Assembly (NCBI RefSeq): GCF_026768455.1
Contig: NZ_JAPPVQ010000006.1
Location: forward strand, 1-64,000
Length of the DNA: 64,000 nt
Source: Candidatus Nitrosotenuis cloacae
Lineage (GTDB): Archaea; Thermoproteota; Nitrososphaeria; Nitrososphaerales; Nitrosopumilaceae
Reading direction: 5' to 3'
Below, piece by piece: positions 1-64,000 of the stretch (positions are counted from its first letter, which is position 1; every line of letters starts with the position of its first letter). The notes below the pieces were generated by a model that saw nothing but the letters and a program-made list of their open reading frames with translations, was not told the origin of the DNA and did no database searches. The translations under genes and the position numbers were made by a program.

Positions 1-112
1 AGTTGGTCTGGGTTACCGGGGTAGTCGAGTTGGTCTGGGTTACCGGGGTAGTCGAGTTGGTCTGGGTTACCGGGGTAGTCGAGTTGGTCTGGGTTACCGG
101 GGTAGTCGAGTT
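1..112. repeat. 27-bp tandem repeat, four copies
   Basis: Four identical 27-bp units occupy positions 1-108, followed by the first four bases of a fifth. The unit is nine codons long and stays in frame in the minus-strand gene that crosses it, where it encodes the nonapeptide STTPVTQTN over and over. The identity of the copies at DNA level suggests recent expansion or homogenisation. The array may continue beyond the window edge. Confidence 0.95.
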
Positions 113-1075
113 AACAATGAGAACATTTTCAGAATTGGTGGTATTGACTATTGTTGACAGTGGTACCATTGTACCAACCTGAGTAGTCACATCATCTAAT
201 TGGTCCTCAATGGGGGGTGATTCCACTGTTACATCAGTAGAATTGTCGGTCTGCATCTCTTCGGCATGAGCATAATACGACGAAGATATGGACAACGGAG
301 TAATTACCATCGATGAAATTAGAATTAAAACGAAGATGGAGCATAAAATTCTCCTGTAATTTTGAATTGCTATTTTTGGATCTTCAGATCTTACGATGAT
401 ATAGAAAGCCGCAATGGCAGAAATGAAAAGAATGGTTGGAGTCTGTCGTTTAATCGAGTCGCCAACATTGTACACATCAGCAATGAAATCATTGTACGAC
501 GATTGGAATAGAACGGAGTCGAGTACCGGTTGCAGATTTATCCCATTAAGATTATGATTAGTGGAAGCTAATTTGATGAATGAGATTTTGTCAAAGTCAT
601 CATCAGAACTTTGAACTGTATTACCAGACAGGTATCCCACTATGTCACTGTATAGTGGCATGGTTGTACTATGAGACGATATGCCAACCATCTGTTCAAA
701 TTTGAATTTACGTTGGTTGAAGATTCTTTCAAGTATTGCTTGGTTATGGTTTTGTTTAAGGAGATAGATGTGATTGTCCGATCCGTCGTTATTAGATACC
801 GACACATCTTCTAAGATTACAAGTTTTGTCATATGATCCGAAACGGGTCGTTTGATCAGACTTAGAGTGATCTCTTGTTTTACGATCTGTAGTTTCTTTT
901 CCTCGAGATTTATTGTAAAGTCTTTTGTTAATTTTGCGTCAGATGATCTTTCCGTAAATGTCGGTGGAGCAGACTGTTTGTGGTACGGCGGCATTATGTC
1001 GCCGTATGATGAGCTGATCGTTGATGCAACTAAAACGAAGATTAACGATAGTGAAATTATTCTGGAATTTTGCAA
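1..1075 (-). CDS. Exported membrane protein with Thr-rich tandem repeats (3' end missing)
   Basis: An open minus-strand frame runs from a TTG start at 1075 to the window edge (358 codons seen). The start is supported by an AGAGGT Shine-Dalgarno sequence eight bases upstream and an in-frame TAA just before it. The protein begins with a signal peptide (MQNSRIISLSLIFVLVAS). A predicted extracytoplasmic region of about 185 residues follows, then two hydrophobic segments near residues 213-228 and 243-262, then a Ser/Thr-rich stretch ending in STTPVTQTN repeats. The second hydrophobic segment resembles the N-terminal signal peptide (QN-x-RI plus IFVL core and SISSSY), so an internal duplication or fusion is likely. 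The repeats look like a glycosylatable stalk. I recognise no family. Confidence 0.75.
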   Translation of the reverse strand, partial: MQNSRIISLSLIFVLVASTISSSYGDIMPPYHKQSAPPTFTERSSDAKLTKDFTINLEEKKLQIVKQEITLSLIKRPVSDHMTKLVILEDVSVSNNDGSDNHIYLLKQNHNQAILERIFNQRKFKFEQMVGISSHSTTMPLYSDIVGYLSGNTVQSSDDDFDKISFIKLASTNHNLNGINLQPVLDSVLFQSSYNDFIADVYNVGDSIKRQTPTILFISAIAAFYIIVRSEDPKIAIQNYRRILCSIFVLILISSMVITPLSISSSYYAHAEEMQTDNSTDVTVESPPIEDQLDDVTTQVGTMVPLSTIVNTTNSENVLIVNSTTPVTQTNSTTPVTQTNSTTPVTQTNSTTPVTQTN

Positions 1076-1410
1076 TTAATTGACCTCTTTAGAATTTGTG
1101 TGGCGATCTGCGAAAATGCCAAATTGGACAAAATCAGACGATCCAGCTGCAGCTACGGATGACGGACCATGTCCTGTGTTGACGGGTTTTCTGTCGCACA
1201 TTGTATGAATAATCATCCCAAAAAATCACATAAGACCTGAGGAATTTTTGAAAAGAAACAGATGCCAACATGGCAGATTATACTTTTAGCGATACCAATC
1301 TGGTTGTCAGATTTTTGACGTGGTTTTTCTAGAAATTAATCAAAAATTTGGCAAACAGAAAATAATTTTACAATTTACAAATTCAAAAAAACAGACAATA
1401 CACGATCGCA
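1076..1410. other. AT-rich intergenic region
   Basis: This 335-bp gap separates two minus-strand genes. Its left end carries the AGAGGT ribosome-binding site of the repeat protein. Its right end carries a T-rich tract (minus strand) after the racemase-like gene. A 30-codon plus-strand frame at 1116-1208 has no Cys/His motif or convincing start signal and I do not call it. I see no RNA gene here. Confidence 0.5.
1385..1391 (-). terminator. Poly-T terminator of the racemase-like gene
   Basis: About 20 bases past the minus-strand stop codon at 1411 the transcript would run through seven consecutive T residues. This is the usual archaeal intrinsic termination signal. Confidence 0.5.
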
Positions 1411-2205
1411 TCAAAAACTAATTTGATGCACTGTTTTCACTATACCTAGATTGTGTAATTGTGTTTGAAATATTTTTGCATTGCCAGAGCTAAAAATTTT
1501 CAGCGTGTTTCTTGCAGATGGAGAAAATAATTTGTGAGTAGCCACTTGTCTTGCAACTTTGTCTGCCGGATCTACAAACTTGACATCTGGAAATATTTTT
1601 TGCAGTATCGGAAGTAAAAATGGCAGATGGGTGCTAGACAGTGTGGCAACATCAACATTGTTGTCTCGAAATTTTGTATCAAGTGTGGAGACTATTTGTT
1701 TGTCACACAAATTTTGATCAGTAAGAAACTTACCTGACTCCACTAGCTCAACTAGATTACTTGAATCAACAATTGTAATTTTTATTTTGTTTCTACGATG
1801 CATCTTGACAAAATTACGTAACGCTGAGCTGTTTGCCACAGAACTTGTAACTAGGAGAGCTATCGAATTTGTTTTTGTGATTTCTTGTGCATCTTCTATC
1901 GGTGGTACTACACCCACCAGCGAAGTATCAGATAGAAACATGCTGTTGAATAATAATGACGGAGTGTTTGATCCTATTACAATTAGATCAGGATCAAATT
2001 TCTTACGCAGGTATGCAACTGTATTTTTAATTATTTTCTCAAGATCTTTTTGAGATTTTTTTCCGTATGGGAAGTTTTTTTGATCAGCAAAATAGATTAT
2101 GTCCGACTTTGTGTGCTTTTGAATTGCTTTAATTATTGATAATGATCCGAGTCCGGAATCGAAAACGGCTATTCTGCCCACACCCATTTGACCTCCAGAT
2201 GCCAT
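1411..2205 (-). CDS. Glutamate racemase-like protein lacking both catalytic cysteines
   Basis: The fold signature of the Asp/Glu racemase family is clear: VFDSGLGSLSIIKAI at the N terminus, a YFADQKNFPYGKKS motif matching YFGDTxxxPYGxKS, and two half-site motifs. Glutamate racemases use two cysteines, in CNTAS and GCTHxPxL. Here these read GSNTPS and SSTHLPFL, so both cysteines are serine. The normal two-base proton transfer is therefore unlikely, and the protein may be a binding protein or catalyse something else. Archaea of this group have no peptidoglycan. The ATG at 2205 is given as start, but a GGAGGT inside the first codons could serve a GTG at 2181 or ATG at 2187. It is divergent from the cdvB paralogue. 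Confidence 0.7.
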   Translation of the reverse strand: MASGGQMGVGRIAVFDSGLGSLSIIKAIQKHTKSDIIYFADQKNFPYGKKSQKDLEKIIKNTVAYLRKKFDPDLIVIGSNTPSLLFNSMFLSDTSLVGVVPPIEDAQEITKTNSIALLVTSSVANSSALRNFVKMHRRNKIKITIVDSSNLVELVESGKFLTDQNLCDKQIVSTLDTKFRDNNVDVATLSSTHLPFLLPILQKIFPDVKFVDPADKVARQVATHKLFSPSARNTLKIFSSGNAKIFQTQLHNLGIVKTVHQISF

Positions 2206-2262
2206 TTACATCTTGTCAGTTAAATTTACTCAACTGTTGATTATAATGCACTATATCCATTA

Positions 2263-2275
2263 AGAATTAAATTCT
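2263..2275. promoter_or_regulatory. Small palindrome before the cdvB paralogue
   Basis: AGAATT-A-AATTCT is a perfect 6+6 palindrome ending 12 bp before the ATG at 2288 and lying downstream of TATA-like sequences (TTATAATG, CTATATCC). In this AT-rich gap it could be chance, but its place at the probable transcription start would suit an operator. Confidence 0.3.
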
Positions 2276-2287
2276 AAATGGGTGCGC

Positions 2288-2938
2288 ATGACCAGCTTCG
2301 AGAAGAATTGGGCACGTCAAGACACGGCAGGTATAACAGAGAAGCTTCGAGACTCTGTTAAGCCACAAGGAGCATTGAAACCAAGAATACAGACAGCAGT
2401 CAACAAACTGCAGTTACAAATCTCCAAAATGGATTCAATGCTTAACAAATTGCACGAACGTGACGCTCAACTTTTTAAAAAGATCGTAGCTGCAATGCAA
2501 CAGCACAACACAAGCGCAAGTAAAGTGTTATCAAACGAACTAGCCGAGATACGCAAAGTCAGCAAGATGCTAGGCAATGCGAGAATGGCACTAGAGCAAG
2601 TACAACTCCGTTTGACTACAATTCACGACTTGGGCGACGCAATGGTTGCAATCGGTCCAGCAATGTCCACCATGAAGGGATTGAGATCATCGCTAGGAAG
2701 ATTCATGCCAGAAGCAGATGCAGAACTAAACGCAATGACTCAGACACTAGGCGGCCTGATGATGGATTCACTCGCAGGAGATGCATTCAACATGAACTCA
2801 GACGTCTCAAACGAGGAAACAGACAAGATCTTGCAAGAGGCATCAGCAGTTGCAGAACAGCAAATTGGGGAAAGATTCCCATCCGTACCCTCACCATCAG
2901 GACTTTCGTCCCAATCAACCTCTTCAACGTACGAGTAG
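2288..2938 (+). CDS. ESCRT-III-like cell division protein (CdvB paralogue)
   Basis: A 216-residue, highly charged helical protein of the Snf7/ESCRT-III family, which in archaea forms membrane-remodelling filaments for cell division or vesicle release. The core helices span roughly residues 25-160; a variable acidic linker and a Ser-rich tail follow. It is closely similar along its whole length to the product at 29408-30049: both contain KPxGALKPRI, ELAEVRKVSKMLGN-like and SLGxFMPEAD segments. I chose the ATG at 2288 over an upstream GTG at 2282 because MTSFEKNW then aligns with the MTNFQNSW start of the paralogue. A T-rich stretch after the stop (about 2957-2970) probably ends transcription. 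Confidence 0.85.
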   Translation: MTSFEKNWARQDTAGITEKLRDSVKPQGALKPRIQTAVNKLQLQISKMDSMLNKLHERDAQLFKKIVAAMQQHNTSASKVLSNELAEIRKVSKMLGNARMALEQVQLRLTTIHDLGDAMVAIGPAMSTMKGLRSSLGRFMPEADAELNAMTQTLGGLMMDSLAGDAFNMNSDVSNEETDKILQEASAVAEQQIGERFPSVPSPSGLSSQSTSSTYE

Positions 2939-3005
2939 AGTTTGAAGGCGAAAAGTTCCTTTTTGTTTTCTTAAAGTTTAAAGTTCATTTGCACAGCTAC
3001 GATGT

Positions 3006-3872
3006 ATGAATTATAACAAAATATTACTTGGTGTGCTGATCGCTTTATTGGTCATATTTGCATCATATTATATCACCAGTCAGAATTTAGCCTCAAAAAC
3101 TTCCAACACTGATCTAGATATGCAGACAGGTAAGAAAGAGATTCCCGTAGAAGGATCGCTTTTTAGAATATTTGTAGATGAGAAAGATCTGCAAGTAAAT
3201 CACGAAACCAAAGTCATCACGTATAGTGGAGCCCATTTTGAATTAAAGCCAGAACTGACTGATCTTTACTACAAAATTGGAGTTGTGAATCAGCCTCAGA
3301 ACAGTGTTGTCGTGTACCCGGTTTTTACCGAGGCTGCATACGGTAAAAACGGATTTTACGATTATTACAGAGGTGAGTGTGACTTGTCCTGCCTACAAGT
3401 CGGCATACCCACCAATTTTGATGGAGAGTATTCTTCGAGCAGAGCCGCGTTCAACTCACTACGTCTACTTGGATACGAATACATTTCAGACGTAGATATA
3501 GACAGAGATCCAGAAATTCTGAAGAAATATGACAAGGTAATTTTATTGCATAATGAATACGTCACTAGGAAAGAATTTGATGCAATAACACAGCATCCAA
3601 AGGTGATCTATCTCTATCCCAATTCACTATATGCCGAAGTTGCTTCTAATTATACAGAAAACACAATCAGTCTGATTCGTGGCCACGGATATCCATCGCC
3701 AGAAATAAGAAACGGATTCGATTGGGAATTTGATAATTCACAATTAGAGTATGATAATAGATGTGAAAACTGGGAGTTTTACTACATAGATAACGGTATG
3801 ATGCTAAACTGCTATCCCGAGTACGTGATATTTCGAGATTCTGCATTGCTAAGCAAGATAAAAGCCTATTAG
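3006..3872 (+). CDS. Membrane-anchored extracytoplasmic protein, unknown function
   Basis: A 288-residue protein with one N-terminal transmembrane segment (about residues 5-24, ILLGVLIALLVIFASYYI) and a long extracytoplasmic part. The middle contains LRLLGYEYISDVDIDRDPEILKKYDKVILLHNEYVTRKEFDAI, which reads like the alpha/beta core of class I amidotransferase-like or Rossmann-type domains that bind or monitor a small molecule. Four cysteines occur in pairs (ECDLSC near 125 and two near the C terminus), possibly disulfides. The catalytic triad of a glutamine amidotransferase is not visible. It converges on the glycosylase gene with a 4-bp overlap. I do not recognise a named family. Confidence 0.7.
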   Translation: MNYNKILLGVLIALLVIFASYYITSQNLASKTSNTDLDMQTGKKEIPVEGSLFRIFVDEKDLQVNHETKVITYSGAHFELKPELTDLYYKIGVVNQPQNSVVVYPVFTEAAYGKNGFYDYYRGECDLSCLQVGIPTNFDGEYSSSRAAFNSLRLLGYEYISDVDIDRDPEILKKYDKVILLHNEYVTRKEFDAITQHPKVIYLYPNSLYAEVASNYTENTISLIRGHGYPSPEIRNGFDWEFDNSQLEYDNRCENWEFYYIDNGMMLNCYPEYVIFRDSALLSKIKAY

Positions 3873-4531
3873 TTCAGAATGCTCTTTACTTCTGAAAATA
3901 TCTTGTTCCATTGATACCAGCTCAGTCTCCCAGTCTGTGTATTTTGTCTGCTTGGATGGTAGCTGCACAGAATCAGTTTATTTCCATATGAGAATCTGGA
4001 ACCGTGCGAGAATTTTTGATTTTTTATGTTCAAAATCTTTCTTAGTGCGTCAAATGCAATCTTGCCGAGGCAGACTATCACGGTAACATCTTTCAAAAGC
4101 AATATCTCCTGAACAAGATAGTCAGAACATGTACAGATTTCTTGATTGGATGGTTTGTTATCAGGAGGGGCACATTTTACTGCTGCAGTAATGTATGCAT
4201 TAATCAAAGCAAATCCATCGCCTACATGCTTGCTTGTAGGTTTTGTAGCAAATCCATTTTCAAATAAGACCCTGGACACCCAGTCTCCAGAACTATCTCC
4301 TGTGAACATCCTCCCAGTGCGATTTCCTCCATGTGCCGCAGGTGCCAGCCCTATGATTAAAAGTTGTGCGTGGAGATCTCCAAAGCCACTAAGGGGTCTG
4401 CCCCAGTATTTCTCCCCCTTGTGTCTCTTTACTTTTTCAACAGACACCTTACGGATGTAGGTTACAAGTCGCGGGCACTTTTCACACCGTATTATCTTTT
4501 TATTTAGTTTGGAAACAGAATTTACTTTCAT
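3869..4531 (-). CDS. Uracil-DNA glycosylase, family 5 (UDGb)
   Basis: Removes uracil, and in this family also hypoxanthine, from DNA to start base excision repair. The protein has the [4Fe-4S] pattern CEKC near the N terminus plus CTC-type cysteines after APPDNKPSNQE. Motif A reads GLAPAAHGGNRTGRMFTGD, with alanine instead of the polar catalytic residue of other families, which is the hallmark of family 5. The C-terminal motif SYHPSRQNTQTGRL is also typical. At 220 residues it has the usual length. Its ATG overlaps the stop of the upstream secreted-protein gene (ATGA), so the two are probably co-transcribed. Confidence 0.9.
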   Translation of the reverse strand: MKVNSVSKLNKKIIRCEKCPRLVTYIRKVSVEKVKRHKGEKYWGRPLSGFGDLHAQLLIIGLAPAAHGGNRTGRMFTGDSSGDWVSRVLFENGFATKPTSKHVGDGFALINAYITAAVKCAPPDNKPSNQEICTCSDYLVQEILLLKDVTVIVCLGKIAFDALRKILNIKNQKFSHGSRFSYGNKLILCSYHPSRQNTQTGRLSWYQWNKIFSEVKSILN

Positions 4532-5322
4532 CTGAACTGCAAAGATGGTCCACGTTTTACTTTAGAGAACAATATTAACGATGCAATAGACAGAAACAAG
4601 ATGATCATTGGTATTCCAAACTCCGGTAGTGAGCTGTCAGGTGAATATATTTCCCCCCAGTGATTGGGACTAGGCACAAAGTTTTCCACAGTCAAGTTTT
4701 GTGGGTATGTGTAGATTTTTTTTGTATGAGCATCATATATGGCAAAGTAAAAACCATACATGCTCTCCCTTCCTAGAAGATCAGTTGGTATTTTGAACTC
4801 GTAGCTTGGGTGTGGTACGGGAGTATACCTGTCATTGGTATCGGACATGGTACTGACTGCTACGAATCCTTCAGGATTTTGGATTTTCCCAAGGAAATTA
4901 TTCTTGGCAGAGTAATGTCCTCCCTGATAGGCAAAACCGCTTCGTCCCCCAAGTGAGGTCATAAAACAGTAATCATCCAAATCAGCTTTGGTAGACTTGT
5001 TGTTCTTCGCATCAAAGCAGATAATTGCATGGTCGTTCATAGTGTTCAGATTATGATCTGTTATCGGATCCAAGAATACATAGATGAAGTCTCCCTGATG
5101 TGCACTCCTTAGCACAATGCTGGTACCATCGTCATAAGAATATGTATTAAGACTTGAAGCCTTCCACTCGTATTCAAAGGTCCATTTGCCGTCAAAAATT
5201 ATCTTGTCCATTGTATTTGATACTGTTATTGGGATTGGTTCGTAGGCGTGAACCATAGTAAATCCGAAGAGTGCCAGCACGATAATTGATACTAACAATT
5301 TCAACACAACGTTTTTAGTCAA
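4528..5322 (-). CDS. Exported protein with PEFG C-terminal sorting signal
   Basis: A 264-residue secreted protein: signal peptide (residues 1-26, KLLVSIIVLALFGFTMVHA), a beta-rich body with ITVSNTMDKIIFDGKWTFEYEWK resembling DOMON/CBM9-like carbohydrate or haem binding domains, then PEFG followed by a hydrophobic helix and a basic tail (KVKRG). That tripartite end is the PEFG-CTERM signal described for Thaumarchaeota, which an archaeosortase is thought to cleave and anchor to the envelope. It precedes the uracil-DNA glycosylase in an apparent two-gene operon, although no functional link is obvious. Confidence 0.75.
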   Translation of the reverse strand: MTKNVVLKLLVSIIVLALFGFTMVHAYEPIPITVSNTMDKIIFDGKWTFEYEWKASSLNTYSYDDGTSIVLRSAHQGDFIYVFLDPITDHNLNTMNDHAIICFDAKNNKSTKADLDDYCFMTSLGGRSGFAYQGGHYSAKNNFLGKIQNPEGFVAVSTMSDTNDRYTPVPHPSYEFKIPTDLLGRESMYGFYFAIYDAHTKKIYTYPQNLTVENFVPSPNHWGEIYSPDSSLPEFGIPMIILFLSIASLILFSKVKRGPSLQFR

Positions 5323-5421
5323 AAAATTAAGATATATTCTTGGCTAAGTCAGGCGATGGAATTAGGTAAAGTTCCACTTCGGCACCATTTTGTTCAAAAA
5401 AATTCCATAATCGCTATATAG

Positions 5422-6126
5422 ATGAAAAGGAACAGACTGTTAATGAAACCTAACACAACAACGTTAGTGCTTGGAGTGTCTTTAGCGGTAGTTACGGGTT
5501 TGTTTAGCTCTACTATTTTTGGTACGATGGGCTCAACCAATCTCGATAGTACCAGTCTTGGCACTGCAGGCTACATCACAGGACATGTAACGACAACACT
5601 GACAGACGCAGCAGGCAACATCAAAGAGTATAGACAGTCAGATAATCAGATTGTCAACACCGGCGAAAGCTGCGTGACAAAACTGTTGTTTGGCGCTGCA
5701 GGTGGAGACACGGTTGCTTCAGGTGTATGTACTGGTGAATTCAACGATGGATTCAGATACATTGGAATTGGCAACTATACAACAAGTGTCAACGGCACAA
5801 ACACTGCACTCGGACAAGAATATAGAAGCACATCAGTTCCAAGCCTAGCAAGAGGAGTAGGTAGCGTAGTAATGACCAACTCTACTGGCACGGACGGAGC
5901 AACAGTATCGTTCGGAAAAGCTGTAATCTCTAGAACATTCACATGTTCACACTGTTCAATACCACAGGTTGTTGCAGAATCCGGACTCTTTAACGGAACA
6001 AGTGTAAACAACACACCAATGTTCGCAAGACAGACATTTACTGGAATCACCATGAACAATGGCGACTCACTCACAGTGCAGTGGACCATAAATGTCGGTG
6101 GAACAACCAACGCATTAACACCATAG
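5422..6126 (+). CDS. Secreted protein, unknown function
   Basis: A 234-residue exported protein with an N-terminal hydrophobic segment (TLVLGVSLAVVTGLFSSTIFG) and a Gly/Thr/Asn-rich beta-like body containing four cysteines (CVTKLLFG, VCTGEF, CSHC). It ends in a regular strand-rich LTVQWTINVGG. It may be an envelope or surface-fibre protein; the family is not recognised. The first ATG (5422) follows TATATAG too closely for that box to drive it. The ATG at 5443 (MKPNTTTLVLG) lies about 25 bp after the same box and would be a leaderless start, so the shorter form is possible. Confidence 0.65.
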   Translation: MKRNRLLMKPNTTTLVLGVSLAVVTGLFSSTIFGTMGSTNLDSTSLGTAGYITGHVTTTLTDAAGNIKEYRQSDNQIVNTGESCVTKLLFGAAGGDTVASGVCTGEFNDGFRYIGIGNYTTSVNGTNTALGQEYRSTSVPSLARGVGSVVMTNSTGTDGATVSFGKAVISRTFTCSHCSIPQVVAESGLFNGTSVNNTPMFARQTFTGITMNNGDSLTVQWTINVGGTTNALTP

Positions 6127-6178
6127 TCCTAGTATCTTTTTCTTTTTTATTTTATTTTAAACTATTGTAAAATATGCG

Positions 6179-6943
6179 CTAGCTCTTCTTTGCCTTTCTG
6201 TACCCGTGGCTGAACGTCTTGTCGTATAGTTTGGAATACTCGTACGACTTGGGCTGTATCACATCCCCGATCATCACTATGGCGGTGCGAGTTATCTTTT
6301 CTGCCCAGACCTTCTTTGTAATGTCCTGCAGGGTTCCGGTAATTACCTTCTGGTCGGGCCAGCTTGCCCTGTACACAACCGCGACAGGAGTCGTGACAGG
6401 ATACCCCCCCTTGACTGCCTCCTTTACTATATCCGACAGCAGCTGGACGCTCAAGTAGAACACCATGGTAGCCTTGTGCCTTGCCAGCTCGCTTATCTGC
6501 TCCCGCTTTGGCACCTTTGTGCGCTTTTCTGCGCGTGTAATTATGATAGTCTGAGTTATGCCAGGCAAGGTAAGCTGAAGCCCGAGCGCAGCCGACGAGG
6601 CCAGAAACGACGTAACACCAGGTATAACCTCGCACTCTACTCCCTCCTTTTTGAGATTGTCAGTCTGCTCCCTGATTGCCCCGTATATGGCAGGATCCCC
6701 GTCATGGAGCCGCACCACCACCTTGCCCTTTTTTGCATTATCACATAGAATCTCAAATATCTCCTCGCGAACCATTCCCGACGCGTCGTGCATCTTTGCC
6801 TTTTTGCACATCCCAAGTATTTTGTCAGGTATGAGAGAGCCAGAGTACACTACCACGTCCGCCCTTTGCAGGACTTTCTTTGCCTTTACCGTGATGAGAT
6901 CCGGGTCCCCAGGTCCGCACCCAGCAAAATACACCTTATACAC
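6179..6943 (-). CDS. cbiF: Cobalt-precorrin-4 C11-methyltransferase
   Basis: A SAM-dependent corrin-ring methyltransferase of the anaerobic cobalamin pathway. The tetrapyrrole methylase signatures are present: GCGPGDPDLITVKA at residues 9-22, VVYSGSLI typical of CbiF/CobM, RLHDGDPAIYGAI in the SAM pocket and a VIPGVTSF motif. Length (254) is normal. The start overlaps the end of cbiL by 8 bp, making it the last gene of the membrane protein-cbiT-cbiL-cbiF operon. Confidence 0.93.
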   Translation of the reverse strand: MYKVYFAGCGPGDPDLITVKAKKVLQRADVVVYSGSLIPDKILGMCKKAKMHDASGMVREEIFEILCDNAKKGKVVVRLHDGDPAIYGAIREQTDNLKKEGVECEVIPGVTSFLASSAALGLQLTLPGITQTIIITRAEKRTKVPKREQISELARHKATMVFYLSVQLLSDIVKEAVKGGYPVTTPVAVVYRASWPDQKVITGTLQDITKKVWAEKITRTAIVMIGDVIQPKSYEYSKLYDKTFSHGYRKAKKS

Positions 6944-7655
6944 GCTTTACCACCATTATCGAGAAATATTTCGTAGTCATCGTGGACTCGTTGACATCGC
7001 CCAGCCTCATCTTTCTTACTATCTCGTTTGGGGTGCCCAGGTCCTGCCCTATCGCAAATAACGAATCGTCGGAAAACCCCGACTCTTTTAGCAGAGCAAT
7101 CACCTGATCAAAATACCTCCCGTCCTTTAGAAATATCATAGTGTCGCAGTTCTTTGCAGTCTCCTTGACCCTTGACAGGTCGTAACACGACGGTATGACT
7201 GCCATGGTCTCTGCACCCTCCGCAAGACTGATCCCGACCTTTGATGCAAACGTAAACATCGAGACTATTCCAGGTATGACTGAGATCTTTATCTCCGGGA
7301 ACTTGAGGTGCATCTCGCGATCCAAGTATATCCACGTGCTGTACAGGTACGGATCACCCACCGTAAGGTACACCACCTTTTTTCCAGACATCACCTTTTG
7401 CGCAAGAATCTTTGTGTTGTTCTCCCATGTCGACTCTAGCGTGTCCTTGTCCTTTACCATCGGAAACACCAAGTTGACAATCTCCGGCTTTGACTGGCCG
7501 ATAAGTGATTCCACCACAGACAGTGCAATGCTTGGCTTTCCCTCCTTTGCAGTCGGGCACGCAATTATCTCCGCGGACTGGATGGCCTTTACCGCCTTTA
7601 CGGTCAAAAGCTCCGGATCCCCAGGACCGCAGCCGACGCATACTAGTTCGTGCAT
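6936..7655 (-). CDS. cbiL: Cobalt-precorrin-2 C20-methyltransferase
   Basis: Adds the C20 methyl group, the first committed methylation of the corrin pathway. It contains the methylase motif GCGPGDPELLTVKAVKAI and the CbiL/CobI-specific YLTVGDPYLYSTWIYL, followed by VIPGIVSMFTFASKVG. Length is 239 residues. It is the third gene of the four-gene minus-strand run, overlapping cbiF by 8 bp and separated by about 40 bp from cbiT. Confidence 0.93.
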   Translation of the reverse strand: MHELVCVGCGPGDPELLTVKAVKAIQSAEIIACPTAKEGKPSIALSVVESLIGQSKPEIVNLVFPMVKDKDTLESTWENNTKILAQKVMSGKKVVYLTVGDPYLYSTWIYLDREMHLKFPEIKISVIPGIVSMFTFASKVGISLAEGAETMAVIPSCYDLSRVKETAKNCDTMIFLKDGRYFDQVIALLKESGFSDDSLFAIGQDLGTPNEIVRKMRLGDVNESTMTTKYFSIMVVKRV

Positions 7656-7694
7656 GTTATGACAAATTTTTTCCTAGATAAAAGCGAATGCACG

Positions 7695-8282
7695 CTAGTT
7701 TTTTGTAGCAGATATTATGGTTACCGGGTTTCTTGCAAGCATCATGGTACCGGTGGATGTCTTTTTGCTTTTTGAGATGGTGACCTGCGTGATGTCTATA
7801 TCGGAAAAATCCATCTTGTATATCACGTCCAGCACGGAATAAAGCGTCTCTATCAGTATGACGCCGATTACAATTCTTGCGCCCCGCTTTAGCTTCTCCT
7901 GGCACAATCGTAGTATCTCCTGCGTGTCGCCGCCCGTCCCGCCGATGAATACGGTGTCCGCATCAGGCAGACTTGGGATCCTATCCTTTGCGTCAGACAA
8001 AATGACCTCCACATTTGACACGCCAAACTTTGCAAGGTTCTTTTTTGTAAGCTCCACCGCCTTTGGGTCTATGTCCACCGCATAGACCTTGCCTGCGCCC
8101 ACCTGGAGCGCCGCCTCTACTGTGATGGAGCCGCTGCCGCACCCTATGTCATATACGATGTTTCCTTCAGACAGCCTTGCCTTGCTTATCTGCACGGCCC
8201 TTGCCTCCTCCTTTGTTATCGGAACATCCTCAGTTCTGTCAAAATATTCGTCAGGTATTCCAGGGGTGCGGTACTTCCACAT
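7695..8282 (-). CDS. cbiT: Cobalt-precorrin C15-methyltransferase (decarboxylating)
   Basis: A class I SAM methyltransferase that methylates C15 and decarboxylates the C12 acetate of cobalt-precorrin. It starts with the CbiT signature [24 protein letters not shown], followed by the SAM-binding [15 protein letters not shown] and acidic loop AVDIDPKAV. The typical [11 protein letters not shown] segment follows. At 195 residues it is a stand-alone CbiT, not fused to CbiE. It begins only 2 bp after the membrane-protein gene ends, so translation is probably coupled. Confidence 0.93.
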
Positions 8283-8284
8283 GT

Positions 8285-8725
8285 CTAAATTGGCTTTAGC
8301 GGCGATACGTCAATTCCCGGGTGGTTCACCAGAGTATACGATAAAATCCACATAAACAGATAGACAAACACGAAACTTCCGATTCCCGTAGTGACCAGCT
8401 TCTTTCTGTCAGACGGGGGTAGCCCTATCTTCATTCCCTTTCCTACAAAGCATGACGCAATGAACACGCCGATCATAAACACGATGGACGCCCACCTTCT
8501 CTCCTCGCCCTCGACGGACTCGAAGAGGAACGTGGCAACAACTCCGCCCACTGCAGCCATGCCTATTCTCACCCAGAACAGCCTGTCCAGAAGCTTCTTG
8601 CGCCTGCCTAGCTCGTCTGTGTTGTCAGGCGCCTCAGTGTTCGGTACTTCATCCTTAGGCTCATCAGAACTCGGGGCCGACTTCTTTGGGTGCTTTGTCA
8701 AATTTCTACGGTGACTCTGAGCCAT
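8285..8725 (-). CDS. Small membrane protein upstream of cobalamin genes
   Basis: A 146-residue protein with a polar, charged N-terminal tail of about 50 residues followed by three or so transmembrane helices ([55 protein letters not shown]). It is the first gene of the cbiT-cbiL-cbiF run, 2 bp before cbiT. No cobalt-transport signature is visible, so a role in cobalamin synthesis or uptake is only inferred from position. Confidence 0.65.
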
Positions 8726-8794
8726 CCAGTTTAAAGTCTTTGGTCAGGTGCCCACATCAGTAAGAGTATATTTTGCAGTTTTGAGAAGACTAGC

Positions 8795-10720
8795 ATGGCA
8801 CTGGCAGGAATCGAGCTCACGTTTTTGGTAAAAGAGATAACAGATGAGACTGCCGGCTACTATGTAAACAACATTTATGCGATAAACCGCGACAGCATCC
8901 TCTTCAAGCTGCACCACCCAGAAAAGCCCGACATATTCCTGGTGCTATCGACCTCCGGCATGTGGCTTAGCGCAATCAAGATTGATCAGATAGAGGAAAA
9001 CAAGATGATAAAGCGGCTCCGCGACGACCTGCTCAGGCTGCGAATCACAAAGATAGAGCAGATAGGAGTCGAGCGAATCGCATACCTTACGTTCAGCGGA
9101 TTTGACAAAGAGTTCGTACTTATCTGCGAGTTCTTCGGCGATGGAAACATCCTGCTGTGCGACCCCAAGCTAAAGATACTTGCGCTGCTCCACTCAATCG
9201 AGGTGAGACACCGCGAGCTGCACGTGGGCATGACCTATACACCTCCCCCCCAGATGGGCCTCAACATATTTGACATTACGGAAAAAAACTTTGACGAATC
9301 AAGATCGGTGACCACCCCGATAGTAAAGTGGCTCGGAAGGGCGTTCGGCCTTCCTGCAAAGTATGCCGAGCTCATAATCAAGATGTCCGAGATAGACCCC
9401 ACCACACCCGCCGAGCAGCTCACATCGGACGACATAAAGAAAATCGTGTCAGTCGCAAGCACGCTCACCCAGAAGATAGTAAGCGGGGATCACGACACAA
9501 TCATAGTAAAAACGGAAAAGGGATACGACGTCTACCCCGTAAGGGCAGGCGACGAGACCGACTACGAGGAGGCCGCATCATTCATGGAGGGACTGGACAA
9601 GACCCTCTCCAAGATGCTGCTTGAGCGCGGCAAGACCGTGCAGAGCAGCGAGCTTGACAAGCAGATATCGGAGCTGCAGGGAAAGATAGACGAGCAGGAA
9701 AAGGCCATGATGCAGGTAAAGGAAAAGGCCGAGACCATCGCCAAGGTGGCAAGGTCGCTCTTTGAGCTGAGCTCCTCTGGGATAATATCCATAGTAAACG
9801 AGTTTGCCGTAGAAAAGATGCGCTCGCAGAATGCCGAGATAATAAAGGAGAAGGGAATCGACTATATCAAAATAGGAACGGAGAAGATCCAGATAAAGAC
9901 CGACTCGTCCATTCCTGCAATCGCCTCCCTACTGTATGACGAATCAAAAAAGCAGGCAACCGCAATCGAGTTCATAAGAAACCTCAGGGAGAAGAACATA
10001 AAGGCACTTGAGAAGCTAAAGACGCAGTCCACCTTTGCAAGGGAAAAGGTATCATTTACACAGATGCGAAAGAAGAACTGGTTTGAGAGGTACAGGTGGT
10101 TCTACACCACGTCCGGGCACCTGGCAATAGGCGGGCGCGACTCGTCGTCAAACTCGGCAATCATCCGAAAGCACCTAGGAAGGGACGACAAGGTATTCCA
10201 CGCAGAGATATTCGGCTCGCCATTTTTTGTCCTAAAGGACGTCCCAGGCGACATCCCGTTTGACACCATAAACGAGGTGGCGCACGCAACCGTCTGCTTT
10301 TCGCGCGCCTGGCGCGAGGCAATGTACGGCATGAGCGCATACTGGATAAACCCAGACCAGGTCAAAAAGTCGGCGCCAAGCGGACAGTTCCTCACAAGGG
10401 GTGCGTTCGTCCTGGAGGGACAGAAGAACTTTGTCAAGGTGCCGGAGTTAAAGCTGGCAGTCGGCATTCTGGAAAAGGACGGCTACTACATGATAACGTG
10501 CGGCCCGCCAGACCCCATCAAGAAGATCTGCATCTGCTTTGCGATAATCCAGCCAGGCAACAACGAGATGCCCGAGGTTGCAAAAAAGCTGCGAACCGAG
10601 TTCATCAGGCTGCAGGAGGGAATAGCAAAACAGTTCACAATAGACGACTTTGTGCGCGTCCTGCCTGCCGGAACTACCAACATCACGGAGATCACGCAGG
10701 GAAAAGTTGAGCCCTCCTAG
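8795..10720 (+). CDS. NFACT-family ribosome quality control factor (RqcH/Rqc2/NEMF homologue)
   Basis: A 641-residue protein related to RqcH and eukaryotic NEMF/Rqc2, which bind stalled large ribosomal subunits and recruit tRNA to add C-terminal tails to truncated chains. An NFACT-N domain fills about residues 1-200 (ELTFLVKEITDETAGYYVNNIY, SIEVRHRELHVGMTYTPPP). Helix-hairpin-helix and coiled-coil segments with ELDKQISELQGKIDEQEK lie around 270-400. The NFACT-R domain begins near 425 (KKNWFERYRWFYTTSGHLAIGGRD). The short C-terminal part ends with ILPAGTT-like sequence. It overlaps the downstream Mut7-C RNase gene by 14 bp, suggesting a joint RNA/ribosome surveillance role. Confidence 0.9.
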   Translation: MALAGIELTFLVKEITDETAGYYVNNIYAINRDSILFKLHHPEKPDIFLVLSTSGMWLSAIKIDQIEENKMIKRLRDDLLRLRITKIEQIGVERIAYLTFSGFDKEFVLICEFFGDGNILLCDPKLKILALLHSIEVRHRELHVGMTYTPPPQMGLNIFDITEKNFDESRSVTTPIVKWLGRAFGLPAKYAELIIKMSEIDPTTPAEQLTSDDIKKIVSVASTLTQKIVSGDHDTIIVKTEKGYDVYPVRAGDETDYEEAASFMEGLDKTLSKMLLERGKTVQSSELDKQISELQGKIDEQEKAMMQVKEKAETIAKVARSLFELSSSGIISIVNEFAVEKMRSQNAEIIKEKGIDYIKIGTEKIQIKTDSSIPAIASLLYDESKKQATAIEFIRNLREKNIKALEKLKTQSTFAREKVSFTQMRKKNWFERYRWFYTTSGHLAIGGRDSSSNSAIIRKHLGRDDKVFHAEIFGSPFFVLKDVPGDIPFDTINEVAHATVCFSRAWREAMYGMSAYWINPDQVKKSAPSGQFLTRGAFVLEGQKNFVKVPELKLAVGILEKDGYYMITCGPPDPIKKICICFAIIQPGNNEMPEVAKKLRTEFIRLQEGIAKQFTIDDFVRVLPAGTTNITEITQGKVEPS

Positions 10721-11180
10721 ATTTGTCGCAGACTCGATGCTAGGTACGCTATCAAAGAAACTGAGAATTTTGGGATTTGACTGCAAGTATTTTTCCGCAA
10801 TATGCGACGACGACATAGCACTGCTTGCAAAAGACGAGGGCCGCATCCTGGTGACCAGGGACCGCCAGCTTGCGCTGCGGTGCAAAAAGCAGAACATCAA
10901 CACAATCTGCCTTGTCGGAGAATCAGTATCTGATCACCTTGTGCACATAGCAAAGGAGGCCGGCATCACACAATACCAGATCAGCACGCCGGGTGCGCGG
11001 TGCACCACATGCAACGGAATGTTAAACGAGATGGACCGCATTCCAGACGAGGTGCCGCCGTGGATAAAACAAAACGTAAAGCAGTTCTGGTCATGCGCCG
11101 ACTGCGGACACATCTACTGGCAGGGAACCCATATTAGAAACTTGGAGAGACTCATCGGTGAGATAAATGCCAGACTATAG
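10707..11180 (+). CDS. Mut7-C domain ribonuclease (PIN-like) with zinc ribbon
   Basis: A 157-residue protein of the Mut7-C (DUF82) family, a PIN-fold nuclease. FVADSMLGTLSKKLRILGFD holds the first catalytic aspartate, and GRILVTRDRQLALRC carries the second acidic cluster. A C-terminal zinc ribbon has CTTC and CADC knuckles. I place the start at TTG 10707 because the conserved RFVADSM strand must be included and the next ATG (10737) would remove the catalytic Asp; AGGGA lies five bases upstream. The gene overlaps both the RqcH gene before it and the AMMECR1 gene after it, so the three are probably translated together. Confidence 0.85.
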   Translation: MSPPRFVADSMLGTLSKKLRILGFDCKYFSAICDDDIALLAKDEGRILVTRDRQLALRCKKQNINTICLVGESVSDHLVHIAKEAGITQYQISTPGARCTTCNGMLNEMDRIPDEVPPWIKQNVKQFWSCADCGHIYWQGTHIRNLERLIGEINARL

Positions 11181-11769
11181 CATAACCGACGAGGACGGAA
11201 TCATTCTGGTCCGGTCTGCAAGAAAGATAGTCACCAAATTTCTCAAGGGAGAAAAATACCAGCTTGACGAGCCAACAAAAAAAAGATTCTCATTTGACTC
11301 TGGAATATTTGTAACGCTGAACGTCTCCGGCGAGCTGCGCGGCTGCATCGGATTTCCGCTGCCCCGCAGACTGTCGGACGCACTTGTCGATGCGGCAATT
11401 GCGGCAGCAACAGAAGACCCAAGGTTCTTGCCAGTATCTGCGGACGAGCTGGACGGAATCACGTTTGAGGTGACGGTGCTGACTCCCCCATCCCAGATAA
11501 GAACGGATGATCCCGCGCTACTTCCAGGCATGATAAAGGTAGGACGCGACGGCCTCATGGTAAAGCAGGGCGCCCACTCTGGTCTACTCCTGCCCCAAGT
11601 ACCGGCGGAATACGGCTGGAGCGAGAAAGAGTTCCTTGACAACACATGCCACAAGGCAGGCCTCCCAAGGGACTGCTGGAAGGAAAAAAGAACCCAGGTG
11701 TTTTCCTTTGAGGGAATTATCTTCAGAGAGGAGACACCAAACGGCGAGATATCAAGGCAGACCCTATAG
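11167..11769 (+). CDS. AMMECR1-domain protein
   Basis: A 200-residue AMMECR1 family protein. The invariant LRGCIGFP motif is near residue 58, and TEDPRFLPVSADELDGITFEVTVL and KQGAHSGLLLPQV are also family signatures. The biochemical role of the family is not settled. It overlaps the Mut7-C gene by 14 bp at its start and converges on the aconitase-X small subunit, overlapping it by 6 bp. Confidence 0.9.
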   Translation: MPDYSITDEDGIILVRSARKIVTKFLKGEKYQLDEPTKKRFSFDSGIFVTLNVSGELRGCIGFPLPRRLSDALVDAAIAAATEDPRFLPVSADELDGITFEVTVLTPPSQIRTDDPALLPGMIKVGRDGLMVKQGAHSGLLLPQVPAEYGWSEKEFLDNTCHKAGLPRDCWKEKRTQVFSFEGIIFREETPNGEISRQTL

Positions 11770-12138
11770 CTTTCCAGAGTCCGTATCAAGTGTCATCTCT
11801 TGTCCGCTCTGCAGCCTTTCGTATTCCTCCTCTGACGCTATTACAAGCGGTATGTTTGCAAGCGCACACCCTGATGCGACCGTGATGTCTGCCTTTTTGC
11901 AGATCATTGCGTACGGTGCCGCGTCGCAAGATTTCAGAGAATATATCGTATATGCGCCGACTGAGCTTCCAACGCCGTGGGGAAACACAAGTATCGTGTT
12001 TTTGAACGGCATACCAGACAGCTCGTGCTTTTCGTCAGATATAACGCCGGTCGTCTTGTCAACCGAGCCAAGAAAGTTGATCGGCATGTCCGTCTTGAGA
12101 ATTTTGCCCCGTGCCCGCCCCTTCACTATTACCTTCAT
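11764..12138 (-). CDS. Aconitase X swivel (small) subunit, probable phosphomevalonate dehydratase
   Basis: A 124-residue DUF126/AcnX-small protein: MKVIVKGRARGKILKTDMPINFLGSVDKTTG is characteristic, as is FPHGVGSSVGAYTIYSLK. With the large subunit it forms an Fe-S hydro-lyase shown in other archaea to dehydrate 5-phosphomevalonate to trans-anhydromevalonate 5-phosphate in the archaeal mevalonate pathway. The start at 12138 forms an ATGA overlap with the stop of the large subunit; the frame upstream of it is only the out-of-frame shadow of that gene. Confidence 0.9.
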   Translation of the reverse strand: MKVIVKGRARGKILKTDMPINFLGSVDKTTGVISDEKHELSGMPFKNTILVFPHGVGSSVGAYTIYSLKSCDAAPYAMICKKADITVASGCALANIPLVIASEEEYERLQSGQEMTLDTDSGKL

Positions 12139-13286
12139 CTTGTCTCTTCTTTTACTATCTGCGACAGTGACTTTAGGTTCACGTCCACCCCCGTGGAGTG
12201 CTGCAGATAGTACGCCCCCTTGATGCTGTTTGTCGTAACAGAGTCTATCTCGTTTTTGTCTACAAGCGGAGTAAGGCACGTGCAGCAGTCCGACAGAATC
12301 TCGCAGCCTGCCCGCTCTATCTCGTTTGTGTACCCAATCTTGCGGGCCTGCTCCTGCACCGACCTTGGACAGAACACCATGCACCGCTTGGTAAACGACC
12401 TTCCCTTCAGTAACGAGGACAGATCTGTCAGCTCGCCCAGCCCCAGCTGCGGGCTGCCAAGCGTGACAATGTCACCCCTTTCTGCGGTGTTCAGCTCGTC
12501 AAACACGTTCTGAGCCTCCTTTTTATCAAAATCAACATGCTCAGAGCCCGGCGTATCCTCCAAAAAGAACTTGCCGCATCTTCCTGACGTGCCCATTCCG
12601 CCGCACAACGACTTGCAGCTGCGCCTGTCCATCTCCTTTACCCCAGATATTGAAACGGAGTTGTCCGCAATCTTGCCGGCAAAGTACCCGAGCATTCCCA
12701 TCGTCATCTCGTTTGCGTCGTCTACTTTCATCCTGATTGTAAGATTGGGCTTGTCGTCCTTTCTCAGATCAGAGTACGGGCTCTTTCCCGTAAGCGCGCT
12801 TGCAAGCGCGGAGAACGCAGACTCTTTGTTTGTCTTTAGGTGCCCGACCGAGTTTGCGTATATTGCGGCGTTGCTTTCCGCAAACGAGACCTGCGTGCCG
12901 TCCTGCGGCATGTCAAATATCTCGTACGGTATGCACGAAAACGACGGAATCACGCCCATCCTCTCATACGACTCCTTGATGCTCCTCTGCTTTTGTACAA
13001 ACTCGTCTGATAAATTGTAATTATCCACCTTGTCAAAGTCAAATCCCATCGGGTTCACCGTGGTCATCACCTTCACCTTGGCAGTCTGCGACAGCTTTGC
13101 AAGAAACTCCTCGCCTGCGTCGCCTATTGTGTTATAGTTTACCCCAGACAGGTGCGCCCACTGTATTGGAACAAGCCTTTCCGCGTTTGTCGCCTCTCCT
13201 ATTGCCACCAGTATGCGGTACGCAGTCTCCATAGTCTCGCCGTGCTCGCCCTTTAGTGCCTGCTCCTCCTCCCTTGTCAGTTCCAC
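12135..13286 (-). CDS. Aconitase X catalytic (large) subunit, probable phosphomevalonate dehydratase
   Basis: A 383-residue DUF521/AcnX-large protein. It should bind an iron-sulfur cluster and, with the adjacent small subunit, dehydrate phosphomevalonate for archaeal lipid synthesis. Family features are LTREEEQALKGEHGET at the start, PIQWAHLSGVNYNTIGDAGEEFL, LGSPQLGLGEL, and cysteines near ERAGCEILSDCCTCL. I take GTG at 13286 as the start: the peptide then begins at the usual family position, and a TATA-like ATTATAC lies about 25 bp upstream. A longer form from 13301 is possible. Endonuclease III lies divergently upstream. Confidence 0.9.
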   Translation of the reverse strand: MELTREEEQALKGEHGETMETAYRILVAIGEATNAERLVPIQWAHLSGVNYNTIGDAGEEFLAKLSQTAKVKVMTTVNPMGFDFDKVDNYNLSDEFVQKQRSIKESYERMGVIPSFSCIPYEIFDMPQDGTQVSFAESNAAIYANSVGHLKTNKESAFSALASALTGKSPYSDLRKDDKPNLTIRMKVDDANEMTMGMLGYFAGKIADNSVSISGVKEMDRRSCKSLCGGMGTSGRCGKFFLEDTPGSEHVDFDKKEAQNVFDELNTAERGDIVTLGSPQLGLGELTDLSSLLKGRSFTKRCMVFCPRSVQEQARKIGYTNEIERAGCEILSDCCTCLTPLVDKNEIDSVTTNSIKGAYYLQHSTGVDVNLKSLSQIVKEETR

Positions 13287-13370
13287 AAAATACGGTAGCA
13301 CTCAGAAGTATAATTATCTGTGTGCAGTTTTCCAGGGTTGGCTTATTTACGGAATACGCAAAGCCATACC

Positions 13371-14024
13371 ATGGAAAAGATCCTGCGGGGAATGATGGAC
13401 ACAATGAACGCCGTCAAGCCGCCGCGCATGACGGCGCTGCGCGAGCTTCACGACGTGGAGGGCGGAGACCCGTTTGCCATTTTAATTGGCACCATCCTGT
13501 CCGCAAGGACCAAGGACGAGAACACCGCAAGGGTGACAAGAAACCTCTTTGAGAGATACAAGACGCCGCGCGAGCTTGCGGCAGCCAAGGTAAAGGACGT
13601 AGAGAGGATAATCAAGTCCATCGGATTCTACCACGTAAAGGCAAAAAGAATCATCGAGGTGGCAAGGATAATCACCACCCAGCACAATGGAAAGGTCCCC
13701 CAAAACATGGGCCAGCTTGTCATGCTGCCAGGCGTTGGAAGAAAGACTGCAAACTGCGTGCTGGTGTACGCATTTGAAAAGCCTGCAATCCCCGTAGACA
13801 CGCATGTGCACCGCATCTCAAACAGGCTCGGCCTAGTCGACACAAAGACTCCCGAGAACACGGAGCTTGCACTCATGGAAAAGATCCCAGAGAAATACTG
13901 GCTGCAGATAAACGACACCTTTGTGATGTACGGTCAGAACATCTGCAAGCCCGTCTCGCCGATGTGCCATGTATGCAAGATAAAAAAGATGTGCAGGTAT
14001 TATTCCGCTAAGAACGCTTCTTGA
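13371..14024 (+). CDS. nth: Endonuclease III
   Basis: A DNA glycosylase/AP lyase for oxidised pyrimidines. The helix-hairpin-helix LPGVGRKTANCVL carries the catalytic lysine, and the conserved aspartate lies in VDTHVHRISNRLGL. The C terminus has the [4Fe-4S] pattern CKPVSPMCHVCKIKKMC (C-x6-C-x2-C-x5-C). The ATG at 13371 gives a normal-length protein of 217 residues and lies about 27 bp after GGCTTATTTA, a plausible TATA box. The 3' end overlaps the convergent membrane-protein gene by 17 bp. Confidence 0.93.
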   Translation: MEKILRGMMDTMNAVKPPRMTALRELHDVEGGDPFAILIGTILSARTKDENTARVTRNLFERYKTPRELAAAKVKDVERIIKSIGFYHVKAKRIIEVARIITTQHNGKVPQNMGQLVMLPGVGRKTANCVLVYAFEKPAIPVDTHVHRISNRLGLVDTKTPENTELALMEKIPEKYWLQINDTFVMYGQNICKPVSPMCHVCKIKKMCRYYSAKNAS

Positions 14025-14679
14025 TCACAAGCAGGATCAGTATTATTGCGCCAACTGAGCCGCTGACAACAAACGGATAGTAGTGGAACGGGTTCTTTGA
14101 TATGTCACCTGACATCACCTCGATTGTCAGCTTGCCCGAGTTCATCGCCGGCGGATCCGTTGCCTCCTCCATTCCGTAAACAGAGTACCTGTCCACGACA
14201 AAGCCGTCCAGGTTTACGCTGCTCACCACTATCCTCTTGCCGTTGCCAATTGAGATCCCCTGCGCGTCGCTGTACGCCAAGATTATCTTGCTGTCAGGCG
14301 ACCAACCCTGCTTGTCCACGTGCGTTGCCGGAACGTACCCCATGTACGGCAGGTTGAACGCAGCCCAGAACGGCCTGTCAGGCAGACTGCCCATGCCGAT
14401 GTCGATGTACTTGTCCTCGCTGTTTGCGTCGTAGAACCGTATGACTGCGTTGCCCTTTGGATTTGCGTACACCAAGTCATTTTGGATGACTATCTGCCAG
14501 CTTCCCTCGTGCGAGCTGTCAAGCTTGGTGATTACCGAGTCGGCCTTGACCCTGTTGAACGCCTCCGCCGGAACGTCGATAGTCTGCAGGACAAGTGTCG
14601 GGTTTGAGAACTCTTGAGAGTATGCAGGAATTAGCGAGACTGATACAAAGAACAAAACCAGATACGGCAGGAACTTCAT
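14008..14679 (-). CDS. Membrane-anchored extracytoplasmic protein downstream of sat
   Basis: A 223-residue protein with an N-terminal signal peptide (FLPYLVLFFVSVSLIPAYS) and a C-terminal transmembrane anchor (YYPFVVSGSVGAIILILLVIKKRS). The beta-rich body contains WSPDSKIILAYSDAQGISI and WQIVIQNDLVYANPKGNAVIRFYD, suggestive of a small propeller-like or sandwich fold. It starts 2 bp after sat ends, so it belongs to the cysH-sat operon, although no sulfate-binding motif is recognisable. Function unknown. Confidence 0.75.
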   Translation of the reverse strand: MKFLPYLVLFFVSVSLIPAYSQEFSNPTLVLQTIDVPAEAFNRVKADSVITKLDSSHEGSWQIVIQNDLVYANPKGNAVIRFYDANSEDKYIDIGMGSLPDRPFWAAFNLPYMGYVPATHVDKQGWSPDSKIILAYSDAQGISIGNGKRIVVSSVNLDGFVVDRYSVYGMEEATDPPAMNSGKLTIEVMSGDISKNPFHYYPFVVSGSVGAIILILLVIKKRS

Positions 14680-14681
14680 TG

Positions 14682-15815
14682 CTAATCCACAAACGGCTTT
14701 TTGTGGCCCATTATTACCTTTGAGACCTCTGGTCGCAGTATGAACTCCGACGGGGCCTGTCCCGCATCTATCATGGAGCGCATCTTCGTGCCGCTTATTT
14801 GCTCGTGGAATTCTGGACTGTGCGGGCACGCCCTCTCGTTTGTGAATGTGAGGCATTTTCTGCAATAATAAAACGCCGGAAAGAAGATAGGCTCTATGAC
14901 AAGGTCGGTGTAATCCGAAAAGATCTCCTGCGCCGCAAACGGCGAGTAATATTTTCCGACCCCCGCGTGGTCCCGCCCTATGATGATGTTGGTGCATCCG
15001 TAGTTCTGCCTCATGATGGCGTGATGTATTGCCTCCTTTGGTCCTGCGTACCTCATCTCCGTGTGCAGCGTCCCAAGTATGCACCTGTTCTTCGGATAAT
15101 AATTGTCAATCATGGCAATGTACGATTCCAAGATGACATCGTCTGCAAAGTCGCCCGACTTTTTCTTGCCTATCAGCGGGTTGACAAACACCCCGTCGTG
15201 TGTGGTAAGCGACGTCTTTTGCAGCATCTCGTGCGCCACGTGCGGCGGGTTCCTTGTCTGAAATGCCACAACCGACTTCCATCCCGCATCGGAGAACGCC
15301 TTTCTTGTCTGCTCAGGCGTCATCCTGTACTTGCGAATCGGGTCGTCCCCCGGCCTCACGGTATAGTCAATCTTGCCGCCAACAAGATACTCGTTCATCG
15401 AAAGCGTCTTTGCCACTCCTGGGTGGTTTTGGTCAGTCGTGCCGTATACCGACTGCGACGTTGCCTGCTTGTCAAACGTGTACACCTCCTCCACATGCAA
15501 TACCGCAAACTCTGGACCCTGCGCCGTCTTGAGTGCCACGTCACCTGCCTGCTTCATCTTTGTCGCAGTCTCTTTATCCACATCAAGAACGATCGGAACG
15601 GTCCACGGAAGGTCGCTTGCAAGCCTTCCCCTCTTTACGACGCTTTCAAAGTCCGCCTGCGACAGAAACCCCTCAAGCGGGCTGAATATCCCGTCCGCGA
15701 TGTTTTCTACATCGTTTGCAAGATCGTCAGATATCGTAACAGTAAGGGCACCCCCTGCCGCTTTCTGCGTCATCCTGCTTACCAGTTTGCCGCCGTGCGG
15801 ATCTATTGCAGTCAT
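14682..15815 (-). CDS. sat: Sulfate adenylyltransferase (ATP sulfurylase)
   Basis: Makes adenosine 5'-phosphosulfate from ATP and sulfate. Signatures: PHGGKLVSR at the N terminus, [11 protein letters not shown] (the QxRNP and H-x-x-H nucleotide motifs), and [12 protein letters not shown] zinc-binding CRKC...CPHSPEFH cluster is near the C terminus. The start at 15815 forms an ATGA overlap with cysH, so the two enzymes of sulfate reduction are translationally coupled. Length of 377 residues is normal for the homomeric archaeal/bacterial type without a fused APS kinase. Confidence 0.95.
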
Positions 15816-16534
15816 TTCACAGAATGGTCCATGTGCAGTCCGCACTCTTTGTGCGAGTCAGCCTCCCACCACCAGCGCCCCGCCCGCAGGTCCTCGCCAG
15901 GCTTTGTCGCCCTGGTGCACGGCTCACAGCCGATGCTGGTGTAGCCCTTGTCGAGCAGCTTGTTGTATGGAAGATTTTTCTGTTTAATGTAATCAAGAAT
16001 CTGTTCCCAACTCCAATCAATTATGGGGTTCACTTTAATTATTCCGCCGTGCATTGCGTCAATCTCAACCATGGACGCCCTTGAGCGGTTCTCGTTCTGG
16101 TCCCGTCTGAGCCCCGTCACCCACGCGTCAAGCGTGCCCAGCATCTTGTTTAGCGGGTGCACCTTGCGTATTTCGCAGCAGAGCTTTCTGTTCTCAACGC
16201 TCTCGTAGAACAGGTTTATCCCCTTTATCCTCACCATCTGCTCCACCTCGGCAGTATCTGGAAACATCACCTCGAACTTTATGCCGTATCTTTTGCTGAT
16301 TGCGTCCATTACGTCGTACGTCTCCTGGTTGAGCCGGCCCGTGTCAAGTGTGAAAAACCGCGCCTTTGGGTTCACCGAGATTATCATATCCGTTACAACC
16401 GAGTCCTCGGGCCCGAAGCTTGACGCCTTGGCAATCTTGTCGCCAAACGTACCATACGCCCACCTCAGCGCGTCCTCCGGCGTCTTTAGAGTCGAGTTTA
16501 TCTTGTCCACCTCGTCCTGCGTGAATCTTGGCAC
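15812..16534 (-). CDS. cysH: Adenylylsulfate / phosphoadenylylsulfate reductase
   Basis: Reduces APS (or PAPS) to sulfite in assimilatory sulfate reduction. It has the adenylyl-binding [13 protein letters not shown] and [14 protein letters not shown], the CC pair in [11 protein letters not shown] and CEPC in [10 protein letters not shown]. Together CC...CxxC implies a [4Fe-4S] cluster and APS preference. The catalytic cysteine is in KECGLHMD at the C terminus. The start is GTG at 16534, preceded by a TATA-like ATAATTATAAAAC. It leads the cysH-sat-membrane protein operon and is divergent from the ThiI relative. Confidence 0.93.
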
Positions 16535-16621
16535 GTAGCTCTTGGCCGCAATTTGTTTTATAATTATTTGCAGCCTCAGCCAAACATTGAGATAATAAAC
16601 AGCACGCAGCTAGAAAAGAAA

Positions 16622-17737
16622 ATGAGCGAAACTGCCTTTGTTGTGATATTTCCATCAGCATTTTCCAAAAACAAGCAAAGCGTTCTGATTGCAAACGTAA
16701 GAAAGATCCTCAAGATACAGAACCAGTCGTACCAAAAGATAGCAACGGATGACGACCTGATAACAATAGATGCAAACGATCCCGTGTTTGCCTCGTCCGC
16801 AGTAAACCTCCTGTTTGGGATATCCCGCGTCTCCATTGCAAGAAGAGTGGAAAACAAGTACGATACGGTGGTGTCCGCAATCGCAAGGATCGGCGCAAGC
16901 CTGCTTCTCAGCGGAGAACAGTTCCACGTAAAGGTGGAAGGCGCATCCACGGGCTACATACCAAAGGACGTCGAGATTGCCGCAACGTCTGCACTTATCG
17001 AAAAAACGCACGAGATGGGATGCAGGCCGGGATCCGAGGAGAAGCACGACAAGCAGATACACTGCTTTCTCACCCGCAAGAACGCGTACATTTCCATATT
17101 CTCGGACCGGGGCCACGGCGGTGTCCCGTACAACTCGCAGGGCGAGCAGGCAGTCTGCTGCATACACGACGAGCTGTCCGCAGTGTCGTGCATTGAGTCA
17201 ATAAAGCAGGGCTTTGACGCCAAGATGCTGGTCTGCTACAACGACGCAAACCTGATGGAGCTGGTCAAGCTGACAAACAGAATCATCCCAAGAACCATGT
17301 CAGGTGCGGTGACAATAGAGTTCTTCAAGGTGCCAACAAAGGACACCGCAACATCCATTCTGCAACGCGCCCTTGTTGCAACCAAGCTATCATGCAGAAT
17401 TGCAAAAAAGCAAAAGATACCCCGCGTCTGCATCGGCCTATCACCACTTACGCACCCCGTGTGGTTTATCGACCAGAACACGTCCCTTGTCGCAAAGGAC
17501 AAGCTTGCGCCGTGGGTGCCTCTTGCAGGACTGGACGACGAGATCATCAGGACCGCAAAGGAGATGGGCCTTGGAAAATACCTGCACAAAATAGAGAGAC
17601 TGGGCGCGCTCAAGTTTGCAAAAAACATCCCAGACATCTCCGACATTCTAAGTCAGGCGGAGAGGACGCACCAGACAGTCACAGTAAAGGTCGGGCCAAA
17701 CAACATCCATGACATTTTGGATGCGCTCAAGCATTGA
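16622..17737 (+). CDS. ThiI-like THUMP-domain protein with degenerate PP-loop
   Basis: A 371-residue protein with the ThiI layout: an N-terminal ferredoxin-like/THUMP region (about residues 30-165) and then an AANH-type domain. After GHGGVPYNSQGEQAV, where ThiI carries the ATP-binding SGGxDS loop, the sequence reads CCIHDELSAVSCIES, so the PP-loop is lost. Later segments (KIPRVCIGLSPL, WVPLAGLDDEIIRTAKEMGL) still align with ThiI. Classical 4-thiouridine synthesis is therefore doubtful; it could be an RNA-binding or sulfur-relay derivative. The ATG at 16622 follows AGAAAAGAAA. It is divergent from the sulfur gene cysH, which may be meaningful. Confidence 0.7.
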   Translation: MSETAFVVIFPSAFSKNKQSVLIANVRKILKIQNQSYQKIATDDDLITIDANDPVFASSAVNLLFGISRVSIARRVENKYDTVVSAIARIGASLLLSGEQFHVKVEGASTGYIPKDVEIAATSALIEKTHEMGCRPGSEEKHDKQIHCFLTRKNAYISIFSDRGHGGVPYNSQGEQAVCCIHDELSAVSCIESIKQGFDAKMLVCYNDANLMELVKLTNRIIPRTMSGAVTIEFFKVPTKDTATSILQRALVATKLSCRIAKKQKIPRVCIGLSPLTHPVWFIDQNTSLVAKDKLAPWVPLAGLDDEIIRTAKEMGLGKYLHKIERLGALKFAKNIPDISDILSQAERTHQTVTVKVGPNNIHDILDALKH

Positions 17738-17769
17738 AGATTTATGCGGGAATTTTTTGATTTGAATCT

Positions 17770-19002
17770 ATGAAGAGAATAGGGCAGTTCATCTACTCAT
17801 GGGGAAACGGCCACTATTCCAGAATGATGCTCCTCGACGAGGAGCTTGCCAGGTACTCAAACGGGTGGGAGATCCACTACTCCAGCAAGGACGACATATA
17901 CCGGAAACTGCTCAAGCGGTTCCCAGAAAAGCGCCAGTACGTCCACGAGATACTGATGCCGACACCAATTGACGGAAGGTACGGGCCCAGCATCACTTTG
18001 TCGATGCTCAACTTTCTCCTTCCCGTGCGTGGCAGCCCGCCCCTTGTGAGACAGGTGAGCAGCTACCTCAGAGAGGAGGCAAAGCTCTTCAACTCTGTCA
18101 AGTTCGATCTTTCGATAAGCGACGGTGACATGGGACCGAACATCCTTGCACGCAACCGCGGGATAAAGTCGATCTTTGTCACAAACCAGTTCAAGCCGAA
18201 GCTCTGGAGATCACACTCTTACTTTTATCCAGGCGTTCTGTACATTGCAAAACAGATAGCAAAGGCAACCAAGATAATAGTCGCCGACTCGCCGCCGCCG
18301 TATACCATCTGCGAGTACAACCTCAACTTCCCGGACTCTGTAAAAGAAAAGGTGGTGTATGCGGGGCACTTTGCAAAGAACGAAAGGTCGCCTCCTGCCC
18401 CCCCAACCGACCTTGAGAGGTTGCTGCAGGACTGCGACTTTGGGTACTGGATGCGCACCGGCAACAAGTCGACAAACGAGGTGACCGGAAGAAAGTACGA
18501 GGAGGTGTTCTCCTCAGACGAGATGAGAAACGAGAGGCGCGTAATCTCGCACGCAACTGCTGACCCCTCAATTGATGCCGTAACCGGCAGGGACGGAAGG
18601 AGATACTCCGTGTCCGAGGCGGCAGAAAAAAAGATAGACTGGATACAAATCGACATCGGGTTCCTCACCGAGCAGCAAAAAGAGACTGCACTTGACCTGT
18701 GCAGGTACGCAGTGGTCAATGGATCGCACACCGTAATGGGCGAGATAATCGGAGTCAAGGGCAAGCCGATAATTGGCATCCCGGTGTACGACGAGCAGGG
18801 AAACCAGATAGACTGGGCACAGGAGCACAACCTCGGAGTAGGCGCCAAGAGCAAAAGGCAGGTGATCTCCGCCATTTCCACGTTGAGGAGCAACTACCCC
18901 AAATTCGAGCAGGCCATATCGGAGTTCCAGAAAAACTTTGTACCAAACGGAGCAAGGGCGACTGCAAAGATTGCAGCCGAGATGCTCGAAGATAAGAACT
19001 AA
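17770..19002 (+). CDS. MJ1255-like glycosyltransferase (GT28/UDP-sugar type)
   Basis: A 410-residue protein with the two-domain GT-B appearance of the MJ1255/VC2487 glycosyltransferase family. The N terminus has SWGNGHYSRMMLLDEEL (the G-x-G-H acceptor-domain motif). The C terminus has VVNGSHTVMGEIIGVKGKPIIGIPVYDEQGNQIDWAQEHNLGVG, the donor-nucleotide pattern of this group. No membrane segment is obvious. The sugar and acceptor cannot be read from sequence; envelope glycolipid or protein glycosylation is plausible. Confidence 0.75.
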   Translation: MKRIGQFIYSWGNGHYSRMMLLDEELARYSNGWEIHYSSKDDIYRKLLKRFPEKRQYVHEILMPTPIDGRYGPSITLSMLNFLLPVRGSPPLVRQVSSYLREEAKLFNSVKFDLSISDGDMGPNILARNRGIKSIFVTNQFKPKLWRSHSYFYPGVLYIAKQIAKATKIIVADSPPPYTICEYNLNFPDSVKEKVVYAGHFAKNERSPPAPPTDLERLLQDCDFGYWMRTGNKSTNEVTGRKYEEVFSSDEMRNERRVISHATADPSIDAVTGRDGRRYSVSEAAEKKIDWIQIDIGFLTEQQKETALDLCRYAVVNGSHTVMGEIIGVKGKPIIGIPVYDEQGNQIDWAQEHNLGVGAKSKRQVISAISTLRSNYPKFEQAISEFQKNFVPNGARATAKIAAEMLEDKN

Positions 19003-19027
19003 TAGCTTTTTGAACAATATACAGCAT

Positions 19028-19092
19028 CTGGTACGCGGTGTTTCGATGGGCGAACGGACCGAAAGGGATGACGATAATGATCCGCGTACCAG
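19028..19092. ncRNA. Candidate hairpin RNA or 5' leader element
   Basis: CTGGTACGCGG (19028-19038) pairs perfectly over 11 bp with CCGCGTACCAG (19082-19092). Inside, TTTCG (19041-19045) can pair with CGAAA (19060-19064). The strand is unknown because the structure is symmetric, and no protein is encoded. It sits between a glycosyltransferase gene and a zinc-ribbon gene, 55 bp before the latter's start. It could be a small RNA, a leader, or a processed 3' end. Confidence 0.45.
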
Positions 19093-19146
19093 AAAAATCG
19101 ATCAGAGTTGCAAAAGCTTTTATGGAAAATTTTTTTCACAGAGTCA

Positions 19147-19434
19147 TTGGTAAATTGCCCAGAATGTATTGCAAAGGAACGTAAGGCAGCTTACGAGCGC
19201 CACATTGCAAGCGAGAGTCAGGAAAGCGTCCAAAAGGTACTAGAAGAGATAGAGATCCCAATGAAATTCGACATCGTAACAAAGCACTTCATCTGCAAGC
19301 GATGCGGACTGTACGCCACACGCGAGCAGGTAAACGACATCAGGGACAGAATAAACAGACGAGACCCGACAAGAGAGGACAAGCACGATGACTACTTGGA
19401 TTGGTGGCAAAAAAGCAAGAAAGACAAGCTTTAG
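19147..19434 (+). CDS. Small zinc-ribbon protein
   Basis: A basic/acidic 95-residue protein with two Cys knuckles, CPEC at the N terminus and CKRCG near residue 53, so a zinc ribbon joined by a helical linker (KERKAAYERHIASESQESVQKVLEEI). The C terminus is highly charged. I choose TTG 19147: CPEC then sits at residues 4-7, and TTTTATGG lies about 25 bp upstream as a TATA box, predicting a leaderless mRNA. A longer start at 19108 is possible. It is followed after 12 bp by the next gene. Specific function not recognised. Confidence 0.7.
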   Translation: MVNCPECIAKERKAAYERHIASESQESVQKVLEEIEIPMKFDIVTKHFICKRCGLYATREQVNDIRDRINRRDPTREDKHDDYLDWWQKSKKDKL

Positions 19435-19446
19435 AGCTGATGCCGT

Positions 19447-19845
19447 ATGGTGAAAAAAAAGGACGATATTCCAGACTGGGTATTAGACGAGATAAAGAAT
19501 GCAAAATTTGCAAAACCAGAGCCCCTCACACGAACCGGATACATACTTGAGGTGTACGACGAGGACAAAAAGATCGACGCGCAGCTGTACGAGGCAGTCG
19601 AGGACGGAAGGCACATCATAACAGTCGAGCTCCCAAAGAACGTCAAGCCAGACGACTGCCAAAGGGGCGTAGTGTACGAGTTTACAATCAACATGCTAAA
19701 GGCCCCCCTCTCAAAGAAGGTGGTCGACTTTCTAAAGAACGAAAAGGAGATCGAAATGTCCGCAATCTACCAGTTCGAGATGCAAAAGATGGAGCTGCTT
19801 GATGTCGCCTCAGACGACATGGGAAGCACCGAGAGCGAGGAATAG
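19447..19845 (+). CDS. Small acidic protein, unknown function
   Basis: A 132-residue protein with alternating strand-like segments (GYILEVYDEDKKIDAQLYEAV, HIITVELPKNVKPDDC, GVVYEFTINM) and an acidic tail DVASDDMGSTESEE. The predicted small beta-barrel with an acidic tail might be an OB-like nucleic-acid or protein binding domain, but no motif confirms this. It follows the zinc-ribbon gene by 12 bp and probably shares its transcript. It abuts the convergent SDR gene with no gap. Confidence 0.65.
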   Translation: MVKKKDDIPDWVLDEIKNAKFAKPEPLTRTGYILEVYDEDKKIDAQLYEAVEDGRHIITVELPKNVKPDDCQRGVVYEFTINMLKAPLSKKVVDFLKNEKEIEMSAIYQFEMQKMELLDVASDDMGSTESEE

Positions 19846-20634
19846 TTATTTTTTCAGCTGCCTTTTGAACGCGGCGCCTATTATCGGATTTATCACATAC
19901 GGTATGGTGTGCTTTGCCCACACCGCCAGCCGCACCACCGATGGCACTATCACCTCCAATCTGCGCGACGACGCAGCGGACACGACTGACCTTGCCACCG
20001 TCTCTGCCGAAAGTGCAGTGGGCGAATACTTTGGCATCGAGCTAAACGAGCGGTGATCGAAAAAGCTGGTCCTCACCATGATCGGACTCACCACCGTTAC
20101 GCCGACGCCCGTGCCTTCCAGCTCGTGGGACAGGCCCTCGGAAAATCCGAGCATCGCAAACTTGGAGGCGCAGTATGACGCAATCCCCGGAAGCCCAAAG
20201 CTTGCAGCAACTGACGCCACATTCACTATGTGGCCCGATTTTTGCTCAAGCATTTTTGGCAGAAGGCACTTTGTGCAGTAGACCATCCCAAGATAGTTTG
20301 TGGCCATCTGCGACTCTATCTCGTCCACCGTTAAATCGGACACTGCGCCGTATATGGCAAATCCGGCGTTGTTTACCAGGACGTCCACCTTTCCAAACCT
20401 CCCAATCACCTTTCTGCCCATCTCCTCCACCTGCTCCCTTTTTGAGACGTCGCACTGAATTATCATGCTGGTAGCGCCGTACTTTGCAAGAGATGCCTGT
20501 ATCTCCTCAAGCTTTTCCCTCCTTCTTGCCACCAGAACTACGGTGGCGCCCCTCTTTGCAAACTCGGCGCACGACGCAGCCCCAATTCCGCTTGAGGCGC
20601 CGGTAATTACTACAACCTTATTTTGAAAGGACAC
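19846..20634 (-). CDS. Short-chain dehydrogenase/reductase
   Basis: A 262-residue classical SDR: NAD(P)-binding TGASSGIG at residues 11-18, NNAG near 90, catalytic Ser in NVASVAASFG and YCASK as the active-site Tyr-x3-Lys. ARRREKLEEI after the second strand suggests NADP(H) preference. The C-terminal extension is hydrophobic and basic (VRLAVWAKHTIPYVINPIIGAAFKRQLKK), consistent with membrane association, as in lipid-modifying SDRs. The start is GTG at 20634. Substrate unknown. Confidence 0.88.
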   Translation of the reverse strand: MSFQNKVVVITGASSGIGAASCAEFAKRGATVVLVARRREKLEEIQASLAKYGATSMIIQCDVSKREQVEEMGRKVIGRFGKVDVLVNNAGFAIYGAVSDLTVDEIESQMATNYLGMVYCTKCLLPKMLEQKSGHIVNVASVAASFGLPGIASYCASKFAMLGFSEGLSHELEGTGVGVTVVSPIMVRTSFFDHRSFSSMPKYSPTALSAETVARSVVSAASSRRLEVIVPSVVRLAVWAKHTIPYVINPIIGAAFKRQLKK

Positions 20635-20666
20635 TAGTCCTCATCCGCACTCTGAAAGATAAATTC

Positions 20667-21677
20667 CTATTCGACCTTTTGGTATTTTCTCAGCGCCATC
20701 TTGATGAGCAAAAACCACGCAATCGGAATTGGAAGCTGGTATGTCGCAATCCTCCACGCAATTATCGAGTTCCACTCTACGCTGTTGGTCGGCAGCTCCA
20801 GCTTAAAGTCGCTCAGATGATTCAGATATGCCCACACCCCAAACTCCGTCAGGCCCGAGCCGCCCACCGTAACTGGAAGGTTGCCTATTGCGTTTCCTGC
20901 CATTACGGCAAGGATGGACTCGACTGCATCAACCGTCCTTTCCGTGCCGGCCGCAATGAGCATAAACGACAGTCCAAACACAATCCATGCCGCAAAGGAC
21001 AGCGCAAGTGTCACTACGAACGCGCGCCTCACCTCCTTTGTGTGCATGTTCTCCCTGCTCATCGTGCAAACGTCGTTCATCCACTGGTTGGTCTTGTCGA
21101 TGTACTGCTGTCCCTTCTCCTTTCTTATCTTGACTACCACGTTCACAATAGATACCGGTACCTGAAAGGTGCGCTTTGCCGTAAGAAAGAACAGGCCGGC
21201 CCACAGCCCGGTGATCGGAATGGCAGTTGCCAGCACTATCACCCCCACTATGGCGTACCCGTTCAGTATGGCAAGCACCCCCGCAATTATTGCAAGCGTG
21301 CCTCCTGCAAGCACCTCCGTTACTATTTCAAATATCCCAATCCACGACGCCTTGGCAGTGGACATCCCTCGCTTGTTCATCCAGTAGATTCTGACCACCT
21401 CGCCTCCCACAAACATCGGAGTGGTCAGTGTCACAAACTCTGAGCCGATTCTAACAAAGATCGTCTTCCACAGCGATTCCAGCTTTCCGTTGAAGACGCC
21501 TATCACATAATGAAACTTGATTCCCTGCAGGAACAGCTTGCACATCATTGCGGCAAACGCAGCAAGAAAGTTGACAATGCCTACTGCGAATATGTCCTGC
21601 GGCGAGACGTCAAAGGATATCGCAATTATCACAAACGGCACAAGACTAGCTACGATAGCTATGATTCGCCAGTTCAA
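20667..21677 (-). CDS. UPF0104/LPG synthase-like integral membrane protein
   Basis: A 336-residue polytopic membrane protein of the lysylphosphatidylglycerol synthase transmembrane family (AglD-like, UPF0104). Typical elements are the early MMCKLFLQGIKFHYVIG, TTPMFVGGEVVRIYWMNKRGMSTAKA and GNLPVTVGGSGLTEFGVWAYL, with about seven or eight hydrophobic helices. In archaea relatives are linked to lipid-bound glycan transfer or flipping. The start is TTG at 21677, just after a TTATATTTG box, in a divergent promoter shared with the GPN GTPase. Confidence 0.85.
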   Translation of the reverse strand: MNWRIIAIVASLVPFVIIAISFDVSPQDIFAVGIVNFLAAFAAMMCKLFLQGIKFHYVIGVFNGKLESLWKTIFVRIGSEFVTLTTPMFVGGEVVRIYWMNKRGMSTAKASWIGIFEIVTEVLAGGTLAIIAGVLAILNGYAIVGVIVLATAIPITGLWAGLFFLTAKRTFQVPVSIVNVVVKIRKEKGQQYIDKTNQWMNDVCTMSRENMHTKEVRRAFVVTLALSFAAWIVFGLSFMLIAAGTERTVDAVESILAVMAGNAIGNLPVTVGGSGLTEFGVWAYLNHLSDFKLELPTNSVEWNSIIAWRIATYQLPIPIAWFLLIKMALRKYQKVE

Positions 21678-21711
21678 TTTAGTGAGTTGCTAATTGATTC
21701 AAATATAAGCC

Positions 21712-22491
21712 ATGAACAATCAACGTGTTAAATTGAAAGTAATTTTTGTCGCCGGCACGGCGGGCGCAGGAAAATCTCTGCTTACATCAAAGATTCAGGA
21801 ATACTATACCAGAAACGGCGCGTTCACATCTGTGCTGAATCTGGACCCCGGAGTCATATCATTGCCATATACGCCGGACATCGACATCCGGGATCACGTC
21901 GACATTGTATCAATCATGGAGCAGTATGACCTAGGCCCAAACGGCGCACTCATGATGGCAAGCGACATGATCGCAGCAAAGATAGACGACATACAGCAGG
22001 AGGCCGACAGAGTAAACCCGGACTATCTCCTAGTCGACACGCCAGGACAGATAGAGCTTTTTGCGTACAGAGCAAGCGGACCATATTTTATCAACAACTT
22101 TGCATCCGAGCAAAAGTGCGGGCTGTTCCTGTATGACGGCGTGCTCACCACGACACCCGTCAACTTTGTGTCAATCGCACTTCTTGCAACATCAATCAAG
22201 CTCAGGCTGGGACTGCCTACCGTCAACGTGCTTACAAAGACCGACCTTATCGCAGACAAGATATCGGAGATACTCAGGTGGACCACAAACATCAAGACGC
22301 TTGAGGATGCAATAGCTGCCACCACTGACGGGGAGACGTACGTCCTCTTGACAAACATACTGCGAAGCCTAAACGTCGGCGGCTTTGCGCAGGGGTTGAT
22401 ACCAATCTCAAACTCGACTGGCGAGGGAATGGTAAACCTGGAGGCTGCCCTGAGCAGAATTCTTAACTTGGGAGAGGAGGTAGAGGATTAA
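21712..22491 (+). CDS. GPN-loop GTPase
   Basis: A 259-residue homodimeric GTPase of the GPN family. Eukaryotic relatives assist RNA polymerase assembly or nuclear import; the archaeal role is less clear. The P-loop GTAGAGKS is at residues 15-22, the defining Gly-Pro-Asn loop at LGPNGAL near 78, DTPGQIELF is the G3 motif and NVLTKTDLI the G4 (TKxD). The stop overlaps the start of thrB (TAATG), so the two genes are coupled. Confidence 0.93.
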   Translation: MNNQRVKLKVIFVAGTAGAGKSLLTSKIQEYYTRNGAFTSVLNLDPGVISLPYTPDIDIRDHVDIVSIMEQYDLGPNGALMMASDMIAAKIDDIQQEADRVNPDYLLVDTPGQIELFAYRASGPYFINNFASEQKCGLFLYDGVLTTTPVNFVSIALLATSIKLRLGLPTVNVLTKTDLIADKISEILRWTTNIKTLEDAIAATTDGETYVLLTNILRSLNVGGFAQGLIPISNSTGEGMVNLEAALSRILNLGEEVED

Positions 22492-23396
22492 TGTCCGTAA
22501 CAGCAAGGGCGCCATCATCTACTGCAAACCTCGGGCCGGGCTTTGACGTGTTCGGCCTGGCGCTTGACGCATTTTACGACACCGTAACCCTGTCTAGGAC
22601 AAAGTCTGGAATCAAGATAATATCGGACAGTTCCATCCCCCTGTCCCCCTCAAAGAACACCGCAGGACTCGTAGTCCAGTACATGAAAAAAAAGTTCTCC
22701 GTAAAATCCGGAGTCGAGATAAAGATCAAAAAGGGAGTGCCTGCCGGATACGGGATGGGCAGCAGTGCAGCATCCGCTGCGGCAACCGCAGTCGCATTTG
22801 ACAAGATGTTCAACCTAAGGCTCAGCCCAAACCAGCTGGTCGAATGCGCAGGAGTGGGCGAGCGCGCAAGCGCAGGCTCCATCCATTATGATAATGTGTC
22901 AGCTTCGGTGCTTGGCGGGTTTGTCATAGTGAGGACAAAGCCGCTTGACGTGATCAAGATCGTGCCACCGTCGGACCTCATGCTGTGTGTGGCAGTCCCA
23001 AAGCTAAAGACGCCGCCGAAAAAGACCGAGGTGTCGCGTGGCGTAATACCAAAGCAGATCAACCTGTCAGACTCTGTAACCAACCTATCAAATGCCGCAG
23101 CCATCGTGGCAGGATTCCTAAAGAAGGACTCGCGCCTCATTGGAACGTCGATCCAGGACATCATAGTAGAGCCGGCAAGACAGCACCTCATCCCCGGATT
23201 TTCCACAGTAAAGAAGAACGCGTTACGGGCAGGCGCGCTTGGGGTCACAATCAGCGGGGCGGGCCCGTCGGTGATCGCATTTGCGACAAAAAAGCACGAC
23301 ATGCAAAAGATAGCAAAGGCGATGAGCGCCGGATTCTCAGGTACCGGATGCGACGTCATAATATGCAGGCCGAGTGGCGGCGCAAAGATAGTCTGA
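22491..23396 (+). CDS. thrB: Homoserine kinase
   Basis: A GHMP-superfamily kinase that phosphorylates homoserine in threonine synthesis. Motifs: ARAPSSTANLGPGFDVFGLAL at the N terminus, the ATP-binding PAGYGMGSSAASAAA near residue 85 and VTISGAGPSVIAFA at the C terminus. Length of 301 residues is typical. It overlaps the GPN gene and is followed after 6 bp by queC, forming one tight transcription unit of unrelated functions. Confidence 0.93.
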   Translation: MSVTARAPSSTANLGPGFDVFGLALDAFYDTVTLSRTKSGIKIISDSSIPLSPSKNTAGLVVQYMKKKFSVKSGVEIKIKKGVPAGYGMGSSAASAAATAVAFDKMFNLRLSPNQLVECAGVGERASAGSIHYDNVSASVLGGFVIVRTKPLDVIKIVPPSDLMLCVAVPKLKTPPKKTEVSRGVIPKQINLSDSVTNLSNAAAIVAGFLKKDSRLIGTSIQDIIVEPARQHLIPGFSTVKKNALRAGALGVTISGAGPSVIAFATKKHDMQKIAKAMSAGFSGTGCDVIICRPSGGAKIV

Positions 23397-23402
23397 TCTG
23401 CC

Positions 23403-24080
23403 TTGAAGAAAAAAGCAGTAGTGATTCTCAGTGGTGGCCTTGACTCGTTGTGCCTTGGCGCATATTTTGGGACAAAGTACGACCTGTATGGAATAACATT
23501 CTCGTACGGCCAGCGCGCCTCGCAGGAGATGCGCGCTGCAAGGGCCGTAGGCAAGATCCTAAAGCTAAAGGAGCACAAGTTTGTCGAGATCGGCTTCATG
23601 AAGTCGCTTTACGGGAAAAGCAACGTGCTTACCAACGCCGACAGAAAGCTCCCAGAAAAATTCGAGTATTCCATAGTGGTACCAATACGAAACGCAATCT
23701 TTGTCACTATTGCCAGCGCCTGGGCCTTTTCGCTAAACGCGTCCCTTGTTGCATACGGCGCCCATACAGGCGACAGCAGGTACCCGGACTGCAGGCCGTC
23801 ATTCTCAAAGAAGATCGAGTCGGCGCTAAACCAGGGCGAGGTAGACGGAATCAGGCTCGGCATTCGCAACAAGATAGAGGTCTGGACCCCGTACATTGCA
23901 GGACTCTCAAAGAGCACCCTGATCAGGGCAGGCTACGAAAAGTTCGGCGACGGTATATTCAGGACGTGGAGCTGCTACTCCGACAAAAAAACCCACTGCG
24001 GAAGATGCGAGTCGTGCAACAATAGAAAGCGCGCCTTTTCTGAGGCAAAAATCAAAGACAAGACAAGGTATCTTTTCTAG
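23403..24080 (+). CDS. queC: 7-cyano-7-deazaguanine (preQ0) synthase
   Basis: Converts 7-carboxy-7-deazaguanine to preQ0 with ATP and ammonia, for archaeosine in tRNA. The PP-loop ATP site is LSGGLDS (residues 9-15), followed by TFSYGQRASQEMRAA. GAHTGDSRYPDCRPSF binds substrate, and the zinc site is formed by CYSDKKTHCGRCESC near the C terminus. The start is TTG at 23403. Its end overlaps the convergent small membrane protein by 4 bp; folE and queE of the same pathway lie just beyond on the opposite strand. Confidence 0.93.
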   Translation: MKKKAVVILSGGLDSLCLGAYFGTKYDLYGITFSYGQRASQEMRAARAVGKILKLKEHKFVEIGFMKSLYGKSNVLTNADRKLPEKFEYSIVVPIRNAIFVTIASAWAFSLNASLVAYGAHTGDSRYPDCRPSFSKKIESALNQGEVDGIRLGIRNKIEVWTPYIAGLSKSTLIRAGYEKFGDGIFRTWSCYSDKKTHCGRCESCNNRKRAFSEAKIKDKTRYLF

Positions 24081-24331
24081 TAGCGGGTCTCGAGAATCTT
24101 TTTCTTGAACACAAATGGCCTTATCACTATATACCAGGCAACAATGATTGCCGAGATTGCCCCGAAAAAGTACCAGTTCTGCATCGAGGGAGTTGCGTCC
24201 TTTGCTATCATGTTTACTACCTCGCGCGAGCTCAAAGCACCTACTGCCAGGACTATGAAGAACTCGATTGCAAGCCACGTAAAGTACGGCCACGACTCTT
24301 TTGGAATGTGAACGTTGTTGTGTGCTCCCAC
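24077..24331 (-). CDS. Small two-helix membrane protein
   Basis: An 84-residue protein with two predicted transmembrane helices (YFTWLAIEFFIVLAVGALSS and WYFFGAISAIIVAWYIVIRPFVF) and a basic C terminus KKKILETRY. It lies downstream of folE on the same strand with a 35-bp gap and converges on queC. A TATA-like AAATAGTC motif upstream suggests its own promoter. No family recognised. Confidence 0.6.
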   Translation of the reverse strand: MGAHNNVHIPKESWPYFTWLAIEFFIVLAVGALSSREVVNMIAKDATPSMQNWYFFGAISAIIVAWYIVIRPFVFKKKILETRY

Positions 24332-24366
24332 GATTCACTACCCTGATACGTGACTATTTAATTTTT

Positions 24367-24918
24367 TCAGATGGAGTTGTGGTTTCTGCGTATCATCGCG
24401 ATTACGTCCTCGCGGTTTTCCTTTCTCTCGTAGATGCCCCTGTACGCAGAAGACACCATAGTCGCCTCGTTTCTGACCCCGCGCATCTTCATGCAGAGAT
24501 GTTCTGCGTCAGATATCACCGCCACGCCCTTGACTCCCTGCGCGTACAGCTCGTCTGCGATGTTCTTTGTCATCCTCTCTTGTATCTGTAGTCGCTTTGC
24601 GTGCTTTTCCACCAGTCTTACCAGTTTTGATACGCCAAAGACCCTGCCGTTCGGAAGGTACGCGATGCTGATCTTGCCAAAGAACGGGAGCATGTGATGC
24701 TCGCACATTGAGTAAAACTTGATGTCCTTTACAACCACTGCGTCCGAGTCCTCTGAGAACTGCACCGACAGCTCCGAGTCGGAATCGTACCCGGAAAAGA
24801 TCTCCTCATACATGTCTGCGATTCTCTCTGGCGTTCCTCTCAGCCCCTCTCTTGTCGGGTCCTCGCCAAGCTCAATTATCAGCTCGCGGACCAGCCGCAT
24901 TACTCTGTCCTTGTTCAT
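24367..24918 (-). CDS. folE: GTP cyclohydrolase I
   Basis: Opens GTP to 7,8-dihydroneopterin triphosphate, here most likely the first step to preQ0/archaeosine because queE is directly upstream and queC is nearby. Signatures: DPTREGLRGTPERIADMYEEIFSGY, SMCEHHMLPFFGKISIAYLP with zinc ligands, and DAEHLCMKMRGVRNEATMVSSAYRG with the third ligand cysteine. The 183-residue length is typical of type IA. Its ATG overlaps the queE stop (ATGA). Confidence 0.95.
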   Translation of the reverse strand: MNKDRVMRLVRELIIELGEDPTREGLRGTPERIADMYEEIFSGYDSDSELSVQFSEDSDAVVVKDIKFYSMCEHHMLPFFGKISIAYLPNGRVFGVSKLVRLVEKHAKRLQIQERMTKNIADELYAQGVKGVAVISDAEHLCMKMRGVRNEATMVSSAYRGIYERKENREDVIAMIRRNHNSI

Positions 24919-25628
24919 GGGGCACCAATGAGTTTGTGCAGCTGCGGCACCACTCGTACCTCGGAGTAATACGGATAAACTACATCATAAAAGCTCAAAA
25001 GATTTTGCAAGCTCGGCTCTGATATCCCGTAGGTCGGCTGTATTATAAAACCCTTGAGATCTTTTGCTTCCACAGCTTGGAATATTTTTTGCGCAAGCTC
25101 CTCAAACTGCTTCAGCTCAGTCCTGGCGCTGACTACGATTTTGATGTACGTGGTCCTGCCTGCGCGCACCGACTGTCGCAGACACTCTAGCGCGTTTTCT
25201 ACAAGTCTAGAATAATGCTTTGCGTCGACAAACTCAGAGTCCTGCGTCTTTAGCTCTATTTTGACAAGATCAATGTGTGGGAGGACCACTGCAAATTTTG
25301 TGGCGTCAAAGCATGACGATTCTAGATACGTCGGTATCTTTTTTGACTGGACGAACTTGGCAAGCTCAGCCACTGCCTCATGCTGAACAAGCGGGTCGCC
25401 GCCTGTAAAGTTGACCTTGTACGTTTTGTCTGCCAGGTGGTCCTCTATCATCTTGCACGCCTCTGATACCTCGTACTCTTGTCCCGAGTCAAGAGGCAGG
25501 GACTCTTTTGTGTCGCAGTAAAAGCAGCTGAACGGACATCCGGCAAGCCTCACAAAGAGCGTCTTTGTTCCGTACAGAATGCCTTCTCCCTCAAGCGAGG
25601 TAAATATCTCAAATAGTCTGACCTTCAA
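24915..25628 (-). CDS. queE: 7-carboxy-7-deazaguanine synthase (radical SAM)
   Basis: A radical SAM enzyme contracting 6-carboxytetrahydropterin to 7-carboxy-7-deazaguanine. The cluster motif is C31-x3-C35-x2-C38 (CPFSCFYC) preceded by SLEGEGILYGTKTLFVRLAGC, and NFTGGDPLVQHEAV is the SAM-binding glycine-rich segment. The length is 237 residues. It precedes folE with an ATGA overlap. The intermediate enzyme QueD is not in this window. Confidence 0.92.
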   Translation of the reverse strand: MKVRLFEIFTSLEGEGILYGTKTLFVRLAGCPFSCFYCDTKESLPLDSGQEYEVSEACKMIEDHLADKTYKVNFTGGDPLVQHEAVAELAKFVQSKKIPTYLESSCFDATKFAVVLPHIDLVKIELKTQDSEFVDAKHYSRLVENALECLRQSVRAGRTTYIKIVVSARTELKQFEELAQKIFQAVEAKDLKGFIIQPTYGISEPSLQNLLSFYDVVYPYYSEVRVVPQLHKLIGAP

Positions 25629-25663
25629 GTAGACGATCTAGTCCGGGTCGTTATTTATTGTTG

Positions 25664-25858
25664 TTAGGTGACGACCGGCTCTTTTGTGTACATCAGACCT
25701 GCGACAAAGAAGATTATGCCCAAGATGCCAATCAGTGCGCCGACAAACTCGATGGTGTCAGGAAACTCTACACTCACAGGCGCCCACAAAAATGCCATCA
25801 GAACGCCCACCACAATCATCGGTATGCCGACACCTGCGGTGATCTGCTTTGATGCCAT
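25664..25858 (-). CDS. Small two-helix membrane protein
   Basis: A 64-residue protein consisting of two hydrophobic helices (GVGIPMIVVGVLMAFLW and FVGALIGILGIIFFVAGLMY) separated by a short acidic loop. It has its own short upstream gap of 42 bp from the secreted coiled-coil gene on the same strand and may be a fourth member of that operon. No family recognised. Confidence 0.6.
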   Translation of the reverse strand: MASKQITAGVGIPMIVVGVLMAFLWAPVSVEFPDTIEFVGALIGILGIIFFVAGLMYTKEPVVT

Positions 25859-25900
25859 GTGAGTGCTTGCTCTGTAAAATGTATATGAAGTTTTGGTGAG

Positions 25901-27139
25901 CTAGTCCTTGTTGCGTTTTGGTTTCTTTGGCTTTTCCTGGTCCGCCTTTGGAACGTCGACTTCCGGCGACTGGACTTCCTGCTGAATCTCGCCAATGAGT
26001 GAGTCAAGCGCCTTTGCGGTTCTAAAGAATGCCGAGTCCCCAGACACCGCCTGGCTTTTTGCCTTGTTTAGCAGGTTCTTTGCTGCCTCTAGTTTAGTGG
26101 CGGTGCTTGCGTCCGCTCCTTGTTCCAGCTGCTGCAGCGCCGCCTCAAGTCGCGATATCTCTGATGCCATCTGCGGGTTTCTGATCTCAAGCTTGCGTTC
26201 CTGCTTTGTCTCCTTGTCTTCCCGCAACTTGTCGTCCCTTGCCTCCAGCTTTTCTGCTTCCTGTCTTGTCTCCCTGTCTGCTGCAGGCTCCGCTACAGGA
26301 TCTGCCCTTACGCTCTGGCCCGTATAGTTGCCCGCGTTTATCGTAACAGAGTAGCGTTTTATCTTGATTACAAGCTGGTTTGCGTCGCGCGTAGTCTCCA
26401 GCTCCTCCTTTATCTTGGTGAGCTTTGCAATGTCGCCATCTGACAGTCCCAGCTCATCTGCCCTGTCAAGTATGGCATCAATCTTTACGATGTAGTCGTT
26501 GACAAACGCCCTCACCCGGTCGTTTGTGCGCTGCGCAGTCTGCTCTTTGATCTGGCCTTGGATCTCCGCAATCACCGACTTTATCTCGCCGTACAGTCTT
26601 TCCACCTCTTCAAGGTTGCCAGAAGACATGCTTGCCTTTGCACTCTTGACAAGCTCGTCTGCCTTTGCAAAGTCAACCAGAAGGCCGTTCTTTGCGACAA
26701 GCGTCTTTAGCGTGTCCAGGTATTTTTCCGCCCTGATCAGGTTGTTTCTATAGTTGACCTCAAGTGCAGTCGATGTCGGCGCCACTGCCACCATCGTCTC
26801 TGCGGGTGCGGACTTTGCCTGCTGTGCCGGCTCTGAGAACGTCTGCGTTATTTGCCTGAAGATCTTCATTGCTGCCATAAAGTGCTTCTGCGCCTGCGCT
26901 GTGTTGCCGTCCTTTGCTGCCGCAATCAGGAGGTCGGTCTCAGAGTCGCCCTGCGCGAACAGTTCCTTTACGTCTGCAGACACTCCGGACGACCTGTCAA
27001 GCTGTATCTTGATCTGGCTTCTTGCCTGCGTGGCAAGGTTGACAAGCGAGTCCGTCTTTGGATCCGCATATGCTGCAGGATTGCCCGCAATCATGCTTGC
27101 TACCAGAACTAACAGTGCGATTGTAAGAATTCTTTTCAT
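25901..27139 (-). CDS. Secreted coiled-coil protein in regulator operon
   Basis: A 412-residue exported protein with a clear signal peptide (residues 1-25, ILTIALLVLVASMIAGNPAAYA). The mature part is almost all predicted helix, with tandem helical-hairpin-like units (residues about 30-110, 130-200, 205-265), then a very charged stretch around 285-330 (EAEKLEARDDKLREDKETKQERK) and a basic tail. It may be a periplasmic-like scaffold or ligand for the membrane receptor encoded upstream, whose stop codon overlaps its start (ATGA). No enzyme motif is visible and the family is not recognised. Confidence 0.75.
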   Translation of the reverse strand: MKRILTIALLVLVASMIAGNPAAYADPKTDSLVNLATQARSQIKIQLDRSSGVSADVKELFAQGDSETDLLIAAAKDGNTAQAQKHFMAAMKIFRQITQTFSEPAQQAKSAPAETMVAVAPTSTALEVNYRNNLIRAEKYLDTLKTLVAKNGLLVDFAKADELVKSAKASMSSGNLEEVERLYGEIKSVIAEIQGQIKEQTAQRTNDRVRAFVNDYIVKIDAILDRADELGLSDGDIAKLTKIKEELETTRDANQLVIKIKRYSVTINAGNYTGQSVRADPVAEPAADRETRQEAEKLEARDDKLREDKETKQERKLEIRNPQMASEISRLEAALQQLEQGADASTATKLEAAKNLLNKAKSQAVSGDSAFFRTAKALDSLIGEIQQEVQSPEVDVPKADQEKPKKPKRNKD

Positions 27140-28353
27140 TGCCCTTCCTCCCTCTTCTTTAGCTTGACCAAGTTTTGAAAGTCTTTTTTCTCTATCTCAA
27201 TAATACCTTGCCTTTCGAGGCGCTTTACTGCCCTCCACATCGTGGTCCTAGGCAGGAGGAACTTTTTGCGTAGATCGCGCTCAAATGCCTGGCCCCCGTT
27301 GTTTACCAAAAAGTCCACAAGCTGCTTGTCGTCGTCCCTCATCTGCTGGCTCGATATTGCGTCCTCTGCGTCGATGTTCTCCGACTCTGCGTCCTTTTCC
27401 AAAAGCGGATTCAGCGTCTTTTTGACTGCGCCCTTGGCCCTCTTTGCAATTAGTGTAATGGTCGTAATGGCACCCCCTATTGCGGCAATCGATGTTGCGA
27501 TTCCCACTATGTTGCTGCTAAAGTAAGTGATGGGGTTGGTAGCAGTTGTGTTCGTCTTGATGGAATTGTCTGCAGCCTCTGCAAGCGACTTTGCCTCGTT
27601 TGCCAGGCTCTCTGCGACGTCATACTTTTTGCCCTCAAACGCTCTCTTGGCGTCATCAAGTTTTTCTTTTATCTGCGACGTGGTGACTCCCCTGCTGTCA
27701 AGCTTGTTTACCATCTCGCTTACATCTTCAATCAGATTCTCAACTATTGCCCCCTTGCCGGTGACTCCAAAGAAATAATCTATTGCGTTGGGGCCGCTCA
27801 TAAGCGACAGACGTGGTTGTTCATCAACTGTAACCACAGAGTCTGGGATGCTGGTCATCCCTACGATGACCGTATTTTCCGGAAGCACGAGCGAGTATCC
27901 CACAGGCGAGTCGACCTTGAAGGTCCATATCTTGCCCTGCTTTGTGACCAGGTCGTAGCTGTCGTAGCCCACAGTGATGCTAGTTGCACCAAACGTGTCG
28001 ACCTTGGCGGTGTTGCCGTTGATCACATATGATAGTAATAGTCCGTCCTGGTCCTGCGCGACAAAGTTTTCAATTGCATTACCAAAGAGCTCGACTGTGA
28101 TTTCTGGGTCCTGCGGATTTGCCAGGGCCTCCTGTGAGACGTGAGTAGTTCCATCTGGATAAACTGTAAATTCCACAATACGCAAAGTGGCTCCAAAAGA
28201 GTGAACAGGCAGTACTACTGTAAGCAGCAGGCTTACCGCTATCAGGGGGGCTTTTAGCATTCTAATCAGGATATCTGCAATCCTTACAAAAAGCATTCCC
28301 TCCAAATCGGGTATTTCCTCTGGGTTACAGAGTACTGCCTCTTGGGTTTTCAT
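27136..28353 (-). CDS. Transmembrane receptor with cytoplasmic winged-helix DNA-binding domain
   Basis: A 405-residue protein with apparent N-in/C-in topology. A signal-anchor helix lies at about residues 33-55 (LKAPLIAVSLLLTVVLPVHS). An extracytoplasmic beta-rich domain spans about 55-200 and a helical stalk 200-265. A second helix is at about 272-300 (SNIVGIATSIAAIGGAITTITLI). The C-terminal 75 residues form a winged helix-turn-helix: DKQLVDFLVNNGGQAFERDLRKKFLLPRTTMWRAVKRLERQGIIEIEKK. This is the design of a one-component membrane sensor that regulates genes directly. GAGGT seven bases before the ATG supports the 28353 start. It is tightly coupled to genes on both sides. Confidence 0.8.
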   Translation of the reverse strand: MKTQEAVLCNPEEIPDLEGMLFVRIADILIRMLKAPLIAVSLLLTVVLPVHSFGATLRIVEFTVYPDGTTHVSQEALANPQDPEITVELFGNAIENFVAQDQDGLLLSYVINGNTAKVDTFGATSITVGYDSYDLVTKQGKIWTFKVDSPVGYSLVLPENTVIVGMTSIPDSVVTVDEQPRLSLMSGPNAIDYFFGVTGKGAIVENLIEDVSEMVNKLDSRGVTTSQIKEKLDDAKRAFEGKKYDVAESLANEAKSLAEAADNSIKTNTTATNPITYFSSNIVGIATSIAAIGGAITTITLIAKRAKGAVKKTLNPLLEKDAESENIDAEDAISSQQMRDDDKQLVDFLVNNGGQAFERDLRKKFLLPRTTMWRAVKRLERQGIIEIEKKDFQNLVKLKKREEGQ

Positions 28354-28355
28354 GG

Positions 28356-28643
28356 CTAATACCTCAGATTTAGCGAATCCAGGACGGTTTGGAACTTTCT
28401 GAATTCTTGGACAAACTCGATGCCTTTTTGGGTGATTGTATATAGTCGGTTTTTGTCGGTTCTAACGGTTTGTACCAAGCCCGCAGTTGAGAGTTTTTCG
28501 CACTTTTCGATTACCGCATAGTGCGAAAGGTTTGCTCTTCTGGAGATTGCAGAGACTATGGTTCCTTGTCTTCCGCCTTCCATCGTAACATCAAGGATAT
28601 CTCCCATGATGCCCATTTCGGACCTGTATTGTTGTTTTGACAT
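28356..28643 (-). CDS. Winged-helix transcriptional regulator
   Basis: A 95-residue single-domain DNA-binding protein: MGDILDVTMEGGRQGTIVSAISRRANLSHYAVIEKCEKLSTAGLVQTVRTDKNRLYTITQKGIEFVQEF is a winged helix of the HTH_45/ArnR1-like type common in this phylum, with a recognition helix near residue 45 and a beta wing after it. I choose ATG 28643 rather than one 20 codons upstream, because the upstream residues are unrelated to the fold and overlap the 20-bp repeat. It ends 2 bp before the membrane receptor gene, so it probably leads the operon. Confidence 0.8.
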   Translation of the reverse strand: MSKQQYRSEMGIMGDILDVTMEGGRQGTIVSAISRRANLSHYAVIEKCEKLSTAGLVQTVRTDKNRLYTITQKGIEFVQEFRKFQTVLDSLNLRY

Positions 28644-28691
28644 GCTATAGTATAGTGAGCCAGATTGATTAGGGACGTTTTGAAACCTCAA

Positions 28692-28711
28692 AGCGGAACG
28701 CATAGCGGAAC
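28692..28711 (+). repeat. 20-bp dispersed repeat, copy 1
   Basis: AGCGGAACGCATAGCGGAAC, itself two AGCGGAAC halves separated by GCAT. This copy lies 49 bp upstream of the winged-helix gene start, in its promoter region. Two further identical copies in the same orientation start 260 and 659 bp downstream. Confidence 0.85.
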
Positions 28712-28874
28712 GGATGTTTCAGTCGGTTGGAACACCAGAAAATCGGGGTTTTTCGTTGCGGGGGAGGCAGAATGGGAATTTTGGTAATGCCGGAGATTTG
28801 GCAAAAAAGCAGCTTTTGTGCTACTTTATCTTTATTAGGCGTAATCTGGTATAATTTACTGGATCCGTAACAGC

Positions 28875-29345
28875 ATGTTTGAAAAACTTAAGAGGAGTGA
28901 TTCTCCGCAACTAGATGGCGACATGATGGAGCAGGAAAAGCCCGACAGCACAGCGGAACGCATAGCGGAACAGGGCAGGACATCTGATATCGGTATCGGC
29001 GACCTCATGAACAAGCGCGCCAAGCTGGAGGAGGCAATCGACTATGTCGGCCTCATGATAAAGAACCTAAAGGACAAGCGTACCAAGCTGGAAAAGGAGA
29101 TAGAGGACGAGTCGGTCGACATCAAGAACCTAAAGGAGAAACTGGTCAAAGTCAGCGAATACATTGAGGAGGAAAACCGCGGAATACGCGACCTGTCCAA
29201 CAAGAGGGCCCAGGTGGAAAGCGAGGCAGACGAGGTAGGCAACCTAATTGGCAGCCTCAGGAACAAGCTTGCCAGCATAGACAACATAGTCGAAGGCGAG
29301 GCAACGAAGGTAAAATCCATCAAGGAATCCAGGCCAAAGGCCTAA
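28875..29345 (+). CDS. Cytoplasmic coiled-coil protein
   Basis: A 156-residue protein dominated by heptad-like coiled coil from about residue 45 to 150, with repeated blocks of the form K-R-x-K-L-E-x-E (NKRAKLEEAIDYVGLMIKNL, DKRTKLEKEIEDESVDIKNL, NKRAQVESEADEVGNLIGSL) roughly 20-30 residues apart. There is no signal peptide or membrane helix. A TATA-like GGTATAATTT lies about 22 bp before the ATG. The N-terminal linker TAERIAEQ is encoded by a copy of the 20-bp repeat. It converges on the second cdvB paralogue, so a structural role near division proteins is conceivable but unproven. Confidence 0.75.
   Translation: MFEKLKRSDSPQLDGDMMEQEKPDSTAERIAEQGRTSDIGIGDLMNKRAKLEEAIDYVGLMIKNLKDKRTKLEKEIEDESVDIKNLKEKLVKVSEYIEEENRGIRDLSNKRAQVESEADEVGNLIGSLRNKLASIDNIVEGEATKVKSIKESRPKA
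28952..28971 (+). repeat. 20-bp dispersed repeat, copy 2 (in coding sequence)
   Basis: An identical copy of AGCGGAACGCATAGCGGAAC inside the coiled-coil gene, encoding part of its flexible N-terminal region. The flanking CAC is shared with copy 3. Confidence 0.85.
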
Positions 29346-29350
29346 TTCAC

Positions 29351-29370
29351 AGCGGAACGCATAGCGGAAC
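29351..29370 (+). repeat. 20-bp dispersed repeat, copy 3
   Basis: An identical copy beginning 6 bp after the coiled-coil gene stop, between two convergent genes. It is followed by GCCCGTTTTTTAG, whose T-run may end plus-strand transcription. Confidence 0.85.
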
Positions 29371-29407
29371 GCCCGTTTTTTAGATAAAATAAGAAGGAAG
29401 AGATACT

Positions 29408-30049
29408 TTAGAGGTATCTAGTTGAGGATGCAGTTTTTGTGCTGACAGGCATCGACGGGAACTTGTCCCCAACCGATGACTCTGCAACTGCTGCTGCTTC
29501 CTCGAGAATCCTTTCGGACTCTTCGTTGGTCGTCTGGTCCATGCCAAATGCCGAATCGCCTTGGAATGACTCAGTCATTAGTCCACCTAGCATCTCTGTC
29601 ATCATACCCAATTCCCTGTCTGCCTCTGGCATGAACTTGCCAAGTGAGGATCTCAGGCTCTTCATCAGGCCGATTGTTGGTGCTATTGTGACTACCGTAT
29701 CACCTAGGTCGTGGAATGTTGTTAGTCTAAGTTCGATCTGTTCTAGCGCCATTCGTACGTTTCCTAGCATTTTTGAGACTTTGCGGACTTCGGCTAACTC
29801 GTTTGCCAATACCTTGCCGGTATGGACGTCGTGTTTCTGCGTGGCTGCAACGATTCTTTGGAATAGTTTCTCGTCGCGCTGGTGCAGCTTGGTTAGCATT
29901 CCGTCTAGTTTTGATATTTGGCCTGTCAGGTTCTTTACTGCCCCTTCTATTCGCGGCTTTAGGGCTCCCTTTGGCTTCATTATATCATTGAACTTCTCAG
30001 AAATGGTCGGAGTTGTTGGTCTTGACCATGAGTTTTGGAAGTTAGTCAT
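29408..30049 (-). CDS. ESCRT-III-like cell division protein (second CdvB paralogue)
   Basis: A 213-residue Snf7/ESCRT-III family protein, strongly similar to the product at 2288-2938 over its whole length: KPKGALKPRIEGAVKNL, ANELAEVRKVSKMLGNVRMALEQIELRLTT, SSLGKFMPEADRELGMM. The positively charged helical core and acidic regulatory C terminus suggest filament formation at membranes during division. Neither copy has a recognisable MIM2-like C-terminal motif, which might separate them from canonical CdvB. A perfect palindrome (30085-30100) lies just upstream of its likely TATA box. Confidence 0.87.
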   Translation of the reverse strand: MTNFQNSWSRPTTPTISEKFNDIMKPKGALKPRIEGAVKNLTGQISKLDGMLTKLHQRDEKLFQRIVAATQKHDVHTGKVLANELAEVRKVSKMLGNVRMALEQIELRLTTFHDLGDTVVTIAPTIGLMKSLRSSLGKFMPEADRELGMMTEMLGGLMTESFQGDSAFGMDQTTNEESERILEEAAAVAESSVGDKFPSMPVSTKTASSTRYL

Positions 30050-30084
30050 GGCTGACTTTGAGCAGTTTATTGAAATTGGACGGT

Positions 30085-30100
30085 GTGAAATCTATTTCAC
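30085..30100. promoter_or_regulatory. Palindromic operator candidate upstream of cdvB paralogue
   Basis: GTGAAAT-CT-ATTTCAC is a perfect 7+7 inverted repeat, 36-51 bp before the minus-strand start at 30049 and upstream of a TTCAATAAAC TATA-like box. The position suits a regulator that blocks or recruits TFB/TBP. Confidence 0.45.
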
Positions 30101-30208
30101 GGTCATGTCAAGGAATCCGGTTTCTGGGTATAAACTGGCCCGCCTCGAATAGAATGTGCGCAGGATACACTAGGAACGGATTTAAAATAAAAAACAAACG
30201 CTTTTAGC

Positions 30209-30307
30209 TTATTGGGCTAGGATGCTTTGTGGATGAATCTTTTTGATGTGAACTTCGATACCGTGTGAGGACGAGACCAGTTCACCGCAGCATGGACATT
30301 TTTCCAT
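30209..30307 (-). CDS. Single C2H2 zinc-finger microprotein
   Basis: A 32-residue frame, MEKCPCCGELVSSSHGIEVH... ending in SILAQ. C4-x2-C7-x12-H20-x4-H25 is an exact classical C2H2 zinc-finger spacing with the usual hydrophobic core residues between. A TATA-like box TATTTAAATA at 30337-30346 lies about 30 bp upstream, giving a leader of under ten bases. Such tiny zinc fingers may bind DNA, RNA or a protein partner. Short, but the motif spacing is very unlikely by chance. Confidence 0.7.
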   Translation of the reverse strand: MEKCPCCGELVSSSHGIEVHIKKIHPQSILAQ

Positions 30308-30336
30308 TTTTAATTGACGATACCTCAAATAAATAG

Positions 30337-30346
30337 TATTTAAATA
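30337..30346. promoter_or_regulatory. Bidirectional TATA-like box
   Basis: TATTTAAATA is palindromic and lies between the minus-strand zinc-finger microprotein and a possible plus-strand zinc-ribbon microprotein. It could direct transcription in both directions. Confidence 0.45.
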
Positions 30347-30409
30347 TTACGTTTTTTGGGCACTCGAGCTGCAAAACTTTGGATCGGGAAAATTATCCCA
30401 GAGAAGATT

Positions 30410-30502
30410 TTGCGGACGAAACAATGCAGCAGATGTGAAGGTACGAACTTTCAAATGAAAACACCAGGACCTACAGCAACGACTTGCGGAGTGTGTCATT
30501 GA
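30410..30502 (+). CDS. Possible zinc-ribbon microprotein
   Basis: A 30-residue plus-strand frame from TTG 30410 contains two Cys knuckles, CSRC at 6-9 and CGVCH at 26-30, spaced 16 residues apart as in a minimal zinc ribbon. An upstream in-frame TTG at 30356 would add 18 residues. It overlaps the 3' end of the convergent ribbon-helix-helix gene by 32 bp, and no ribosome-binding site is visible, so I am only moderately sure it is expressed. Confidence 0.35.
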   Translation: MRTKQCSRCEGTNFQMKTPGPTATTCGVCH

Positions 30503-30614
30503 TGAGGCTGGAAAAGCTCACTGAGCGATTTGTTTTTCTGATCATGTCAGCCTGGATCTTTCTCAGCACCTGCTCTATGTCTGCATCAAGTAGGATGGTA
30601 TGACGTTTGCTCAT
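30471..30614 (-). CDS. Ribbon-helix-helix-like DNA-binding protein
   Basis: A 47-residue protein, MSKRHTILLDADIEQVLRKI followed by a second helix with SVSFSSLINDTLRKSLL. One short strand and two helices match the ribbon-helix-helix fold, which acts as a dimeric repressor. A TATA-like GTATTTATTCC (30636-30646) lies about 25 bp before the ATG, implying a leaderless transcript. The frame is open further upstream, but that part is compositionally unlike a protein and crosses a GC-rich hairpin. Confidence 0.65.
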   Translation of the reverse strand: MSKRHTILLDADIEQVLRKIQADMIRKTNRSVSFSSLINDTLRKSLL

Positions 30615-30700
30615 AACATTACCCAATTCATCGCAGTATTTATTCCACAGTATGAATACCGAATGATTATCACTGTAAAGCGGCGGCAGGTGCGGACTTT

Positions 30701-30736
30701 GGCGCCTTACTGCAGGACGGCCTTTCTGCAGGCGCC
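30701..30736. promoter_or_regulatory. GC-rich hairpin between RHH gene and tfb
   Basis: GGCGCC-TTA-CTGCAG and CTGCAG-GCGCC can form an 11-bp stem with a small bulge around a 10-base loop. In an otherwise AT-rich 230-bp divergent gap it stands out. It may be a regulatory site for tfb or the ribbon-helix-helix gene, or part of an untranslated RNA. Confidence 0.4.
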
Positions 30737-30844
30737 GCGATAACCCTTTAAATACCCTGAACCGAAATTCGGCAAAAATCGGGGTTCGATACGTCATCAT
30801 AGTTAAATCTTTTTATTGAGAATCACTCAAACCCTAATGAACTT

Positions 30845-31756
30845 ATGACACAAACTTCACGAAATAGCGACCGTTGTCCACGTTGTGCTAAAGGATCAAT
30901 GTTAACAGACGGAAGCACCGGTGAGATGTTTTGTAACACTTGTGGGTTTGTTGCCACAGAACGAGTAGAGGAGGAAGGACCAGAGTGGCGTTCATTTTCA
31001 AAGGAGGAGGGAGAGAACAGGACAAGGACTGGGACTCCCACATCTCTTGCAATGCACGACATGGGACTTGCGACCATAATCGGTCAGGCAGACAAGGACG
31101 CATCGGGAAAGCCGTTGACTTCGTCCATGAAGAGCACCATCGAGCGACTCAGAACGTGGGACTCTAGAAGCCAGGTTCACGAGCCAGTGGACAGGAACTT
31201 TAGACAGGCGTTCTCCGAGCTGGACAGGCTCAAGGATAAACTGGCACTATCTGATGCGGTGATCGAAAAGACTGCCTACATCTACAGAAAGGCACTTGAC
31301 AAGGGTCTTGTCCGAGGACGCTCAATTCCAGGACTTGTGGCGGCGGCACTGTACGCTGCGTGCAGGAACACGGAGACTCCTAGGACTTTGACCGACGTCG
31401 CAAACGGAATCAACATCAAGAGAAAGGATGTCGCAAGATGTTACAGATTGCTTCTCAGGGAGCTGGATTTGAAGATGCCAGTAGTCGACCCGATCAAGGG
31501 AGTGGCAAGAATTGCAAGCATTGCGGATCTTAGCGAAAAGACGAAGAGAAAGGCACTCGAGTTCCTCAAGGAGGCAAGCAGAATCGAGGTCTCCGCAGGA
31601 AAGGACCCTATGGGACTTGCGGCGGCGGCACTGTATCTGGCGTGCGTAATGCTAGGCGAGAACAAGACACAAAAAGACATAGCGCAGGCAGCAGGCGTAA
31701 CTGAGGTAACCATCCGAAACAGGTACAAGGGCCTCAAAGAAGCGCTAAAGCTCTAA
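30845..31756 (+). CDS. tfb: Transcription initiation factor B (TFIIB homologue)
   Basis: Recruits RNA polymerase to the TBP-TATA complex. The N-terminal zinc ribbon is C11-x2-C14...C30-x2-C33, followed by the B-finger/linker (GPEWRSFSKEEG) and two cyclin folds (about residues 115-200 and 215-300), with a helix-turn-helix near the end (KTQKDIAQAAGVTEVTIRNRYKGL) that contacts the BRE. Length of 303 residues is standard. Archaea of this group carry several TFBs, so this may be a general or a specialised copy. Confidence 0.95.
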   Translation: MTQTSRNSDRCPRCAKGSMLTDGSTGEMFCNTCGFVATERVEEEGPEWRSFSKEEGENRTRTGTPTSLAMHDMGLATIIGQADKDASGKPLTSSMKSTIERLRTWDSRSQVHEPVDRNFRQAFSELDRLKDKLALSDAVIEKTAYIYRKALDKGLVRGRSIPGLVAAALYAACRNTETPRTLTDVANGINIKRKDVARCYRLLLRELDLKMPVVDPIKGVARIASIADLSEKTKRKALEFLKEASRIEVSAGKDPMGLAAAALYLACVMLGENKTQKDIAQAAGVTEVTIRNRYKGLKEALKL

Positions 31757-31793
31757 ACCCATTTTTTATTATACAACCTAGTATCAGTCCATC

Positions 31794-32231
31794 ATGGTTT
31801 TAGCTGTGAAAAAGATAATCCTCGGAATGGTCGCAGTGGCAGTAATTGGAATAGTGGCACTGATAGTGGCCCCCTCTGAGAAGGCCCCCAACACCGAGAT
31901 ATACCACGCAAGGCTTGCCGACCCCAAGCTGTACCAGGACGGGATATTCACGGACTCGTTCCACGTAAAGGGCGGCTCATACGAGTTTCGCTTTGTGCCA
32001 AACGGCGACAGCCCGCAGCTGTTGTCCATTACGCTGAACGGCCCGTCGTTTTCGTTTTCCGAGGACTATGAGCTGGAGGGCACCGCCCATGACACCGGAA
32101 TCTCCGAGTACTATACCTGGAAGTACCTTGGGGACAATACAGTCGAGGTTGCAGAGGAGCAGGAGTTGCAGATAACAATAAACCCTCACGGAAACACGAT
32201 GGGCCCAGTATCGGTATACTTGGTAGAATAA
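31794..32231 (+). CDS. Membrane-anchored extracytoplasmic protein, unknown function
   Basis: A 145-residue protein with one N-terminal transmembrane helix (ILGMVAVAVIGIVALIVA) and a beta-sandwich-like exterior domain (FHVKGGSYEFRFVPNGDSP, FSFSEDYELEGTAHDTGISEYYTWKYLGD, EQELQITINPHGN). The pattern resembles small extracellular jelly-roll domains such as those of emp24-like or proteinase-associated modules, but no family is certain. The structured RNA candidate begins directly after its stop codon. Confidence 0.7.
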   Translation: MVLAVKKIILGMVAVAVIGIVALIVAPSEKAPNTEIYHARLADPKLYQDGIFTDSFHVKGGSYEFRFVPNGDSPQLLSITLNGPSFSFSEDYELEGTAHDTGISEYYTWKYLGDNTVEVAEEQELQITINPHGNTMGPVSVYLVE

Positions 32232-32233
32232 AC

Positions 32234-32330
32234 GGCGTGGCCTCAAGCGCAGAACATGAGAGAACACCTCTCGCTCCCTAACGCCAATGCGTTCACGGGA
32301 CACAACCTAGTTCTACTGGGCCACGCGCCA
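32234..32330 (+). ncRNA. Candidate structured RNA, about 97 nt
   Basis: GCGTGGCC (32235-32242) pairs perfectly with GGCCACGC (32319-32326), closing a domain with two further hairpins: GAGAG/CTCTC (32258-32262 with 32268-32272) and an extended stem of AACGC/GCGTT with a CAAT loop, capped below by TCCC/GGGA (32275-32300). A weaker CCTAG/CTGGG hairpin competes with the closing stem. A T-run around 32403-32408 could terminate it. It matches no tRNA, 5S, SRP or RNase P pattern I know. A TATA-like GGTATACTT near 32213 lies at a suitable distance. The opposite strand would fold similarly, so orientation is inferred. Confidence 0.55.
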
Positions 32331-32455
32331 TTCAGTCGATAGGATTTATGTCCTTTCGCATCGTTTCATATAGGATTTTATGATATTTAAGATTTAGTCT
32401 GATTTTTTACACAAAAGATCCATCCATAGTGTAAGATTTTTGCACATATCCTCAA

Positions 32456-32472
32456 AACCGATATTATCGGTT
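32456..32472. promoter_or_regulatory. Perfect palindromic operator candidate
   Basis: AACCGATA-T-TATCGGTT, an 8+8 inverted repeat, ends 16 bp before the SDR start at 32489 and follows a CACATATCC TATA-like box, so it probably spans the transcription start. This is a typical repressor site. Confidence 0.55.
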
Positions 32473-32488
32473 CTCGTACACCAAAGCC

Positions 32489-33229
32489 ATGAAGCTTGGC
32501 GGAAGGGTGGTACTGGTTACCGGTGCAAGCAGGGGAATAGGCAGGGCGATTGCGGAACTGTTTGCAAGCGAGGGGGCCACAGTTGTGATAACTGCCAAGG
32601 ACCAAAAAAGGCTGCAAAAGACTGCAGGGGAGCTTGGAGTGTTTGGCATAGCGGCCGACATCAGAGAGGACGTGCAGGTAAAAAACACGGTCAAGAAGAT
32701 AATCTCAAGATTTGGCAGGCTGGACATTTTGGTAAACAATGCGGGCGTCCTTCCAAGGATCAAAAAGCTCCACCTCATTTCGGAAAAAGAGTGGAACGAC
32801 GTAATCGACGTGAATCTGACTGGGCAGTTTAGGTTTACAAAATACGCAATACCGCACCTGCAGAAAAACGGCGGCTCCATTCTCAACATATCATCCAATG
32901 CAGGCCTAAAGGCGTATGACAACTTTAACGCAGACGCATACACCGCATCAAAGGGTGCTCTCATCCTACTTACAAAGTCGTGGGCATTGCAGTACGCAAA
33001 GGACGGGATCAGGGTCAACTGCATCTGTCCTGGGGCAGTGGAAACAGACATGACAAAGGAGTGGCTGTCCAGCCCCGCGGACAGAAAGTTCCTCAATGCG
33101 GAATACCCGATCGGCAGGATCGGCACAGTCGGGGACGTGGCAAGGGCGGCGCTGTTTTTTGCATCAGATGACGCGTCGTGGGTTACCGGCGCAGTTCTTG
33201 CGCTGGATGGCGGCGAATCAGCAAAATAG
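32489..33229 (+). CDS. Short-chain dehydrogenase/reductase (FabG-like)
   Basis: A 246-residue classical SDR: TGASRGIG at residues 11-18, VNNAG near 85, catalytic Ser in ILNISSNAG, YTASK active site and CPGAVETDM. The ending VTGAVLALDGG is typical of 3-oxoacyl-ACP reductase-like enzymes. The actual substrate is unknown. The palindrome at its promoter suggests regulated expression. Confidence 0.88.
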   Translation: MKLGGRVVLVTGASRGIGRAIAELFASEGATVVITAKDQKRLQKTAGELGVFGIAADIREDVQVKNTVKKIISRFGRLDILVNNAGVLPRIKKLHLISEKEWNDVIDVNLTGQFRFTKYAIPHLQKNGGSILNISSNAGLKAYDNFNADAYTASKGALILLTKSWALQYAKDGIRVNCICPGAVETDMTKEWLSSPADRKFLNAEYPIGRIGTVGDVARAALFFASDDASWVTGAVLALDGGESAK

Positions 33230-33266
33230 GCAAATCCATTTAATAGACGGACGCCAAGCCACGGCG

Positions 33267-33476
33267 TTGGATTCAAAGAGGACAAAGCGCATCAAGACGA
33301 TAATTCTTTTGTCGATAATCTGGTTTGTTGTCACGCTGCCGCTGCCGATGCTTATCTCGACTCCTGACGAGGTAAGGCCGCAGATGTACGTGATGCTCCA
33401 GATAGTTGGCCTGATGTCCATTCCGTTCATCATGCTTGCGATAGTGTGGACCATCAAGCCAGAGCTCACAACGTAA
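33267..33476 (+). CDS. Small two-helix membrane protein
   Basis: A 69-residue protein with two hydrophobic helices (TIILLSIIWFVVTLPLPMLI and VMLQIVGLMSIPFIMLAIVW) and a basic N terminus. I place the start at TTG 33267 because CATTTAATAG lies about 26 bp upstream, implying a leaderless transcript. It ends one base before the cysQ start and probably forms a unit with it. Confidence 0.65.
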   Translation: MDSKRTKRIKTIILLSIIWFVVTLPLPMLISTPDEVRPQMYVMLQIVGLMSIPFIMLAIVWTIKPELTT

Positions 33477-33477
33477 A

Positions 33478-34302
33478 ATGTCAGCCAGTCCCCCATTTTC
33501 AAACCCGCTCAGGGAGACCAAGCTTGCAATAGAGGCAGGAGTCAGGGCAAGCAAGGCAGTGATGGAGATTTACAGGCAGGACTTTACCTCAGGAGTAAAG
33601 GAGGACGACTCGCCCATAACAAAGGCGGACCTTGAGAGCAACAGGATAATCAAGGAGGTGCTTTCCGCATCAGGGCTCAAGGTGCTGTCAGAGGAGGACG
33701 AGGATGACAAGTCCAGGCTGGACGCAGAGAAGATCTGGATAATAGACCCCCTTGACGGGACGAGCGACTTTGTAAACAGGACGGGCGAGTTTACCATAAT
33801 GATTGCGCTTGTGGAAAACAAGAGGCCCATTCTGGGGCTGATATGCAGGCCGACCACCGACTCGCTGTTCTTGGCGCAAAAGGGAGGAGGTGCGTTTCAG
33901 CTGGACTGCGGGGAATGGAAGAAGCTGCACGTCAGCGGCACCGACGATCTCACAAAGTGCCGGGCCGTCGGAAGCAGGTTCCACCTCTCGGAGCAGGAAA
34001 AAGAGTTCTTTAGGGATTTGGGAGTGATGAGCTTTGAGAGCAGGGGAAGCTCGCTCAAGGTGGCAGAGATCTGCATGGGGATGGCCGACCTGTACCTTAC
34101 CACTTCAAACAAGATAAAGCAGTGGGACACGTGCGCCTCGTACTGCCTTGTCACAGAAGCGGGCGGCAGGATGACCGACATCGACGGTGCGGACATCCTG
34201 TACAATGTGGACAGGATAAATCACGAAAGGGGGCTGCTTGTGTCAAACGGAATAGTGCACGATGAGATAGTTAAGCAGTATAAGCTAAAGAACGCCCTTT
34301 GA
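33478..34302 (+). CDS. cysQ: 3'(2'),5'-bisphosphate nucleotidase / inositol monophosphatase family
   Basis: A 274-residue Mg-dependent phosphatase. The metal-binding motifs are DSPITKADLESN, EEDEDD, WIIDPLDGTSDFVN (DPxDGT) and WDTCASYCLVTEAGG (WD). CysQ-type enzymes dephosphorylate PAP, the by-product of PAPS use. The convergent APS kinase gene overlapping its end by 18 bp and the cysH-sat operon in this window favour that role over inositol phosphatase. Confidence 0.85.
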   Translation: MSASPPFSNPLRETKLAIEAGVRASKAVMEIYRQDFTSGVKEDDSPITKADLESNRIIKEVLSASGLKVLSEEDEDDKSRLDAEKIWIIDPLDGTSDFVNRTGEFTIMIALVENKRPILGLICRPTTDSLFLAQKGGGAFQLDCGEWKKLHVSGTDDLTKCRAVGSRFHLSEQEKEFFRDLGVMSFESRGSSLKVAEICMGMADLYLTTSNKIKQWDTCASYCLVTEAGGRMTDIDGADILYNVDRINHERGLLVSNGIVHDEIVKQYKLKNAL

Positions 34303-34797
34303 TTTCAGAAAGTTCAGCACGTTCTGGACGCTTTGCTCAAGCGTCTCTTTTTCCGTGTCAATTACGAGGTCCGGTTTTTCTGGCGCCTCGTAAGGGTCGC
34401 TGATTCCTGTAAAGTTCTTGATCTCGTTTGCGCGCGCCTTTTTGTACATTCCCTTGACATCGCGCGTCTCGCACTGTTCCAGAGAGCACTTGACATAGAC
34501 CTCAAAGAACCTGCCGTCGTCTGCCACTATTTTTCTTGCGTCCTCGCGGTTCACTATGAATGGGCTTACAAGTGAGACGCCCGACGGGACGTTGTGCTTT
34601 AGCAGCAGCTTTGCAAGGTGCGCCACGCGCTTGTTGTGCTCGATTCTTCCCTCCCTTGAAAAGTCCTTTGGCGAGAACCACTCACGCAGCTCGTCGCCGT
34701 CCAGGATTGCCAGGTTCGGCACGTGCTTTTGCATTGCGCGCACTATTGTGGTCTTGCCCGAGCAGGGAAGTCCAGTCATCCACATTATGAATGCCAT
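34285..34797 (-). CDS. cysC: Adenylylsulfate kinase
   Basis: Phosphorylates APS to PAPS. The P-loop is GLPCSGKTT (residues 9-17), then ILDGDELREWFSPKDFSREGR (the APS-binding DGD-x-R region), SLVSPFIVNREDARKIV and KGMYKKARANEIKNFTGISDPYEAPEKPDLVIDT. Length of 170 residues is typical for stand-alone APS kinase. It overlaps cysQ tail to tail. Confidence 0.93.
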   Translation of the reverse strand: MAFIMWMTGLPCSGKTTIVRAMQKHVPNLAILDGDELREWFSPKDFSREGRIEHNKRVAHLAKLLLKHNVPSGVSLVSPFIVNREDARKIVADDGRFFEVYVKCSLEQCETRDVKGMYKKARANEIKNFTGISDPYEAPEKPDLVIDTEKETLEQSVQNVLNFLKSKGVL

Positions 34798-34833
34798 TTT
34801 CAGTTTTCCTCAAATTTCAAGTTCTTAAAGACT

Positions 34834-35376
34834 TTACGAAATCATCCAGCTCTGGCGCTCAAGGTACTCCATCTCCCCCATCAGGGTCTCGATCTTTGTA
34901 GATACTGCCATGACCGAGCTGAACTGCTCGTACATCTCGCGCTCCTCCTCTGCAGAGAGCACGTCGGACTGCGCCCTTGAGAAAAACTCCTCCTCCTTTT
35001 TGAGGTGGTCGTCAAGGTAGACGCAGTACGTCCTCAGAAAGCGCGCCACGGGCTCGCGCGCGTCCTCGCCTGCCTTCCAGCGCTGCAGGTGCTTTGCTAT
35101 GTTTTTTGCAATCCTCCTGCTGAACTCGTGCTCTATCATGAACTTGCGTATCTCGTCCTTTAGCGTGTCATAGCTGGCGACGCACGCAAAGTACGAGTCC
35201 TCCTCCCTGGAATAATGGATTGAGTCAAGGAACTCTGATATCACATAATGGATCTTTTCAATGTCCGACAGCGGGATGTCCTTTCCGGAGTACAGGTCCT
35301 TGTAGCATTTTTCGATTATCTTTTCGAGCCTCTTTATCTTGATATGATCCTGTCGCAGAGTCTCAGTTGCGCTCAT
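34834..35376 (-). CDS. Hemerythrin-like HHE-domain protein
   Basis: A 180-residue four-helix-bundle protein. Metal-ligand candidates follow the HHE order: H10 (RQDHIKI), HYSREED near residue 55 (H-x3-E), EHEFSRR near 84, and DDHLKKEEEFF near 118 (H-x4-E). Such proteins bind a di-iron centre that senses or stores O2 or NO, or aids iron-sulfur repair. It is preceded by a Cys-rich microprotein gene ending one base before its start. Confidence 0.8.
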   Translation of the reverse strand: MSATETLRQDHIKIKRLEKIIEKCYKDLYSGKDIPLSDIEKIHYVISEFLDSIHYSREEDSYFACVASYDTLKDEIRKFMIEHEFSRRIAKNIAKHLQRWKAGEDAREPVARFLRTYCVYLDDHLKKEEEFFSRAQSDVLSAEEEREMYEQFSSVMAVSTKIETLMGEMEYLERQSWMIS

Positions 35377-35377
35377 T

Positions 35378-35473
35378 TCACGGGGAGCAGGTAGGACAGG
35401 TGCACTTCATCATTCCGACTTTGCCCATGCATTGCTCGTGCTTGTCCTCAAAGCACTTGAGACATACTACCAT
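35378..35473 (-). CDS. Cys-rich microprotein upstream of hemerythrin-like gene
   Basis: A 31-residue frame (MVVCLKCFEDKHEQCMGKVG...CTCPTCSP) with seven metal-ligand candidates: C4, C7, H12, C15, C24, C26, C29. CTAAATAG lies about 25 bp before the ATG, predicting a leaderless mRNA, and the stop abuts the start of the hemerythrin-like gene, so they are co-transcribed. A zinc- or iron-binding partner of the HHE protein is a reasonable guess. Confidence 0.65.
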   Translation of the reverse strand: MVVCLKCFEDKHEQCMGKVGMMKCTCPTCSP

Positions 35474-35504
35474 GACTTTGTGGTCATCCCCACACTATTT
35501 AGTC

Positions 35505-36149
35505 CTACAGTACGTAGCTAGAGTTTGCCCCGTCAAAGTTTATCGTAGCGCCGGAGAGGTACTTTATTTTGTTCTGCACTATCGACTTTACAAAGTCGCC
35601 GATCTCCCTTGGCTCCCCCATCCTCTTCATCGGAAGCGACTGCCTGAACTTTTCAACGTCGCCTGCAAGCTCCTTCATTCTGTCCGTGTTGATCGGGCCT
35701 GGGGCGATGTTTATGCACGTGATGTTCCTTGCCGCAAGCTCCTTGCTTGCAAGCTTGAATACTGCAGTAAACGCCAGGCGATACGCGCTGGATATGACAA
35801 GCCGCGGGCTTGGCTCCCTTATCACGCCGGACGTTATCACAAAGATGTATCCGCCGTTGTTTACCTTTAGCTTTTGCAAAATTATACAGAATCCAAGAAA
35901 CAGCTGGTTGTGGTATTTCTGCCAGTCGTTTTCGGTGACCTCGGAGAACTGCTTTGGCGCAGGACCTCCCGTGTTGAGAACCAGAATGTCCGTGCCCTTG
36001 TGCTTTTTTATGAATCGCTTTACGCTTGCAAGATTTGACGTGTCTATGTCCTTTCTTGACGTCGCAGTTACGTCGCACCCGATCGAGGACAGCGAGGTTG
36101 CGATTGCCTTGCCTATCCCCCTAGAGCCGCCAAGAACTATTGCCTTCAA
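35505..36149 (-). CDS. SDR-family protein with altered active site
   Basis: A 214-residue short-chain dehydrogenase-like protein: nucleotide-binding LGGSRGIGKAIA at the N terminus, NTGGPAP in place of NNAG, Ser in VITSGV, and AYRLAF where classical enzymes have Y-x3-K, so the catalytic lysine is phenylalanine. The ending INFDGANSS retains the family C-terminal pattern. Members with NTGGP and Y-R-x-x form a known divergent SDR group; activity may use another base or be lost. Single-gene unit. Confidence 0.8.
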   Translation of the reverse strand: MKAIVLGGSRGIGKAIATSLSSIGCDVTATSRKDIDTSNLASVKRFIKKHKGTDILVLNTGGPAPKQFSEVTENDWQKYHNQLFLGFCIILQKLKVNNGGYIFVITSGVIREPSPRLVISSAYRLAFTAVFKLASKELAARNITCINIAPGPINTDRMKELAGDVEKFRQSLPMKRMGEPREIGDFVKSIVQNKIKYLSGATINFDGANSSYVL

Positions 36150-36180
36150 CGGTTTTGGTACTGGTGCAATTCATTTTAGT

Positions 36181-37011
36181 TTAGCGCTCAATTGAGAACA
36201 GGGAGACCTTCCTTGGGCTGTCCTGTATTATTCCAAAGTGCGGTACCGCAAGTGCGCCCGTGTGGTGGCCCTGCGGGCCGCCTAGCCCCATCCTGATGAG
36301 GTAGTTGCTGTTCTTCTCTATTGGGATCTCGTGCTTTTGAAGCAGATGTGACGCAATCTTTTCCGTGGTGGGCTGAAAAGACCAGATGTTTGTTATCTCC
36401 TCCCCCCTCTGCCTTATTGCGGCCTCTATGTGCTGGTGGCCGCACAGTATGATGCAGCCGTCCAGATGCGCCCGTGCCTCCTCAAACGCGGACGACGGGG
36501 TGTAGTGGTATCCGTAATGGCTGTAAAACTCGTTGCCCTCCTCTGACAGCCTCTGCCAGGTCCTCTGGTAGAGCCACGGGTCTCCGCCGCCTTTTTCTAT
36601 TTTTTCCGGGTTCACCGGGCCGCCGTGCACGCAGAACAGGCCGCTCTTCTTGTCCACTACATACTGATCTCCAAATGTCCCGTCGCCATTCTCCCTAAAG
36701 AACTCCAGATCCTGCGCAGTCAGAAGGTCGTGCGCCTTGAGGCTTGCAAACGAGCTGCCGCTGATCGACTTTTTGTAGAGGAACCCCTCGTCGTGGTTTC
36801 CCATCACCGAGATCATCCCGTAGGATTTTGAGAGCTCGCTCATCTTTTGCAGGACCTGCTGCGGGCCCGTGCCCCTCTCCAGCAGATCCCCGAGGCTGAT
36901 TATCCTGTCTATTGCACCATACCTGTCCGCAAACTCTGGCGAAAACGCCACGTCCAGAATCGCCTGCAGGCCGTCCATGTCGGCGTGTATGTCGGAAAAT
37001 ACCAGGTCCAT
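36181..37011 (-). CDS. Calcineurin-like metallophosphoesterase
   Basis: A 276-residue protein with the five metallophosphoesterase blocks: DIHAD (residues 6-10), GDLLERG, GNHDEG, CVHGGPVNP and CGHQHIEA. The GDxxxRG-GNHD arrangement is that of the PPP-type/diadenosine tetraphosphatase branch. The C-terminal GLGGPQGHHTGALAVPHFGI is rich in Gly/His. Substrate (dinucleoside polyphosphate or phosphoprotein) is not readable from sequence. Confidence 0.85.
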   Translation of the reverse strand: MDLVFSDIHADMDGLQAILDVAFSPEFADRYGAIDRIISLGDLLERGTGPQQVLQKMSELSKSYGMISVMGNHDEGFLYKKSISGSSFASLKAHDLLTAQDLEFFRENGDGTFGDQYVVDKKSGLFCVHGGPVNPEKIEKGGGDPWLYQRTWQRLSEEGNEFYSHYGYHYTPSSAFEEARAHLDGCIILCGHQHIEAAIRQRGEEITNIWSFQPTTEKIASHLLQKHEIPIEKNSNYLIRMGLGGPQGHHTGALAVPHFGIIQDSPRKVSLFSIER

Positions 37012-37058
37012 ACTATCCAGTCTCCCAGATTAACATGACATAATATAATTCCAGAAAT

Positions 37059-37211
37059 TTAGTTGGTTAGACTTACTCCGTTTTCCTTTGCTTCGCTTTT
37101 TAGCTCCACTATCTGGTGGTTGATCTCCTCTATCTCGCTGACCAGCTCAGAGCGCCTGTCTATTAGCGTCTTTAGCATCGAGTTGTACAGATTTGCCAGT
37201 GTTTGACTCAT
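37059..37211 (-). CDS. Short coiled-coil protein
   Basis: A 50-residue protein forming essentially one amphipathic helix (LANLYNSMLKTLIDRRSELVSEIEEINHQIVELKSE). The start at 37211 follows GGTGAAATA, a reasonable ribosome-binding site; the longer upstream frame is probably not translated. No family recognised; could be a small oligomerisation or adaptor protein. Confidence 0.5.
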   Translation of the reverse strand: MSQTLANLYNSMLKTLIDRRSELVSEIEEINHQIVELKSEAKENGVSLTN

Positions 37212-37405
37212 TATTTCACCACTCACTCTTGCAAAATTTACTCTTAAACGTTTACTGATGATTTGTTCTACAGCTTTGGTCAACGAAAATACCACGGCAA
37301 TACCAATGCGGAATGCGTTTTTTTCCTGCGTGCCAGAGTGGTCTTGGCCGATTAATAAAGAAGGTACACAGAGGTTAAAGATTAAGCTGTTTCACGCCTG
37401 TCAAA

Positions 37406-37735
37406 TTGTTTGAGGATCTGGTAAGGGACGCAATAAGGGAGCAGAGCACGGATAGCGCCACGTTGGTGATGCAGGGAAGCGTGCCTGAGCAGGTGCACGG
37501 GTTCATCCCGGATCTGGTCGCGCAGCTTGACCAGGGAGTAGACCCGTCGGTCGTAGCAGACCAGGCGCTCAACAAGACGTTTGATATAGTGGAGACCACC
37601 GTCCTGACGGAGGCCACAAACCACGTTCTGGACAAGTTCTCTCAGAGAATAGTGGACCTGTTGTTTGGCGAGCCGTTCATGCACGTGCTGGAAAAGGCTG
37701 CCATCCTGCTCACAAACAGCACCTCACCAGTCTAG
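37406..37735 (+). CDS. Small helical protein, unknown function
   Basis: A 109-residue acidic helical protein (MFEDLVRDAIREQSTDS, FIPDLVAQLDQGVDPSVVADQALNKTFDIVETTVLTEATNHVLD). The start is TTG 37406, about 27 bp after GGTTAAAGATTA, a likely TATA region, so probably leaderless. No membrane segment, Cys or catalytic motif. It overlaps the convergent Cys-rich microprotein by 4 bp. Confidence 0.6.
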   Translation: MFEDLVRDAIREQSTDSATLVMQGSVPEQVHGFIPDLVAQLDQGVDPSVVADQALNKTFDIVETTVLTEATNHVLDKFSQRIVDLLFGEPFMHVLEKAAILLTNSTSPV

Positions 37736-37833
37736 GTATACGAAACGCACTTGCAGCCCTTTACGAGGCACTTGCCGGATTTGTCGTGAAGGTTGGAATC
37801 ATGGAAACAGCCCAGGGGGTTTTTGCATCGCAT
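37732..37833 (-). CDS. Cys/His-rich microprotein
   Basis: A 33-residue frame (MRCKNPLGCFHDSNLHDKSG then KCLVKGCKCVSYT) with C3, C9, H11, H16, C22, C27 and C29 as potential metal ligands. It contains only small polar and ligand residues otherwise, as expected for a zinc knuckle. No strong promoter is visible beyond GATTTAGG about 25 bp upstream. Confidence 0.5.
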   Translation of the reverse strand: MRCKNPLGCFHDSNLHDKSGKCLVKGCKCVSYT

Positions 37834-37865
37834 GAACAGGATAAGGGCGATCCCCTAAATCTGTA

Positions 37866-37988
37866 CTATGCTACCGCTATTCTTATCGGTCTTGACTCGT
37901 GGTTGCAGATGTCCTTGTGCAGTGTTGCTACAGTCTCTTCCTTGAATGTCAGGTCGCATCTGTAACACTTCCAGGCTGTCGTTGTCAT
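37866..37988 (-). CDS. Single zinc-finger microprotein (C2HC/C2H2)
   Basis: A 40-residue protein, MTTTAWKCYRCDLTFKEETV then ATLHKDICNHESRPIRIAVA. C8-x2-C11-x12-H24-x3-C28 (or x5-H30) is a canonical zinc-finger spacing with conserved hydrophobics (F15, L23). ATTAAATAC lies about 25 bp before the ATG (forward 38007-38016), giving a leaderless start. The tail is basic. DNA or RNA binding is plausible. Confidence 0.7.
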   Translation of the reverse strand: MTTTAWKCYRCDLTFKEETVATLHKDICNHESRPIRIAVA

Positions 37989-38097
37989 GACATGTAAAAG
38001 CGATTTTTTGTATTTAATGCGCGCGTAGCTTTTGCATGGATAATTTCTCAGTATCTCTTGCTGAAAATTTAAGAATCCCCCTTAGTTGGTTGAGTTA

Positions 38098-38982
38098 TTG
38101 TCAAAGACGACCGTGATTGGCGGAAAGGCATCTGAGGACCTTGCAAGAAAGCTTGCCAGAAAGCTCAAGGCGGGGTTTGTCAGCTCCGAGGTGCGGGTCT
38201 TTCCCGACGGCGAAAGCAAGATCACAATATCAAACGTGCCAAAAAAAGGCAGAATAATAGTTGTAAATTCCATCTATCCGCCAGTTGACACCAACCTGGT
38301 GCAGACGCTTGCGCTGATCTCAAAGGCAAGGCAGTTCTCTTCAAGCGTGACCGTGGTAATCCCGTATTTGGGATACGCGCGCCAAGATCGCGAGTTCCTT
38401 CCAGGCGAGGTTGTCACGCTGTCCGTGATTGCCAAGCTGTTCAAGGCAGCAGGGGCATCCAAGGTGATTGTAGTAGACATTCACAGCAGCATGGGAATGA
38501 GGCACTTTCAGATTCCAATCAAGAACGTCTCCGCGGTACCGGAACTGGTAAGCTACTTCAAAAAGATGAGGCTTGCCAACCCGCTTGTCGTATCACCAGA
38601 CCTTGGCGGTGCAAAGAGGGCAGAAGAGTTTGCAAGGTTCTACGGCACCGACTATATCGCGCTCAAGAAGAGGCGCGACCGAAGAAATGGCAAGGTGGAG
38701 ATAATCACAACGGACCTTGACAACGTCAGAGGCAGGGACCTCGTGCTAGTAGACGACATGATAAGCACCGGCGGCAGCATCGTAAAGGCAACCGAGTTCC
38801 TCAAAAGGCAGAAATGCGGCAAGGTGTTCGTGGCGTGCACCCATGCTCTTTTGATTGACTGCGCCGACAAGAAGATACGAAGGGCCGGCGTCTCGCAGAT
38901 AGTCTCGGCCAATACAATCCCCGGAAGCACATCCTCAGTAGACGTGTCAGGAATACTTGCAAAGGCAGTACTGAATGCCTGA
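38098..38982 (+). CDS. prs: Ribose-phosphate pyrophosphokinase (PRPP synthase)
   Basis: Makes PRPP from ribose 5-phosphate and ATP for nucleotide, His and Trp synthesis. Motifs: VRVFPDGESKITI, PYLGYARQDREFLPGEVVT (the flexible ATP loop), VDIHSSMGMRHF, and the PRPP-binding DLVLVDDMISTGGSIVKA. I prefer TTG 38098 (MSKTTVIGG) over TTG 38086 because the family starts there and AAAATTTAAG lies at the leaderless distance. It overlaps the RNA methyltransferase gene by 8 bp. Confidence 0.93.
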   Translation: MSKTTVIGGKASEDLARKLARKLKAGFVSSEVRVFPDGESKITISNVPKKGRIIVVNSIYPPVDTNLVQTLALISKARQFSSSVTVVIPYLGYARQDREFLPGEVVTLSVIAKLFKAAGASKVIVVDIHSSMGMRHFQIPIKNVSAVPELVSYFKKMRLANPLVVSPDLGGAKRAEEFARFYGTDYIALKKRRDRRNGKVEIITTDLDNVRGRDLVLVDDMISTGGSIVKATEFLKRQKCGKVFVACTHALLIDCADKKIRRAGVSQIVSANTIPGSTSSVDVSGILAKAVLNA

Positions 38983-39916
38983 AAGTTTTTTCATAGTGTC
39001 AAAAGAATACCTGGAGCTTGCAGTAGACGAGGTGGTCACGTTGGCAAAGATGTACGACCGGTTCTCAAAGATAAAGACGATCTCCAACCTGGTAATCATC
39101 CAGTCAAAGACGCCGTGGGAAAAGATCGCAGGCAGGGCGACATTCGTCAAGACGGCAGGCCAGCTGATAAGAAAGATGTCCAACGTGTTCTTTGACGAGA
39201 AGAACTATTCCATTTTGTTTGGCGCCAAGTCGTTTATGTGCAAGGCAATCAACCTGTCCGGAAGGCAGGTGGACATTCCGGAGATAGAAAGGTCGCTTGG
39301 GAGCATGGTGGTGACGTTCTGCAACGCGACCGTATCGCTTGACAGCCCGGACGTGGTCATCTACCTGATATTTACAGACGAGGAGAACTTTTTCGGCTTT
39401 TCAAGGGGCTTTGCGGAGCCGGAGAGGCCAAAGAAGGCAGTCAAGTTCCACCACGAACTGGATTGGAAGCTCACCAGGGCCATGATAAACTTGGCAAAGA
39501 TAAGGGACGGCGAGACCTTGTGCGATCCGTTCTGCGGCACGGGCAGCACGCTGCTTGAGGCGCGTTCCATGGGAATCAACGCAGTCGGAATCGACTTTGA
39601 CAAAAAGATGTGCCAGATATCGCAGAAGAACCTAAAGGCAAACAATTTCGACTCGCCCGTCTTTAACCAGAACTGGGACTATATGCTGCAGCTCAAGTAC
39701 GATGGAATAGTGACTGATCTTCCGTACGGGACGGCATCGCGTGTGTCGGAGCCGCCGCAGAAGATGATGCAGAGCTTCATCTCAAAGATACCAAAGAAGA
39801 AAAAGTTCGCAATAATGTGCAAAAAGGGGATGGAGGACAACATCAAGGTAAAACTAACAAAAAAATATGAAATCTACAGACACAAGAGCCTGACTAGGAT
39901 GATTTTGGTAAAATGA
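38975..39916 (+). CDS. tRNA guanine-N2 methyltransferase (Trm11/Trm-G10 type)
   Basis: A 313-residue RNA methyltransferase. The N-terminal half (about 1-165) is THUMP-like ([36 protein letters not shown] marks the domain junction). The C-terminal Rossmann domain has [13 protein letters not shown] for SAM and TDLPYGTAS, the (D/N)LPYG motif of N2-guanosine methyltransferases acting at tRNA position 10. The last four bases overlap the RNase Z start (ATGA), so tRNA modification and 3' processing are coupled. Confidence 0.87.
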
Positions 39917-40812
39917 AGATCGTGATTTTAGGCACAGCGGCGGCGCAGCCCACCCAGAACAGGGGGCTGTCGTGTATGTGCCTTGAGAAGGACGGCGAGA
40001 TCCTCATGTTCGATGCAGGCGAGGGGGCGCAGGCGGCGTTCCTAAAGTCCGGGCTTGGATGGAACAAAAAGATGAAGATCTTTGTGACGCACCTGCATGG
40101 GGACCACTGCATAGGCATACTCGGGCTGCTGCAGACAATGACGCTGCAGCACCGCACCGAGCCGATGGAGATCTACGGGCCAGACGGAATCGAGGAGTTC
40201 ATCGCAAACAACATCAAGGCACTCAACTTTGGGCTGTCCTTTCCGGTGATGATCTCTGCAATCAAGAAGGGATTGGTCTGCGAGGAGAGGCTGTACTACG
40301 TACACTGCGAGCAGGCAGAGCACTCCGTTCCTGCGTTCTCGTACCTGTTCGTGGAAAAGGACAGGCCTGGCAGGTTTGATCTGCAAAAGGCAAAGGAGCT
40401 TGGAGTACCCGAGGGACCATTATGGCACGACCTCCAGATGGGCAAGGACGTGACATTTGGCGGCAGGACTGTAAGACCTGAGGAGGTGGTGGGCCAAAAG
40501 AGGCCCGGAAAAAAAATAGGGATATCCGGCGACACGCGCCCGACGGAGGAGCTGGAGAGGTTCTTCAGGGACTGTGACTATCTCAGCTTTGACTGCACGT
40601 TTTCTGACAAGCTAAAGGAGCGCGCAGTCGAGACGTTCCACTCCACCGCAACGGAGGCTGCCACCCTTGCAAAGAGGGCGAACGTGAAAAATCTCATTCT
40701 AACCCATTTCTCCGCAAGATACAAGGACGAGGAGGAGCTCCTGGCCGAGGCAACTACGATACACCCGTCCGTGATCGCCGCAAGGGATCTCTTGGAAATA
40801 GAAGTAAAGTAG
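39913..40812 (+). CDS. rnz: Ribonuclease Z
   Basis: Removes 3' trailers of tRNA precursors. It is a metallo-beta-lactamase fold protein with H60-x-H62-x-D64-H65 (HLHGDH), further ligands in [12 protein letters not shown] and DCTFSD, and ILTHFSARY at the end. The exosite region [21 protein letters not shown] is typical of RNase Z. Length of 299 residues is standard. The Sir2 gene starts one base after its stop. Confidence 0.95.
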
Positions 40813-40813
40813 G

Positions 40814-41533
40814 ATGTTTGACTCCATACAAGAAAAGATCAGGGGCGCAGGCAAGATAGTCTTTGTGACGGGCGCCGGAATATCACAGGAGAGCGGCATC
40901 CCCACGTTCCGCGGAAAGGACGGGTTCTGGGGCAAGTACGACCCGATGCAGCTTGCAACAATTGACGCGTTCTACGAAAATCCAAAGCTTGTCTGGGAAT
41001 GGTACGAGGAGCGCAGAAAAAACATCCTAATGGCGCAGCCAAACGCGGGCCACACCGCAATTGCCAGACTTGGCAGGTACAAGGACGTAATAGTGCTCAC
41101 GCAGAACATCGACGGGCTGCACCAAAAGGCCGGAAGCAAGAATGTCCTTGAGCTGCACGGCAGCATAATCCGAATCAAGTGCACCCACTGCTCGTTTTCA
41201 GACGATATGGAAGCCGGCTTTGATGTGCTGCCGCCAAAATGCCGATGCGGGCACATGCTGAGGCCGGACGTGGTCTGGTTTGGCGAGGCGCTGCCTCAGG
41301 ATATCTGGAGGGAGGCGATAATGCACGCGCAGAGCTGCGACGTGATGGTTATTGTCGGAACGTCCCTTGTTGTCTCTCCTGCAAACTCGCTTCCGCTCTA
41401 CGCAAAGCAGAACGGCGCGGTCCTAGTTGAGGTAAACCCGGAAAAGACCGTGATGTCAAGTGAGATGGATCTCTCAGTCAGGCAGACAAGCGCAAGCGCG
41501 CTGCCCAAAATGGTGGAACTGTTCGAATCATGA
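40814..41533 (+). CDS. NAD-dependent protein deacylase (sirtuin)
   Basis: A 239-residue sirtuin: GAGISQESGIPTFRG for NAD binding, QNIDGLHQKAGS, catalytic His in ELHGS, zinc cysteines CTHC...CRCG, and VGTSLVVSPAN. YEERR near residue 65 gives the Tyr-x2-Arg pair that marks class III sirtuins, which prefer succinyl/malonyl-lysine. A deacylase rather than pure deacetylase role is therefore likely. It overlaps the convergent membrane-protein gene by 6 bp. Confidence 0.9.
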   Translation: MFDSIQEKIRGAGKIVFVTGAGISQESGIPTFRGKDGFWGKYDPMQLATIDAFYENPKLVWEWYEERRKNILMAQPNAGHTAIARLGRYKDVIVLTQNIDGLHQKAGSKNVLELHGSIIRIKCTHCSFSDDMEAGFDVLPPKCRCGHMLRPDVVWFGEALPQDIWREAIMHAQSCDVMVIVGTSLVVSPANSLPLYAKQNGAVLVEVNPEKTVMSSEMDLSVRQTSASALPKMVELFES

Positions 41534-42352
41534 CGGCTGCGTAAAGACGCCGTAAATTGTGGTCTCGTCTGCGTCCTCCGGATTGAACACCGATGAGGAG
41601 ACGGTCCCATAGTCTGCGTGTTCTACAATCATCTCTACTATGTGCGGGCTGTTGGTCACGTCGTTTACGTTCGTGTCAAACTTTGATGCAAAAAACTCGC
41701 CTGAGAACAGTTCCTTCTCAGAGTTTCGCAGGTTGACTGTCACCTTGAGCGTCTTGCCGGACGTGTCCTCGTACTGGATTGACACGGTGTCGTCGGCGTT
41801 TCTGACGGTCTTCAGCTTCAGCGTCTCAAATACCTGCGTCTGTGGAATCGGCGTGACAGACACTGCCTGCACCTGGCCTGTCGCAGGATCAACTATTTGC
41901 GATACCTGCACCTGTTGGTGCTTTTCAAACTGGCATTCCTTTAGCGTGATTGTGTGAGTGAGCTCCTTTACCCCGTTTACAGTCCTTGCAAGCTTTGGCA
42001 CTGAGACCTTGCAGCTTCCGTCCGCATCCTTTTTGTATACCTGGCCATATTGCGTCTGTTGCACGGGTGGAACGGTCAAAGTCTCGCCAATCTTCTTTAT
42101 CGGGTTTACCTGCTCGACCTCCGGTGCGATTTTTTCAATGTTGTCGTTCACCGTGTCCGCGGTCCTGTCAAGCTCATAGTTGACTCGCTTTACTGTGGTG
42201 TCCTTCAGGTCCCCTATGTCCTGCGCCACTGCATCGACTGGAAGGTACTGCTCCACCGTGGCTCCAAACTGCAGATATGCAAAGTACCCACCTACAACAA
42301 GTAACGCGCCTACTACGAGCAGCTTTTTTATCAACTTGCATGCATCGTGCAA
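41528..42352 (-). CDS. Membrane-anchored extracytoplasmic protein, unknown function
   Basis: A 274-residue protein with an N-terminal transmembrane helix (LLVVGALLVVGGYFAYLQFG) and an exterior region: an amphipathic helix (QDIGDLKDTTVKRVNYELDRTADTVNDNIEKI), a Gln-rich linker (PPVQQTQYGQ) and a beta-rich domain with two cysteines (GSCKVSVP, LKECQFEKHQQ) that may form a disulfide. No catalytic motif. It has its own promoter in the gap after the UPF0201 gene. Family not recognised. Confidence 0.65.
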   Translation of the reverse strand: MHDACKLIKKLLVVGALLVVGGYFAYLQFGATVEQYLPVDAVAQDIGDLKDTTVKRVNYELDRTADTVNDNIEKIAPEVEQVNPIKKIGETLTVPPVQQTQYGQVYKKDADGSCKVSVPKLARTVNGVKELTHTITLKECQFEKHQQVQVSQIVDPATGQVQAVSVTPIPQTQVFETLKLKTVRNADDTVSIQYEDTSGKTLKVTVNLRNSEKELFSGEFFASKFDTNVNDVTNSPHIVEMIVEHADYGTVSSSVFNPEDADETTIYGVFTQPS

Positions 42353-42407
42353 AAATCATAAAAGAACAGGGCGCGATTTTCGCTGAGTAAATGAGAAAAA
42401 AAGCTTA

Positions 42408-42797
42408 CTAGGTAGCTAGCCACTCGATTATTCTCTCTATGTCCTTTGAGCGTATGGTGATCTTGATTGGCCCCAGCGGGGACTCGTCGTCGTGCTCGCA
42501 GAGCGCAATCGAGTTTACAAAGGCTGCCTGCTTGTTCAGGTAAAGCCAGGTGGAGTCGCCGTCGAGGTTGTTGTTGAGGAACCTAAAGTAGACGCGATGG
42601 GACCGGTGGTTCTCTATGGAATGGTGTATCTTGGAGAGCGCCTCGATGTCGCTTGCGGTTGCCCGTGCGGAATGCTCGTCCATTTCCAGCTCAAAGTTGT
42701 CCAGCACGTTGGACAACGCCTCGGTTATCTTTTGCGGATCCTCAGACGGGTTTATCTCGCAGACTGCCTCGATTTTGCAGCTTACCTCGGGGATCAT
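42408..42797 (-). CDS. UPF0201-family RNA-binding-like protein
   Basis: A 129-residue protein matching the archaeal UPF0201 (DUF54) pattern: VSCKIEAVCEINPSEDPQKITEALSNVLDN at the start and SPLGPIKITIRSKDIERIIEWLAT at the end, an alpha/beta fold similar to ribosomal protein L5-like domains. In several archaea it is fused to or paired with UPF0200, exactly the neighbour here. The ATG at 42797 overlaps the stop of that gene (ATGA). Confidence 0.85.
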   Translation of the reverse strand: MIPEVSCKIEAVCEINPSEDPQKITEALSNVLDNFELEMDEHSARATASDIEALSKIHHSIENHRSHRVYFRFLNNNLDGDSTWLYLNKQAAFVNSIALCEHDDESPLGPIKITIRSKDIERIIEWLAT

Positions 42798-43342
42798 TTG
42801 AGCCACTTTAGTATTATCTCGTACGCGGTGTTGACCAGCTGCTCTATTGTGAAATTGTTATTTGATATCGTCTCGTCGGCAAGCGCAATTGATGCAGATA
42901 TCCCAACGCCGATCTCCCTGCCGTCGCGCTCATCGAACATCCTTCTGTCCGCCGGATCATCGGATCTTCCGCGGACGCTAAGGAAGCTGTACCTGGTGTC
43001 AGTAGAGGCGTGAATTGCCAGAAGCTTGACCTGTGTTATCTTTTTGAGCACGTCTATTTCCGCGTTGGAGCGCACTCCGTCTATTACGACTACGTCGGAT
43101 TTTGACTGCATGATCTGGTCCTTGATGAGATCCGCCACTGCGCCCGGCCCGTTCTTTTCGCGCAGCTCAAGCATCAGCCTTCCGAGGTTCTGTCCCGTCG
43201 GCTCCATGCTCCTCCTTCTTGCCTCCGCGCGAACCGCGTCGCCCATGTTGAAGCTCTCAAATCCCTTTTTCTGCAGCCCCGCAGCAATCGTGGACTTGCC
43301 TGCACCCGGCATCCCCGTAAGGCAGACTATCAGTCTTGGCAT
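42794..43342 (-). CDS. UPF0200 P-loop nucleotide kinase-like protein
   Basis: A 182-residue P-loop NTPase of the UPF0200 family, resembling adenylate and dephospho-CoA kinases: GMPGAGKSTIAAGL near the start, then NMGDAVRAEARRR, VVIDGVRSNAEIDVLKK (Walker B-like) and RGRSDDPADRRMFDERDGRE, a lid-like Arg-rich loop. The substrate is not established. The start at 43342 (MPRLIVCLTG) fits the family; an ATG at 43360 would add six residues. Paired with UPF0201 by an ATGA overlap. Confidence 0.83.
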   Translation of the reverse strand: MPRLIVCLTGMPGAGKSTIAAGLQKKGFESFNMGDAVRAEARRRSMEPTGQNLGRLMLELREKNGPGAVADLIKDQIMQSKSDVVVIDGVRSNAEIDVLKKITQVKLLAIHASTDTRYSFLSVRGRSDDPADRRMFDERDGREIGVGISASIALADETISNNNFTIEQLVNTAYEIILKWLK

Positions 43343-43437
43343 CACGCATGTTTTTTGCATCTAATCTATGAAGCTACCGAAAGCAGACTGGATCTTTCGA
43401 TATATCTTTTTTAAAAAGACAAAACCTGATTGTGGTA

Positions 43438-43974
43438 ATGCGGGCCTTTGTTGCAGTAGAGATAGCAGATGCGGGCGTCCTTGATTCCATAAAAAAGCTG
43501 CAGGACGAGATCACAGTGGATGCAAAGCCTGTCGAGACCAAAAACATGCACTTTACGCTGCTGTTCCTAGGTGAGATCTCAGAGGAGACGGCCTCAAAGG
43601 TCTCAGAGCAGTTGAGGACCATCAGGTTTTCCACGTTTGAGCTGAGCTTTGAGGGAGTCGGCGCGTTCCCAAAGCCAAAGTTTCCGCGAGTCATCTGGGT
43701 CGGAATAGCAAAGGACGGGGCGGACAAGCTGGTAGAGCTTGCCAGGTCGGTCGAGCAGAAGCTTGGATCTCTGGGCTTTAGGGCGGACAAGCCGTTCAAG
43801 CCGCATGCGACCATATTCAGGATTAAAAATTCAACAGATGTGACAGAGCAGCTGTCAAGACATGCTGCCGCAAAGCTTGGCACAATGATGGTGTCGGAGC
43901 TAAAGCTGAAAAAAAGCGTTCTTACACCACAAGGTCCAATATACTCTGATTTAGAGGTGATACGAGCAGCATGA
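43438..43974 (+). CDS. thpR: RNA 2',3'-cyclic phosphodiesterase (LigT/ThpR)
   Basis: A 178-residue 2H phosphoesterase with the two H-x-T motifs, MHFTLLFLG (near residue 39) and KPHATIFRI (near 122). It opens 2',3'-cyclic phosphates on RNA, for instance tRNA splicing intermediates. The ATG at 43438 is chosen over a GTG two codons earlier. It overlaps cca by 4 bp (ATGA), in keeping with a tRNA processing unit. Confidence 0.9.
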   Translation: MRAFVAVEIADAGVLDSIKKLQDEITVDAKPVETKNMHFTLLFLGEISEETASKVSEQLRTIRFSTFELSFEGVGAFPKPKFPRVIWVGIAKDGADKLVELARSVEQKLGSLGFRADKPFKPHATIFRIKNSTDVTEQLSRHAAAKLGTMMVSELKLKKSVLTPQGPIYSDLEVIRAA

Positions 43975-45305
43975 GCCAGGTACTAAAGCAGGTGGAAAAA
44001 ATTGTGGTGCCAAGCCCCAAGCTGCAGAAGGAAAAGGACGAGCTGGTAAGCAGGGTGCTCGGATTGGTGGAAAAACAGGCATCAAGTCATGCAGAGATAG
44101 TTGGAGTCGAGCTTGGCGGCTCTTTTGCAAAGGGGACGTGGCTTCCGCAGAGGGCCGACGTCGACATATTCATCAGATTCAAGACCACAGTTCAGGAAAA
44201 AGAGTTTGCAGAGATTGGAAAGAAGATAGGGTTTGCGGCGCTGAGCAGCTACAGGCCTTACGTCAGGTATGCTGAACACCCATTTGTGGAGGCCCAGATA
44301 GGCGACACGAAGATCAACGTTGTCCCGTGCTACGACGTAGAGGAGGGAAGGTGGAAGTCGTCTGCCGACCGCTCGCCGTTTCACACCAGGTTCATGAGAA
44401 AATCTCTTGACGAGAAGATGAGAAACGAGGTAAGGATTCTAAAATGGTTCCTAAAGTGCAACGGAATCTACGGCGCAGAGATTGCGATGCAGGGGTTTTC
44501 AGGGTATGTATCAGAGGTGCTCGTGCTGAATTTTGGCACGTTCGATGGAGTGATCAGGGCAGTTGCGCAGTTAAAGCAGGGCCAAGTAATAGGGAATGCT
44601 GGCAAAAAGTTCGAGACGCCAGTTGTGATAATGGACCCAGTCGACCCCAACAGGAACCTGGGTGCGGCAATCTCGACTGAGAACCTTGGAAGGTTCGTTC
44701 TTGTGTCAAGGGCTTTTCTGAGAAAGCAGTCGATGTTGTTTTTCACGGAAAAAAGGAAAAAGCCCGCGCAAAGATCGTCCTACAGGAACGTGCTGGTAGT
44801 CAGCTTCAAGTACAAAAAGCGCAGCCCGGACATAATCTGGGGACAGCTAAAGCGGGCCGCAACGTCCGTTGCCACGCAGATAGACCAGGAGGGATTTTCG
44901 GTGCTAAGAAAGTCCGCAGTCATATCAGACGACGGGACCGCATCACTTTTGTTCATGTTGCAGACGCTCACACTCGACGAGAATCAGCTCAGAGTGGGCC
45001 CAGACTTTTTTGTTGCAGACCACGTGGACAAGTTCGTTGCGGCAAACAGGAAGAAGAGCAGCGTGATGTGGGTAAACGACGACGGTAAGATCTGCTTTTT
45101 GCAAAAGCGCACTCACACCGACGCCAAGACGTTCTTGGGCGAGCTCCTCAGAAAGAACCTAAAGAGCGCCGGAATCTCGGTCGGACTGCACGACGACATG
45201 AAGCGAATCACCATCACACGGGGCGACATGGCAACGGGCAAATCCATTAAAGAGGCGATCGTGGAGCTTGTCTCAACAGATGAGGCAATCTTTTCTTCCA
45301 GTTAG
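43971..45305 (+). CDS. cca: CCA tRNA nucleotidyltransferase (archaeal class I)
   Basis: Adds the 3' CCA end to tRNAs. The nucleotidyltransferase core has GGSFAKGTWLPQRADVDIFIRF, with the two catalytic aspartates in DVD, and INVVPCYDV carries the third. Downstream GFSGYVSEVLVLNFGTFDGVI and MDPVDPNRNLGAAIS are signatures of the archaeal class I enzyme. Length of 444 residues is normal. Adjacent LigT, RNase Z and DLPYG methyltransferase genes make this a tRNA maturation neighbourhood. Confidence 0.95.
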   Translation: MSQVLKQVEKIVVPSPKLQKEKDELVSRVLGLVEKQASSHAEIVGVELGGSFAKGTWLPQRADVDIFIRFKTTVQEKEFAEIGKKIGFAALSSYRPYVRYAEHPFVEAQIGDTKINVVPCYDVEEGRWKSSADRSPFHTRFMRKSLDEKMRNEVRILKWFLKCNGIYGAEIAMQGFSGYVSEVLVLNFGTFDGVIRAVAQLKQGQVIGNAGKKFETPVVIMDPVDPNRNLGAAISTENLGRFVLVSRAFLRKQSMLFFTEKRKKPAQRSSYRNVLVVSFKYKKRSPDIIWGQLKRAATSVATQIDQEGFSVLRKSAVISDDGTASLLFMLQTLTLDENQLRVGPDFFVADHVDKFVAANRKKSSVMWVNDDGKICFLQKRTHTDAKTFLGELLRKNLKSAGISVGLHDDMKRITITRGDMATGKSIKEAIVELVSTDEAIFSSS

Positions 45306-46053
45306 TGAGCTTGCAAAGCAGCCATACAGCGAGATTTTGGGATACCCGCGCGCGACAAAGACCCAGATCAGATCAAGAGTTGCCGAGCTCAAAAAGATGA
45401 AGGTGGATGGGGTCGCCTTTGTTGGCCCGATGCTGATTGGAAAGACGTACGTTCTTGGCAAGGGGTACACCGGAATAGTGGTGCTTGCAAAGATGGGCAC
45501 AAAAAATGTCGCACTCAAGATTCGCAGGACCGACTCGCCGCGCAAGACGATGGACGGTGAGACTGCGCTGCTCGGGGCGGCAAACGGTGTGAAGGTAGGC
45601 CCAAGACTCATCGCAAGCAGCAGGAATTTTCTAGTAATGGAGTATTTGGACGGAAAAAAGATCCTCGACTGGATTAGCAGCCTTGACGGAAAGGGAAGGG
45701 CGGCCAAGGCAAAGTCCGTGATAAGAAAGGTCATGGAGGACTGCTACAGGCTGGACCAGCTTGGACTGGATCATGGCGAGCTGAGCTACATCTCAAAGCA
45801 CGTAATTGTCGGAAAGACGATCACCATAATCGATTTTGAGAGCTCAAGCCTTGAGCGCAAGGTGTCCAATGTGACATCTGCGACGCAGGCACTGTTCATC
45901 GGGTCCGGGCTGGCAAAGATCGTGCAAAGGATCTACAAGGTGCCGCCAAAGCAGAAGATAATCAAGGTGCTGCGCAGTTACAAGGAAGATCAGACGCAGG
46001 CAAGCTTTGAGAGGGTGCTGGAGGTGCTAGGGCTCTGTCAGAAAAGGCCGTAA
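45280..46053 (+). CDS. Predicted serine/threonine protein kinase (COG2112 type)
   Basis: A 257-residue atypical kinase related to RIO/Bud32-like proteins. LGKGYTGIVVLAK is the glycine-rich loop, VALKIRR holds the ATP lysine, LVMEYLDGKKI the hinge, LDHGELSYISKHVIV replaces the HRD catalytic loop, and IIDFESSS replaces DFG. The family is archaeal and its target unknown. I take ATG 45280; TTG 45268 would add four residues. The gene starts inside the end of cca (26-bp overlap), so coupling to tRNA maturation is structural at least. Confidence 0.8.
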   Translation: MRQSFLPVSELAKQPYSEILGYPRATKTQIRSRVAELKKMKVDGVAFVGPMLIGKTYVLGKGYTGIVVLAKMGTKNVALKIRRTDSPRKTMDGETALLGAANGVKVGPRLIASSRNFLVMEYLDGKKILDWISSLDGKGRAAKAKSVIRKVMEDCYRLDQLGLDHGELSYISKHVIVGKTITIIDFESSSLERKVSNVTSATQALFIGSGLAKIVQRIYKVPPKQKIIKVLRSYKEDQTQASFERVLEVLGLCQKRP

Positions 46054-46640
46054 GGTTCCTCAAAAAGGACCGCAGGTTGGGGAGGATAATCAGGCAGGTA
46101 GGCCCGTACAACATCACTCTTGTGAAAAACCCCTACGAATCCCTAGTCGAGGCAATCATAACGCAGCAGCTGTCAGGAAAGGCAGCAGACTCCATCTCGG
46201 GCCGATTCAAAAGTATGTACCCAAGGTATCCAAGGCCGGCAGACGTGCTCAAGACTTCTGATGCCAAGCTGCGAAGGGCGGGACTTTCCAAAATGAAGGT
46301 GTCGTACATCAAGGACCTCTCCAAGAAGATCGAGACGCGCGAGATCCGCATAAGGTCACTTGAGGAAAAGTCAGATGAGGAGGTTGTGGAGGAGCTGACA
46401 AAGGTAAAGGGGATAGGCAGGTGGACTGCGGAGATGTTTCTGATCTTCTCGCTCGGCAGACTGGACGTTCTGCCCGTAGGGGATCTGGGCCTCAGAAAGG
46501 GAGTTCAGAGGCTGTTTTCCCTGGACGAGCTGCCAGACGCAAAGAAAATCGAGGAGCTTGCAGAGGGGTGGAGGCCATACAGGACGGTTGCAACATGGTA
46601 CCTGTGGAAGAGCCAGAACCAGTTTGACAAAATAGGGTAG
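46035..46640 (+). CDS. DNA-3-methyladenine glycosylase-like HhH-GPD protein, possible CTG start
   Basis: A base-excision glycosylase of the AlkA/HhH-GPD group: QQLSGKAADSI, the hairpin VKGIGRWTAEMFLIF and the catalytic aspartate in LPVGDLGLRKG. The conserved N-terminal helix (SEKAVRFLKKDRRLGRIIRQVG) extends upstream of the first ATG/GTG/TTG-type start (TTG 46077). In that frame the only plausible start with a ribosome-binding site is CTG 46035, preceded by GGAGGTG eight bases upstream; a TGA at 46008 closes the frame. A CTG start would give 201 residues. It overlaps the kinase gene by 19 bp. Confidence 0.75.
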   Translation: MSEKAVRFLKKDRRLGRIIRQVGPYNITLVKNPYESLVEAIITQQLSGKAADSISGRFKSMYPRYPRPADVLKTSDAKLRRAGLSKMKVSYIKDLSKKIETREIRIRSLEEKSDEEVVEELTKVKGIGRWTAEMFLIFSLGRLDVLPVGDLGLRKGVQRLFSLDELPDAKKIEELAEGWRPYRTVATWYLWKSQNQFDKIG

Positions 46641-46687
46641 AAATGATTCGTATCTTTTATTATCGATGATTCTGGTTTTTTACTGAC

Positions 46688-47617
46688 ATGTTGAGTTTTG
46701 CGCTTGCAGTGGTACTGGTTGCGGCAATCTCCGTTCTGCCCGCACATGCAGAACACGTGCCAGAGTTCATAAAAAACAGGATCGAGTCGTGGGTTCAGAA
46801 CCAGGCAGATGAGCACTTTGCAGAGGCGCTAGTAGAGCTGGATGAGCGCGGAATCATAGATGCAAAGGCATCAGACGTGCACGCCCTGCCCGCGTACGGA
46901 CAGACCAGCTTTGTAAAGATAACAGGTAACACGGGGCAGTACAAGCAGTCCAGCCCCGTTTCGCTAACAGTGACGGACCCAAGTGGTCGTGAGTCAAGGT
47001 ATACGGTGCCTGTGCTGCAGAGCGGCACATACTCTACTGTGGTTCCATTAACGCACGACTCCCCGAGGGGCACCTATCATGTAGTAGCGTATCACGACGG
47101 AAAGAGACTCCCGGATGCGACCTTCTCCGTGGAATACTCTGACGTGCAGATTCCAAGGTGGGTCTTGGACACTGCCGGATGGTGGCTTGATGGGCAGATC
47201 ACCGACGCGGACTTTTTTGCGGGAATCCAGTTCCTAATTGATGCTGACATCATCACGTTTAGCTCAGCTCCAGAAGAGCCGCAGCTGTATCTTGCAGTGG
47301 ACGGCCACAATGTAGTGAGGCGTGGAACTACGCAGGACCTCTCAGTTTACGTATCAGACAGGCACGGTCCGGTGGAGGGTGCCACCGTGTTTGTTAGGGT
47401 GGAAGACTATGGTGAGGACGTCTTTGAGGAGTTTGAGGGACTGACGGATTCGGACGGGAATTACCGCGTATCATGGGAGATAGGCGGCGACGTGCCGAAT
47501 CTGAAAAAGTTTCTCGTATACGTTGATGCGACTGACGGCCTCTCATCTAGCAGCAAGGTGTTTGCGTTCGAGGTGTACTGCCTGTGTAGGGAGGCAGACT
47601 GCAAGTGCCGCACCTAG
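46688..47617 (+). CDS. Secreted multi-domain protein with the thaumarchaeal W-V-x-x-T-A-G-W-W module
   Basis: A 309-residue exported protein. Signal peptide: residues 1-21 (FALAVVLVAAISVLPAHA). An Ig-like domain follows (about 65-150, TDPSGRESRYTVPVLQSGTYSTVVPLTHDSPRGTYHV). Next comes the module IPRWVLDTAGWWLDGQITDADFFAGIQFLIDADII, which recurs in many extracellular proteins of this phylum, and then a second Ig-like domain. The C terminus has CLCREADCKC, a Cys cluster that may bind metal. TTTTATTATC about 30 bp upstream may be the TATA box. Confidence 0.75.
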   Translation: MLSFALAVVLVAAISVLPAHAEHVPEFIKNRIESWVQNQADEHFAEALVELDERGIIDAKASDVHALPAYGQTSFVKITGNTGQYKQSSPVSLTVTDPSGRESRYTVPVLQSGTYSTVVPLTHDSPRGTYHVVAYHDGKRLPDATFSVEYSDVQIPRWVLDTAGWWLDGQITDADFFAGIQFLIDADIITFSSAPEEPQLYLAVDGHNVVRRGTTQDLSVYVSDRHGPVEGATVFVRVEDYGEDVFEEFEGLTDSDGNYRVSWEIGGDVPNLKKFLVYVDATDGLSSSSKVFAFEVYCLCREADCKCRT

Positions 47618-47638
47618 GCTTTCAAAAAATTTAAGATA

Positions 47639-48541
47639 TTGCCAAGATGCGTTCTCACATTGTTGGACTTGTCGTTTAGAACCGGCGTGCTGTGCGCGTT
47701 CTTGGCAGCCGTACTGTTTGGCATGATATCGGTGGTGGCAAAGCCGACCGTTGCCGCAGTCAACCCCATTTTGCTTTCCGCTTTTGTCTATCTGATCGGC
47801 GCCGCAACCATGACTGGAATAGCAGGCGTCAGATTCCCACGAGTCGGCAAAAGGCACTACCTGCTGCTGGTTGCAAGCGGCATCTCAGGCGGTGTGATTG
47901 CACCGCTGCTGTACTTTTTTGGCCTGTCACAGACCACCGCATCGGACACGTCGGTAATATCAAACTCGGAGATCGTGTTTTCGATAATTCTTGCCATACT
48001 GTTCTTCAGGGAAAAGGTGAAGAGGCGCGGCTACCTTGCCATGCTTTTGGTCTTTGCGGGAATATTTCTTGTCGCAACGGATCTCAGGTTTTCAGGATCA
48101 GCCTTTGATCTCAACGTAGGCAACATGCTCATACTTGCATCGTCGGTATTTTGGGGAATTGACAACAACATAAGCAGGATGCTCACCAAAAGATTTGAAA
48201 ACTCGGCAAAGATTGCGCAGCTAAAATCCGCAATAGGCGGCGGAATCCTGTTTTGCATAGTGCTTGCCATGCAGATACCCATCATGGCAGACGCATCCCA
48301 GATCCCAAGCATCATTTTGCTTGGCGCAGGCGGCTTTGCAGCCTCGCTTTTCTTCTTTTTGAGCGCACTGAGGAGAATTGGGACCGTGAAGACGATTCTC
48401 ATCTTCTCGCTGTTCTCCCCGATAGGTCTTGCCGCATCTGCCGTATTTTTGCACGAGGAGATCGGAATGTACCAGATAGCTGCTACTGTGATGATGATTC
48501 TTGGAATCTATTTGGTTCTAAAGACCACAAAGCAAACATAG
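47639..48541 (+). CDS. EamA-family (DMT superfamily) transporter
   Basis: A 300-residue membrane protein with ten predicted helices arranged as two EamA repeats: FRTGVLCAFLAAVLFGMISVVAKP begins the first and LNVGNMLILASSVFWGIDNNISRML the second. The ending HEEIGMYQIAATVMMILGIYLVLK is typical. Such proteins export or import metabolites such as amino acids; the substrate is unknown. Several in-frame TTG codons near the start (47639, 47660, 47663, 47669) make the exact start uncertain. Its stop abuts the tRNA-Pro gene on the other strand. Confidence 0.85.
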   Translation: MPRCVLTLLDLSFRTGVLCAFLAAVLFGMISVVAKPTVAAVNPILLSAFVYLIGAATMTGIAGVRFPRVGKRHYLLLVASGISGGVIAPLLYFFGLSQTTASDTSVISNSEIVFSIILAILFFREKVKRRGYLAMLLVFAGIFLVATDLRFSGSAFDLNVGNMLILASSVFWGIDNNISRMLTKRFENSAKIAQLKSAIGGGILFCIVLAMQIPIMADASQIPSIILLGAGGFAASLFFFLSALRRIGTVKTILIFSLFSPIGLAASAVFLHEEIGMYQIAATVMMILGIYLVLKTTKQT

Positions 48542-48616
48542 TGGGACCGGTGGGATTTGAACCCACGACCTCTAGCACCCCAGGCTAGCATCATAGCCAA
48601 ACTAGACGACGGCCCC
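48542..48616 (-). tRNA. tRNA-Pro (GGG)
   Basis: A full cloverleaf on the minus strand: acceptor GGGGCCG/CGGTCCC with discriminator A, anticodon stem GCTAG/CTAGC-type around loop CTGGGGT with anticodon GGG, and T arm GTGGGTTCAAATCCCAC. No intron is visible and CCA is not encoded, consistent with the CCA-adding enzyme nearby. Confidence 0.95.
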
Positions 48617-48667
48617 CACGAAAAAGGAAAGTAATGAAATTATAAGTTGTATGATCCATCCACATGC

Positions 48668-48877
48668 ATGAAGATCTGCTCGATCTGCCACAAGATCTCA
48701 GCTACGGACGACAATCACACAGACTGCAAGGAAAAGCTTCGAATCGAGCTGGAGGCAGAGGACTTCAAGAAGAGCATCCCGGAAAAACTCGACATTGCAA
48801 AGAACGCAAACGACATACAGCCAGACCTAAAGGCGCTGCTTGATCACATGTCTAAAGAGAAGAAAAGAGAGTCATAG
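48668..48877 (+). CDS. Small Cys/His protein
   Basis: A 69-residue protein with CSIC near the N terminus and HTDC shortly after (MKICSICHKISATDDNHTDC), a probable zinc knuckle, followed by an acidic helical region. ATG 48668 lies about 30 bp after AATTATAAG, a TATA-like box, so translation is probably leaderless. The 3' end overlaps the convergent oxidoreductase by 6 bp. No family recognised. Confidence 0.65.
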   Translation: MKICSICHKISATDDNHTDCKEKLRIELEAEDFKKSIPEKLDIAKNANDIQPDLKALLDHMSKEKKRES

Positions 48878-50005
48878 CCATTTTCGGATTCGCTCCTGCT
48901 CAAAGATCTCCTTTTCCACCAGATGTTCCGGCGCGGGCTTGTCAAGCCTTGTTATTGGGTTTGGGTCGGCAAACATGTCGACGTATACGTATCCTGCCGT
49001 GTCCCCCATCTCCACAAAACATCCGCCCTTTCCGTCGAATACAGAGTCGGACTTTTCCCTTTTGATCTGTGATATGATGTCACGCGCCACTGCCACCCCC
49101 TGGCCCTCCGCAAATATCCCGGCCTTTGGGACTGCTATTTTTTCTGTTACAAGCATGTTTGTTACGTCGCCTATTGCGTACACATTCTGGAACTGCGTCT
49201 TGCAGTCACGCCTTACCGGTATGAACTGTCCCTGCGGCGCAAAGCCCGCCTCGTGCACAACCTTAGGTGCCTGGTGCGGCGGGACTGCAATCAACAGATC
49301 AAATTGCGCCGAGCTTCCATCCTCAAATTTCAGGCTGCCTTGCTCCACCGAAACGGTCTTGCATGATCCGTGGAACTTGATTCCCTGCGATTCCAGCATG
49401 TCAAGAAGCTGCTTGCTTACGTCAGGCCCCGCAGCCGGCAGTGTGATTGGGCCTACGCTGTAAAAGTCAATTGATACAGAATCGCGTGTTCCCATCTCTC
49501 TTAGCATCGAGTCTATTATCAGTGCTGCCTCGTATGGCGCAGGCGGGCACTTGTACGGCATTCCTGTGATGGCAAACGCGATCTTGCCTGACTTTATTGA
49601 GACAATCCTCTCCCTTATCCTCGGCCCGTGCTCCAGGTCATACAGTATCAGGCCGTTGTCTGACAGTCCTGAAATCTTTTCTGGCGCAAGCTCGACTCCG
49701 AGTGCCACTATCAGATAGTCATATGGGAGCTCTTTTGTCGCAGTCCTTACCAGTTTTTTCTGCGTGTCAATTAATGTGACGGCCTCGTTTACAAAATCAA
49801 TTCCCTTTTTTGCGACGGACTGCAGCGGCCTCTTTGATGTCTCAAACTTTCTTGTGCCCTTTATGATCCACAGTTTTACAAGATCCATCATAAAGTAGTC
49901 CTTTCTGTCTATGATTGTTATATTTACATCAGATGGAAGGTTCGCCCTCAGCTCGTTGGCTGCCGCGAGTCCTCCGAATCCGCCGCCTAAAATTATAATA
50001 TTCAT
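48872..50005 (-). CDS. FAD-dependent NAD(P)/sulfide:quinone oxidoreductase-like protein
   Basis: A 377-residue flavoprotein of the NDH-2/SQR superfamily: FAD-binding GGGFGGLAAANEL at residues 7-19, YDYLIVALGVEL, and YAIGDVTN as the second FAD motif. MPYKCPPAPYEAALIIDSML resembles the Cys-containing loop near the flavin in flavocytochrome c sulfide dehydrogenases and SQRs. The C terminus (GGCFVEMGDTAGYVYVDMFADPNP) also fits that branch. The electron donor (sulfide, NADH or other) cannot be fixed from sequence. Its start overlaps the end of the SDR gene by one base. Confidence 0.8.
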   Translation of the reverse strand: MNIIILGGGFGGLAAANELRANLPSDVNITIIDRKDYFMMDLVKLWIIKGTRKFETSKRPLQSVAKKGIDFVNEAVTLIDTQKKLVRTATKELPYDYLIVALGVELAPEKISGLSDNGLILYDLEHGPRIRERIVSIKSGKIAFAITGMPYKCPPAPYEAALIIDSMLREMGTRDSVSIDFYSVGPITLPAAGPDVSKQLLDMLESQGIKFHGSCKTVSVEQGSLKFEDGSSAQFDLLIAVPPHQAPKVVHEAGFAPQGQFIPVRRDCKTQFQNVYAIGDVTNMLVTEKIAVPKAGIFAEGQGVAVARDIISQIKREKSDSVFDGKGGCFVEMGDTAGYVYVDMFADPNPITRLDKPAPEHLVEKEIFEQERIRKWL

Positions 50006-50745
50006 CAGCGTTCTTGCGTCACGGGTCTTATCAGGATCTCATTTACGTTGACGTGTTCTGGCGACTCCACCGCATACAGTATGGCGTTTGCAATGTCCTC
50101 TGCGCGCAGCGCCTCCATCTTTTTGGTGGACTCGACAAACGCCTTGAGGGAGTCGTCGGTTATTGTATTTGTAAGCTCAGTTGCGACCACGCCCGGCTCG
50201 ACGCATGTCACGCGGATGTTGCCCCGCTGGCTGAACTCCTGCCTCAGCCCCTCGCTAAGTGCCGTAATTGCGTGCTTTGTTGCGCAGTATACGCTTCCTG
50301 CTGGAAACACTATCCTGCCCGCAACGGACGATATGTTGACTATGTGTCCAGACTTTTTTGCCGCCATGTGCGGTATGGCTGCGGCCGTGCAGTACAGCAC
50401 CCCCTTGATGTTTACATCAATCATCTGATCCCACTCGTCCACCTTGCGGTTCTTGAAAAAGCTCAGCGGCATCAGTCCTGCGTTGTTAACCAGAATGTCA
50501 ACTGTCCCCCACTTGTTTACGACTGCGTCCACAAGAGAGTCGCAGTCCGACTTTATTGTAACATCCAGCTTTTGCACCAGCACCTCGCCGCCGCTCTTTG
50601 TAATCTCATTTTTTAGCGCGTCCAGCTTGTCGGTCCTTCTTGCTCCGACTGCGACCTTTGCCCCCGCCTTTGAGAGGGCAATTGCGGTGGCGTACCCGAT
50701 CCCACTTGACGCGCCAGTAATAATTGCAACTTTACCTTTAATCAT
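50005..50745 (-). CDS. Short-chain dehydrogenase/reductase
   Basis: A 246-residue classical SDR: TGASSGIG at residues 10-17, ARRTDKLDAL suggesting NADP preference, VNNAG, catalytic SSVAGRIVFPAG and YCATK. EPGVVATEL and the final NEILIRPVTQ fit the YdfG/serine-dehydrogenase-like branch. It overlaps the flavoprotein gene by one base, so both probably form a redox operon. Confidence 0.88.
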   Translation of the reverse strand: MIKGKVAIITGASSGIGYATAIALSKAGAKVAVGARRTDKLDALKNEITKSGGEVLVQKLDVTIKSDCDSLVDAVVNKWGTVDILVNNAGLMPLSFFKNRKVDEWDQMIDVNIKGVLYCTAAAIPHMAAKKSGHIVNISSVAGRIVFPAGSVYCATKHAITALSEGLRQEFSQRGNIRVTCVEPGVVATELTNTITDDSLKAFVESTKKMEALRAEDIANAILYAVESPEHVNVNEILIRPVTQER

Positions 50746-50825
50746 GATGTGTTGTCGGTTTTCATCGTTTTATATTTTTGTTAGAGTTTGAGAGTTTATT
50801 AGAGAAAAAATTCCAGAATCTGTAA

Positions 50826-51038
50826 TTGAAGAAAGTAAATTGCGCCTACTGCGGAAATGAGACCGACCTCCCGTTTGAGTGCAACTACTGCAAGGACGAG
50901 TTCTGCGCCGAGCACCGGCTGCCAGAGGAGCACAGATGCGTCAAGCTCACGTCAATTAGAGCAAAGAGATTCGGCGAGAAAAAAGTGATCAGAAAGCAAG
51001 AGGGCGGGTTCCTCAAGAGACTGTTCCGGAGAAGCTAG
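50826..51038 (+). CDS. AN1-type zinc-finger protein
   Basis: A 70-residue protein with NCAYCGNETDLPFECNYCKDEFCAEHRLPEEHRC, the Cys/His pattern of an AN1 finger, which in eukaryotes occurs in ubiquitin- and stress-linked proteins. The tail is strongly basic (IRAKRFGEKKVIRKQEGGFLKRLFRRS), suggesting nucleic acid or membrane contact. The start is TTG 50826. It overlaps the convergent membrane-protein gene by 4 bp. Confidence 0.82.
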   Translation: MKKVNCAYCGNETDLPFECNYCKDEFCAEHRLPEEHRCVKLTSIRAKRFGEKKVIRKQEGGFLKRLFRRS

Positions 51039-51310
51039 TAGAGCGATTTTCCAGGCTTTAGCTTTGAGAGGCGCGCCTGGTAGAACAAAGCTATTGCCAG
51101 TGCGACCAGCACAAGCGAGGTGAGCCAGTGCGCCGTAATCAGAGTCACGTACGCTGCTGCAAACCCGAGCATCGTCACACCCTGCGTGAGAAGCTTTACC
51201 CAGTTTGTGAGCTTGACTGCCCTGCTGACAATCTCGATTAGAAAGAGCGCGGCCACCGGGTATATTGTATATAGCAGAAAGTCGATTACGTCCACGTCTA
51301 TGTGCGACAT
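51035..51310 (-). CDS. Small three-helix membrane protein
   Basis: A 91-residue protein with three hydrophobic helices (FLLYTIYPVAALFLIEIV, LLTQGVTMLGFAAAYVTLI, LTSLVLVALAIALFYQA) and a basic C terminus (KLKPGKSL). It lies downstream of the GINS gene on the minus strand with a 33-bp gap. Function unknown. Confidence 0.65.
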   Translation of the reverse strand: MSHIDVDVIDFLLYTIYPVAALFLIEIVSRAVKLTNWVKLLTQGVTMLGFAAAYVTLITAHWLTSLVLVALAIALFYQARLSKLKPGKSLY

Positions 51311-51343
51311 TTGCTTGTCAGTTGCCCAAAGTTGGTATAACTG

Positions 51344-51901
51344 TTATTCTTCGAGGTGAATCTTTACTGTAATGTTTTTTGCGATTAGCGCCTGTGCGTT
51401 TTCGTTTGGTAGCGTGGCAATGTCCTCTGCCTTGAACGGGCCGTACTTTGTATAGTCGGCCCCCACAAACTGATCAAAGTCCTTTAGGAATCTGACAGTT
51501 ATCGGCTTTGTCTTGTGCTTTTTTGCCACCGACTCGAGGAGCTTTGTTCTCCCGTTCAGCGTGGCAGACAGAATCATCTCCTTGCGCTCCAGCAGTTCCT
51601 GCTGCGACTCTAGGACGAACTTTTCCTCGTCCAGCAGGTTGGTAAGCTCAGGCCCCTCCTGGCTTACGACCTTGTCTATTCTGGTCTTCAGTAGCAGCGT
51701 GGCAATCTGGGTTATCAGCTCAACCAGTCTGTTCTTTATCTTGCTCTCGATTCCGTCGTACGACTCGCTCTTTAGCCTGCCGAGGTATTCTGAGAGGGAT
51801 CGGTAAAAGCTCGGGTCTATCTCCTGTACCTGATCGTTTTCTATCTCCCGGACCAGAACCGAGTACAGCGAGTTCAGATCAATGTTCCTTGTTTCAGACA
51901 T
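51344..51901 (-). CDS. GINS complex subunit (Gins15/Gins51 type)
   Basis: A 185-residue subunit of the GINS replication complex, which joins Cdc45/RecJ and MCM in the replicative helicase. The N-terminal A-domain is helical (DLNSLYSVLVREIENDQVQEIDPSFYRSLSEYLGRL). The short C-terminal B-domain VRFLKDFDQFVGADYTKYGPFKAEDIATLPNENAQALIAKNIT is the clearest signature. I place the start at ATG 51901; the longer open frame overlaps the divergent glnA promoter. Relevant replication neighbours are DP2 and the origin in the same window. Confidence 0.85.
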   Translation of the reverse strand: MSETRNIDLNSLYSVLVREIENDQVQEIDPSFYRSLSEYLGRLKSESYDGIESKIKNRLVELITQIATLLLKTRIDKVVSQEGPELTNLLDEEKFVLESQQELLERKEMILSATLNGRTKLLESVAKKHKTKPITVRFLKDFDQFVGADYTKYGPFKAEDIATLPNENAQALIAKNITVKIHLEE

Positions 51902-52015
51902 GGTCACTGCTTCCTCGTTCCGTTTGTTGATTGATAACCTTTCACTCCCAGTTCGTACCCTTTGGTGAATATTAATCCTTAAATGCGAGGGTTTTTCGTC
52001 TAACCATGAAGGACA

Positions 52016-53476
52016 TTGCCATATAAGGTAATTCACGGCGAAACTACACAGATCAAATATTCCGCAGATGAGATCTTTGCAAAAATAAAACACGAAAATA
52101 TCAGATTTATCGATTTACAGTTTTCAAGCCTCGTTGGCAGGTACCACCACACCACGATATCTGCCGCAACGTTTACTCCGGATCAGATGAAGGACGGACT
52201 GCCAAAGCTTGACGGCTCCTCCATTGTCGGATTCACAAGCGTTGACGATTCCGACCTGATCCTAAAGCCGGACCCGAACACGTTTGCGGTAATTCCGTGG
52301 GTCACAGAGAAAAAGACGGCCCGACTGATCTGTGATATTCACTGGGGCCGCGGACGCGGCAGGCTTGAGCGCGATCCAAGGGGGATTGCGCAAAAGGCAG
52401 AGGAGTACCTCAAGACGCAGGGATTTGATTTCAGCTACTGGGGGCCGGAGGTAGAGTTTTTCGTATTCGACAAGGTGCACTGGGACGTGCTTACCCCGTA
52501 CAAGGGCCAGTCCTATTCCATAGAGTCAAAGGAGGCGCCGTGGAGCCAGGAGGGAACGGGATACCCGATGGGACTGCAGGAAGGATACTATCCCAGCACG
52601 CCGTCCGACACTCTGACCGAGTTCAGAAACGAGTGCGTCGACATGCTAAACGAGCACTTTGGAATTCTCTGTGACAACCACCACCACGAGGTTGCAACCG
52701 CGGGCCAGTGTGAAATTGATATCAAATATGACTATCTTACAAACGCAGCAGATGGAGCTCAGACATACAAGTATGTCGTAAAGAACATCGCGCAAAAGTT
52801 CGGCAAGGTGGCAACGATGATGCCAAAGCCGATCTCCATGGACGCAGGATCCGGCATGCACACAAACGTCAGCCTGTGGAAGGACTCAAAGAACGCGTTC
52901 TACGACAAGGACTCCAAAGACGAGATAAGCCAAGTGGGCAGATACTTTTGCGGCGGCATCCTAAGCCACGCAAGGGCGTTGTGCGCAATCACAAACCCGA
53001 CGACAAACTCGTACCACAGGTTGGTACCAGGATACGAGGCACCAGTCTACATCGCGTGGAGCCCAAGCAACAGATCGGCTGCAATCAGAGTGCCGGAGCA
53101 CTTTAGGGGCGAGAAATATTCCTACCTGAAGAGATTCGAGTACAGGGCGCCGGACCCGTCATCCAACCCATACCTTGTGTTTGCCGCAGTGCTTGCAGCA
53201 GGCCTTGACGGAATAAAGAAAAAGACGGACCCAGGCGACCCGGTGCTGGAGAACATCTACCACATGACAAAGGAGGAGCGCGTAAAGCACGGAATCAAGA
53301 CGGTGCCTGCGACACTTGGCGAGGCACTTGATGAGCTAGAGTCTGACAGGAAGTTCCTCAATCCCATTTTCTCAAACGACGTGATAGATAAGATAGTAGA
53401 GATTGGAAGAAAGGACCACCGCGAGATCTCAATTAGACCTCACCCGCACGAGTTCTATCTCTACTTTGATGTCTAG
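52016..53476 (+). CDS. glnA: Glutamine synthetase, type I
   Basis: Assimilates ammonia into glutamine. Motifs: FSYWGPEVEFFVFD (metal ligands), HHEVATAGQCEIDIKYD, PKPISMDAGSGMHTNVSLW, NPTTNSYHRLVPGYEAPVYIAWSPSNRSAAIRVP and REISIRPHPHEFYLYFDV. Length of 486 residues is typical of archaeal GlnA. No NLYDLP adenylylation motif is seen near residue 400. The start is TTG 52016; a tiny ATG frame (52006-52026) overlaps it. CCTTAAATG about 25 bp before that ATG is a likely TATA box. Divergent from GINS. Confidence 0.95.
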   Translation: MPYKVIHGETTQIKYSADEIFAKIKHENIRFIDLQFSSLVGRYHHTTISAATFTPDQMKDGLPKLDGSSIVGFTSVDDSDLILKPDPNTFAVIPWVTEKKTARLICDIHWGRGRGRLERDPRGIAQKAEEYLKTQGFDFSYWGPEVEFFVFDKVHWDVLTPYKGQSYSIESKEAPWSQEGTGYPMGLQEGYYPSTPSDTLTEFRNECVDMLNEHFGILCDNHHHEVATAGQCEIDIKYDYLTNAADGAQTYKYVVKNIAQKFGKVATMMPKPISMDAGSGMHTNVSLWKDSKNAFYDKDSKDEISQVGRYFCGGILSHARALCAITNPTTNSYHRLVPGYEAPVYIAWSPSNRSAAIRVPEHFRGEKYSYLKRFEYRAPDPSSNPYLVFAAVLAAGLDGIKKKTDPGDPVLENIYHMTKEERVKHGIKTVPATLGEALDELESDRKFLNPIFSNDVIDKIVEIGRKDHREISIRPHPHEFYLYFDV

Positions 53477-53757
53477 GCCAGCGGTCTGCCCGTAAGCTGG
53501 AATATGTAGAACAGCGATATTGCCATCAGCCCAAGCCCTATGCCAAGGTAAAAGCCGCGCTTTTTGTCAGATGTGGACGCCTTGTACACCAGTATGGCAC
53601 CTGCAAGCCCCACAAAGAGGACTATGATTCCCATTATGACAAAGTCGATCGTGCCGCCTTGGATGAACGGGTAGAACAGGCCGGAAAGTAGTGCAAAGAA
53701 CGCACCCAAGTAACCGTACTTGACGCCGGTAATTATCTTGGTTGCGCCGCTCAACAA
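53473..53757 (-). CDS. Small membrane protein
   Basis: A 94-residue protein with three hydrophobic helices (YGYLGAFFALLSGLFYPFI, FVIMGIIVLFVGLAGAILVY, FYLGIGLGLMAISLFYIFQL). I place the start at TTG 53757 because CGTTTATTTG lies about 26 bp upstream (leaderless); the second TTG at 53754 is equally possible. It converges on glnA with a 4-bp overlap. Function unknown. Confidence 0.65.
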   Translation of the reverse strand: MLSGATKIITGVKYGYLGAFFALLSGLFYPFIQGGTIDFVIMGIIVLFVGLAGAILVYKASTSDKKRGFYLGIGLGLMAISLFYIFQLTGRPLA

Positions 53758-53809
53758 ATCTGGTAAAATAGAATTAGCAAATAAACGTTTGATGGAGTTT
53801 GTGGTCCTA

Positions 53810-55513
53810 TCACATCTCGCCCATTCCGCCCATATCCATTCCACCCATGCCTCCCATGCCAGGCATTCCCATGCCGCCCATGCCTCCCATATCAGGCATT
53901 CCTCCTCCCGGCATTGGTGGTCCAGATTTGGCGATTGCGATTACGTCGTCTATTCTTAGAATCATGCAGGCAGCCTCAGTTGCCGCAGTGACTATCTGGT
54001 TCTTTACTGCGAGCGGCTCGATGATGTCGCCGGTCTTCATGTTGCCTACCTTGGCCTTCATGACGTCGATTCCAGTCCACTTTTCTCCCTTTTGCTGCTT
54101 TGATCTCAACGTGGTAAGTGTGTCAATTGGGTCCATTCCGGCGTTTTCCGAGAGCGTCAGAGGAATCTCCTCAAGCGAGTCTGCGAATTTTTCCACCGCA
54201 AGCTGCTCACGTCCCTCAAGTGACTTTGCCCAGTGTCGAAGCTTTGTTGCGCAGTATGTCTCCGGCGCTCCGCCTCCTGCAACAATTGAAGGGTTTACCA
54301 TTACGTCCTTTACCACCATGACTGCGTCGTGGACCGATCTCTCCACCTCGTCTACAACTCTCTGGGATCCTCCCCTCAACAGCAGGGTCACTGCCTTTGG
54401 ATTCTTGCATCCCTCGATGAAGACCCATCTGTCCTCTTCGATCTTTCTTTCCTCGACAAGTTGCGCTATACCAAGATCCTTCTCAAATAGGTCGTCAAGG
54501 TTGGTGACGATTCTTGCGCCAGTTGCCTTTGCAAGCTTGGCCATGTCGCTTTCCTTTACGCGCCTTACCGCCAGAATGCCTGCTCGTGCCAGGTAGTGCT
54601 GCGCCATGTCGTCGATTCCTTTCTGACACAGCAGTACGCTTGCGCCAGATGCGATGACCTTGTCTACCATGTTTTTGAGCATTCTGTTCTCCTCGTCCAG
54701 AAACGTCTTCATCTGTTGTGGGTTTGAGATGTTTATCTTTGCGTCAAACTCGGTCTTGTCAATCTCTAGTGCCGTGTTGATTAGTGCTATCTTTGCCTCT
54801 GTGATCTTTTTTGGCATTCCACTGTGGACCACCTCCTTGTCAAGGACTATTCCCTCGACCAGTGTCGAGTCCTTCATGGAGCCGCCTGCCTTTTTCTCTA
54901 CCTTTACGTCGTCCTGGTCCACTACGAACTTGGTGCCCTCTTTTTCTGCGACTGCGACCACCGCCCGGACAACAAGATCTGCTAGGTGATCAGAGTCCTT
55001 TCGGACAAGCTTTGTCTGCATGGATGTTCTGGCAATCTTTGCAAGGATGTGCTTGTCGTTTGCCGTTACCTCCTCTGCGATTTCCTTTAAAAATTGTAAT
55101 ACCTTTCTTTGCGCTTTTCTATATCCGTCCACGATTATTGTCGGGTGGACATCCTGGTTGATCAGCGACTCGGCGTTCTTCAGCAGTGCTCCTGCCAAGA
55201 CCACTGCGGATGTTGTTCCGTCTCCGACCTCGCTGTCGGTCGTCTTGGATATCTCCACTAGCATCTTTGCTGCCGGGTGCTGGACGTCTATTTCTTTTAG
55301 AATGGTTGCGCCGTCGTTTGTTATTGTGACATCCCCAAGTGAGTCCACCAGCATCTTGTCCATTCCTCTTGGTCCAAGGCTGCTGTGAACTACCTCGGCG
55401 ATTATTTTTGCTGCCGCGATATTATTTCTCTGGGCTTCTCGACCCTTGCTTTCGGTCGCGCCCTCTTTTAGTAGAATTACTGGTAAATTGCCCTTTGGTA
55501 TCTGTGCGCTCAT
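53810..55513 (-). CDS. Thermosome (group II chaperonin) subunit
   Basis: A 567-residue subunit of the archaeal chaperonin. Signatures: RGMDKMLVDSLGDVTITNDGATILKEI, the ATP-site DSEVGDGTTSAVVLAGALL, the apical helical protrusion around 245-270, GGGAPE and a C-terminal Gly-Met repeat tail (MGGMGGMGMPGMGG) typical of thermosomes. A strong BRE/TATA (TATAAAAG at forward 55536-55543) sits about 25 bp before the start, implying high, nearly leaderless expression. Confidence 0.97.
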   Translation of the reverse strand: MSAQIPKGNLPVILLKEGATESKGREAQRNNIAAAKIIAEVVHSSLGPRGMDKMLVDSLGDVTITNDGATILKEIDVQHPAAKMLVEISKTTDSEVGDGTTSAVVLAGALLKNAESLINQDVHPTIIVDGYRKAQRKVLQFLKEIAEEVTANDKHILAKIARTSMQTKLVRKDSDHLADLVVRAVVAVAEKEGTKFVVDQDDVKVEKKAGGSMKDSTLVEGIVLDKEVVHSGMPKKITEAKIALINTALEIDKTEFDAKINISNPQQMKTFLDEENRMLKNMVDKVIASGASVLLCQKGIDDMAQHYLARAGILAVRRVKESDMAKLAKATGARIVTNLDDLFEKDLGIAQLVEERKIEEDRWVFIEGCKNPKAVTLLLRGGSQRVVDEVERSVHDAVMVVKDVMVNPSIVAGGGAPETYCATKLRHWAKSLEGREQLAVEKFADSLEEIPLTLSENAGMDPIDTLTTLRSKQQKGEKWTGIDVMKAKVGNMKTGDIIEPLAVKNQIVTAATEAACMILRIDDVIAIAKSGPPMPGGGMPDMGGMGGMGMPGMGGMGGMDMGGMGEM

Positions 55514-55535
55514 CGCTAAAAATCTCGTTTTTCCC

Positions 55536-55543
55536 CTTTTATA
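55536..55543 (-). promoter_or_regulatory. Strong TATA box of the thermosome gene
   Basis: On the minus strand AAAGTATAAAAGGGG gives a near-consensus archaeal TATA box about 25 bp before the thermosome ATG. It is the strongest promoter-like motif I saw in the window. Confidence 0.7.
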
Positions 55544-55601
55544 CTTTGCAGATCAGCGGAATAATCGCTGTTTTTAAATTGGGAAATACAGGTGCAGATC
55601 C

Positions 55602-56924
55602 ATGAGCAAGTCTGCATACAAGGAATCCTACAAAAAAATCCTGGCAGACCTGCAAGTACACAACAAGTGGTTTGAGAACTCTATTCCCCTAATAGCAAGC
55701 GAGAATGTGCCAAGTCCTGCAGTAAAGGAGGCCCTTTTGTCCGACTTTGGAAACCGTTATGCGGAGGGATGGCCAGGCGAGCGCGTCTACGCAGGCTGCA
55801 TCTACATCGACAAAGTCGAGATCCAGTGCATGAACTTGGCAAAGAAGCTCTACAAGGCGGAGTTTGCGGACGTAAGGCCGATTTCAGGCGTTGTTGCCAA
55901 TCTAGCAATTTACTCAGCATTTACAAATCCTGGAGACGTGATGATCGCCCCCTCTATTCCGGCAGGCGGCCACATCTCGCATGGAAAGAAGGAACATTCT
56001 GGAACCGCCGGCCTCGTCCACGGACTGGACGTCGAGTTCTATCCGTTTGACGCAGACGAGATGACAATCGACGTTGACAAGACAAAGCAAAAGGTCGAGG
56101 AGCTGAAAAAGGCAAACAGGTTGCCCAAGATGGCAATGTTTGGCGGCTCGCTCTTTTTGTTCCCCCACCCAGTAAAGGAGCTGTCAGATTTTCTAAAAGG
56201 CCACAACATGCACATTAACTATGACGCTGCACACGTTGCAGGTCTTATTGCAGGCGGTCAGTTCCAAGATCCCCTAAGGGAGGGAGCTGACACCATGACG
56301 ATGAGCACCCACAAGACGCTGTTTGGCCCGCAGGGCGGACTGGTGCTTGGATTTGAAAAGCACGGCGAGGCAATCAAAAAGGCAACATTCCCAGGACTCA
56401 CAAGCAGCCACCACATCCACCACATGGCTGCAAAGGCAATCACGTTTGCAGAGGCACTAGAATTTGGAAAGGATTACGCAAAGCAGGTGATCAAAAACGC
56501 AAAGGCGCTTGCAGTGGCGCTCAGCGACTCTGGATTCAAGGTGCTGGGAGAAAGGCGAGGGTTCACGCAGTCCCACCAGATCGCAGTAAACGTCCTGGAC
56601 TATTCCGACGGCGGAAAGGTCGAGGCGGACATGGAAAAGGCAAACATCATAGTAAACAGGCAGCTCATCCCAGGCGACATCAAGGCCGGAAGAAACTACT
56701 TCCATCCGGGAGGAATCAGGCTTGGCGTCTCCGAGATAACCAGGCTTGGCATGAAGGAATCGGAGATGAGGGAGATTGCCGGATTCATCAAGAATGTGGT
56801 AATTGACAAAAAGGATCCAAAGAAGCTTGCCGCAAAGGTCAAGGTGTTCCGAAAGGACTACCAGAAGGTAAAGTACTGCTGGGACAACAAGCTTGGCGCC
56901 TACGAGTACGTAAAACTGCGGTAA
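55602..56924 (+). CDS. glyA: Serine hydroxymethyltransferase
   Basis: Interconverts serine and glycine with a folate-type C1 carrier, PLP-dependent. Motifs: ENVPSPAVKEALLSDFGNRYAEGWPGERVYAG, the PLP-lysine in MSTHKTLFGPQGG, and HPGGIRLGVSEITRLGMKE near the C terminus. 440 residues. A TTTTTAAATTG TATA-like box is about 28 bp upstream. It ends exactly one base before the convergent DP2 stop. Confidence 0.96.
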   Translation: MSKSAYKESYKKILADLQVHNKWFENSIPLIASENVPSPAVKEALLSDFGNRYAEGWPGERVYAGCIYIDKVEIQCMNLAKKLYKAEFADVRPISGVVANLAIYSAFTNPGDVMIAPSIPAGGHISHGKKEHSGTAGLVHGLDVEFYPFDADEMTIDVDKTKQKVEELKKANRLPKMAMFGGSLFLFPHPVKELSDFLKGHNMHINYDAAHVAGLIAGGQFQDPLREGADTMTMSTHKTLFGPQGGLVLGFEKHGEAIKKATFPGLTSSHHIHHMAAKAITFAEALEFGKDYAKQVIKNAKALAVALSDSGFKVLGERRGFTQSHQIAVNVLDYSDGGKVEADMEKANIIVNRQLIPGDIKAGRNYFHPGGIRLGVSEITRLGMKESEMREIAGFIKNVVIDKKDPKKLAAKVKVFRKDYQKVKYCWDNKLGAYEYVKLR

Positions 56925-59900
56925 TTACTGATAATCGGTCAGCAGCAGCTGGTCGCCGCTCTTCTTGCCGAACACAAGTTCTATCTCGTCCCCAAGTGTC
57001 GAGATTCTTCCCTTCAGGTACGGGCCCACGTCATATCTCTCGACCAGCCTCTTTGCCAGCCGCAGGTATTTCTCAATTGACGCCCGAGTTATGGTCTGGA
57101 TGAGATTGTTGCCGCATATGCAGTGTTGGAGAAGCGGCGTCCTTCGGTACTTTCTTCCGCATGAGGTGCACCTGAACTTTTGCCTGCCGTACGCGCGCAG
57201 GTTCCCTATGATGTCTGGTACCAGGTGAGTTGTGATCACGTTTGTCACAATCTCGGTCGTGTCCACTGCCGATATGAGGTCGGCGTTTCTTATCTGCAGG
57301 TCGAACTTGTCAAGCATCGAGTTGAGAGTAGAGTACGCACTGCGCGACCTTGACGTGGTGAGTGTGGACGTCGAGTGTGTATAGTGGTATCCGTGGAACT
57401 GCGCCTCCGTCTCCAGGCGGGACTTGATTATCTCAACTGATGTCACCTGGCCTGCCTTTTTCTTTTGTATCGTATCCTCAAAGAACTCGAGCGGCAGCCT
57501 CTTTACCACCTCAAAGTTGTGCGCCTGCGGCTGCGACTCGTGCGGCAGCACGGTCGGCTGGATGAGCAGCGGGGCGTCCATCAGCCCGCCTATCTTGTCT
57601 GAGAGGAACTGCCTTGAAAAGTTGAGCAGCGCGTCCATCAGCAGCATGATAGAGTCTGCGTCGCCGTCCGCGTCGCGCCTTTTTGCAGAGTGCCAGTTCG
57701 GGGTGGCAAAGCAGACGTGCGTTTCGGTGTACCCGATAATCCTTCCGACTATTCCGACCGATGTGTGCGGGGCAAGGCCGATTATCAGATGGCCCACAAG
57801 CTCGTCCGTGTTTCTGACGTTGTAAAATGGCGTCTTGCCGTAGAATTTTTCAAGCTCCATGTCGATGTATTTGCAGACCTGCACCAGGTACCTGCCCGAC
57901 TCGTTTGGAATTATCACGTCCTGCATCTTTATCTCCACCATCTGGTCGGGGCTGGTCAGCGGGTTTCCGTCCGCGTCGTGCGTGTACCCCAGTCTGTGGA
58001 GCGTCTCAATCGAGGTGCCTATCCAGGCCGGCCTAAAGTGCGTCAGGGGCGAGTTTGTCGCATCAAAGCGGACCGTCCCGTCCTTGAATACGGTAAGGTC
58101 TAGGCTCTGCCTGATGAGCCCCTTTTCTAGCGGCTCTGCTATCCTGTCCTGGTTGATCAGTTCCATCACCCCCTTGAATGGCTCCTGCACCCTGATGCCG
58201 GTCTTTTCCTGGGCCGCGATTATCTTCTCCTTTAGGGGGAATTGCTTGAAGTTGTGGGTGGACGCCTTTTTCTTGCACTTTTGGCAGAACGGCGACTCGA
58301 GGACGGCCCTGCATATCTGGCAGACGAACTCCACTGCGGTCTTGTTTCCGCACTTTTGGCAGTTGATGCTAATGGACGGCTCGTTGCAGACCTTGCACAT
58401 CCTATTGTAGATGTTGCAGTAAAAGCTGGCTGCGGCGCTTGCCTTGAGCAGGTCGCGTGTGTTTCCGCCCCTGTCTCCGATCGGAAACAACGTGTGCACC
58501 GGCGGCTTCATCAGCCTGGCTGCGGCCTTTTCGGGCCTGCCGATTCGCACGCCAATCGACGTAGAGAACTTGTTTCTTATCGGAATCCCCGACGACTTTA
58601 GGATGATCTCCTGGACCGTGCCAGAATAGTCTAGCGGGTTTGAGAATAGCAGTTGGTAGAATATCTCGGCCTCCTCACCGCCGACCGTTATGGCGTCGTC
58701 AGATACTGCATGCGGGACGCCGAGGTTCTCTAGGATTTTCTTGCAGTCTGCGGCGTACCGGATCTCCTGCTCGTCGATTTTGAGCGGCGATGCAAGGCGC
58801 CTCAACTCGTCCACCGTTATCTGCTCCCAGTAAAACAGGTATTTTGGGTGAAGCGGGATCTTGAAGTTAAGCGATATCTCTAGCGCCTCCTCGAGTGTAG
58901 GTGTCCTGTCCAAAAACTCTGCGTACTCGGAGTCTGCATATTTGAGGAGCTTTTGTCTTAGGTCCTCGACCCAGTACTCCTCGACATATCCGGACGGGAT
59001 CAGCTGCGCGTTGTTCTCAAGAAAGTCGCCAAACGATATGAGAATGTCTCCAAGGAAGAGTATCTTTTCTATCTGGTCGCGTATCTTGATGCCGTGCTCT
59101 ACGTCCCTTATCCTTACCACGTTACCGCCCCGGAGCCTCACAATGGGCGTCTCCAGCGTGTCCACAAACGCGATCGTGGCGCCCTTTCCAGGAACGTCCA
59201 GCTTTATCTGGGTCCCGACTGCGACGGTGTGGTTTAGAATCTCTGCCACGACTGGGTGTATTCCCACAGCCGCAAAGCCCGTATTGCACGCCCTTCCGTA
59301 CCTGAGCCTAAAGCCGCCTATCTTGTTTGGCAGTGAGAGGACCGACCTTCCGGCGATCACCTCCTTGAGCCTTTTTGAGGCAGAGTCGTCCTCGTCTCCC
59401 TTCTGGACTGCTCCCTTTAGCTGACCTAGCCAGTCCCATCCGTCAAGCTTGTACAGTTCGATTCTCTTGAGCAGTTTCTTTGCCCTGCCTATCAGGCCGT
59501 CGTTTAGCACGCGAAGCGCGCCGCCCCGGACGCGGTCGGTCTTTATCCTGGCCATGTTCTTGTGGTTTACCACCTCGTTTGGGTCTGTGTCCACGCCGTC
59601 AAGCTCCACCGGCAGGTTGGAGATCACCGTGATGATGTCCTCGTCCAGAACGTGGTACTGGAAGCTGCTCACGTCCCGCTCGTAGATGCGCAGTTCCTCT
59701 ACGAACCTGCCCGTCTCGTCGTCAAAGGCGTTTGCCTGGTATTTTTGCAGTCCCACTATCTGGCGCACATAGTCGGCAATGAGCATGGTGACTGCGGATT
59801 CCGTACCCCCTGCCGAACGCATGGGCCCGGCAATTGAGACGGAAAGATAGTCCGTTCCGTCCCTGTTCTTTTTGATTGTGACGCTGCTGATTCCCTGCAG

Positions 59901-60290
59901 CGGGGCTATTGTGACGCCTTCCGTGACTATGGCAAGGCCGACCCGGACGGCGTTGTCCAGCCTGTCCTCAAGCGGGGTGTCCTCAGGAAGGTACCTTCCC
60001 AGGGCGATGTTCTTTGCCATCTCCAGCGCGGCAAGCTCCTTTCCCTTGGTCTTGAGGAGCTCACGTAGGGGCTCTGCGATGTCGATGTCGTGCATCTTTG
60101 CTACCCGGTCCGAGAGGTCAAACGCAATCTTTGGCTCTATGATTCCAGACGAGTCCACCAGCGTGGATTTGGCCTGCGCTGCGTGCTGGAATATCTTGGA
60201 CGTATCCTCGGAGATGTTATCGAAATAATCTAGGTAATAATCGGGCATTGGGATCCCCTTTAGGCGGGAGATCGCCGTGTTTTCAGACAT
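56925..60290 (-). CDS. polC: DNA polymerase D large subunit DP2
   Basis: A 1121-residue catalytic subunit of the archaeal replicative polymerase D. The N terminus has DYYLDYFDNISEDTSKIF; the double-psi-barrel active site contains AKRRDADGDADSIMLLMDALLNFSRQFLSD with the acidic cluster DADGDAD. Two zinc clusters are visible: CNEP...CQKCG...CQIC...CQKC near 625-670, and CTSCGRKYRRTPLLQHCICG near 1055. The length indicates no intein. The GGGP synthase gene ends 3 bp upstream, so the two genes are probably co-transcribed. Confidence 0.96.
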   Translation of the reverse strand: MSENTAISRLKGIPMPDYYLDYFDNISEDTSKIFQHAAQAKSTLVDSSGIIEPKIAFDLSDRVAKMHDIDIAEPLRELLKTKGKELAALEMAKNIALGRYLPEDTPLEDRLDNAVRVGLAIVTEGVTIAPLQGISSVTIKKNRDGTDYLSVSIAGPMRSAGGTESAVTMLIADYVRQIVGLQKYQANAFDDETGRFVEELRIYERDVSSFQYHVLDEDIITVISNLPVELDGVDTDPNEVVNHKNMARIKTDRVRGGALRVLNDGLIGRAKKLLKRIELYKLDGWDWLGQLKGAVQKGDEDDSASKRLKEVIAGRSVLSLPNKIGGFRLRYGRACNTGFAAVGIHPVVAEILNHTVAVGTQIKLDVPGKGATIAFVDTLETPIVRLRGGNVVRIRDVEHGIKIRDQIEKILFLGDILISFGDFLENNAQLIPSGYVEEYWVEDLRQKLLKYADSEYAEFLDRTPTLEEALEISLNFKIPLHPKYLFYWEQITVDELRRLASPLKIDEQEIRYAADCKKILENLGVPHAVSDDAITVGGEEAEIFYQLLFSNPLDYSGTVQEIILKSSGIPIRNKFSTSIGVRIGRPEKAAARLMKPPVHTLFPIGDRGGNTRDLLKASAAASFYCNIYNRMCKVCNEPSISINCQKCGNKTAVEFVCQICRAVLESPFCQKCKKKASTHNFKQFPLKEKIIAAQEKTGIRVQEPFKGVMELINQDRIAEPLEKGLIRQSLDLTVFKDGTVRFDATNSPLTHFRPAWIGTSIETLHRLGYTHDADGNPLTSPDQMVEIKMQDVIIPNESGRYLVQVCKYIDMELEKFYGKTPFYNVRNTDELVGHLIIGLAPHTSVGIVGRIIGYTETHVCFATPNWHSAKRRDADGDADSIMLLMDALLNFSRQFLSDKIGGLMDAPLLIQPTVLPHESQPQAHNFEVVKRLPLEFFEDTIQKKKAGQVTSVEIIKSRLETEAQFHGYHYTHSTSTLTTSRSRSAYSTLNSMLDKFDLQIRNADLISAVDTTEIVTNVITTHLVPDIIGNLRAYGRQKFRCTSCGRKYRRTPLLQHCICGNNLIQTITRASIEKYLRLAKRLVERYDVGPYLKGRISTLGDEIELVFGKKSGDQLLLTDYQ

Positions 60291-60293
60291 ATG

Positions 60294-61043
60294 CTACTTC
60301 CTAGCGTTCTTGATACTATTTGCTATTTCGGCTAGCTTTTTGAGGCTGTCCTTCTCCTTTTCCAGGAGGGTTCCTATGACCAGCGCGTCGGCTCCTGCCT
60401 GTGCCAGCTCGCGCGCCGTCTTGGCGTCCCTGATTCCGCCGCCCACTATCAGAAAGCCGTTAAAGACGCGCCTTACCGCCCGGATCATCTCAGGCCTTAC
60501 ACTTTGCTTTGCGCCGGAGCCTGCCTCCAGGTAGACAAACCTCATTCCCAGGAACTGTGCCGAAAGGCAGTATGCCGCCGCAATGCCCGGCTTGTCAAAC
60601 GGGATTCCCCTTGCCGCGCCTACGAACCACGCGGTGGTGCCCTCGCCTATTATGATGTATGCAGTAGGCAGCGGTTCGAGGCCGAACTTTAGCACCGTTG
60701 GGGCGCCCAAGGCCTGTGCCTGAGTGATATAGTACGGGTTTTCCGAGTTCATCAGGGAGCTGAACAGGATGGCGTCCGCATGTGGTACCACCCCCGTTAC
60801 GTTCCCAGGAAATAGAATTATTGGAATTTTTACAGCTTTTTTTATAGTTTTTACAACTTGTGCCATCTCAATTTGATTTATTGCAGAGGAGCCGCCCACA
60901 AGAATGGCAGCAGCCCCAATCCTCTCAACACTCTTTGCAAGGTTGACCGACTCTTTGATCTTTGATACCTCGGAGTCAATCAGCACGAAGATGAGCGGCG
61001 ATTTTTTACTCTTGGCCAGCAACGACTGCTCTACTTTGCCCAT
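60294..61043 (-). CDS. Geranylgeranylglyceryl phosphate synthase
   Basis: Makes the first ether bond of archaeal membrane lipids from glycerol-1-phosphate and GGPP. The TIM-barrel phosphate-binding loops are VGGSS near residue 49, ILFPGN, YLEAGSGA and IVGGGIRDAKTARELAQAGADALVIGT. The 249-residue group II type fits Thaumarchaeota. It precedes DP2 by 3 bp and shares a divergent promoter region with the gene at 61109. Confidence 0.93.
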   Translation of the reverse strand: MGKVEQSLLAKSKKSPLIFVLIDSEVSKIKESVNLAKSVERIGAAAILVGGSSAINQIEMAQVVKTIKKAVKIPIILFPGNVTGVVPHADAILFSSLMNSENPYYITQAQALGAPTVLKFGLEPLPTAYIIIGEGTTAWFVGAARGIPFDKPGIAAAYCLSAQFLGMRFVYLEAGSGAKQSVRPEMIRAVRRVFNGFLIVGGGIRDAKTARELAQAGADALVIGTLLEKEKDSLKKLAEIANSIKNARK

Positions 61044-61089
61044 GGCGTTGGTTCGTACCTACCGCTTTAAAGTTTAATTGATATGGTGG

Positions 61090-61105
61090 TATACAGATCT
61101 GTATA
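61090..61105. promoter_or_regulatory. Perfect 16-bp palindrome at the start of 61109 gene
   Basis: TATACAGATCTGTATA is a perfect palindrome ending three bases before the ATG at 61109 and 47 bp before the divergent GGGP synthase start. It could be an operator bound at the transcription start, possibly by the helical product of the adjacent gene. Confidence 0.55.
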
Positions 61106-61108
61106 GCT

Positions 61109-61471
61109 ATGGGGGAGTCTGAGGAATACAGTATTAACAATATTATTCGTGAAATTATCAAAAAATCACTGTTTACTGAGAGACAAATTCAAATTATTTT
61201 AAATCACAAGAACCTGGAATCTATCGAGTTTGGCATTAGTAAGGGCGCCTACTTTAGGCAGGTGGGCCAGTCGCGGGACAAGCTGATGGGGTTGTACTAT
61301 ACGATAGTGCTGCTTCGCAGCCTCGGAATCCTGCTTCCAGACGACATTGATGTGATGTCTAGGCTCGCGCAACAGGTCTCCGTGATAAAAGACAGTGACG
61401 TATTCCCCGAGCGCGAGGAACAAGTGATGAATGTCATAGACAAACTGGTCCGTCAGGCGTGCGGAATGTGA
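61109..61471 (+). CDS. Small helical protein, possibly DNA-binding
   Basis: A 120-residue all-helical protein (SINNIIREIIKKSLFTERQIQIILNHKNLESIEFGISKGAYFRQVGQSRDKLMGLYYTIVLLRSLGIL). FTERQIQIILNHK and SKGAYFRQVGQSRDKL are arranged like a helix-turn-helix, but I cannot assign a family. The palindrome three bases before its start would suit autoregulation. The start codon ATG with no leader follows the local pattern. Confidence 0.65.
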   Translation: MGESEEYSINNIIREIIKKSLFTERQIQIILNHKNLESIEFGISKGAYFRQVGQSRDKLMGLYYTIVLLRSLGILLPDDIDVMSRLAQQVSVIKDSDVFPEREEQVMNVIDKLVRQACGM

Positions 61472-61597
61472 CGAATCACACAGTCTGCTGTCGTAGCCCA
61501 AGCAGTGTCGTGATTATGCATGATGTCTTTGTTGACGCAAAGTGTGAAATTATGTTGTCCAATCACAATAAATCACATCTATTGACCATTTTTAGTG

Positions 61598-62155
61598 ATG
61601 TTAGTAGAGATTCCTGACCCCCAAGTAATCATAGGTGTGATTGTTGCGTTTGTTGTTGGCGTGTTCGGTATGATGATTTATGGCAAAATTAAGGCATTTT
61701 CGAGCCAAAAGGGTGAGGATCCGGCCTATCTGTCACGCCTAGAGTACTATGAAAGGCAGTTAATTGACATGAAGATACGCATGGACGCCCTTGATCTGGA
61801 CGAGGCTGCACCACCGCAGCAGGTAATCGAGAAGATTGAGCCTGTTTTGGAGAAAAAGGCGCCAGAACCGGTCAAAAAGGAGGCTGAAAAGGCGGTTTCA
61901 AAGCCAAGAATGCCCAATATGGACTTTAATGGCATAGCAGAGCACGTCCTAGGATTAATCACAGTCAAGGAAATGACGTCACGTGACATCCAAATCACGA
62001 TAGGAAGGAGCAGGGAGCATACGTCAAGGCTCATGAAGCGGCTTTTCGAGGAGGGTTTGGTGGAAAGGAATGAGAAGAGAAAGCCTTTCACCTACAAGAT
62101 CACCGAGAAGGGACGATCTAGGATAGGAACCTTGGAGCAGTCCGTTACGGCCTAA
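61598..62155 (+). CDS. Membrane-anchored winged-helix regulator
   Basis: A 185-residue protein with one N-terminal transmembrane helix (VIIGVIVAFVVGVFGMMIYG), a coiled-coil and Pro/Lys/Glu-rich linker (residues 35-105), then a C-terminal winged helix (AEHVLGLITVKEMTSRDIQITIGRSREHTSRLMKRLFEEGLVERNEKRKPFTYKITEKGRSRI). The domain order implies a cytoplasmic DNA-binding domain tethered to the membrane. The ATG at 61598 follows an in-frame GTG. A hairpin lies 23 bp after its stop. Confidence 0.8.
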   Translation: MLVEIPDPQVIIGVIVAFVVGVFGMMIYGKIKAFSSQKGEDPAYLSRLEYYERQLIDMKIRMDALDLDEAAPPQQVIEKIEPVLEKKAPEPVKKEAEKAVSKPRMPNMDFNGIAEHVLGLITVKEMTSRDIQITIGRSREHTSRLMKRLFEEGLVERNEKRKPFTYKITEKGRSRIGTLEQSVTA

Positions 62156-62177
62156 GCTGTAGTCGTTTCCACGTATT

Positions 62178-62230
62178 ACTGGTATGCCATAACGTCATTT
62201 TGTCAAAGTCAGCATGTCATGGATACCAGT
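62178..62230. other. Hairpin element, function unknown
   Basis: ACTGGTAT-g-CCAT (62178-62190) pairs with ATGG-ATACCAGT (62219-62230), a 12-bp stem with one bulged base around a 28-base loop. It follows the membrane winged-helix gene and lies about 80 bp before an AbrB-type gene. It might be a transcript end, an RNA or an operator. Confidence 0.45.
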
Positions 62231-62311
62231 ATTTTGTACGGTTTTACCCTAATTTCATTATAGATTATAAAATTATAAATTCTTAAATATCTTAGATTAA
62301 GAAATTAATTC

Positions 62312-62470
62312 ATGCTTACCGAGAACGACGAGTTGGTAAAGATCACTTCAGTCGGCACCATATCCATACCAAAGCAGTTCCGCAAATATCTAGGTATCCA
62401 GAAGGGCGACTATGTCAAAGTCAGCCTGCAGGGCGACTCTATCGTAGTAAAGAGAGCAACAATAAGCTAG
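62312..62470 (+). CDS. AbrB/SpoVT-type (swapped-hairpin) DNA-binding protein
   Basis: A 52-residue protein, MLTENDELVKITSVGTISIP then KQFRKYLGIQKGDYVKVSLQGD and IVVKR. The ITSVGTISIPKQFRKYLGIQKGDYVKV pattern is the AbrB/MazE looped-hinge DNA-binding domain. CTTAAATATC lies about 25 bp before the ATG, so the message is leaderless. It overlaps the convergent 62467-62853 gene by 4 bp and is next to the origin. Confidence 0.82.
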   Translation: MLTENDELVKITSVGTISIPKQFRKYLGIQKGDYVKVSLQGDSIVVKRATIS

Positions 62471-62853
62471 TCGGCTTTCTGGGTGATCTTTGCGAGTTGG
62501 TAGACCCATTCTCTGCCGTTGCGTAGGCGGTTGATCCTACCCTTGGTATTGAATCTGGAAAGGTATGTCGAGATTACACTAAGTTTCACCGGCTCGTTGT
62601 ACTCGTCTTCGTATTTTTCCAATATCTCAGTAGATGTAAAGCGGCCCATCGGGAAGTATTTGTCCACTATATGCCATATCTTGGCCCCTACCGAGTCCAG
62701 TTGTGGTGCCTCTCCTTGGTCTTCTATGTTCATCAGATCCATCAGTTCGAATATCTTTAGGACCTTATCTCTAGTGATATTCCCCTCGAGGTTAAAGTTG
62801 TATTTGGCACCATCCGTATCCTCAAGGTCTATTCGAATCCGCTTTCTAGCCAT
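62467..62853 (-). CDS. Origin-adjacent protein, winged-helix-like C terminus
   Basis: A 128-residue protein. The N terminus is a basic-acidic strand region (RKRIRIDLEDTDGAKYNFNLEGNITRDKVLKIFELMDLM). The C terminus (MGRFTSTEILEKYEDEYNEPVKLSVISTYLSRFNTKGRINRLRNGREWVYQL) has the look of a winged helix with a basic wing. It starts at the left edge of the origin region, divergent from orc1/cdc6. A role in replication or local transcription is possible from position only. Confidence 0.7.
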   Translation of the reverse strand: MARKRIRIDLEDTDGAKYNFNLEGNITRDKVLKIFELMDLMNIEDQGEAPQLDSVGAKIWHIVDKYFPMGRFTSTEILEKYEDEYNEPVKLSVISTYLSRFNTKGRINRLRNGREWVYQLAKITQKAD

Positions 62854-63011
62854 CGTGATCGATCGTGATAACTAGTTAACAGTTGAACTGATCCTCTGAG
62901 ATTTGTTAACCTCCAGGGTTGTTAACGTTGACTGCCTAGCCCACGCCTAGCCCATTTTCTCATGTTAACAGGCGTCATCCAGTATGTTGGCCCCAAAACC
63001 CCCTATTTCAT

Positions 63012-63035
63012 GCCTGGAGTGGAAATAAAGGGGTC
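63012..63035 (+). repeat. Origin recognition box, copy 1
   Basis: Contains CTGGAGTGGAAATAAAGGGG followed by TC, matching the archaeal ORB/mini-ORB core (CCAGTGGAAA...GGGG) including the G-string that Orc1/Cdc6 contacts. The same orientation as copy 2, 62 bp apart. Confidence 0.8.
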
Positions 63036-63073
63036 CGATTTGCCCTGTTAACATTGTTAATGACCAACTTAAC

Positions 63074-63097
63074 GCCTGGAGTGGAAATAAAGGGGTC
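63074..63097 (+). repeat. Origin recognition box, copy 2
   Basis: Identical over 24 bp to copy 1 (GCCTGGAGTGGAAATAAAGG then GGTC). The perfect identity in a noncoding, otherwise variable region argues for a protein-binding site. It is nearer the AT-rich unwinding tract. Confidence 0.8.
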
Positions 63098-63289
63098 AAA
63101 ATGGCCCTTTTCGGGCTCTTCCTTAACACCACATTAACAAACTGTGAACCAACCCACACACCATCATTTCCACTCTTTTTCTTTTCAAAAATTTTTTTTA
63201 TGAAAAATAAATTAAAAATAATTAATTACAAACTAAACTCCAACTACCATCCTATACTAAACACTATACATCTAATATCAAATCAATGA

Positions 63290-64000
63290 TTGACTGGAAA
63301 AGAAGGTGTGTCCGTTTTGGTTGAGGATCCGGTGGATCGCCTACTGGACGCAGTGGAGAGCGGCAAATCGATCATAAAAAACAGGAACGTTTTACATTTT
63401 ACATACCTTCCAGATACCATCCTACATAGAACGGAAGAGCAGGAAAAGATAACCCAATCACTACTTCCCATCCTAAAACAATCAAGACCGTCAAATCTCT
63501 TGGTGTATGGCAAGCCAGGCACCGGCAAGACCTTGGTGGTAAAGAAAATACTCTTAAAAATACAACAAAGGGCCGAAAAGACCAAGTTTCCAATAAAACT
63601 GATCTACACAAACTCAAAGGAGGAGACGACCCTGTACGGCCTACTTGTCAGCATCGGCAGGCAGCTTGGCCTGTCGGAAAAGGAACTTCCACCATCCGGC
63701 CTTGCAATAAGCGAGGTGTTCAAGAGGCTGCTAAAATCAATCGAGGAAAACCAATTCAACATAGTATTTGTCATAGACGAGATAGACTACCTAGCTCAAC
63801 TTGTATCAAAGACTGGAAAGGACGTCCTATACCAACTTACGAGGGCAAACGAGAGACTCAAGAAGGGCTCACTCACACTTGTCGGCATATCAAACGACCT
63901 CACCTTCAAGGAGAGGCTTGACCCGCGCGTAATCAGCTCACTTAGTGAGGAGGAGGCGGTATTTACCAATTACAGTGTAAATCAGCTAAAGGAGATTCTC
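63290..64000 (+). CDS. cdc6: Orc1/Cdc6 origin-binding AAA+ protein (3' end missing)
   Basis: The first 237 codons of the origin initiator. The AAA+ Walker A is YGKPGTGKT, and Walker B is IVFVIDEIDYLAQL with the Orc-type DEID. Sensor-1 region: LTLVGISNDLTFKERLDPRVISSLSEEE, which includes the initiator-specific part. The start is TTG 63290, just after an in-frame TGA; GTG 63308 and TTG 63317 are alternatives. The C-terminal winged helix lies beyond the window. It sits beside the ORB boxes it is expected to bind. Confidence 0.9.
   Translation, partial: MTGKEGVSVLVEDPVDRLLDAVESGKSIIKNRNVLHFTYLPDTILHRTEEQEKITQSLLPILKQSRPSNLLVYGKPGTGKTLVVKKILLKIQQRAEKTKFPIKLIYTNSKEETTLYGLLVSIGRQLGLSEKELPPSGLAISEVFKRLLKSIEENQFNIVFVIDEIDYLAQLVSKTGKDVLYQLTRANERLKKGSLTLVGISNDLTFKERLDPRVISSLSEEEAVFTNYSVNQLKEIL

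Follow-up and report, generated by a model that had tools for sequence, protein, structure and literature searches.

The comparative analysis indicates that the minus strand of the window (the whole stretch of 64,000 nucleotides of Candidatus Nitrosotenuis cloacae DNA analysed here) almost certainly contains a real RNA gene, in which a three-way-junction domain follows a short open reading frame at the 5′ end. As judged from its relatives, the gene stands alone, and it has a dedicated promoter and a covarying structure. The same comparisons indicate that the start codon, the stop codon and the distance from the stop to the first stem are under strong selection and that the encoded peptide is not conserved; the mini-ORF has very probably been selected for translation. 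The pattern suggests that the RNA works in part through its passage through a ribosome and not through peptide production. With start, stop and spacing conserved while the peptide drifts, comparative evidence alone parts "being translated" from "making a protein". This small structured RNA is carried by nearly all Nitrosopumilaceae, the marine and freshwater ammonia-oxidising archaea, which are among the most abundant ocean microbes and drive nitrification.

Strand, extent and fold of the RNA

A DNA search of relatives identified a conserved block at positions 32234-32398, exceeding the span of 32234-32330 in which the earlier note had placed a multi-stem RNA on the plus strand. The stems do lie at those positions, and the fold of the stretch beats all shuffles on either strand (plus strand, -39.3 kcal/mol, z -3.7; minus strand, -47.5 kcal/mol, z -3.3; 0 of 200 shuffles as good in each case). 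The strand and the extent had to be revised. In an alignment of 40 homologues, changes in the stems preserve pairing solely if the minus strand is read. Further, a model-based alignment of 73 sequences has 93 G-U cells vs 11 A-C cells on the minus strand, where an A-C cell would be a G-U if the opposite strand were transcribed. Because of this asymmetry, together with an archaeal promoter upstream on the minus strand, the RNA is assigned to the minus strand and the plus-strand reading was ruled out. The RNA runs from 32361 to 32234, and the previous span therefore missed about 31 nt of its 5′ end as well as the promoter. Similarly, the T-run noted about 75 bases later on the plus strand (~32403) is located upstream of the minus-strand promoter and has no bearing on the gene; the actual U-rich tail occupies ~32222-32233 (-). 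The features of the gene body are:

32234-32361, minus strand: RNA gene, mini-ORF and three-way-junction domain, 128 nt (covariance model R1 match G000:C6:32234-32361:-, E 8.7e-32)
32318-32326, minus strand: closing stem P1, 5′ strand (helix 1 of the covariation analyses)
32235-32243, minus strand: closing stem P1, 3′ strand (helix 1 of the covariation analyses)
32310-32316, minus strand: stem P2, 5′ strand, GUAGAAC (helix 2; 7 of 7 pairs covary in the 73-sequence set)
32249-32255, minus strand: stem P2, 3′ strand, GUUCUGC (helix 2)
32275-32297, minus strand: hairpin P3, variable in sequence (helix 3; 4 of 4 modelled pairs covary)
32258-32272, minus strand: hairpin P4, GAGAGG-UGU-UCUCUC, the most conserved block (helix 4)
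32222-32233, minus strand: U-rich tail behind P1, the probable 3′ end, overlapping the end of the convergent membrane-protein gene

The closing stem P1 is followed by an asymmetric internal loop, stem P2 and a three-way junction that bears P3 and P4. Compensatory changes, the support that had been looked for from a new structured RNA, were found in all helices. In particular, 11 of 25 base pairs have changed on both sides among 38 close relatives, whose alignment was not fitted to the structure. Among 73 homologues, 18 of 25 base pairs covary and 96.1% of cells are paired (0 of 500 shuffles as good; slid controls, 35-61% paired, far below this value), in an alignment that was fitted to the structure and is hence biased towards it. 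Across homologues the P4 core is GAGG-NNN-UCUC, and a pattern search with the P4 and P2 3′-strand motif (P4+P2′) recovers the family by itself. Behind P1, the frequency of T across 164 homologues is 0.43-0.85 per position over 12 nt, and the transcript probably has its 3′ end at this tail.

In the window copy (32258-32272, minus strand) and in its homologues, P4 nearly always presents GAGG, the Shine-Dalgarno core, paired to UCUC. A second ORF behind this Shine-Dalgarno-like GAGG was considered and dropped, as its AUG is limited to Nitrosotenuis; a kink-turn in P3 was likewise dropped, as the flanking pairs are Watson-Crick.

The location, 3 nt from the end of a convergent gene, and a local fold that works on either strand would also fit a DNA-level feature, such as a terminator working in both directions, or an inverted repeat that arose by chance between the convergent genes. 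Such an origin is extremely improbable in view of the conservation across the family, the covariation, the G-U strand asymmetry, the gene's own promoter and conserved ORF, and the presence of paralogues elsewhere in the genome.

As the earlier note had supposed, the RNA fits no known family: the window copy has no match in Rfam 15, whether to tRNA, 5S, SRP, RNase P or snoRNA-like RNAs or to riboswitches, and five of six divergent homologues are also without a match. The match of one homologue (L126) to Xist_exon1 scores 17.5 bits, where the gathering score is 50, and is attributed to chance. The genome's RNase P RNA gene (RF00373, G000:C14:77936-78212) and SRP RNA gene (RF01857, G000:C17:113057-113370) lie elsewhere; RNase P, SRP and tRNA identities were all rejected. 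The sole Rfam match at the gathering score in the window is a tRNA-Pro (GGG) at 48541-48616 (-).

Promoter and mini-ORF

The 5′ end of the gene and its promoter contain the following features:

32384-32396, minus strand: TATA box TTAAATA (32384-32390) and BRE-like A-rich upstream bases (from spacing to the AUG and conservation on the tree)
32369-32376, minus strand: promoter-proximal element TTCCTATA (ATCCTATA in the window copy), conserved in the upstream profile
32332-32361, minus strand: putatively leaderless mini-ORF, MRKDINPID and a TGA stop
32337-32358, minus strand: hairpin P0 inside the mini-ORF (from folding; mean z -2.3 over 19 divergent representatives)

The positions of the TATA box barely change on the tree. 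In 154 of 166 distinct copies, the distance from its end to the A of the AUG is 22 nt exactly, within the spacing of about 22-27 nt that marks a leaderless transcript and leaves no room for a leader. In archaea, TATA-box spacing of this size sets the start of transcription at the AUG, plus or minus a base or two. From this fixed spacing, the RNA is probably leaderless, with transcription starting at the AUG or at most 1-2 bases from it.

The TTCCTATA element sits between the TATA box and the AUG. In the Nitrosopumilus maritimus genome, the pattern TTAAATAN{5,9}TTCCTATA has just two sites, one at each of the two RNA genes that score best. Elsewhere in the window's genome, the sole other exact site for TTAAATAN{5,9}TTCCTATA (L271; G000:C15, 718-770) precedes a gene for a small zinc-ribbon-like protein (MTCKGICSRYKAQKPVG...), which is perhaps co-regulated with the RNA.

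The region had first been described as encoding no protein, a description that overlooks the nine-codon ORF at its 5′ end, the start and stop of which almost all relatives retain. The RNA opens with the 30 nt ATG CGA AAG GAC ATA AAT CCT ATC GAC TGA. In the first 40 homologues, the AUG is in the same position in 40 of 40 and the stop is at codon 10. Of 166 distinct RNAs, all have the AUG, and 165 reach an in-frame stop after 8-10 codons (159 of them after exactly 9), with one copy stopping after 12; TAA is used in 100, TAG in 50 and TGA in 16, and no other triplet is a stop in 100% of copies. Since the covariance model spans the start and stop bases, ascertainment was assessed separately on loci found by the P4+P2′ motif alone: 115 of 119 evaluable loci have such an ORF, against a rate of 11% at random positions, and the four exceptions comprise the 12-codon copy and three bacterial matches evidently due to chance.

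On a tree built from the remaining RNA, the three positions of the AUG and the T of the stop have zero changes. The second and third stop positions have changed at least 11 and at least 19 times, always between A and G and never giving TGG, and each of the four bases behind the stop has changed 32-53 times; as parsimony counts on a quick tree, these figures are lower bounds. On the first tree, the whole stop codon has a minimum of 33 changes. Overall, there are at least 30 stop-codon changes, every one to another stop.

The eight codons between behave differently from the start and stop: changes in codons 2-9 number 128, 167 and 147 at codon positions 1, 2 and 3, and with no third-position bias an amino-acid constraint is not seen, although P0 pairing overlies these codons and could hide weak selection on the peptide. 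This count bears on the idea that the 8-10 aa peptide is the product, with the structure serving as a terminator or as a 3′ UTR that lends stability. In keeping with this idea, virtually no copy lacks the ORF, and peptides are alike within sub-groups (27 distinct RNAs encode MPKDIIPID). Against it, there is little in common among MRKDVNPNK, MSLVVKSGD, MQKDVKSTA, MAEKSAHMT and similarly divergent peptides, and paralogues within one genome encode different peptides. A micropeptide product is, on balance, improbable. Dual-function small RNAs have been proposed in archaea (PMC12482152), and the RNA resembles those known elsewhere, e.g. SgrS/SgrT, in being a structured small RNA that carries a conserved short ORF in or close to its 5′ part; in those RNAs, however, the peptide is the second function, and here selection at the peptide level is not seen.

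The spacing between the mini-ORF and the junction domain is narrowly set. In 69 of 73 copies, 3-5 nt separate the stop from P1, and this gap is kept in 8-codon copies too; in two copies with 10 codons and one with 12, the stop abuts or overlaps P1. Nearly all of the ORFs have the potential for a hairpin between their start and stop codons, as in the second N. maritimus copy (AUG-UCGUUAG-UUACAAAAU-CUAACGA-AUAA). The P0 energies are modest, from -1.2 to -9 kcal/mol, and P0 is near chance in four or five of the 19 divergent representatives.

Genomic setting and proposed mode of action

At the main locus, the order SDR, RNA, membrane protein of 143-145 aa and TFB is kept across the family, with the RNA directed at the end of the membrane-protein gene and 2-15 nt away from it. 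This neighbourhood is retained across genera alongside the compensatory changes, as the earlier note's test on relatives with the same gene order had sought. Other copies of the RNA adjoin unrelated genes; downstream are found, depending on the copy, an unnamed membrane protein, TFB, a putative CorA-like transporter or a putative PurP-like enzyme. In the window, the membrane-protein gene (31794-32231, plus strand), flanked by TFB and the RNA, encodes a predicted membrane-anchored protein of 145 aa with no Pfam match. Most genera of the family have a homologue of comparable length at this position; genus g9 lacks the gene, and its RNA directly faces TFB.

The nearest downstream gene is convergent at 61 of 73 loci and co-directional at 10. 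Cis regulation is disfavoured by this orientation and, since the identity of the downstream gene also differs between copies, the RNA most likely acts in trans. A cis attenuator, in which translation of the mini-ORF would open P1 (the terminator) and transcription would read into the next gene, finds the mini-ORF, stem and U-rich tail in the correct order and a co-directional downstream gene in ten copies; a co-directional gene conserved with the element, which such a mechanism calls for, is not seen, however, and this explanation is very unlikely. Leader-peptide attenuators, including those with leaderless short ORFs, share the short ORF, stem and U-rich tail with this RNA, which differs from them in having no dependent downstream gene in most loci.

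We infer transcription, translation, the gating step and any targets from sequence, and the mechanism proposed here takes the following form. A dedicated promoter would start the transcript at, or 1-2 bases from, the AUG, and the transcript would terminate at the U-rich tail behind P1. The ribosome would load straight onto the 5′ end by leaderless initiation, read about nine codons and halt 3-5 nt before P1. Archaea make use of leaderless AUGs, and a ribosome whose A site holds a stop codon shields approximately the next 10-12 nt; given this footprint and the position of the stop, a terminating ribosome would cover most of the P1 5′ strand. With P0 closed, the AUG would be poorly accessible and the junction domain folded; with a ribosome terminating at the stop and covering P1, the domain would be opened or the RNA kept on the ribosome. 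This ribosome gate would set the RNA's activity, stability or ribosome association, and the RNA would sense or exploit ribosome availability.

The proposal of a trans-acting RNA whose folding, stability or ribosome association is controlled by ribosomes entering and terminating on a dummy ORF has about even odds of being true. The claim of a new RNA class, a ribosome-gated or ribosome-parked regulatory RNA in which translation of a dummy ORF (start, short run, stop), rather than the resulting peptide, is the working part, is made more tentatively and falls somewhat short of even. If true, the class would be nearly universal in one of the most abundant archaeal groups.

The main rival holds that the 5′ AUG and early stop serve only to bar ribosomes from the structured domain or to guard the 5′ end against 5′-to-3′ decay, and that the junction domain works by binding protein or RNA, with no ribosome-driven switch. 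A stop just ahead of the structure would prevent unwinding, a conserved start and stop with an unconserved peptide would be expected, and no extra assumption is needed. To keep ribosomes away, however, the absence of any AUG would suffice, and zero AUG losses in 166 RNAs suggest that the start codon is put to positive use; nor does this rival account for P0 or for the narrow gap between the stop and P1. This shielding role is rather unlikely, and the micropeptide, cis-attenuator and DNA-feature explanations fit worse. For the ribosome-gated reading, cultured N. maritimus, with two well-matched copies at 22398-22527 and 690171-690297 on the plus strand of SCM1, makes a direct test possible, and the covariance model and promoter motif allow an immediate check of existing RNA-seq.

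Comparison with known RNAs and distribution

The nearest functional idea, by analogy, is that of the ribosome-associated RNAs of Haloferax, where rancRNA_s194 and tRNA fragments are known and H. volcanii sRNAs are ribosome-occupied without coding potential (PMC8938821, PMC12482152). These are likewise small archaeal RNAs that engage ribosomes with no evident protein product. They were found by experiment, whereas ribosome association is here proposed from sequence comparison, and they are not described as one family with a fixed leaderless start-stop frame and a covarying junction domain. The RNA also resembles tmRNA as a structured RNA with a frame of about 10 codons closing in a conserved stop; it differs in having its frame at the extreme 5′ end and neither a tRNA-like domain nor a resume frame. 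Identification as a tmRNA was rejected: neither ARAGORN nor Rfam recognises one, and the acceptor domain and tag frame are absent. Tan1 and other archaeal ncRNAs of unknown function come from marine metatranscriptomes (PMC5069720); Tan1 is also a lineage-specific structured archaeal RNA but, by its description, is 229 nt long and belongs to group II Euryarchaeota. No family-wide regulatory RNA of Nitrosopumilaceae was found in the literature or the RNA library searched. The RNA is not described in the literature searched, which lay mostly outside subscription journals; an earlier mention, for example in early marine small-RNA surveys, is possible.

A DNA search found the stretch in 17 of 17 genomes of the genus Nitrosotenuis, with weaker copies in other genera. 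The window's own genome has a paralogue that is 78% identical (G000:C13:65522-65651); a third weak match there (C13:99834) aligns in fragments only and was not counted. The broader covariance model R2 matches 202 of about 221 Nitrosopumilaceae genomes, N. maritimus included (G120, with three R2 matches vs two with R1). Most genomes carry 1-4 copies and one carries 6; about 19 genomes of the family have no match, several but not all of which are incomplete. Across the 400 genomes of the class that were searched, R2 gave zero matches outside Nitrosopumilaceae, in a large-sample search with stricter filters that distant relatives may escape. Relatives outside the family suggested by weak R1 matches (E 0.04-0.09) were discarded, as these are gone with R2 at E<=0.05. 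Bacterial motif matches (L176, L186 and L200) are attributed to chance, and L264 was set aside as it has no covariance-model match. A mobile or viral element was rejected, as the P4+P2′ motif has zero matches in viral contigs and the main locus stays in place.

Two MAGs titled Nitrososphaeraceae (L177 and L153) bear full Nitrosopumilaceae-type RNAs. The record title of L177 is probably wrong, because its coordinates equal those of G211, a genome of the window's own family. Further, two contigs of one Nitrosarchaeum genome, BD3 (L096 and L097; G237:C3 and C6), have identical RNA copies and the same start of the flanking genes, and this pair is probably an assembly duplication.
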